Source of the DNA: a virus
Strand: one strand, 5' to 3'
Length of the DNA: 26,166 nt
Virus record (IMG/VR): IMGVR_UViG_3300035660_000071
Coordinates: 1-26,166 of that record
A program made the translations under genes and the position numbers. Below, one piece after another: positions 1 through 26,166 of the stretch. A model generated the notes under the pieces. The model had not been told where the DNA came from. It was given only the letters and a program-made list of their open reading frames with translations, and made no database searches. Every line of letters starts with the position of its first letter. The stretch's first letter is position 1.

Positions 1-1
1 A

Positions 2-85
2 GAATGGAGCTGGGAACCCACTTTCGACCTCCCTCGAATGACTAAGGACATGATTGAGAAACTGCGACCAAAGCTCACCAAGTAG
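2..85 (+). CDS. 3' end of an unknown protein (partial)
   Basis: An open frame runs in from the left edge and ends at a TAG at 83-85, giving 27 residues. It is rich in charged residues and ends MIEKLRPKLTK. It is on the same strand as the next operon, about 100 bases upstream of it. I cannot tell whether it belongs to the virus or to a flanking host gene, and too little is present to name a family. It could also be a chance open frame, because only the last 84 bases are visible. Confidence 0.4.
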   Translation, partial: EWSWEPTFDLPRMTKDMIEKLRPKLTK

Positions 86-144
86 ATCCCGGTCGGCCGG
101 ATCTTGACACTTCACAAAACCTTTATTTTAACTCCACAAGTGTG

Positions 145-154
145 TTATTATAAT
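145..154 (+). promoter_or_regulatory. TATA-like box of the integrase operon
   Basis: An AT-only stretch, TTATTATAAT, lies about 30-40 bases before the ATG at 185, in otherwise GC-balanced DNA. In archaea the TATA box sits about 25 bases before the transcription start, which would give a leader of only about 10 bases. A second AT-rich stretch at 121-130 (CTTTATTTTA) is an alternative TATA box with a longer leader. No clear Shine-Dalgarno sequence precedes the ATG, which fits a short or nearly leaderless mRNA. Confidence 0.5.
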
Positions 155-184
155 GCGTGTACCTATACAGTGATTTGAACAGCC

Positions 185-457
185 ATGAGCGCAAAGATCG
201 AACTCAACATCCCGAAAGGCATTGGCAGGGACAGAGTCATCTCGAATCTAGTGCAAGAGATCCGACTCGCCACTCAGATCAGAGACAATGAAAGGTGCCT
301 GTCCGTAGTTCTTGGCATCTGTCGAGTCATCAATGAGTTAGAGGACATGAAGAGGTATGCAGACGGATTGAGGATCCTAGCTACTACAACCCTAGGCGGC
401 AGCACCCTTGAGGTCAAAGAATACGCCGGCACCGATTATTCCTTCAAGATAGAGTGA
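185..457 (+). CDS. Unknown 90 aa protein, first gene of the integrase operon
   Basis: This small soluble protein has no signal peptide or membrane segment. Its middle looks helical (about residues 15-65, with regularly spaced Leu/Ile and charged residues), and the C-terminus is more beta-like (TLEVKEYAGTDYSF). I do not recognise a family. The ATG at 185 follows a TATA-like box. The stop codon overlaps the integrase GTG start as GTGA, so the two are probably translationally coupled. By position it could be a recombination directionality factor or a small regulator of the integrase, but no helix-turn-helix is evident, so that is only a guess from context. Confidence 0.7.
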   Translation: MSAKIELNIPKGIGRDRVISNLVQEIRLATQIRDNERCLSVVLGICRVINELEDMKRYADGLRILATTTLGGSTLEVKEYAGTDYSFKIE

Positions 458-1638
458 GTCGCTTGGCCCGCGCCGAGCTTCCGTTCTATGCCCGTGAGTG
501 GCTCAAGACCGAGGAGAGTGTGCGCAACTGGAAGAGCGGCAGCGATGAGACCGCCCAACTCGTGCAGAAGAGCTTGGGTAAGTGGAAGAGCCGCCTCGAG
601 GGATCCACGTTCACTGTGTACTACACTTGGCTGCACCCTTTTCTCCACTCGCTTGGAAAATCTCCAGACGAGGCGATCGAATGGGCCAAGCAAACACAAG
701 ACAAGTACGAAGTCCTCGACGTGATTCAAGCGTTCGTGAACTCGCTCACAGCGAGGTACAACACGAAACGAATCGCCTATGCGACTCTGCGTTCCTTCTT
801 CAGCCACAACCGCGTCGACCTGCCAGTTGACAGGCATTTCAGGATGCGGGGTGATGAGAAGCCAACCGAACGCAACCTGACAACGGACCATGTTCGCATG
901 CTGGTCGGCCTAGCGGTTCAACCTTGGCGCAGCGCATTCCTAGTGAAGTGGCATGCGCTCCTGGACAATCAGGGCCTCGTCTACGTCTCCAACCACTATG
1001 CCGAGAGGATCGTGGAAGCATTGAAGACGAACGTTGACCTCGTCCGCGTCACCATGCCAGGCCGCAAGAAGATGAAGAATGTCCGAGACTTCGAGACCTT
1101 CATCGGCCCCGAACCGCTAGCGGCATTGAGAGACTACTTCGAGAAGGAACGCGGATGGCCCAAGCCTGGAGAACCAGTCTGGGTCTACAGCACCGAGAAC
1201 CACAAAGGCGAACCGATGAAGGTCCGAGCTCTGCAAGAAGCATGGATGCGCCTGCTGAGACGAGCCAAACTGGTTCCGGCGCAGAAGAGCGGGACCCCTG
1301 GCATCCGTTACGGCTTCAATGTCCATAACACGCGAGATCTAGTGATCTCGCACTTGACGGAGGTTCCAAGCCTCAAGGATATCGTCGTCGAGTATTGGGC
1401 CGGCCACCAGATTGACCCGCTCGGTTACAGGGACTTGGGACTCAAGCCGCAATTCGTCGAAGCACAGTACCGCCTCGCCATCCCCTACTTGAGTCTACTG
1501 ACTGCCGGTCCCCCTAGTCAAGAGGCAAAGGAACTCCGCGACAAAGTGGCGCACCTCGAGCTCGCAGTCGAGATGCTGCAAGAAGCCTCAGGTCTCAAAG
1601 TCACAAACCCAAGCGTTGGAGGTGAGAAACAGAAATGA
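454..1638 (+). CDS. int: Archaeal-type tyrosine recombinase / integrase
   Basis: This 394 aa protein would catalyse site-specific strand exchange between viral and host attachment sites. Residues about 30-125 look like the helical core-binding (SAM-like) domain. The catalytic domain follows, with HNTR at 291-294 (HxxR box), AGH at 316-318 and candidate nucleophile tyrosines at 325, 339 and 345. Of these, Tyr339 in EAQYRLAIPYL best matches the layout of archaeal integrases. The usual first Arg box is not clear, as in several archaeal relatives. The C-terminal 40 residues (EAKELRDKVAHLELAVEMLQ) form a short coiled coil. The start is a GTG overlapping the upstream stop, and the end overlaps the next gene as ATGA. 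The family is fairly sure; the attachment site was not found. Confidence 0.87.
   Translation: MSRLARAELPFYAREWLKTEESVRNWKSGSDETAQLVQKSLGKWKSRLEGSTFTVYYTWLHPFLHSLGKSPDEAIEWAKQTQDKYEVLDVIQAFVNSLTARYNTKRIAYATLRSFFSHNRVDLPVDRHFRMRGDEKPTERNLTTDHVRMLVGLAVQPWRSAFLVKWHALLDNQGLVYVSNHYAERIVEALKTNVDLVRVTMPGRKKMKNVRDFETFIGPEPLAALRDYFEKERGWPKPGEPVWVYSTENHKGEPMKVRALQEAWMRLLRRAKLVPAQKSGTPGIRYGFNVHNTRDLVISHLTEVPSLKDIVVEYWAGHQIDPLGYRDLGLKPQFVEAQYRLAIPYLSLLTAGPPSQEAKELRDKVAHLELAVEMLQEASGLKVTNPSVGGEKQK
1332..1351. repeat. Perfect 8-bp inverted repeat inside the integrase gene
   Basis: GCGAGATC at 1332-1339 and GATCTCGC at 1344-1351 are perfect reverse complements around a 4-base loop (TAGT). The repeat lies in the codons just after the HxxR catalytic box. 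Some archaeal viral integrase genes carry their attachment site inside the gene, but there is no second copy here to support that. It may be a codon coincidence. Confidence 0.5.
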
Positions 1639-2396
1639 ACATATCCAGGATCCTCGCGATGCTACTCCTCTGCGTTGCTGCTAGCCTGGTGATTGGTCCC
1701 GCTCGAGCAGCCGCAAGCGCGACCTTCCAGAATGACTCGATGTGGATCAGCGCATCTGGCAATTTGTGGATTATGTGCGAAGTCACCAATACGGGCGACG
1801 TCTGGCTTGAGTATGTCAAGGTCACAGCGACCCTACGCGATTCAGCGAGCACAATCGTCGACATCATCTACGGCTACACGGCGGTTCACTACGTGTCGCC
1901 CGCCGCCACCGTTCCCCTCCAGATGGTTGAAGTCGACACAGCCAAGTCGACGCAAGTCCAATCCTACTCTCTCATTGTCTCATTCAGGGAGACGCCCCCG
2001 ATTCAGCAGAAACTAGCCCTCTTGAACGTGGCAGACTCAAAGAATGCTGCCGGGTACTTGGAAGTCTTCGGTGAGGTCCAAAACCAAGCTGACGGACCAA
2101 GCGCATACACGAAGGTCGCCGGATCCTTCTACGATGAAACAGGCAAACTCGTCTACGTAGGCTATACCTACACGGACCCGAACGAAGTCCCACCCGGCGC
2201 CACTTACCCGTTCAAACTAACCGTCTTCAGCGCCGAGCGAAGCAGCAAGATCACCAGGTACAGCCTCATCGCGGAAAGCATGAACAGCGGCTACACAAGC
2301 ATACCCGAAACACCCTGGCCTATCGTCATGCTGACAGCAGTGCTCACGCTGGCGATAGTTGCAGTGCGAAGAAAGAGGACTCAGCTTGTCTCGTAG
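1635..2396 (+). CDS. Membrane-anchored surface protein with two FxLYD-like domains
   Basis: This 253 aa protein has an N-terminal signal peptide (residues about 1-27, hydrophobic core then ARAAA). Two tandem beta-sandwich repeats follow, at about 30-125 and 128-220. Each has the FxLYD-like pattern: a G.V.N (or E.V.N) start, a Y.KV...L/FYD strand, then a PP/SPGAT-P turn. A single transmembrane helix at about 229-244 is followed by RRKR, so the domains should face outside the cell. This layout is typical of archaeal surface proteins. The start overlaps the integrase stop (ATGA), so it is made with the integrase. It may alter the surface of a lysogen, for example to block superinfection, but that role is inferred only from position. 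Confidence 0.8.
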   Translation: MNISRILAMLLLCVAASLVIGPARAAASATFQNDSMWISASGNLWIMCEVTNTGDVWLEYVKVTATLRDSASTIVDIIYGYTAVHYVSPAATVPLQMVEVDTAKSTQVQSYSLIVSFRETPPIQQKLALLNVADSKNAAGYLEVFGEVQNQADGPSAYTKVAGSFYDETGKLVYVGYTYTDPNEVPPGATYPFKLTVFSAERSSKITRYSLIAESMNSGYTSIPETPWPIVMLTAVLTLAIVAVRRKRTQLVS

Positions 2397-2439
2397 AAGG
2401 CTACCAGGAAGGCTACGCGGTCAACACCATGCTCCAACG

Positions 2440-2868
2440 CTAAGACGCTTCGACTTCAAGCAGACTCAATGTGTAGGGCACGTAGAACTTCCCGGTCACA
2501 GAGTAGATCGAAGTCAGGTTAAATTCGCCGACAGCAAGTTCATACTCTGGATCAGCCGCGACGACAGCGAAGGCGGCAGTGCCATCCTCAAGATCAAGGG
2601 AAAGATCAAGGGCTGTCGCGGTTCCCCAGGTGCGCTCGTATCCGCAGAGGCTTCGGAGTTCATCTATTGCTTCGCGTAGATCGTCAAGGTTTGTTTCTCG
2701 AATCTCACCTGAGATTCTGACGGTGCGTCCCAGTTCTGCCTTATCGGCGCGGTAGGGGATTGTTCGCATTGGTACTGGCCGCTCGATCTCTTCATGTGCT
2801 GAGGTGATCTGGATTTCGAGTACATGGGGGAGTGTGTATGTTAATTCGCCATCGTCTAGCGTGACCAT
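2440..2868 (-). CDS. Putative tail-tip protein, 142 aa
   Basis: This is the last gene of the minus-strand structural array; it converges on the plus-strand operon with a 43-base gap. The protein is acidic and beta-rich, with no signal peptide or membrane segment. A central stretch (about residues 45-75) alternates RTVRISGEIRE with a helix. I do not recognise a named family. Its place directly after the LamG/tail-fibre genes and its strand-helix pattern suggest a small distal tail component. The ATG at 2868 follows the upstream stop by 3 bases. Confidence 0.65.
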   Translation of the reverse strand: MVTLDDGELTYTLPHVLEIQITSAHEEIERPVPMRTIPYRADKAELGRTVRISGEIRETNLDDLREAIDELRSLCGYERTWGTATALDLSLDLEDGTAAFAVVAADPEYELAVGEFNLTSIYSVTGKFYVPYTLSLLEVEAS

Positions 2869-2871
2869 GCT

Positions 2872-3444
2872 CTAATCCATCCTTTCAACTGCTCGAATCG
2901 TGTAGGGATACTTGCCTGGCTCAATCGGTCGGACAGGGTTCACATCAGGAATATGCACGGAGACGCGGCTGCCAGTGGGTAGTTGAACTTCATGCACCGC
3001 GCCGTCCGCCAGAGCCGACAACGTGTTCAACTCCGCGACGGTGGCCGCCCACCCTTCAATCTCCAATGTTCGCCCCTGCTTGCCAAGATAAATCCGTTTA
3101 GGCAAACCTTCTGAGATGGGCTTCGAACTGATAGTCGTGGGTTCGCTGACTCTGATTCTGAGCGCATGATCAAGCCTTAGCCCGTCGATGAGGATCTCGC
3201 CGAGAAGGTATGCGATGTCAGTTCCTATTCCAGTGTCGGTGATGGTCAGCCACTCGTCAATGCTGATGATCGTGTCGGTTCCGATGCCGCTGTCTGAGAC
3301 ATTGATGTACTCGACATTGCTGACGAAAAAGGGGCCGACCTTAGGCATGGGTGCATAGCGGCCGACTGGCGCATGCGCAGCCGCGAGTGCGCCTGTGACC
3401 GTGCCATTATTCACGTTGCCTGAAAGATCTGCTTCAGTCACCAA
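2872..3444 (-). CDS. Tail-fibre C-terminal part, probably split from the LamG gene
   Basis: As annotated, the frame opens with a TTG at 3444, 190 aa. Its first residues (ADLSGNVNNGTVTGA) are the last strand of a LamG/concanavalin-like lectin domain, and this strand is missing from the end of the upstream gene. I therefore think it is the rest of that protein, put out of frame near 3456-3459. Residues 47-84 hold two tandem 19-residue repeats (consensus VSDSGIGTD). Residues about 100-190 form a separate beta domain that looks like a tail-tip attachment or trimerisation module. It would be part of the host-recognition structure at the tail end. Confidence 0.65.
   Translation of the reverse strand: MVTEADLSGNVNNGTVTGALAAAHAPVGRYAPMPKVGPFFVSNVEYINVSDSGIGTDTIISIDEWLTITDTGIGTDIAYLLGEILIDGLRLDHALRIRVSEPTTISSKPISEGLPKRIYLGKQGRTLEIEGWAATVAELNTLSALADGAVHEVQLPTGSRVSVHIPDVNPVRPIEPGKYPYTIRAVERMD
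3193..3306 (-). repeat. Two tandem 19-aa repeats (SDSGIGTD type)
   Basis: Two coding repeats of 57 bases: one reads INVSDSGIGTD then TIISIDEW, the other LTITDTGIGTD then IAYLLGEI. Ser/Asp/Gly/Thr-rich repeats of this kind are common linkers in viral fibres next to LamG domains. Copy number often varies between relatives. Confidence 0.7.
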
Positions 3445-3445
3445 G

Positions 3446-4222
3446 TTATCCAGTTCCCCACAGAGGCAAGTAACTGATTAGCCCGTTCGAGATGAGTCGG
3501 CCGTACTGAATACCTATCATCTCATTCAAAACAAGAACTCGGTTGAACCACATGAACTGAGCGGTTTTTCCATCAAAAGTTCTAGTCGTGTCTCCTGTGT
3601 TACCGATGTATTTGTTCACCGCCGCATCGCTTACGATTGCTCCTACACCTGCGGTCTGCGCTACGTAACTACACTCAGCAATCAGTGCGGCAGGTGAACC
3701 GCGGTATAATCGAACTTTCCGGTCTCCTACATTGTCATAGGTCATGGCTATGAACTGCCATGTCACTAGGGAAATATCGCTAGTGTAACTGGCGGCGTCT
3801 GTCGTTGCACAATCGACGTCCCCCCATAGTTTTCCAGTAGCATCAAAGAGGATTCTTCGAAATCCTGCACTGCCTGGCGATGATTCACAGCACCAAGTTC
3901 GACCATTCACTTCTCCTACCGAGTCAGCGTAAATCCATGCTAATACAGTGAAAGTGTTCACATCGTCAAGAATGGCAGGTGAGCCAAGACTAATGATGTC
4001 GTCTACACCGTCAAACTCTCGGCTACCATAACCGTTCATAGGCGAATGCTCAAGACCACAACGGAGACAAGTCGGAAAGGCCAGACGCTCGTAAACTCTT
4101 GCCCCATTAGTGGTTAAGGCATACAGTGGGCGCTGATCAAGAGAGCATTTGAGAGGAAGCCTACTTACTAGCCTCGGAGTTTCAGTCATGGCTTCTACGA
4201 GAAGGTCGGCTAATCGTTTCAT
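3446..4222 (-). CDS. LamG / concanavalin-like lectin tail adhesin (probably frameshifted at its end)
   Basis: This 258 aa protein would bind a glycan or other receptor on the host surface. Residues about 67-255 form a LamG-like jelly roll: REFDGVDDIISLGS, then FTVLAWIYAD, then WQFIAMTYDN with KVRLYRG, and a late GKTAQFMWFNRVL strand. The N-terminal 60 residues carry three cysteines (C26, C52, C55 region) and a His, possibly a small metal-binding knuckle. The frame stops at LPLWGTG just before the expected DLSGN..NGT final strand, which sits at the start of the next frame. The start ATG overlaps the upstream stop (ATGA). The LamG call is firm; whether the break is real or a sequencing error is open. 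Confidence 0.8.
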   Translation of the reverse strand: MKRLADLLVEAMTETPRLVSRLPLKCSLDQRPLYALTTNGARVYERLAFPTCLRCGLEHSPMNGYGSREFDGVDDIISLGSPAILDDVNTFTVLAWIYADSVGEVNGRTWCCESSPGSAGFRRILFDATGKLWGDVDCATTDAASYTSDISLVTWQFIAMTYDNVGDRKVRLYRGSPAALIAECSYVAQTAGVGAIVSDAAVNKYIGNTGDTTRTFDGKTAQFMWFNRVLVLNEMIGIQYGRLISNGLISYLPLWGTG

Positions 4223-4551
4223 TTCACATCGACCTCTTCGAGGATGCAGGGAAGCACGACTGGGTCATCATGCGTACAGTTGTGAATGCTCATTCTAACT
4301 TTCGTCATTGTTGTGTTAGCCTTCTTCTCTTTCAACTGCTTGAAGTGGTCATCACCATCAGCCTTATCTTTCTCCTCAAAACGTACCGTCTCAGAGATTA
4401 TCCATGCTGGGCCCTGCTCGTCGCTGTCAACAGGGATCGCCGCTCCACTTTGCACTTTCTTCTTACTGAGATCTGTCTGAATCTCCGCTAGGGCACTGTC
4501 GCGGGCTTCCTTAGAGCTGAAATGCAGAACGGCCTTAACGCAGCGTCTCAA
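4219..4551 (-). CDS. Unknown small tail-region protein, 110 aa
   Basis: The N-terminal half reads as a small alpha/beta unit (RCVKAVLHFSSKEARDSALAEI, with strand-helix periodicity). The middle is highly charged (EEKDKADGDDHFKQLKEKK), and the end has two cysteines. I do not recognise the family. The start is a TTG that overlaps the stop of the upstream gene as TTGA, and the stop overlaps the LamG gene start as ATGA, so it is embedded in the tail-fibre operon. It may be a fibre-assembly chaperone or a minor tail protein, but nothing in the sequence proves it. Confidence 0.62.
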   Translation of the reverse strand: MRRCVKAVLHFSSKEARDSALAEIQTDLSKKKVQSGAAIPVDSDEQGPAWIISETVRFEEKDKADGDDHFKQLKEKKANTTMTKVRMSIHNCTHDDPVVLPCILEEVDVK

Positions 4552-5051
4552 GTCAGGTCGATCTCCAAGAATGCGTCGAAGAGTAACGTGTTCACGGCAA
4601 GCGTGTCGTTGGCGTGGTCGCCGTGATGGAATATCTGGACGAGTAGTTCGTCTTCTGCGACGGGTGCTGCGGCTAAGGTGAATGAGACTTCTAATGCTTC
4701 GTAAGCGGTGCCGGGTACTGTGATGTCTTGTTCGCCAATACTGGTCAGAGCTGCGGGGTTCAGATTTTCCTCAACGTGCTTCGTTTGAACGGCTAAATGT
4801 AACACATCGAGTCTCGTGACGCCCTGCGTTGCATTGGCTGCTATGACGAGTTTGATTTTCGCATTCGGTGTCCCTGCCACGTTAACGGGGATTCGCACGA
4901 TGCCGAAGACGCTTCCATGTACGTCTTTCACGAATTGCCAGTGACCTGCATCCCAAGCTGTCAGCCCGAGAACAGTCCAGAAAGCATTCCCCGGGACAAG
5001 GGTCACTCCGGGGTTGCGTAGGTCAATCGGTATCTGAATTGTAGTCGTCAT
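4548..5051 (-). CDS. Beta-rich tail protein, 167 aa
   Basis: The pattern of alternating strands (FGIVRIPVNV, AKIKLVIAAN, YEALEVSFTLAAAP, DELLVQIFHHGDHANDTL) is that of an all-beta sandwich of the jelly-roll type seen in viral fibre and baseplate proteins. It has no cysteine, signal or membrane segment. The ATG at 5051 is preceded by AGGTGAAGATGA, an acceptable Shine-Dalgarno sequence. It sits between the tail-tip protein at 5062-5589 and the small protein at 4219-4551, so a distal tail or fibre role is likely. No exact family is assigned. Confidence 0.65.
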   Translation of the reverse strand: MTTTIQIPIDLRNPGVTLVPGNAFWTVLGLTAWDAGHWQFVKDVHGSVFGIVRIPVNVAGTPNAKIKLVIAANATQGVTRLDVLHLAVQTKHVEENLNPAALTSIGEQDITVPGTAYEALEVSFTLAAAPVAEDELLVQIFHHGDHANDTLAVNTLLFDAFLEIDLT

Positions 5052-5061
5052 TCATCTTCAC

Positions 5062-5589
5062 CTACGTTATGCTCAATTCGACCGTGGCGACGCGGTTGAC
5101 CGCACTCGTTTTCGTTCCCATCGCCTGCACCTTCCGATTCAAGTTGTCATGGGCGTCGTCGTCGCCGTTGACGATTGTGATTTCTTTCCAAGGAAAGTTC
5201 GCGTCGCCCGTTGGGAATGTGGCGCGGAACGTGGCTTTCTGATCTGTCCCATACGTGGGATAGGTAGGGTCCATTGGCTGACAGAACTTGTTGCCGCCCA
5301 GCAAGCCTGTCTGATCATCGTCTGCCGCAGTATCGCCATCGCCAACTTCGATGTAGGCGTTCGTATTGTCGAACTTGACACCGCCTGTTCCACAGATGAG
5401 GCTCCATATCTCATTGATGCCTTCTTTCAGGAAGCAGTTATGGTCGAACTCTTGATGGTTGACAAGGGCGCCTGTCTTTGCGTCAAAGTCTTCAATGATG
5501 TAGTGACTGTGGAGAACTCCACGATCGCGCACCTTGATACGGTCCGCTAGGTGAAGCCATCCTTTCGCTGTTCGGATGAATAGTTCCAT
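5062..5589 (-). CDS. Tail protein of the conserved 'VGDG' type, 175 aa
   Basis: The sequence follows a pattern seen in many siphovirus tail genes. A short N-terminal strand is followed by HNCFLKEGINEIWSLICG, then AYIEVGDGDTAADDDQTGL, then FRATFPTGDANFPWKEITI and a final strand pair ending TKTSAVNRVATVELSI. These are structural proteins near the baseplate or tail tip. The ATG at 5589 is preceded by GGAAGTGA about 7 bases away. A hairpin-rich 82-base gap separates it from the tail hub gene upstream, so it may be transcribed or processed separately. Confidence 0.72.
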   Translation of the reverse strand: MELFIRTAKGWLHLADRIKVRDRGVLHSHYIIEDFDAKTGALVNHQEFDHNCFLKEGINEIWSLICGTGGVKFDNTNAYIEVGDGDTAADDDQTGLLGGNKFCQPMDPTYPTYGTDQKATFRATFPTGDANFPWKEITIVNGDDDAHDNLNRKVQAMGTKTSAVNRVATVELSIT

Positions 5590-5630
5590 CTAGTTTCACT
5601 TCCTTTTTTTCAAAACCTCTCTATTTCTTC

Positions 5631-5666
5631 CGCGCCGAGAGAGGCGCGATCAACCCGCTTATGCGG
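5631..5666 (-). terminator. Tandem hairpins between tail hub and distal tail genes
   Basis: CGCGCC (5631-5636) and GGCGCG (5643-5648) form a perfect 6-bp stem with a GAGAGA loop. Just beside it CCGC/GCGG (about 5655-5666) can form a 4-bp stem. On the minus strand the first is followed by a purine-rich tract rather than a clean T run. It is therefore a candidate attenuator or RNA processing site rather than a standard terminator. Confidence 0.4.
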
Positions 5667-5671
5667 AGTGA

Positions 5672-7762
5672 CTAGACACTCACGTCTTTCGTCATGCGCC
5701 GATATTCCGCATCTAGGTCCCAGAACTCCTTGGGACGGTTCGACAGGTCCATGATGACGACGCGTGGCTGCATCATATCTCGCTCAATGCGTTTGATCGT
5801 GTAGGTGCCTGATAGACCGATTGTGGGGGATGTGATTGTGACCTGATCCTCAGTTGCGAACGTCCCGACGTCATAGTTATCCACCGCCTCCACCCTGATT
5901 ATCTCGTCAGTGGTTTTGCTCAAGTCCAAGAGGGCCTGACACATCGTGTCTAGCGTTGCTTGGTCTGAGATTGTTGCCTGGAAGGCTGGCGCCTGATGGA
6001 GCCCCTGAACTGCGATGGCGGCGCCGTCCTGCTTCGTGCTCGTGATCCCGTCGCCCTTCATTCTAATCCAGTTTGCGAGCGAGTAGTCGTCTTCTGACCA
6101 GTTGGCGTCAAGAATCGCGGCGGCACCACCTTCCTCGAAACTAACTGGGACGATGCCGCCTGTGAAGGTTTCAGCAAAATCGAGCGTTCGATTCAAGGTC
6201 ACGCGGAAGTTCCAGTTGACCGCGCTGCATATTCTTTGAATTGCGTCATACAGGGATTCCGTGTCTATCGTGATTATGAGCGATGCGGCACAGGTGCCTA
6301 GACTACCCACGGAGATCCCGCATGGGTACTTGGTCAGCAGATCATTGATGATGTACTGGGGTGTCTGGCCGGGGCTGGCGTACAGCTCAAGCTCCACACA
6401 CCTGTCAAGTAGAATGGATATGTCTGCGCCGCGTAGAATGACTCTTGGCGCGTCACTCAGGGAGCGTTCTCTGCCTTTCAGGACACCCGCGAAGTCTTTG
6501 ACGCCGCGACGATAGATGCTGACTAGCCCGCCACGTGTGATCGTGCTCACATATTCGGGGATTTCGATCTCGAAAGTCTCACGTTTCCCCTGCTCGTTCC
6601 AGGCATAAATGCCTTGGACGAAAGCATACTCGATACCTTGGAGGAAGAACTGGTATTCTTTGCCGGTGTCGCCTACTTCCGCCTCATAGAAAATGTGGAC
6701 GACGCAGTAGTCTGAACAGGCGGGAACGGTTGCGTCGCCAAGCCATGCAGCCTTCACTATCGCGACTCCATGAGAGGTCCCGGTTAGAGCTGACTCCGCG
6801 TTACCATTTGCGTCGGTCGTGTCTGAGGCGGGAGTCATGGTGCCGAGAACCGTTGTGAATTGGATTGACGCGCCGGGATAGTTCAAGCCGCCCGTTGTTT
6901 TGAGGTTCGCGGTCAAATTCGCGGTCTTGGGTGTTCCTATTGCTGCGTTTCGATGGATGATCACGACATCGCTTGTGAGTTGGAGTGTGCCTGTGCCGGG
7001 ATCCCATTCCCAGGCGTCGCCGCCGCACATCTCGTAACTTGTCGTCGTTTCAATCAGAGTCGTGCCATCGGTGCCGTAGACCTTCAGATACATCTGCTCA
7101 GGGAAGTCCTCTGCAGTGACATTCAGAGCAACGGAACTGGCAGGTGCGGCTGTACAAGTTTGCGTATCAATCAAAGTGTCGTCGCTAGAGCGGTAGATCT
7201 TGATCTTCTGGCCGGGAGTCAAGCCTGTGATGGTGACGGTTGCGCCTTTCGCGATGACGAGGTGGTCAACGTAGGTGTAGGGAGCCGCAATCGTGTTGTC
7301 AGAAAGATACCCCGCGACAACGTACTGACTACCCGTGACGGCAGTCGGAATCGTGAAGCTTTCCATCTGCCAGGCGTGAGTCCCAGTTTCAATAGTGGAG
7401 TGGCAATTAGTGACAGGATTCCAAGAGTAGTATCCGTCAGCGAACATGATACCGTAGGAATTGCGAAACAAAGCGCCGCCTGTGATCTTATGCCAAACCC
7501 GCGCGACCCTGCCTGCGCCAGTGCCGACATCGAGCGGCTTCCTGAATCCCATAGCTGCGTACTTGTTAGGCATGTAGTAGCTGGATGGCCAAGTACCTCG
7601 AAGGGAAGCTGCCCCGCTGTGCTTGTCGCCCGTGTCAACGATGTATGAGCCGAATCCGTCTCCGTAGGGGAATTCGGTTAGGTGGCTCCTGAACCACCAC
7701 CCGCCTATCGCGTCAAATTCGTCAAAGACGATGAGGCCTTGAGTTGTGCGTGAGATCGGCAT
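5672..7762 (-). CDS. Tail hub / tail-associated protein with lectin-like and Ig-like domains
   Basis: This 696 aa protein has several parts. Residues about 1-175 look like a beta-sandwich carbohydrate-binding module (SGAASLRGTWPSSYY, YVVAGYLSDN, YTYVDHLVIAKG). Residues about 175-240 form a small strand-rich linker domain. Residues about 262-360 are a bacterial Ig-like domain (LTANLKTTGGLNYPGASIQF, then DANGNAESALTGTSHGVA). Residues about 375-690 resemble the gp27 / late-control-D type baseplate hub: VSIYRRGVKDFAGVLKGRERS, then YDAIQRICSAVNWNFRV, then LSGTYTIKRIERDM. It lies directly after the tape measure gene, the standard place for the distal tail hub. Putting the lectin and Ig modules in front of the hub is somewhat unusual and suggests receptor contact at the tail tip. 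Confidence 0.75.
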   Translation of the reverse strand: MPISRTTQGLIVFDEFDAIGGWWFRSHLTEFPYGDGFGSYIVDTGDKHSGAASLRGTWPSSYYMPNKYAAMGFRKPLDVGTGAGRVARVWHKITGGALFRNSYGIMFADGYYSWNPVTNCHSTIETGTHAWQMESFTIPTAVTGSQYVVAGYLSDNTIAAPYTYVDHLVIAKGATVTITGLTPGQKIKIYRSSDDTLIDTQTCTAAPASSVALNVTAEDFPEQMYLKVYGTDGTTLIETTTSYEMCGGDAWEWDPGTGTLQLTSDVVIIHRNAAIGTPKTANLTANLKTTGGLNYPGASIQFTTVLGTMTPASDTTDANGNAESALTGTSHGVAIVKAAWLGDATVPACSDYCVVHIFYEAEVGDTGKEYQFFLQGIEYAFVQGIYAWNEQGKRETFEIEIPEYVSTITRGGLVSIYRRGVKDFAGVLKGRERSLSDAPRVILRGADISILLDRCVELELYASPGQTPQYIINDLLTKYPCGISVGSLGTCAASLIITIDTESLYDAIQRICSAVNWNFRVTLNRTLDFAETFTGGIVPVSFEEGGAAAILDANWSEDDYSLANWIRMKGDGITSTKQDGAAIAVQGLHQAPAFQATISDQATLDTMCQALLDLSKTTDEIIRVEAVDNYDVGTFATEDQVTITSPTIGLSGTYTIKRIERDMMQPRVVIMDLSNRPKEFWDLDAEYRRMTKDVSV

Positions 7763-7773
7763 GAGAGATCAAC

Positions 7774-10191
7774 TCAGCGCATGCTTCTGCGGGCGGAGAT
7801 TTGCTGGACTAATCGGGTCGTGACAGTTCTCGCAACGGTCGCTCCGTCAACCTGCACTTGCACGGGAATCGTGATGTTCTGAGGAAGCTGCGAAATGAGA
7901 GGCGCAGATGCTTCGCTTCCACGCGATGGACCCGCTTGGGACGGCATGGTTGGTACGGAGAGAGCCACATCACCGAAGGCGCCTTGGAAGTCACCGACGA
8001 TGTTTCCGAGCGCGGACGCGGTTTGGGCTTGCATCTCATCAAGCATATCCGTCCAGATCGAGTGGCCCACAAGCGCGTTCCAGAGGCCTTGCGCTCCAGT
8101 CGTGATTGCGTTCCAAGCGCCTGAAAGCGTAGCCTGAATCTGAGAGACTGCAGTGCTTGTGGTCGTCTGCATCGTACTAATTGTCGAAGTCACTGAGGCC
8201 GTTGCGGTGCCCAGTATGCCTTGAAGTTGGCCGAGCCCTTGCGACATGAAACCTATGAAAGCAGTCCAATCAGTCTCCATCGCGCCGATGCCAGCGCTTG
8301 TTACTGTGACAATCTCGTTGATGGCGACTTTCCAATAGTCCTTCATCCACGTCCAAAATTCACTGATCATCTCTTTCATCGGCGGAATGCTCGTGGAAAT
8401 TACTGAAACAAGGTCGCTCCAATCTCTCATAGCGCCGTGGATGGTCTCCTGAAACGTGCCGATCAGATACTTCAATACGTCTACGGCGCCTGATACGATC
8501 GTCTGCACAGTCGCGAATGTGAGACTGAAGCCAGTTTTCAGAATGGTTCCGACCAGATCCACACCAACCGTGAAAAGTCCGCTGAGAATGCTGAACATTC
8601 CAGTGACAATGCTGCCAAGTAGGGTTCCTGCGTTTCGTGTGATGTCAGCGACTCTGTCCCAGAGATCCGTCCAGAGTGAACCGCCGACAAGCCAAGTGTA
8701 GAAGGCTTGAAAGACCGATCGAAGGTCGTCTGTGAAGGCGCGAATAGCGGCCACAATTTGTGTCAGTATCGGCGTCACGAAGTCAGCTGCATCTCGGAAG
8801 GCCTGCGCGAATGCTTTGATGTATGGGGCAACTTCCTTGATGATCCCTGCGATTGCTCGTATGTCGATGACAAGCACCATGAGCATTCCTTTGAAAATAT
8901 CCATGCCGCTCGTGTCGCCGAAGGCACCCGCAAGTTCTTTCAATGCGTCGAATATTGGTGAGACCGCATCGTAGAGGTCTTTGAAGGCGTCAAATAGTTC
9001 CTTCAGGGCTGGGCCGAAGTTGTCAACGATGAACTTCCAGACGCCCTCAAGATATTTCCCGAGGCCACTGAACGCCTCATTGACGGCTGCCATGATGCCT
9101 TGTACTTCAGGCATCTTGCCAACTTCAGTCAACCAGGCGCTGGTGGCGTCGACGCCCTTACCGAGCCAGTCCACGACCGGAAGCATACCCTCCGTAAGGG
9201 AAGCGAGCGCAGGCAGAAATATCATGCCTATCTTCTCGCCGACTTCTTCGGTCGCGTTCTTCAGTCGCTCTTGGATTCCAGCGTAGGTCTCTGCTTGAGC
9301 TTGAGCGGCGCCTCCAAATTGTTCATTCAGTTTTGATAGAACTTCCTCCGCGCTGCCGCCTTTCATCTTCGCCTCGTCAAGTTGAACCCCAAGCGACTGC
9401 ATCGCGGTTGTGAATTGAGGCAGGTCAATGTTGCCGGCTTTGAATTGGTCGATTAGATATTGGGCCTTGTCCTTCGCTCCTGACAGTCCTGTCTCAAACT
9501 GGGAGTCCGCACCTATGGCGGCTGTGACTTGTGTAACCCATACGCCGACTCCATCCCCTAATGCTTTGATTGATTGGGCCGCGGTCTTGTGAGCCGCATC
9601 AAGTGCCGCCGCCGCATCTTTTGAGGTTGCTAGGTCTACACCGTACCGTTTCAGGATCGCCGTGTTGCCATCCATTGCTTTGCCGACAAGTGTAGCCGCT
9701 GACTCCAGATCCATATGCTTCGCAGATGCGAAGTCCAGGGTCGTCCCGAGGGCTTTCATGGCATCGTCGTATGAGAGGCCGAAAGTCATGAGGCGCTCGA
9801 GGGCTGCAGCGAGTTCCTCGTCGCTATATGTCGTCGTCTTCTGCATTGCCAAGAGAGTGTTCTTGGTGGCTTCGCTCACTGTATCCCATGCTGTACCTGA
9901 CCGGGTTACCGCTGCGCCGAGGCTTGCGAAGACAGCTTCAGAAGAAGTCGCTTCCTTAATGCAATCCTGTAATCCCTTTGCGACTTCTCCGAGAGCGCCA
10001 ATGGCTGCTCCTGCAACTCCACCCGCAGCGAATCCTTGGACGACTGTGCCAACGCTAGCGAAGCCGCCGCCGAGGTTCTGCAAGGCGCCGCCTAGAAGGC
10101 CCATGCTAGCTTGAATCTTTCCCATGATGCCGGAAGCTTCGTCTACGGCCTTGATGGCAATAACGACGTTTCCAAGCGAGCTGCTAGACAT
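7774..10191 (-). CDS. Tape measure protein
   Basis: This 805 aa protein would set tail length and line the tail tube. It is the longest gene in the window and sits after the tail chaperone frames, as in nearly all siphoviruses. It is Ala/Gly-rich and helical, with hydrophobic stretches near the N-terminus (GGFASVGTVVQGFAAGGVAG) and in the middle (about residues 440-640). The LMTFGLSYDDAMKALGTTLD region matches common tape measure domains. Two copies of a W-T-D unit occur (GGSLWTDLWDRV near residue 500 and HSIWTDMLDEM near 708), each followed by a helix. The ATG at 10191 has AAGGGAGAGAA just upstream. At about 1.5 angstrom per residue, the family rule predicts a tail of roughly 120 nm. Confidence 0.92.
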   Translation of the reverse strand: MSSSSLGNVVIAIKAVDEASGIMGKIQASMGLLGGALQNLGGGFASVGTVVQGFAAGGVAGAAIGALGEVAKGLQDCIKEATSSEAVFASLGAAVTRSGTAWDTVSEATKNTLLAMQKTTTYSDEELAAALERLMTFGLSYDDAMKALGTTLDFASAKHMDLESAATLVGKAMDGNTAILKRYGVDLATSKDAAAALDAAHKTAAQSIKALGDGVGVWVTQVTAAIGADSQFETGLSGAKDKAQYLIDQFKAGNIDLPQFTTAMQSLGVQLDEAKMKGGSAEEVLSKLNEQFGGAAQAQAETYAGIQERLKNATEEVGEKIGMIFLPALASLTEGMLPVVDWLGKGVDATSAWLTEVGKMPEVQGIMAAVNEAFSGLGKYLEGVWKFIVDNFGPALKELFDAFKDLYDAVSPIFDALKELAGAFGDTSGMDIFKGMLMVLVIDIRAIAGIIKEVAPYIKAFAQAFRDAADFVTPILTQIVAAIRAFTDDLRSVFQAFYTWLVGGSLWTDLWDRVADITRNAGTLLGSIVTGMFSILSGLFTVGVDLVGTILKTGFSLTFATVQTIVSGAVDVLKYLIGTFQETIHGAMRDWSDLVSVISTSIPPMKEMISEFWTWMKDYWKVAINEIVTVTSAGIGAMETDWTAFIGFMSQGLGQLQGILGTATASVTSTISTMQTTTSTAVSQIQATLSGAWNAITTGAQGLWNALVGHSIWTDMLDEMQAQTASALGNIVGDFQGAFGDVALSVPTMPSQAGPSRGSEASAPLISQLPQNITIPVQVQVDGATVARTVTTRLVQQISARRSMR

Positions 10192-10200
10192 TTCTCTCCC

Positions 10201-10356
10201 TTATGATTGTGGATGCTGTTTCGCGTAAATCGCCAAGTACCACTGACGCTGTAGAGGCGTCAGCTCAGCCACCTCACGGAGGCTGAGATGGAAGTATGTG
10301 ACGAGCACTTCGAGTGGCCATGAGTAGACGCCGTCTACGAAGAGCTCGATTCGGGT
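10201..10356 (-). CDS. Second half of the tail assembly chaperone (GT-type extension, -1 frame)
   Basis: A 51-codon open frame in the -1 frame relative to the preceding chaperone gene overlaps its last 22 bases and fills the gap to the tape measure gene. Its product contains YFHLSLREVAEL followed by TPLQRQWYLAIYAK, a pattern typical of the T part of lambda G/GT-like chaperones. There is no ATG, GTG or TTG at its beginning, so it is probably made by a -1 ribosomal frameshift near the end of 10335-10730. The shift must fall after the in-frame TAA at 10357-10359. No classical X-XXY-YYZ heptamer is present in the proper phase, so the exact slip site is uncertain. Confidence 0.7.
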   Translation of the reverse strand, partial: TRIELFVDGVYSWPLEVLVTYFHLSLREVAELTPLQRQWYLAIYAKQHPQS

Positions 10357-10730
10357 TTAGGGTCACCTGACAGACCTGAAATCTCCAAGACCCTTCCACC
10401 AATCTTGGCGGTTTCAAGCGGTGCCAAGACGCTGGCGATCTTCGGGTCCCCAGTAACGGCTGCGGCAAGGGCTGAAAGCAGTTTCATACTGGAGCCAAGA
10501 TCCGCCGCGGTCGCGCCTGGTGGCAGATGTATATTCGCGGCTGCGCAGGCTGCCACGAACTCTTCATCGTTCAACCGATGGATCTCGATATCATATTTCT
10601 TGCCGTCGATGCCCCGAACTTTCACGGTTTCATGGTAGTCTTCGCCACGCACAATCATGTCACTCAGTCGCTTGTGCTCGGCTCGGACTTTCAGAATCTC
10701 TTCTCGTTGTCTTTCTTCTTCTATACTCAC
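10335..10730 (-). CDS. Tail assembly chaperone (G-type), 131 aa
   Basis: This soluble helical protein lies between the tail tube genes and the tape measure gene, the fixed position of the tail assembly chaperone that coats the tape measure during tail growth. It starts with a charged helix (EEERQREEILKVRAEHKRL) and continues with a beta segment (KVRGIDGKKYDIEIHRLNDEEFVAACAAA). The second half is an Ala/Leu-rich helix, and the tail is Ser-rich (PKPESSSS). The start is a GTG overlapping the previous stop as GTGA. The overlapping -1 frame at 10201-10356 would produce the longer GT-like form. Confidence 0.78.
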   Translation of the reverse strand: MSIEEERQREEILKVRAEHKRLSDMIVRGEDYHETVKVRGIDGKKYDIEIHRLNDEEFVAACAAANIHLPPGATAADLGSSMKLLSALAAAVTGDPKIASVLAPLETAKIGGRVLEISGLSGDPKPESSSS

Positions 10731-10981
10731 TTCTTCTCCAACCTCCTTTCTTCTTGCTTCTTGTTGTGAATCTCGCCGAGTTGCGAGGTGTCACCGTTGA
10801 GGATCTGTTCAACCTGCTTGCGTCTAAGCAAGTAGAGTGGGTCCTTCGAGACGGTCTGAAAAACAATCTTACCGCCGCAATTCAGAATAGCGGCCCGTAC
10901 CGTCTCGACATCGGCGTGTTGAACGCTTATGATCACGCCGAAACTAACGTAGAATTTCCCATCTAGTGATGCGTCTGACAT
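10727..10981 (-). CDS. Unknown tail-region protein, 84 aa
   Basis: I place the start at the ATG at 10981, not the TTG at 11029, because GGAG lies 10 bases before it. The product begins MSDASLDGKFYVSFGVII and is a small alpha/beta protein: strand, helix (VETVRAAILNCGG), strand, then a charged C-terminal helix (RRKQVEQILNG) and a Lys/Glu-rich tail. I do not recognise a family. It lies between the tail tube and chaperone genes and is coupled to the chaperone by GTGA. A minor tail or chaperone-associated role is plausible but unproven. Confidence 0.65.
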   Translation of the reverse strand: MSDASLDGKFYVSFGVIISVQHADVETVRAAILNCGGKIVFQTVSKDPLYLLRRKQVEQILNGDTSQLGEIHNKKQEERRLEKK

Positions 10982-11044
10982 GAACGGAAATCTCCAATCT
11001 TGCGCATTTATCTCACCGTCTAATCCCAAGAAAGTGGGGAGTTT

Positions 11045-11473
11045 CTAGGTCTTCGAGATATCCTCGAAGTCGAAGTCCCATGACCACATCGCGAACCCCT
11101 CAGGCGAGTCGATCTTCAGAGCCGCATCGCCAGTGCATTTCTTCAGTACGATGATGGATCCGGTCTTCTTGTTCGTCAACTGCACATACAGGGGAGTGAC
11201 GTCTGCCTGCTCGAACATGCCGAAAGCGGTTAGAATGTCTCCGGAGCCGCCTGCTGCGGTTTCATCATACCATCCGCTTGCGGAGCCCGAGTAGTCCAAG
11301 AGACCCACGCTGACTTCCTGAAGACGCGAACCGAGTCCATCAGGACTCTTCTTGCGACCTTGGCCTGTCTTGGTGTTGATGCTTTCCCAACGCAAGAGCA
11401 CCGGTGCGGCGGCGAGGCCACCCTCAGTGGTCGCGAGTCGCAGTTCGTAGTCTTTGCCCAGATATTTTGTCAT
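11045..11473 (-). CDS. Major tail tube protein
   Basis: This 142 aa protein is the likely building block of the tail tube. It has the right size and position (just upstream of the chaperone and tape measure). Its pattern is beta-strand rich with one helix: YELRLATTEGGLAAAPVLLRWESI, then LQEVSVGLLDYSGSASGWYD, then PLYVQLTNKKTGSIIVLKKC and a final WSWDFDFEDI strand. Gly/Asp-rich loops and aromatic strand ends are common in tube proteins of the gpV/HK97 tail tube fold. The ATG at 11473 has GGAG 9 bases upstream, consistent with high expression. Confidence 0.78.
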   Translation of the reverse strand: MTKYLGKDYELRLATTEGGLAAAPVLLRWESINTKTGQGRKKSPDGLGSRLQEVSVGLLDYSGSASGWYDETAAGGSGDILTAFGMFEQADVTPLYVQLTNKKTGSIIVLKKCTGDAALKIDSPEGFAMWSWDFDFEDISKT

Positions 11474-11485
11474 CGTTGCTCGCTC

Positions 11486-11749
11486 CTAAGTACCGTAGGC
11501 GAAGCCCACGATTGCGACGCTGCTCAGGGGAGATTGTGTGATGGTTACGACGTTTGTCGCTTCGGTGCAAGTGACGTCTTCGCCGGTGTCCTTCCTGCAA
11601 GCTTTGACGTAGAGGATGTCGGTCAAGTCGCCCAGCGTGATCGTATTGTCGACGCTGACTGTGGCTTCGAATGTGACGTATTTCTTCTCTACGGCTGCGG
11701 TGACGATTGTCTGCTTTGATGAGGTCACGGTTTCTGCTACATCAGTCAT
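11486..11749 (-). CDS. Small Thr/Val-rich structural protein, 87 aa
   Basis: This short all-beta protein is rich in Thr and Val (TIVTAAVEKKYVTFEATVSV, then TITLGDLTDILYVKACR, then NVVTITQSPLSSVAIVGFA). Small proteins with this look occur next to major tail genes of several siphoviruses, probably as virion or decoration components. The strong upstream AGGAGAAAAGGAAA before the ATG at 11749 and its place right before the tail tube gene suggest abundant expression. No firm family name is offered. It has two cysteines. Confidence 0.68.
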   Translation of the reverse strand: MTDVAETVTSSKQTIVTAAVEKKYVTFEATVSVDNTITLGDLTDILYVKACRKDTGEDVTCTEATNVVTITQSPLSSVAIVGFAYGT

Positions 11750-11823
11750 TTTCCTTTTCTCCTACTTTGCGTCAAAACCTCCCGGACTCGTTGCCCGGTG
11801 AGGCCATGACCATATGATTGCCC

Positions 11824-12222
11824 TCAACCTGTCACCCACTCCAATGCCTCAGCCAGACGCTTCAGAACCTGAGATCTCAGTCTGGGGTGAGAGAGGTTCC
11901 CGCGTATCGTGAGGGCGTAGATCGTGACTGGATAGATCGCGGGAAGCTTCTTTCGCCATACCTTCCGGAGTCGGCAGGCGATCAAACAATGAGCGTGAAC
12001 CCTCCGCAGTTTTTTCCTACAATAGGGGCGGCATGCGAAAGACCAGAAGCTCGGTTTCACAGCCTTGAGCGCGTCTGGAAGCACTATCTCCTGGTAGAGT
12101 TGGCAGGCAGGACTCTCCGTCTTCGGATCAAACCACATTCGGCTATGTTGACCGAACACTTCAGCGGGCATCTTCAAGTGGTCAGCGGAAATCAGGCGCT
12201 CGCGAATCTCAGGTGAAAGCAT
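11824..12222 (-). CDS. Unknown basic protein, 132 aa
   Basis: The reading is on the array strand and fits between the tail terminator and the 87 aa gene with no overlap. The protein is basic, with a central Cys/His/Arg-rich stretch (FACRPYCRKKLRRVHAHCLIACRLRK) that could bind metal or nucleic acid. Its C-terminal helix is RSQVLKRLAEALEWV. No family is recognised. An equally long open frame lies on the opposite strand at 11818-12216, so strand choice rests on context only. A gene of this kind between terminator and tube is not part of the standard siphovirus set. Confidence 0.5.
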   Translation of the reverse strand: MLSPEIRERLISADHLKMPAEVFGQHSRMWFDPKTESPACQLYQEIVLPDALKAVKPSFWSFACRPYCRKKLRRVHAHCLIACRLRKVWRKKLPAIYPVTIYALTIRGNLSHPRLRSQVLKRLAEALEWVTG

Positions 12223-12239
12223 TTAGAAGGCCTACCCGT

Positions 12240-12674
12240 CTAGCGCACAGCGCGGTATGTGGTGAAGCTGAAGTCCATTCGGACTCGGCATTGCCGACTG
12301 AGCTCATTCAGCTTAGGAACATCGGCATCATCTACTTTCCGAACGTTCTCAATCCCATACGTGGAGCAGAAGACGTCCTCATGGTCCACGATGGCCTGCT
12401 CTACCTGGTCGGCGACTTGGTCGCATTCGACCTTGTCGTCATGATAGCAGTCGATCTGAATGCGATGGCGCACTTCCAGAGCACGTTGCGTCGTGGTCTC
12501 CTGGAGACCGATCGCGCCGCTTCGGCTGCTGCCACTTACAAGAGCCAGCACAACACTGGGAGAGGGCGCACCGTCAGACGGCAGATCCCGAAACACTGGA
12601 ACGCCAAGTTGCGCAGCGTCAAGGATAGCCTTGAACGCGTCCTTCGCATTCGCTCGCGTGGTGGTTGATGGCAT
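12240..12674 (-). CDS. Tail terminator-like protein, 144 aa
   Basis: Size, fold pattern and position match tail terminator / minor tail gpU-type proteins that cap the tail tube and join it to the neck. It has an N-terminal helix (RANAKDAFKAILDAA), then a strand pair around FRDLPSDGAPSPSVVLALVSG. The typical RALEVRHRIQIDCYHDD strand comes next, then the long DQVADQVEQAIVDHE helix and a final strand pair ending RVRMDFSFTTYR. The gene lies directly downstream of the gp10-like neck gene, the usual order. The ATG at 12674 follows a GGAG about 13 bases upstream. Confidence 0.78.
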   Translation of the reverse strand: MPSTTTRANAKDAFKAILDAAQLGVPVFRDLPSDGAPSPSVVLALVSGSSRSGAIGLQETTTQRALEVRHRIQIDCYHDDKVECDQVADQVEQAIVDHEDVFCSTYGIENVRKVDDADVPKLNELSRQCRVRMDFSFTTYRAVR

Positions 12675-12681
12675 CTCTTTT

Positions 12682-13047
12682 CTATACTCCCAACGCGTTC
12701 ATTGTGCCCAGGAGAATCGCGTCAAGGATCTTCTGCGAACTCGCGTCCAGAGCAGGTCGCATGAACGGTTGCGCCGACATCCTTGGTGTGCCGAACTCGT
12801 TGTATGACGCGTAATCAGCGGTTGCTCCAAGCTCAAGCACCAAGCCAGTAGCCAAGTGGTAGATCGTGGACTGAAGGTATCCGGTGCGTACTCGCACGAG
12901 GGATCGAGCGATGTCTTTCATATCAGCGCCGACAACATCAAGCTCCATTTCGATCTCATGTTCAATTCGGCCTGCGAAGGCAGCAAGTTTCGGCGTAACC
13001 GTGTCCGCTATGATCTTACAGGACCAAGAAGGCATATCCTGCTTCAC
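12682..13047 (-). CDS. HK97 gp10-like neck protein, 121 aa
   Basis: This protein likely completes the head-tail joint. The hallmark of the HK97 gp10 family is plain: a helix, then VRTGYLQSTIYH, then LELGATADYASYNEFGTPRM, then SAQPFMRPALDAS and a terminal helix. The start is a GTG that overlaps the connector stop as GTGA. An alternative start is the ATG at codon 5 (MPSWSCK). It forms a head-tail joining block with the connector upstream and the tail terminator downstream. Confidence 0.88.
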   Translation of the reverse strand: MKQDMPSWSCKIIADTVTPKLAAFAGRIEHEIEMELDVVGADMKDIARSLVRVRTGYLQSTIYHLATGLVLELGATADYASYNEFGTPRMSAQPFMRPALDASSQKILDAILLGTMNALGV

Positions 13048-13457
13048 TCGATGGGCTGCTCGTAGAACTGGGGGTTTGTCTTTGTCACGTAGGCTGCGAG
13101 ATCGTCTTTCAATTCGTCAGTGAGGACGGCTTGTTTGGGGATTGAGATTTGATAGTCACCGGTCCGAATCAGGGGGCCCATCTTGTTCAAGACCATGTAC
13201 TGAATCATGTTGGCCACCGCTCGAGCGCAGACATCTTTGACATCCTCAGGAATGGCGCTTGGATAGTCTGCGTCGAAGTCTCGCTTGCAGTGTCGGTTGA
13301 TGTGGGCCTGTGCTCGCGGAATCAGTGTGTTCGTTAGGAATGTGTCGAACGCGGCCTCGTCAGCGAACGGTGAGGGCTGCTTCGGGTCATGGTTGAGGCT
13401 AGTCCACTTCACAAGCGCATACATCTTTGCCTCAGCGGCGGTGGTCCAAGCGGTCAA
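13044..13457 (-). CDS. Head-tail connector (gp6-like adaptor), 137 aa
   Basis: This mostly helical protein has the layout of gp6/gp15-type adaptors that dock onto the portal: a long N-terminal helical region, AFDTFLTNTLIPRAQAHINR, then the conserved-looking VKDVCARAVANMIQYMV helix. A beta segment (TGDYQISIPKQAVLTDELK) and a short C-terminus complete it. It starts with TTG at 13457, just after the stop of the tiny 45 aa gene. It is coupled to the gp10-like gene by a GTGA overlap. Confidence 0.78.
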   Translation of the reverse strand: MTAWTTAAEAKMYALVKWTSLNHDPKQPSPFADEAAFDTFLTNTLIPRAQAHINRHCKRDFDADYPSAIPEDVKDVCARAVANMIQYMVLNKMGPLIRTGDYQISIPKQAVLTDELKDDLAAYVTKTNPQFYEQPIE

Positions 13458-13458
13458 G

Positions 13459-13596
13459 TTACTTCTTCACCTTTTCAATCGGAACGATTTGATCTTGACA
13501 GCAGCTCGGTCTTCGGCATCGTCTCGCCTTGAAGGCACTGCAAGCGAACCACTTACTCCAGTCATGCAGCCCGAGCAGACACAGGAGAGGTCTCAA
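13459..13596 (-). CDS. 45 aa Cys/His protein, zinc-knuckle-like, TTG start
   Basis: The frame starts at a TTG (13594-13596) that overlaps the stop of the preceding 54 aa gene as TTGA. The product has CLLGLHDW near its N-terminus, then C19, then RCRRPSCCQ and a Lys-rich end. The C-x3-H-x-W ... R-C-R-R pattern is a recurring type of very small viral protein that appears to bind zinc. Its function is unknown. A longer 79 aa frame from 13698 is possible, but its first half overlaps the 54 aa membrane gene and looks like a shadow. The coupling makes the short form more likely. Confidence 0.62.
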   Translation of the reverse strand: MRPLLCLLGLHDWSKWFACSAFKARRCRRPSCCQDQIVPIEKVKK

Positions 13597-13757
13597 TTTC
13601 GGGGCGTCTCTTCTCGTTTGATGACGCCATGAAGGACAAGGACTTGCGTGATCTCTTCTCGCACAATACGCCGGAACTCTGCCTCGCCACGTTTCCATTC
13701 ATACCAGAACAGAGCAAAGCCCACGATGGCCGCAACGTAGAGTCGCGCGAGTTCCAT
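13593..13757 (-). CDS. 54 aa single-helix membrane protein
   Basis: The frame begins with ATG at 13757 and encodes MELARLYVAAIVGFALFWYE, a clear transmembrane segment (about residues 5-19). A charged cytoplasmic-type helix follows (KRGEAEFRRIVREEITQVLVLHGVIKRE). It sits 18 bases after the methyltransferase stop and is coupled to the 45 aa gene by TTGA. Small membrane proteins in this position are not part of the standard head-tail set. Possible roles are a holin-like or membrane-tethering factor, but there is no direct evidence. It is too short for common ORF cut-offs. Confidence 0.62.
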   Translation of the reverse strand: MELARLYVAAIVGFALFWYEWKRGEAEFRRIVREEITQVLVLHGVIKREETPRN

Positions 13758-13775
13758 AAACTCGCTCAGAGGTTT

Positions 13776-14339
13776 TCACTCTCTGACGCCCACGACAGCT
13801 CGTCTAGTGCCACTCAGAACCTCTTGTCTTTCAAGAATGTGGACTAGATCGCCATATCTGCTTTCGATTTCTTCAAAGGTTCTGAACAGGCGCACGTGAC
13901 CCTTTCCTCCGAAGTTCGGCAAGCACAAGGCCACCTTTGTTCCCTTCGATAGCGCCTGCAAGATCTCTCGATCGTTGACGAGATGTTCAAATGCCGTACA
14001 GAGGAAGAGGTCGAATCTCCGAAAGTCTATGCCTGCGTATTCTTCGTCGATGTCTATCCTTGTCACCGTGATCTTCGGGAGATCCGCGAGAGACTCCGAC
14101 ATTCTTTCGACCGCGAAGTTCACGAAGTCCGACAGAGCGTATTCTTCTATGCTTGGGATGGATTCGACCATCATCCTCGCCAAATTGCCTTCTGCTCCAC
14201 ATGGTTCGAACACCCTCTTTGGAGCGTGAGGCTTGAGGATTGAAACCATCATCTGGTCTTTCTTGACATAGGCGCCTCTGCTGTATCTGCCCCATTCTCT
14301 AGTCATGATGTCCTCGTACCAGGCTTGCGGTTGCTTCAC
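13776..14339 (-). CDS. Class I SAM-dependent methyltransferase, 187 aa
   Basis: The chosen start is the GTG at 14339, which overlaps the stop of the glycosyltransferase gene as GTGA. A longer start at 14393 would add 18 residues in overlap. The fold signs are VFEPCGAEGNLARMM (motif I, SAM-binding loop), YALSDF at the end of strand 2 (acidic residue), FDLFLCTAFEHLVND (motif IV region) and KVALCLPNFGGKG. The N-terminal TREWGRYSRGAYVKKDQ resembles small methyltransferases found with glycosyltransferases in polysaccharide or modification clusters. Its substrate is most likely the sugar or protein handled by the neighbouring transferases; DNA is less likely because no NPPY-type motif is seen. Confidence 0.78.
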   Translation of the reverse strand: MKQPQAWYEDIMTREWGRYSRGAYVKKDQMMVSILKPHAPKRVFEPCGAEGNLARMMVESIPSIEEYALSDFVNFAVERMSESLADLPKITVTRIDIDEEYAGIDFRRFDLFLCTAFEHLVNDREILQALSKGTKVALCLPNFGGKGHVRLFRTFEEIESRYGDLVHILERQEVLSGTRRAVVGVRE

Positions 14340-15040
14340 AGTGGAGATCCCCTGTTGCGTCGATACGCATTGCCTTCCTGATATCTCACCCAAGTCTGAC
14401 CGCGTTTATTGTTCACCAGTCTGAAGTCGAGCATGTAGCAGTCCGACCCTTCGAGTGATTGAAGTGTGCTCACTTGCCGCCCCGTCTTTGTGTCACACAC
14501 TAGAGAGTGATGCTGCTCGTAACGGAGGGATCCAGTGTTCTTGAACACGCGCACCATGTATCCGAAGACTCGGGCAGTCTTTAGAGTTGGCCAAGATGCT
14601 TCGGGAATCAGAGAGCCAGAGCCCTTCCATTCTGGAACGAGGCTTTCACAGAGGACGGCTGCGGAGGGTAGGCCGAGTCGCCTGATCTTATTGAATCCAG
14701 ATTCTACGTCGCCGTGTACGGTCTCGTCGGAGTCGGTCACGAATGCATAGTCGCCCTGCGGGACGGCCTTGAGGTATTCGGTTCTCGCTTCTGCTTGACT
14801 GCTCCATCCGCCGGGGGGTGCTTGGATTATCGTGCATTTGTTAGGACGCAGCAGACTGCCAATCGCTCTGAGGGTTCCGTCTGTTGATCGTGCTTCGCAA
14901 CTGGCGCGAGGGAATCCGGGGAACGCTCCGTCCACAATCACGAACCCGTCAACGTATGGGGTCAGGCTTCGGATGTTGCGGATTAGAGGTCGAACATCGT
15001 TGTATGTGACGGTGCAGGAATAGAACTTGGGGGTTGTCAA
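14336..15040 (-). CDS. GT2-like glycosyltransferase, 234 aa
   Basis: This GT-A type enzyme would transfer a nucleotide-activated sugar. It opens with FYSCTVTYNDVRPLIRNIRS (nucleotide-binding strand and helix), then VDGFVIVDGAFPG. GDYAFVTDSDETV contains the DxD-like TDSDE that binds the metal and sugar nucleotide. A late MVRVFKNTGSLRYEQHHSLV strand is typical of the acceptor half. The start is TTG, overlapping the upstream gene as TTGA, and the end overlaps the methyltransferase start. The likely substrate is a virion or host-surface protein or glycan; the exact acceptor cannot be told. Confidence 0.8.
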   Translation of the reverse strand: MTTPKFYSCTVTYNDVRPLIRNIRSLTPYVDGFVIVDGAFPGFPRASCEARSTDGTLRAIGSLLRPNKCTIIQAPPGGWSSQAEARTEYLKAVPQGDYAFVTDSDETVHGDVESGFNKIRRLGLPSAAVLCESLVPEWKGSGSLIPEASWPTLKTARVFGYMVRVFKNTGSLRYEQHHSLVCDTKTGRQVSTLQSLEGSDCYMLDFRLVNNKRGQTWVRYQEGNAYRRNRGSPL

Positions 15041-15924
15041 TGCGTCTTCGCTTTCTTGAAGACTACTCGAGTCGGCTTTTTGCCAACGAACAGTTTTCCG
15101 TGATGTGTGCCGTAGTGTCTCATTCCGACTCGGAAGTCAACGAATTGTGTGATCCCGTTTTGAGCACAGTCGTAGGCGAAGGCGAGGTCCTGCATCAGAC
15201 CGCCCTGGCCATCGTCCCAACTTCTAAACGGAATCTTGCGGTAGACGTCCATGCTGACTAAGCCGCAGGCCATCCCCTGAAACCAAACAGGATAGATGCC
15301 CGGGTGATTCTGCGTCCATTCCGTAGTGACGAAGGTGTAGCTTTTGCGCCGGATCTGTCGCGTGTCTACAGGATCAAGAGTGATGTTGACCTGCTTGTGA
15401 GGCTTGTCGTCTACGCAGCAGCCGCAGACCATTCCGTGGCTGTCCTGGCGATCAAAGAGGCAGATGTTACAGAATCCTGCAACGACAGGCAGATCGTAGA
15501 GGGTCACGTCTTCGATCAGTTGTCGGATATGCTCAGGGGTCGGGTTGATGTCGTCGCTTGAGAGCATGACATGCGTGTATCTGCTACCGTGATCTCCTAG
15601 CCAGTCGTTGATCTCGCCCGACACAACGGCCGGAGTGAAGTTGTGGAAGTAGACTCTGTCGATGAAGCCTAGTTTCCTGAAGGCTTTCTGAACTTGGGGG
15701 ATCCGTCGTACGGCCATGATCACCATAAGCGGCTTGACGGTTGCAGGAACTTCGCGTTTGAATCGCGTCAAGTCAAGCAGGACGGGCTTCAGATAGTCGA
15801 ACAATCCTGCAGGGAATGAGTCAGGCAGATCCACCAGATCCCCTGCACGATAGACTTTGCCATCATGCCTGAATCCTTTCCCAGGAACATTGTCAGTGAT
15901 TTTGAATTGAGTCAAACTAATCAC
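15037..15924 (-). CDS. GT-A type glycosyltransferase with a small N-terminal domain, 295 aa
   Basis: Residues about 7-48 form a small beta domain (FKITDNV, then GKVYRAGDLVDLPDSFPAGL) that matches the 87 aa protein encoded just upstream. Residues about 65-290 look like a GT-A glycosyltransferase: LMVIMAVRRIPQVQKAF, then YTHVMLSSDDINPT (DD in the metal-binding position), VVAGFCNICLF, WFQGMACGLVSMDVYR and QDLAFAYDCAQNGITQFVD. A CGCC cluster after MV is odd. The start is GTG at 15924 with no good Shine-Dalgarno. It is followed by the second transferase with a TTGA overlap, so the two probably act together. Confidence 0.75.
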   Translation of the reverse strand: MISLTQFKITDNVPGKGFRHDGKVYRAGDLVDLPDSFPAGLFDYLKPVLLDLTRFKREVPATVKPLMVIMAVRRIPQVQKAFRKLGFIDRVYFHNFTPAVVSGEINDWLGDHGSRYTHVMLSSDDINPTPEHIRQLIEDVTLYDLPVVAGFCNICLFDRQDSHGMVCGCCVDDKPHKQVNITLDPVDTRQIRRKSYTFVTTEWTQNHPGIYPVWFQGMACGLVSMDVYRKIPFRSWDDGQGGLMQDLAFAYDCAQNGITQFVDFRVGMRHYGTHHGKLFVGKKPTRVVFKKAKTH

Positions 15925-15973
15925 GGATCGAAATAGTTAGGATTGCCCCGAAAGAGAACCGGGGCGAATGGTT

Positions 15974-16237
15974 CTAGGAAAGGTGGGGCCACGGTCTGCC
16001 TTTGCCCTTGGCTCTGAGCGGCTTCCCGTCAGGAACCGGAGGCATTGGCCTTGTCGGAACCTCAAGCGGCTTCGATGCTGCAGGAGCATCTTTCTCTCCG
16101 ACTGGTCGAAGGAACGTGTAGAGGTGTGCGGGATAGTTGTCAGGGACTTCCGCGATGTCGCCGGGCTTGTATATTTTCTGTCCGACTCTGAAGTGGCCGA
16201 CTTCTTTTGTGACTCTAAACTTCTTGGTCGTGATGAT
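15974..16237 (-). CDS. 87 aa protein related to the glycosyltransferase N-domain, apparent ATC start
   Basis: An 87-codon frame runs from an ATC at 16235-16237 to TAG at 15974-15976. There is no ATG, GTG or TTG at its head, and a TGA lies immediately before it. A full-strength GGAGGTGA (16238-16245) abuts it. The product starts IITTKKFRVTKEV and contains KIYKPGDIAEVPDNYPAHLY then FLRPV, aligning with the N-terminal domain of the next protein. That protein begins MISLTQF, so the first ATC corresponds to its initiator Met. The second half is Pro/Lys-rich and probably disordered. Either ATC is used as a rare start, or an ATG was lost by mutation or sequencing error. Confidence 0.65.
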   Translation of the reverse strand: MITTKKFRVTKEVGHFRVGQKIYKPGDIAEVPDNYPAHLYTFLRPVGEKDAPAASKPLEVPTRPMPPVPDGKPLRAKGKGRPWPHLS

Positions 16238-16245
16238 TCACCTCC
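16238..16245 (-). promoter_or_regulatory. Full-length Shine-Dalgarno GGAGGTGA before an ATC codon
   Basis: On the minus strand the sequence reads GGAGGTGA directly followed by ATC ATC ACG. The eight bases are complementary to the conserved 3' end of 16S rRNA (UCACCUCC). The site decides the start of the 87 aa gene, since no standard start codon is in frame. Confidence 0.6.
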
Positions 16246-16292
16246 ACTCAATGATTAGATGATTGGGAATGCTCCGCAACAAAAGGGGAGCC

Positions 16293-16323
16293 TAAGAAAA
16301 GTTGCACCGAGCGCGTATGCGCT
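16293..16323 (-). terminator. Hairpin and T-run after the major capsid gene
   Basis: On the minus strand, 12 bases past the capsid stop, AGCGC-ATAC-GCGCT (16310-16323) can form a 5-bp stem. It is followed by the T-rich stretch CTTTTCTT (16294-16301) and further on CCCCTTTTG. This could be a partial terminator that keeps capsid mRNA abundant relative to the downstream genes. Confidence 0.42.
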
Positions 16324-16335
16324 GCGGGTTTGCTA

Positions 16336-17187
16336 TCAGACAGTGATTCCAGTGATCTCGACGATACTGTTGGCTCGCTTGAACTTCGGGATCAGAGCCT
16401 CGTAGACTCTGCACCAGAGGTCTTGCGAGGGCAAGATGACTGGGTGAGTTACGATGTTCTGAGCGATGTCCAGTTGGAAGTTCTCAGGGTCAGGCATGAC
16501 CATGAGGGCGCTTGCGTTGTCAGCGAAGAAGTGGCAGGTTGCTACATCACACAAGTCCGCGATCTTCTCTAACACGGTGTCGGAGGTCGTGCCTATGTGG
16601 AGTCGCAAGTCTGCTTTCTGTGCAGGAGTTACGATGAGCGTTGGCTTGCCGCCATATCCTGCAGCTTCCAAGTCAGCGACTGAGTCTTTGATGTCAGTGT
16701 ATGCGTTTGCGGGTGTGCTCCACGCGCCAGCGGTTGCTTCGGGTAGTCTGCCTACGACGCCCATGAATCCCACGAATCCGTACAGTCCTTCCCAGATCAG
16801 AGTCTCTTCAAGCTCGGCTACTCTTCGACCCGCATCCGACGCGAATGTGGTATCGAGGGGTATGCCCATACGTTGAGAAGACACTAGATCACGGAAGGGT
16901 ATCTGGAAGTCCTTCCAGATTGCTGGCACTTTGAGGGCTACATCAGTCAAGCCGACTACGTCAGCGTTGCCTTGCAGCATCGCCATACCGATTGAAGCGG
17001 CGCTCATGTCAGTCTGCGTGTAGCTCTTGATCTCTTGGATTCCGAAGTTGCCTAGGTCTCTTGTCGGCATTACGGTTCTGCCGATCAGAGGTTTCCGAGC
17101 GGCGGTGATGATTGCGTCCTCGATCAGTTGATACTGTTCGAGGGTTAGTTGTGTTTCGTCTTGTCCGACTAGCTGAAGAGGCTGCAT
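16336..17187 (-). CDS. Major capsid protein, HK97 fold, encapsulin-like
   Basis: This 283 aa protein would form the icosahedral shell. The sequence follows the encapsulin/linocin branch of the HK97 fold. It has an N-terminal helix and an ALKVPAIWKDFQIPFRDLV strand region, then RRVAELEETLIWEGL (spine helix; encapsulins have AEDRAIFEG here). DSVADLEAAGYGGKPTLIV and a TPAQKADL helix come next, then VLEKIADL and ENFQLDIAQNIVTHPVIL, ending RVYEALIPKFKRANSIVEI. I start at the ATG at 17187, which shares its A with the upstream stop (TAATG) and has GAGGTG 9-11 bases upstream; a GTG at 17199 is the alternative. The scaffold and protease genes just upstream support a capsid rather than a cellular encapsulin. 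Confidence 0.85.
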   Translation of the reverse strand: MQPLQLVGQDETQLTLEQYQLIEDAIITAARKPLIGRTVMPTRDLGNFGIQEIKSYTQTDMSAASIGMAMLQGNADVVGLTDVALKVPAIWKDFQIPFRDLVSSQRMGIPLDTTFASDAGRRVAELEETLIWEGLYGFVGFMGVVGRLPEATAGAWSTPANAYTDIKDSVADLEAAGYGGKPTLIVTPAQKADLRLHIGTTSDTVLEKIADLCDVATCHFFADNASALMVMPDPENFQLDIAQNIVTHPVILPSQDLWCRVYEALIPKFKRANSIVEITGITV

Positions 17188-17636
17188 TACTGTAGCCACC
17201 TCACGCGGATCGGAGCTTCGACGAGTGTTGATGTGGTCACTGATTCGTCAGCTTTAGCGACTGACGCTTCTGTGCTCGTGGGTGTTCCTTTCAGAGCGCC
17301 GTGAGCTGCTGGATAGAGTGGTGCGCCTTCAACGATTGTCTGACCAGTCGTGAGAGTCAAAGTAACAACGCAGTTGCCTCGACCAATTCTCACCCAGTCC
17401 TCCGTGGTGAAGTCAACGTCAGCGTCCTGCAATGGTGTCGGAATGAGGAAGCCAATTACGTTAGCTTCTCCCGCGCCAGCGACTTTGCAGTGCTGATCGT
17501 CAGTGTCCCTCATCACGAGGCGACCAGGTATCGCGTAGCCTGTGTCGATTGTCTTGATCCGCGCTTCCTTGAACTCCACCTTGTCAAGTGACTTCGATGA
17601 GATCATGCCTTGACCGCTTCTCGTGTATGCGGACAT
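17187..17636 (-). CDS. Capsid decoration / cement-like protein, 149 aa
   Basis: The start is the ATG at 17636, with GGGAGGTC 8 bases upstream; the ATG at 17654 would overlap the scaffold gene. The product is small and beta-rich: a GRLVMRDTDDQHCKVAG turn, then VIGFLIPTP, RIGRGNCVVTLTLTTGQTI, and EGAPLYPAAHGAL. This resembles DUF2190-like capsid cement proteins, which have a G.LV.....G...AGA.. pattern. It lies between scaffold and capsid genes, the normal place for a decoration protein. The stop and the capsid start overlap in TAATG. Confidence 0.72.
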   Translation of the reverse strand: MSAYTRSGQGMISSKSLDKVEFKEARIKTIDTGYAIPGRLVMRDTDDQHCKVAGAGEANVIGFLIPTPLQDADVDFTTEDWVRIGRGNCVVTLTLTTGQTIVEGAPLYPAAHGALKGTPTSTEASVAKADESVTTSTLVEAPIRVRWLQ

Positions 17637-17638
17637 GG

Positions 17639-18097
17639 CTACTTGACCTCCCACTTGATGGAGCCGTCAGCCTGGCGTACTGGGACGCCCATGAGACTGA
17701 TTCTCGGGTCGAGTTTGCCGTCTGCTGTGACGTTCGCTCTGGTCGATACTGAGCCGTCAGCTCCGCGCACATTCTTGACTGTGCCCTCAGGCGGATTCGC
17801 TTTGTCGATCGCCATGTGGATGGTTCTGAGATCTTCCACGGAGCGGTCTTTGAGTTCATCCGCTTTGAGTTGACTGTGCTTAGTGATCGAGTCGACTAGA
17901 GCCTTCGACTCAGCCGTCTTGTATGTGCCGAGTGCGTCCGTTGCCTCTTTGACTTTCTTCTCAGAGTCAACGAGCTTCGCAGTCAGGTCTGTGACCTGTC
18001 CGTTGAGCTTGTCAACTTGGGTCTTGAGGTCAGCGTTCGCGTTCTGTAGAGCAGCGATGTCTAGTTCGTCGCAGTTGTCGTTACAATCCTTTGCCAT
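17639..18097 (-). CDS. Scaffold-like protein, 152 aa
   Basis: The start at 18097 (MAKDCNDNCDEL) has AGGAG about 11 bases upstream. A longer start at 18196 would cover a regulatory-looking region and is less likely. Residues about 14-60 are a strong coiled coil (LQNANADLKTQVDKLNGQV, then DLTAKLVDSEKKVKEATDAL). A second helical stretch follows, and the C-terminus is short and disordered, ending in a basic-aromatic IKWEVK. A coiled-coil protein just before decoration and capsid genes and after the protease fits the internal scaffold of the prohead. Confidence 0.75.
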   Translation of the reverse strand: MAKDCNDNCDELDIAALQNANADLKTQVDKLNGQVTDLTAKLVDSEKKVKEATDALGTYKTAESKALVDSITKHSQLKADELKDRSVEDLRTIHMAIDKANPPEGTVKNVRGADGSVSTRANVTADGKLDPRISLMGVPVRQADGSIKWEVK

Positions 18098-18281
18098 GTT
18101 TGGTTCTGCTCCTAATTTTCTACTATTGTCTCCCCCCGACTTGCGGAGGTGGACTATGAAATTGCGCAAAAGGGCGCGAACCTTCGGTCGATACATCGTA
18201 CTGATACCCCGTACTGACGCATCGGTCTCTCGAGGGAGAACTATCCAGTTCTAGGATCCCACAACTATCCAGTTTGGTCGA
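18098..18281 (-). promoter_or_regulatory. 184-base leader before the scaffold/capsid block
   Basis: This is the largest gap in the head module. It holds two 12-base direct repeats (18239-18250 and 18263-18274) and, closer to the scaffold gene, a GC-rich stretch with several short inverted arms. I see no clear TATA box on the minus strand. Its size and position, right before the most abundantly needed proteins, suggest a separate promoter or leader, but this is inference. Confidence 0.42.
18239..18274. repeat. Two direct copies of AACTATCCAGTT
   Basis: The 12-mer AACTATCCAGTT occurs at 18239-18250 and 18263-18274, 24 bases apart (about two helical turns). Each copy also has partly palindromic ends (AACT...AGTT). 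Spacing on the same helix face is what tandem operator sites look like. A duplicate from replication slippage is the alternative. Confidence 0.6.
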
Positions 18282-19592
18282 CTAGACTGTCCTAGGGGTC
18301 TTCTTCTTCCCGAGCGCGAAGAGCACGCATCGGTGCGCTCGGCTTTCAGGTGTGAAGTCAGGGGATTTATGCTGCCGTTCATGCATTCGCACGAGTGTGG
18401 GGCGATCCATCGCTGAGAGTTCTCTGAGGAACTTGGCCGCATTGTCTCGACTCATGGTTTCCTTGTAGGGTTCTTCCTTAGGCAGGGCTGCCTCGTCGCT
18501 TGCGTTGCCTCGTTTGACTCCGAGAACCCACCTCTCAAGAGTGGGCTTAGGCGTATTCTCGTCGCATGTCATGTTGTCAGCGATTGTGCCTTCAACGATG
18601 GAGCAGTCAATCTTGCCGACCCAGTCGCGGAAGATGCAGTTTCCACAGATCGCGTCAGGACGGTTCTCATCGCCGGGTCGGAAGTTGACTTCCTTCTGCG
18701 AGAACTTCTCTCGCGTCGATGTGTCGGATTCTTCTTTCGTCATAACGGTGTCACTCTTAGCGGAGCTTGCAGGTTCGAAACTGCCTTTCCTGCCAGCACA
18801 ATTTGATCGCGCCTCAGCCTCGCTCCATGAGGCAGTCGGATATCGGATTGCTTGAACTGTCATCGTTGTCTGCCCTTTCTTCTTGGCGAGAATCAAGCTG
18901 ACTTTTCCCTGGCGGATTCTGCGGAATGAGTTTGCTTCAAACTGGCCGGGCTCTTTGAGGCGGCAGCTGTGCTCGTTCGGGTATGGGTCGTTGCCTATCT
19001 GCATGTTTGCACCTATGCCCGCTTGCACGTTGAGACCCCCTGCATCGACGCCAATCCCGCACTTTGGGAAGGGACAGCGGCCATGGTCGACGCTTGCGAC
19101 ATGGTCGAACACGTAGTTTCTCTGCACATAGTCATACCGCTGGCCGTTCCATGAGCCTGGTGTGCGGTCGATGGTGAAGTAGAAGCCGAGGCTGACGTCT
19201 CTGCGGACCTTGCTTCGTATGAGTTCGAGTTGATCAGCAGTCAGTCGATTCTTGATGAAGGATAGTCTGCCTTTGATCTTGACGCCGTTCGAGTCCTTCT
19301 CTGCGCGTAGACCGTCAACGGTTCCTTTGATCTCCTGTGGCTGAGTGATTATGCGGAGCGGTGGATGATCCCATGCAACGTAGAGGCGACTGACTGCCGC
19401 GCCCTTTGCTAGTTCGTCACCAGGCTTGAGCACCATCCCGTCCTCGTACGGGTAGACGCCTTCACGGATCAGGGTGACGGGATCTACAGTCATGAACTCG
19501 CTTGTCTCGGTGATCTGGACGTCGGGATCAAGCGATAGCTTGTCTATGCAGAACTTCCGGGATGTTTGAACCTGCTCAGTCAATCTAGTCAT
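18282..19592 (-). CDS. Prohead protease (DUF2213-like) with Cys-rich C-terminal part
   Basis: This 436 aa protein would cleave the scaffold during head maturation. Residues about 10-185 follow DUF2213-type viral proteases: KFCIDKLSLDPDVQIT, then the RDVSLGFYF strand with Ser134, TPGSWNGQRYDYVQRNYVF, and DHVASVDHGRC with His164 as a candidate catalytic residue. The remaining 250 residues are unusual. They include a low-complexity linker, then CGNCIFRD...DCSIVEGTIADNMTCDE, a four-Cys pattern found in head-region proteins of several tailed viruses and likely to bind metal. A basic, His-containing tail follows. I start at the ATG at 19592, inside ATGACTAG, overlapping the stop of the 29 aa gene; a start at 19613 is possible. 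Its place before the scaffold supports the role. Confidence 0.75.
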   Translation of the reverse strand: MTRLTEQVQTSRKFCIDKLSLDPDVQITETSEFMTVDPVTLIREGVYPYEDGMVLKPGDELAKGAAVSRLYVAWDHPPLRIITQPQEIKGTVDGLRAEKDSNGVKIKGRLSFIKNRLTADQLELIRSKVRRDVSLGFYFTIDRTPGSWNGQRYDYVQRNYVFDHVASVDHGRCPFPKCGIGVDAGGLNVQAGIGANMQIGNDPYPNEHSCRLKEPGQFEANSFRRIRQGKVSLILAKKKGQTTMTVQAIRYPTASWSEAEARSNCAGRKGSFEPASSAKSDTVMTKEESDTSTREKFSQKEVNFRPGDENRPDAICGNCIFRDWVGKIDCSIVEGTIADNMTCDENTPKPTLERWVLGVKRGNASDEAALPKEEPYKETMSRDNAAKFLRELSAMDRPTLVRMHERQHKSPDFTPESRAHRCVLFALGKKKTPRTV

Positions 19593-19674
19593 CCTCTTCG
19601 AGTGGCTTATCATCGTAGTCGTAAAGGGTAGGCGCGTCGCATTCTGGATCGTCCAAGTCCGACTCCCCTCTCAT
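19585..19674 (-). CDS. 29 aa acidic protein between MuF-like and protease genes
   Basis: The frame starts with an ATG at 19674 that overlaps the MuF-like stop as ATGA, and ends in a TAG inside the protease start (ATGACTAG). It is thus coupled on both sides. The product is very acidic (MRGESDLDDPECDAPTLYDY, ending DDKPLEEDD) with one Cys. No family is recognised. Double coupling argues that it is translated; the protein itself may matter, or translation may simply carry ribosomes to the protease start. Confidence 0.5.
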   Translation of the reverse strand: MRGESDLDDPECDAPTLYDYDDKPLEEDD

Positions 19675-19946
19675 GGGATTAGTAACTCACAACGGCAGTT
19701 CGGATGGACAGGAATGTCGGGGAGGTTTGGATCGGTTGCTTCGTAGGTGCCTTCATTGTCTGCGCAGACCTCGCAGACCTGGTCGTCTCCAGCGGTCACC
19801 CATTCAACTTGGGTTTGGTCTTCTTCAGCGAATAGTTGGGCGATGCCGTTCCAGAGGCCCCAGACGAAATTCTGCGCGACTAACTCAGCGCGAGCCGTTA
19901 GCCCATCGAGTGATTCCCAGAAGTCGTCGCTTTCAATGCTTGACAT
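19671..19946 (-). CDS. Minimal MuF-like head morphogenesis protein, 91 aa
   Basis: The start is the ATG at 19946, overlapping the portal stop; the longer 107 aa frame would add 16 residues inside the portal gene. Residues 10-40 are helical. The C-terminal half is the recognisable Mu gpF / SPP1 gp7 signature: EWVTAGDDQVCEVCADNEG, then IPVHPNCRCEL, with C58, C61, H81, C84 and C86 as probable zinc ligands. Full-length family members usually exceed 250 residues, so only the C-terminal domain is present. The helical N-terminal part may be fused to the end of the portal. It likely enters the head with DNA or assists assembly. Confidence 0.78.
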   Translation of the reverse strand: MSSIESDDFWESLDGLTARAELVAQNFVWGLWNGIAQLFAEEDQTQVEWVTAGDDQVCEVCADNEGTYEATDPNLPDIPVHPNCRCELLIP

Positions 19947-21669
19947 CGTCAAGGACCCTAGAGAAATCCGCAACTGCTTGCAACCGCTTGGCATCTAGGC
20001 GTTTGGCGGCTTCAGGTGGAAGAGTCTGACGGTTGAGTTGCTTCTTGCTCGCATCGACAACTCGTGTATAGTGCAGTTCGATTAGTTGCTGGCCCTTGGC
20101 TAGAGCAGTGTCTTTCTCGAAGCCGCCGTTATGATAGTCTTGAATGATTCTTGAGAGTCCACCGGCCAAGGACTTCTCGATGTCTGCGGGACCGCGTGGG
20201 CGTCGTGCGTCCGATTCACTGGATGATCGTCCGAAATTGCGGACATAGCTTAGGAACCTGTCGAGAGTGCTTTGGGAGTCGGGTAGGAGAAGATCTGCGG
20301 AGAGGTTGCCAGGATTGAATGAGCTGAGTTGCTGTGGTGACAGGAGCACTTGCCCGTCAAGTTTCCCGTTGCTCACTTCTTTGAGCGACTTCTGACCTCG
20401 CCTAGCCCTGACCTCATCAATCATGCTGTATTTCAGTTCAAGAACCGCGGCTTGGGCGTCTGCTAACTGCGCTGCTTTCTCTGTGGCGGTGTCCAGTTGG
20501 AAGGAGTTCGCCCACGTGATCTTGTAGTCGATGTCAGGCGTGACTTGCCCGATCTTCATGAGCAGGTCGATGAGTGCTCCGACTGTCTGATTCTCGTAGC
20601 CTTTCTGCTGATCGCTCAGATACTTGTAGTACTCGCGTTGGTTGACTTCGCTGCCTGTGACTGCTCCGGCTTCGGTTCCTTCAAGTTTGGTCTTGGGGAT
20701 TCCTGCACCCATGCTGATTGAACGAAGAATCGGGTTTGTGAACTTCTCAGGGCTCAGCACTTTGCCCTCTGCGCCGAGGATCTCAAGCTTCTTGTCCTCA
20801 GGCAGGGCCAGTAGAGTTCTAGCGTTCGGATCTCCAAGTGACGTCAGGAAACTCGTGACGTCCGCTGCCTCGTAACTCTTTGGCAGAGTGAAGACCATGA
20901 GGCCAGGCATGCGCCAGTAGACTTGTCCTGCTGCCCACCGCATGTTGCGGTAGACTGTCATGTCGTCCCAAATGGTTTCGAGGACTGGGATTCCTGCCCA
21001 GGGGTGTTCGTCTAGGCGTGTGGCGATGTGGAGGACTCGTGTGTAGTGGACTCGCATGCTCTGGTTCTTGCCTCGATCTATCTTGTAGATCACGGGCAGA
21101 CCGAAGCGTTCGCTCTTAGCGTCTTCATCTTCCTTGTCGACTGTGACGGCGCGGGGGCTGTATGTGGCGAGGTGATCAATCTCAGTCGGGTTCTTTGCTT
21201 CTTCCTCTAGTTTCGCGTTGTCTTTGAAGCCGAGAACGACAATGCTCCAACCATAACGGCGCTCGTGCTGAACCGCTCTCGTAAAGATCGACTTAGCGTT
21301 GAGTTGCTCAAGAACGGTCTGCACGTTCTCGTCAAGGGTCTTGCCCTGTTGGGTCTGCTGCTCACTCTTCGCAATCTCATCAACGACGAACCACTTGTCA
21401 AAGAGGTCCTCCGCGATGTCCATGACGAGCTTCTTTGCGACAGGTTCACGCCTCACAGCGAAGGTGAGCGCTTGCGCGGTGATTGTTTCCCCGAACTTCG
21501 CACCCTTGCTCAGTGGCGTTCGCGGTATGTCCATCGCTGCACCTGTTGCTAGGATGGCTGAGTCGCTGGCTGCTCGAGCGCTGACTGCACCACCAGGACT
21601 GACTGGGGCCTCAGTGGCAGTGCGAACTCTAGGCGGATGTGCTAGATCAAGTCTAGGTCTCTTTGTCAT
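19933..21669 (-). CDS. Portal protein, DUF1073-like, 578 aa
   Basis: The portal ring forms the DNA gate at one capsid vertex. Residues about 60-400 match DUF1073-type portals: VAKKLVMDIAEDLFDKWF, then FTRAVQHERRYGWSIVVLGF, RVHYTRVLHIATRLDEH, GIPVLETIWDDMTVYRNMRW, then KFTNPILRSISMGAGIPKTKLEG and EVNQREYYKYLSD. Residues about 450-578 are helical and resemble the N-terminal part of MuF proteins. I start at the ATG at 21669, 1 base after the terminase stop; the ATG at 21684 would overlap it. A terminase-portal-MuF order is standard. Confidence 0.87.
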   Translation of the reverse strand: MTKRPRLDLAHPPRVRTATEAPVSPGGAVSARAASDSAILATGAAMDIPRTPLSKGAKFGETITAQALTFAVRREPVAKKLVMDIAEDLFDKWFVVDEIAKSEQQTQQGKTLDENVQTVLEQLNAKSIFTRAVQHERRYGWSIVVLGFKDNAKLEEEAKNPTEIDHLATYSPRAVTVDKEDEDAKSERFGLPVIYKIDRGKNQSMRVHYTRVLHIATRLDEHPWAGIPVLETIWDDMTVYRNMRWAAGQVYWRMPGLMVFTLPKSYEAADVTSFLTSLGDPNARTLLALPEDKKLEILGAEGKVLSPEKFTNPILRSISMGAGIPKTKLEGTEAGAVTGSEVNQREYYKYLSDQQKGYENQTVGALIDLLMKIGQVTPDIDYKITWANSFQLDTATEKAAQLADAQAAVLELKYSMIDEVRARRGQKSLKEVSNGKLDGQVLLSPQQLSSFNPGNLSADLLLPDSQSTLDRFLSYVRNFGRSSSESDARRPRGPADIEKSLAGGLSRIIQDYHNGGFEKDTALAKGQQLIELHYTRVVDASKKQLNRQTLPPEAAKRLDAKRLQAVADFSRVLDDVKH

Positions 21670-21671
21670 TT

Positions 21672-23027
21672 TCAATATCCCCAAACTGCTTCAGGTCGTG
21701 ATCCGACTTCACTAGGCAGCCAGGGTTTCATTCCACAGAGCAAAGCGTCGACGCAGTGATCGTTGACTTTCGCTGGCTTTCCCGACTTGTCATAGTGGTA
21801 TGCCTTCATCTGTTGAACAAGCGTGAAGAAGGTCTCATCTACTGCAGGGTCGGGGATCCTGAGCAGCCCGTTCTCAAGGCGCCAGCGTACATTGCTGATC
21901 AGGGTGTCCTTGTCTTTGCTGAAGACGACAGGTGTAACCTTGAGGCCCATCTGCTCAAGATCCGCGTTATCCGCTGCTGCTTCACTGTCCGGATAGATAG
22001 GGAAGAGGCCGAAGTCGTCTCGGATCTCACGCTTGATCTCCGTGTAACTTATCCTCTGCCAAGTTCGGCAGTCGCGAACAAAGACAGTGTCGCCTTGCTT
22101 CTCAAAGAAGAGCAGGACTGCAGCGCCAACGAAGCCCCAGTCAAGCGCCGTCCACTTCTCAGTGAGCGGGTGCGCTGCCATGTCAGGATAGAGCTGAGGG
22201 TCGTTCGGATCAACGACAGCGTGCGGTACGTCCGGTTCGATTCCGTCTATGAACTCGCTGTCCCAAACCCGGCCTTTCCTCTCACCGATCTCGCCACCAT
22301 ATTCGACGCGCAATGTTTCGGAGTCAAGGACGAGTGCGGCGCGGGCTGTTTCCTCCGGGTTGATCCAACTACATTCTTCGGGTGGCCAGCCGTAACGGAC
22401 GAATCCCTTAGCCTTCGGGTTCTGCCAGACCTCAACGAACCACTCAAGACAAGGCCCAGGCGAGGCGGTACTCATGATGATGTGTTTCGGCCGTCGGCTC
22501 GTGCGCGTCGTCGGCCAAAGGGCATCTATCAGTTCGGGCTTGAAGAGAACTGCTTCGTCAGCGCACGCGATATCCACATGGCCTCCTCGAGATCTGCGCT
22601 CGCTTGCCGGCAGGATTTCCAGACTGCCACCTTGCTTGAACTCCGTCCAATACATTGTGGGTTTGCCGACAAGCCAGTCCTGGGGAAAGATGTCTGGATT
22701 CAGCACTATCGGCTTGTAGTAGGAATAGAGGTAGCGGGCCTGCCTGTACGAGCCTGATTGGACGAAGATCTTCCAGGTTGGATCGACTCGCTGGAGATAG
22801 GCGAATGCGGCTGCTCCCAGCTTGGTTTTGCCGCCCCCTCGAGGCGCCTTGATGATGATCTCACTGTATGCGGGATCCTGGGAGGTCATGGCCTGCAACC
22901 CTGGAATCTGACCAGGGCTAGGATCCATACCCATGTAGAGCCTAGCGAAGTTGCAGGGATCCGCCTTACCCAGACTGAGCTTGAGCCTCGAGTCGAGCAA
23001 TAGCTCTGGAGAGGACGGTTTGTTCAT
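21672..23027 (-). CDS. terL: Terminase large subunit (packaging ATPase/nuclease)
   Basis: This 451 aa motor pumps DNA into the prohead and cuts it. The Walker A box is APRGGGKT at 61-68, with an RGGGK variant of the deviant loop. Walker B is VDIACADE ending at Asp157-Glu158. A coupling motif follows around IIMSTASPG (184-191). The RNase H-like nuclease starts at TALDWGFVGAAVLLFFE (Asp296), with later acidic residues at RDDFGLFPIYPDSEAA and the terminal NDHCVDALLC. The frame begins 62 bases inside the small-subunit gene. Length and all motifs are complete. Confidence 0.94.
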   Translation of the reverse strand: MNKPSSPELLLDSRLKLSLGKADPCNFARLYMGMDPSPGQIPGLQAMTSQDPAYSEIIIKAPRGGGKTKLGAAAFAYLQRVDPTWKIFVQSGSYRQARYLYSYYKPIVLNPDIFPQDWLVGKPTMYWTEFKQGGSLEILPASERRSRGGHVDIACADEAVLFKPELIDALWPTTRTSRRPKHIIMSTASPGPCLEWFVEVWQNPKAKGFVRYGWPPEECSWINPEETARAALVLDSETLRVEYGGEIGERKGRVWDSEFIDGIEPDVPHAVVDPNDPQLYPDMAAHPLTEKWTALDWGFVGAAVLLFFEKQGDTVFVRDCRTWQRISYTEIKREIRDDFGLFPIYPDSEAAADNADLEQMGLKVTPVVFSKDKDTLISNVRWRLENGLLRIPDPAVDETFFTLVQQMKAYHYDKSGKPAKVNDHCVDALLCGMKPWLPSEVGSRPEAVWGY

Positions 23028-23442
23028 CAGGAGTCAGCTTCTCAACTAGCTTGTCGAAGTTCACTGTGATCTGAGGACCCGCCACTTGCACATTCTGCGT
23101 GACGCCAGGGTGCGGTATCAGGATCTGGAGTTGGTTGCGGATGATCCCGTTGAGGGCTTGAATGTCATGGTGGCCGAGCTGTCTCGAGAAGACCATATTC
23201 GCGAGTGTATGGTTGAACTGCTTGATCTCATGCACGGTCTCCATGCTGTACTTGACGGTGAGGGGTTCAGCCGCCCGCTGCATCGCTTTGATCTGAACCG
23301 CAAGGTAGGCTTGCCGCAGCGCTTGGGTGCGGGAATTACCCTCCTCCCCCCCTACTGGGTCTTTTCGCTTCGGTTTTTTGGAGGGATCTGCCTCAAGAGA
23401 CGGGGCCTTGGCCGTTTTGGTCTTCTTAGGCTTCTTGGGCAA
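22966..23442 (-). CDS. Probable terminase small subunit, 158 aa
   Basis: This is called mainly from position, directly upstream of and overlapping the large subunit. The first 30 residues are Lys/Pro-rich and probably disordered. The middle is helical (RTQALRQAYLAVQIKAMQ, then VHEIKQFNHTLANMVFSRQL). A beta element (VQVAGPQITVNF) precedes a terminal helix (EQTVLSRAIARLEAQ). A clear helix-turn-helix is not evident, so DNA recognition is not proven. The start is TTG at 23442, inside the end of the methyltransferase gene, with GGAG about 10 bases upstream. Confidence 0.65.
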   Translation of the reverse strand: MPKKPKKTKTAKAPSLEADPSKKPKRKDPVGGEEGNSRTQALRQAYLAVQIKAMQRAAEPLTVKYSMETVHEIKQFNHTLANMVFSRQLGHHDIQALNGIIRNQLQILIPHPGVTQNVQVAGPQITVNFDKLVEKLTPDEQTVLSRAIARLEAQAQSG

Positions 23443-24709
23443 CCTGTTGCATCTCCTGGGGCAGCGGATAGTTGCTTACGATGAGGTTACGGTAGGTCCC
23501 GCGTTCGCCGCCTATGACCTGCTCAATGCAGAGGCTTGAGTCCAGGGCGCCTTTGAGTTGGTCAGCGTAGAGGCTGCGGATTTCTGGGTGGTCGCCCACA
23601 GTCATGAGCCACTTGCCCTTTGCCTTTGACAAGAGCTCTGCGAGTGCCTTATGGTCATCAAGGGTGAATTTGCCGACGCGGTACTGCTCCGTGTCAAGGT
23701 AAGGCGGATCCAGAAACATGAATGTGCTTGGGGCGTCACGGTTCTCTATCAAACGGCGAAAGTCTAGGTGATCAATTTCCACACGCAGGAGGCGCTCATG
23801 GATTGTTCGAATCTCTGTGAGGGCGTTCTGCAGTACGAGGGCGCCGCTTCTAGGCTCAGCTCGAGAGAAAGCCCATCCCTTGCCCGCTTGTCCGCCGAAG
23901 CTGCATCTGAGCACGTACCAGAACCTGAAAGCGCGTTCCACGGGATCCTGAGCGGGTGGACTGCCGCCTGTGGCTTCCCTCTGCCACTGTTCGAATAGTT
24001 CTCGGCTGTAGAGGAGATATTTCGAGTGCTCAAGGAAGACATCAGGGTCGTCGCGGATGACTTCGAAGAGGTTGACGAGCTCACCGTCTAGATCGTTGTA
24101 GACTTCGATTTGGCTTCGCGGCTTGTTGAGCAGGACGGAGGCGCCGCCGCCGAACACCTCCACATATGACATGTGTTCAGGCATCATGGAGATGAGGCGC
24201 GAGGCAAGTTTCTGTTTCCCACCCAAGTACGGGACCAGGCAGAGGCCTTGCGTCTTACCGCTTGGTTCCATGGCGCCGAGGTTAGGTATGTCCACGTCGG
24301 CGATGATCTTGTCAATCTCAGCTTCGTCGAACCCGGTCAGGGTGGCTTCAGGCAGATCCTTCAGCTCAGCGAGAATCGACGCAAGCTTCTCGTCGTCCCA
24401 GTCGCCATGTATCTTGTTCAGGGCAATGTTGAGTGCTTTCGTTTGGCGGTCTGAGAGATGCTCTCTATACACGACGGGGACTCTTGCGAAGCCTAGTTCT
24501 AGGAGATCTTCGAGACGCTGATGGCCACCGATCACGAGGTTATCTCGTCTGCGCACAATCAGAGGATCCACGATACCGAACTCACGGAGGCTCTTCTTCA
24601 GCTTTTCATGTTCCTCTTTAGACATGACGCGTGGGTTGCCCTTCCAAGGCTTCAGGGAGTGCGGGTCCACGTACTCAATCTTCAAGCGATGCGTTGGCTT
24701 TGGAGTCAT
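23426..24709 (-). CDS. ParB-like domain fused to a D12-class adenine DNA methyltransferase
   Basis: In this 427 aa protein, residues 8-100 are a ParB/Srx-type domain: NPRVMSKEEHEKLKKSLREF, GIVDPLIVR, and GGHQRLEDLLELG, a match to the GxHRR box. Residues 158-425 are a D12/Dam-like N6-adenine methyltransferase: VPYLGGKQKLASRLI (SAM-binding), YVEVFGGGASVLLNK, then the catalytic FLDPPYLDTEQY (DPPY 334-337), and GKWLMTVGDHPEI. It probably methylates viral DNA to resist host restriction or to mark packaging sites. The recognition sequence cannot be read from sequence. It ends overlapping the small terminase gene. Confidence 0.9.
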   Translation of the reverse strand: MTPKPTHRLKIEYVDPHSLKPWKGNPRVMSKEEHEKLKKSLREFGIVDPLIVRRRDNLVIGGHQRLEDLLELGFARVPVVYREHLSDRQTKALNIALNKIHGDWDDEKLASILAELKDLPEATLTGFDEAEIDKIIADVDIPNLGAMEPSGKTQGLCLVPYLGGKQKLASRLISMMPEHMSYVEVFGGGASVLLNKPRSQIEVYNDLDGELVNLFEVIRDDPDVFLEHSKYLLYSRELFEQWQREATGGSPPAQDPVERAFRFWYVLRCSFGGQAGKGWAFSRAEPRSGALVLQNALTEIRTIHERLLRVEIDHLDFRRLIENRDAPSTFMFLDPPYLDTEQYRVGKFTLDDHKALAELLSKAKGKWLMTVGDHPEIRSLYADQLKGALDSSLCIEQVIGGERGTYRNLIVSNYPLPQEMQQVAQEA

Positions 24710-24716
24710 TGTTTCT

Positions 24717-24809
24717 TCATCCGTACTGTTCGCGTTCTCGTCTACGCTTCGCCCGTTCCCGCGCTAGAAGCTCAGGAGTTCGACGCTGATGCCAAAACCG
24801 CGTCTTCAT
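24717..24809 (-). CDS. 30 aa highly basic protein
   Basis: The frame starts at an ATG (24807-24809) overlapping the stop of the anchored surface protein as ATGA, and ends 7 bases before the methyltransferase ATG. The product is MKTRFWHQRRTPELLARERA then KRRREREQYG, an Arg/Lys-rich amphipathic helix that could bind nucleic acid. No family is recognised. Its tight fit and coupling make it plausible, but such a short frame can arise by chance. Confidence 0.45.
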   Translation of the reverse strand: MKTRFWHQRRTPELLARERAKRRREREQYG

Positions 24810-25366
24810 TTCTTGATCCGCTTTGCGATTGCAAGTACTACCACGGCGACGCAGAATCCCGTAACGAAGCTCATGAACGCAAAGGCGGGCCACAGATTCG
24901 GGGGCTCACTCGCTGACTCCGTCAAGGTAGATGAGGTAGACTCCGTCTGGCTCGCCAGGGAAGACGTCGTGTTCGTTCCGGTTGTCGTGGTCTGTGTTTC
25001 AGTTTGCATGACCACCATGAAGGAGGTCTCCGCGATCTGGTGGTCCCAAGTCACCGCGACCGAATAGTTGCCGACCATCGCGTCTTGCGGAAGGTCCACA
25101 AGAATGGCGCCTCCGTTGATGGGCAACTCTCTGAAGTACAGGTTATGGAGATTCGGCTTGTCGACGTAGAGCCAGAGCGAAAGGGTGTCATTCGTGAGCC
25201 CTGTCGCAGCAACGGTGATCTGCACCTGGTCGCCTGGATGGTAGGTCGCGCGGTCAGTCGTGACCGTGACTTGCGGGCCTGCCTGCGCGAGCACAAGCAT
25301 CAGAATCAAGAAGAGCGGATGCGTGATGCTATCACACTTCCTGACGTGGTGTGATCTCGACGGCAC
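24806..25366 (-). CDS. Secreted, membrane-anchored beta-sandwich protein, 186 aa
   Basis: The annotated start is a GTG at 25366. A signal-like hydrophobic run (HPLFLILMLVLAQAG, about residues 16-30) is followed by one MG2/Ig-like beta domain (residues about 31-120: VTVTTDRATYHPGDQVQITV, then AMVGNYSVAVTW). A Thr/Ser-rich stalk (about 121-153, likely O-glycosylated) and a transmembrane helix (about 160-180) come next, then KRIKK. This is the layout of an archaeal surface protein. It overlaps the two-helix protein upstream and lies two genes from the subtilase, so it may belong to an egress or surface-remodelling set. Confidence 0.78.
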   Translation of the reverse strand: MPSRSHHVRKCDSITHPLFLILMLVLAQAGPQVTVTTDRATYHPGDQVQITVAATGLTNDTLSLWLYVDKPNLHNLYFRELPINGGAILVDLPQDAMVGNYSVAVTWDHQIAETSFMVVMQTETQTTTTGTNTTSSLASQTESTSSTLTESASEPPNLWPAFAFMSFVTGFCVAVVVLAIAKRIKK

Positions 25367-25685
25367 GTTGAATTACAAGCCCAATCGACAGGTACGCAAG
25401 GACTGCAAAGAGCCCTGCGAGAAGCATAGCAACCGCAAGGATGATCGCCATGAGACGTGGGATCGGTAGAGACGCGACTCCCGCCAAGTTTAGACTCCAC
25501 AGTTCGGACGTCAGAACAAAGTATGTCCCGCCGACAATGTTCATGATGAACGATATGAGAAACCGCTTCTCCGCTCGCTCCAAATTCTTCAGCGAAGCGA
25601 AACGGTCATGCGGAGCTGACGCAATCTGTGGAAGCAACAACTGCCGATGCTTGAGCATGTGCTCAACTAGAGCTCTTCGATTCAT
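25332..25685 (-). CDS. Two-helix membrane protein, 117 aa
   Basis: The N-terminal 37 residues are basic and helical (HMLKHRQLLLPQI, ASLKNLERAEKRF). Two hydrophobic segments lie at about 42-58 (FLISFIMNIVGGTYFVL) and 78-106 (LMAIILAVAMLLAGLFAVLAYLSIGLVI), joined by a short loop. Holins often have this size and topology, but no sequence signature confirms it. It overlaps the end of the subtilase gene by 23 bases and the start of the anchored protein, so the three are probably made together. Confidence 0.75.
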   Translation of the reverse strand: MNRRALVEHMLKHRQLLLPQIASAPHDRFASLKNLERAEKRFLISFIMNIVGGTYFVLTSELWSLNLAGVASLPIPRLMAIILAVAMLLAGLFAVLAYLSIGLVIQRAVEITPRQEV

Positions 25686-26166
25686 CTTTCAACCACCCAT
25701 ACGCTTTGTAACCGTTCAAGCGTCCGGCCCCAGTAGTCCAGCGCGGGTCAGTTCGCGACGAGAACGCCGCTTTCAATTTCTGAGCGACACGTTTCCGGAG
25801 AGGCGCACCTTCAGCCAACGCCGGCAGAAGACTCGCCTTCGCAGGATCGCAAGACTCCATGAGCGCCTGTTTGAGAACGGCGCCGGTTGCTTGCGGAAAG
25901 GCCTGCTTCAAGAGCGTGAGAACGCCTGTCACGTGAGGCGTTGCGAAGCTCGTACATTCATAGGAGACATACATCCCGCGTCTCAAGGGCAACGGTGCAG
26001 CCGCAGTTATCCGAGCGCCTGGCGCGACCAGATCAGGTTTGATTCGACCGTCCAGTGTCGGCCCACGTGCGCTGTCCCAAATGACGTAATCGTGTTCGTT
26101 CGATTTCCCGACTGTGACCGCGAGCTCCGCAGCCCCTGGAGTTCCTACGGTCTGATACCTGGGGCC
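25663..26166 (-). CDS. Subtilisin-like serine protease (S8), C-terminal part, cut by window edge
   Basis: The frame is open from the right edge to its stop at 25663, so the N-terminus, including any signal peptide, Asp and His active sites, is outside the window. What is seen is the last part of the S8 fold: TVGTPGAAELAVTVG, then GRIKPDLVAPGARITAA, then ECTSFATPHVTGVLTLLKQ, with the catalytic Ser encoded at 25948-25950. The usual Gly before Thr-Ser is Cys here. Terminal GAGRLNGYKAYGWL matches the subtilase end strand. Only this C-terminal segment is supported. It could be a virion entry protease, an egress protease for an S-layer, or a host-derived gene at the edge of the virus. Confidence 0.85.
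   Translation of the reverse strand, partial: GPRYQTVGTPGAAELAVTVGKSNEHDYVIWDSARGPTLDGRIKPDLVAPGARITAAAPLPLRRGMYVSYECTSFATPHVTGVLTLLKQAFPQATGAVLKQALMESCDPAKASLLPALAEGAPLRKRVAQKLKAAFSSRTDPRWTTGAGRLNGYKAYGWLKDESKSSS

Follow-up and report, generated by a model that had tools for sequence, protein, structure and literature searches.

In the holin-endolysin cassettes of tailed phages, overlapping genes encode a small membrane protein and an envelope-cutting enzyme without a signal peptide; canonical endolysins carry no such signal and exit by way of the holin. A protein S-layer is the sole wall of most archaea, and the release of tailed viruses from such cells represents a long-standing gap. The pseudomurein endoisopeptidases PeiW and PeiP of Methanothermobacter viruses lyse the host by cutting its wall, with no holin identified in that system (PMC4456609). 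Virus-associated pyramids, built by PVAP of SIRV2 or C92 of STIV, provide release through the S-layer by means of one small aperture-forming protein and no protease. In the release model for the Methanosarcina spherical virus (MetSV), the protease proposed to help break the S-layer archaeon is a host-encoded cysteine proteinase, MM_RS01165, implicated by transcript levels (PMC9694453). A 2015 review proposed that a holin acting together with proteolytic enzymes might serve in S-layer archaea, noting that isolated archaeal viruses had no identified holin gene and that enzymes degrading the S-layer were not known (PMC4456609). In a 2025 survey, lysis proteins were recorded in 10.9% of 129 archaeal dsDNA viruses (PMC12596118). 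A serine protease of a thaumarchaeal provirus is named in a figure legend, which gives it no lysis role (PMC6563490).

Here, we describe three overlapping genes at the right end of a 26,166-bp linear virus record, referred to below as the window. We propose, with a probability of about 0.52, that an archaeal head-tailed virus uses them late in infection as a host-lysis cassette, consisting of a holin, an S-layer protease, and a helper or restrainer with an MG2 domain. The resemblance to phage holin-endolysin cassettes lies in the overlapping genes for a small membrane protein and an enzyme, the latter signal-less in related viruses; the differences are that the enzyme is a protease rather than a peptidoglycan hydrolase, that an anchored MG2 protein is added, and that the holin is putative. 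Compared to PeiW/PeiP, the enzyme is a subtilase and its target would not be pseudomurein, whereas in contrast to the MetSV model, the protease is encoded by the virus and linked to a holin-like gene. The sequence-only reading had called this a lysis system distinct from those known, and the literature searched, which leaves out most subscription papers, describes no protease-holin cassette encoded by a virus; the general idea, however, dates from the 2015 review. With named genes, two related genomes, and an apparent protease swap, the lysis idea becomes testable by simple expression.

Gene content of the right end of the window

Most of the minus strand of the window is occupied by a head-tailed structural module encoding the large terminase subunit (TerL), portal, a DUF2213 protein, scaffold, cement, an HK97-type head protein, tail completion, tape measure, and tail proteins with Ig and lectin domains. 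At the right end, genes follow in the transcription order subtilase (cut by the record end), 117-aa two-helix protein, 186-aa anchored protein, ParB-methyltransferase, a protein in the position of the small terminase subunit (TerS), and TerL. The first three genes, all on the minus strand, lie upstream of the packaging genes and overlap one another, as the sequence-only reading had described; the overlap is 23 bp between protease and two-helix protein and 35 bp between two-helix and anchored protein. Downstream, the ParB-methyltransferase (23426–24709, minus strand; PF02195 and PF02086), a fusion of a ParB N-terminal domain with a D12 DNA adenine methyltransferase, adjoins the terminase genes. 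The TerS-position protein (22966–23442, minus strand) was assigned by its position and had no noteworthy family match in Pfam or PHROGs. It is followed by TerL (21672–23027, minus strand; phrog_2, E = 1.5e-23), which is 57% identical to homologs on two other contigs (L002 and L003). The window proteins that were scanned include no recognisable classical lysis enzyme.

The subtilase gene (25663–26166, minus strand) encodes the C-terminal 167 aa of a peptidase of the S8 family. The match to PF00082 (E = 4.9e-20; 72.4 bits versus a cut-off of 21.8) covers profile positions 162–273 of 288, and the serine motif, CTSFATPHVTG, is intact, of the GTSxATPH type, and aligned to the corresponding motif region of an archaeal subtilisin-like protease (PDB 3afg, E = 2.1e-19). 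About two thirds of the catalytic domain are absent from the record, so that the catalytic Asp and His, the Asn of the oxyanion hole, and the N-terminus all fall beyond its end. This protein is our candidate for an S-layer-cutting "endolysin."

The 117-aa protein (25332–25685, minus strand) has hydrophobic helices at residues 42–60 and 78–96, as judged from hydropathy. The tape-measure protein aside, no other protein of the window has a pair of hydrophobic segments, unless these are of the signal peptide plus anchor type. Like the small membrane proteins of one to four helices encoded beside the enzyme in holin-endolysin cassettes, it adjoins the protease gene, and the overlap is kept in the relative described below. 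Holins carry no sequence signature, and small two-helix proteins are common; the protein had no PHROG match and only a weak Pfam match to ActD (E = 0.05), and its homolog in the relative likewise had no match in PHROGs. We consider it a putative, class II-like holin.

The 186-aa protein (24806–25366, minus strand) comprises a signal-peptide-like N-terminus, an MG2 domain, a Thr/Ser-rich linker, and a single C-terminal helix that would anchor it in the membrane. The sequence match to PF01835 (MG2; E = 5.5e-5) falls under the curated cut-off. An AlphaFold model built from two sequences is mostly confident and predicts a seven-strand beta-sandwich (residues 30–124) between the signal helix and the C-terminal helix. 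Its nearest solved folds, ranked first by VIA-align (Z 13.6, rmsd 1.6 over 90 residues), are MG2 domains of alpha-2-macroglobulin and complement proteins. The likeness is to the fold of the ectodomain: the modelled protein is a single domain with neither a bait region, a thioester domain, nor multiple MG domains, and is not an alpha-2-macroglobulin. Trapping a protease requires the whole inhibitor and is beyond a lone MG2 domain; the pairing of an inhibitor-family domain with a neighbouring protease gene is suggestive and no more.

Two further parts of the window deserve mention. Within the head-tail region, methyltransferase-like, glycosyltransferase-like, and 295-aa unknown genes are inserted (13776–15924); glycosylation of the virion or of the host surface is a possible role. 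Beside the integrase and on the opposite strand, a gene at 1635–2396 encodes an anchored surface protein with an FxLYD domain that ends in IPETPWP, a helix, and RRKR, and is possibly expressed in lysogeny.

Corresponding regions of two related viruses

The sequence-only reading had proposed looking for the same three-gene order in related viral contigs, and this order was found on an independent 35.7-kb virus contig (L027) retrieved by a subtilase profile search. There, the subtilase is followed by the two-helix homolog (26-bp overlap), one extra membrane gene, the anchored homolog, a methyltransferase, and the terminase. The methyltransferase, called D12-like by its similarity to that of the window, has no evident ParB part. 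Identity to the window proteins is 57% for the protease, about 39–43% for the two-helix protein (6428–6784; E = 1e-14), and 45% for the anchored protein (E = 2e-21), with alignment scores of 385, 187, and 185, respectively, against shuffle maxima of 52–56. Identities at the first, second, and third codon positions are 64/72/28% for the protease, 50/69/40% for the two-helix gene, and 57/64/29% for the anchored-protein gene; divergence is thus concentrated at third positions, strongly so in the genes for the protease and the anchored protein and less so in the two-helix gene, which indicates purifying selection on all three. Judged by this conservation, the trio is more than a chance grouping.

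The tail genes of L027 are shared with the window, as assessed by eye, whereas its terminase, portal, and capsid genes differ, so that the cassette has been kept while head and terminase genes changed. In L027, it lies mid-contig, between small genes and the terminase, portal, and tail genes, which supports its being viral; the sequence-only reading had named a location in host DNA beyond the virus boundary as an argument against its proposal. The anchored homolog of L027 has a signal peptide, and its C-terminus, VPEF followed by a hydrophobic helix and RKR, resembles the PEF/PEFG-CTERM surface anchors of archaea.

The L027 protease is split between a pro-domain-like ORF (5256–5663), which had no Pfam match and was likened to a pro-domain by eye only, and a catalytic ORF (5554–6453) in a different, overlapping frame. 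The break could be a sequencing or assembly error, a programmed frameshift, a separately encoded pro-peptide, or gene decay. The His, Asn, and Ser motifs are present, whereas the catalytic Asp position is occupied by Gly (IIGTGID instead of the usual DTG motif). The L027 enzyme may thus have lost its activity or be decaying, unless the assembly is at fault. No signal peptide is found at the start of the protease region. The sequence-only reading had counted the lack of such a signal against a lysis role, yet canonical endolysins lack it as well; a signal-less protease with a pro-domain-like ORF, encoded together with a signal-bearing MG2 protein, fits holin-dependent release.

Another contig, L003, contains the closest packaging genes, with identities to the window of 57% for TerL, 67% for the portal, 60% for the ParB-methyltransferase, and 44% for the TerS-position protein, and the order ParB-methyltransferase, TerS, TerL is the same. 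On its 29.6 kb, possibly a fragment, subtilase, two-helix homolog, and MG2 homolog are absent together. Approximately 3.6 kb upstream of the ParB-methyltransferase, L003 encodes a 435-aa protein whose gene overlaps by 4 bp that of a 72-aa hydrophobic protein. When compared with a C1 profile of 16 sequences (phage cysteine proteases and papain), the 435-aa protein reaches an hhalign probability of 96.4% (E = 1.1e-9) and 41.6 bits, whereas none of 2000 shuffles exceeded 9.3 bits, and the papain-like catalytic residues Q107, C113, H267, and N294 are all aligned. Searches of Pfam, including PF00112, and of PDB sequences gave no match, and an AlphaFold model computed without homologs has a pLDDT of 36, so the C1 assignment rests on the profile comparison. 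No signal peptide was predicted for the C1 protease. Of the two hydrophobic segments in its 72-aa partner, one is strong and the other weaker, and the several other small membrane genes nearby show no convincing similarity to the two-helix protein of the window.

On sequence grounds, the C1 protease looks like a non-homologous replacement of the subtilase. In the corresponding region, upstream of the packaging genes, L003 has a protease of another class that overlaps a small hydrophobic protein. Relatives either keep the trio or swap the protease, a pattern pointing to a protease as the means by which these viruses open protein-walled cells, in place of the peptidoglycan enzyme of bacterial viruses.

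At the far end of the L003 contig (L007, 17379–19254), a 313-aa protease-like gene lies with a gene for a protein with a signal peptide and a C-terminal helix; this stretch may be host DNA or the edge of the virus. In close portal relatives, a large terminase-like gene unlike those of the window and L003 was observed (L005, 1313–2803; L006, 376–1827), and the terminase appears to be exchanged there beside a conserved portal. Single-sequence searches with TerL, the two-helix protein, and the protease of the window returned either L002 only or nothing.

A candidate lysis mechanism and its alternatives

Under the proposed mechanism, the subtilase would be a cytoplasmic product bearing a pro-domain and no signal peptide, and the two-helix protein would build up in the cell membrane and open it at a set time, in the manner of a class II holin. 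The freed protease would then cut the protein S-layer, causing the cell to burst. The MG2 protein, exported to the outer face, would probably aid or restrain the protease by binding the protease, the S-layer, or both. The earlier assignment of the protease as S-layer lysin and of the two-helix protein as holin draws support from the conservation of the cassette under selection, from the lack of a recognised classical lysis enzyme, and from the C1 parallel in L003, and is retained as a function that we infer; the part of helper or surface blocker given there to the anchored protein is a candidate role. A more general form of the proposal, which we advance tentatively and hold at somewhat under even odds, is that tailed viruses of S-layer archaea possess a protease-type holin-endolysin system, in which the enzyme class is exchangeable (subtilase or papain-like), position and holin-like partner are kept, and the anchored MG2 protein acts as an external protease regulator or a spanin-like helper.

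An archaeal host is likely. The divergent tyrosine integrase of the window (454–1638) had a sole match among 50,697 phage records, in Geoglobus ahangari pleomorphic virus 1 (E = 3e-10), a different type of virus, and the surface anchors look archaeal. The head protein matches viruses of Brevundimonas and Halorubrum alike. No cellular relative or provirus was detected when cellular genomes were scanned with TerL and portal profiles; the earlier attribution to an archaeal virus is thus indirectly favoured by the integrase and by the PEF-type anchor of L027, but no host link emerged through a provirus.

Among the alternatives, the one that survives best, although unlikely, is surface modification or superinfection exclusion, whereby the MG2 and membrane proteins would alter the host surface and the protease would process viral or host surface proteins with no lysis involved. 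The 186-aa product is clearly a surface protein, and the second anchored one, encoded beside the integrase, implies that surface-active lysogenic functions may exist. Nevertheless, the cassette is located away from the integrase, adjoining the packaging genes and sharing a strand with the structural genes, and the proteases of L027, L003, and the Methanofastidiosa virus vir520 are all signal-less, so that the surface would be out of their reach without a hole in the membrane.

Barely less plausible is a role in virion maturation or as a cytoplasmic auxiliary protease, with the subtilase processing capsid or scaffold, or degrading host or defence proteins, next to unrelated membrane genes. Subtilases do occur in bacterial phages: among the 52 records found at E <= 1e-8 are many large Bacillus phages, with one product annotated as "intracellular serine protease," and vir520 has a signal-less one; a lysis role of the bacterial-phage enzymes is not established. 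The window, however, has its own scaffold gene and a DUF2213 protein at the usual maturation position beside the capsid genes, and L027, despite different head genes, has kept the close overlap between protease and two-helix genes.

It is rather improbable that the S8 domain is a pseudoprotease, serving with the MG2 protein as a sensor or regulator without catalysis. Clostridial Csp pseudoproteases are S8 folds reused in this way, and the Asp-to-Gly change and frame break of L027 point in the same direction, but the window has an undamaged serine motif, L027 retains Ser, His, and Asn, and all motifs are present in vir520 and in another virus contig (L029). Least probable by a further step is an entry enzyme, as also entertained in the sequence-only reading: a virion-borne protease could, on general grounds, cut the S-layer from outside for DNA injection, but the genes lie outside the tail module and the co-encoded membrane proteins would hardly be expected in the virion of a tailed virus.

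Proteases of other viruses

The association of proteases with holins, which underlies the proposed lysis cassette, is not peculiar to the window: in actinophage lysis cassettes, papain-like C1 proteases of the same C1 group as the L003 enzyme overlap or abut holin genes, as in Gordonia phages Aleemily, GMA2, and Lilbeanie and Arthrobacter phage Mufasa8 (L014, 1584–2261; L020, 1492–2160; L026, 1489–2151; L021, 1989–2633). Most of these carry no annotation beyond cysteine protease or peptidase, and cysteine proteases are unmentioned in a 2022 paper on Gordonia lysis cassettes. These cassettes also have annotated peptidoglycan enzymes, of which none was recognised in the window, and the protease of the window is a subtilase.

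Two other candidates were set aside. The subtilase of vir520 (L009, 12242–13453), located ~4 kb upstream of TerL, was considered as a second example of the cassette and rejected, as no membrane gene is adjacent to it. For the gp33-gp34 genes of HFTV1, which others have proposed to form a lysis transcript, the annotation gives two small hypothetical proteins of 110 and 52 aa rather than proteases. Finally, on L029, a third virus contig (4674–6753), the subtilase gene comes directly after genes for a 128-aa membrane protein and a portal-like protein, and the same contig encodes a viral-type DNA polymerase of family B (L034).
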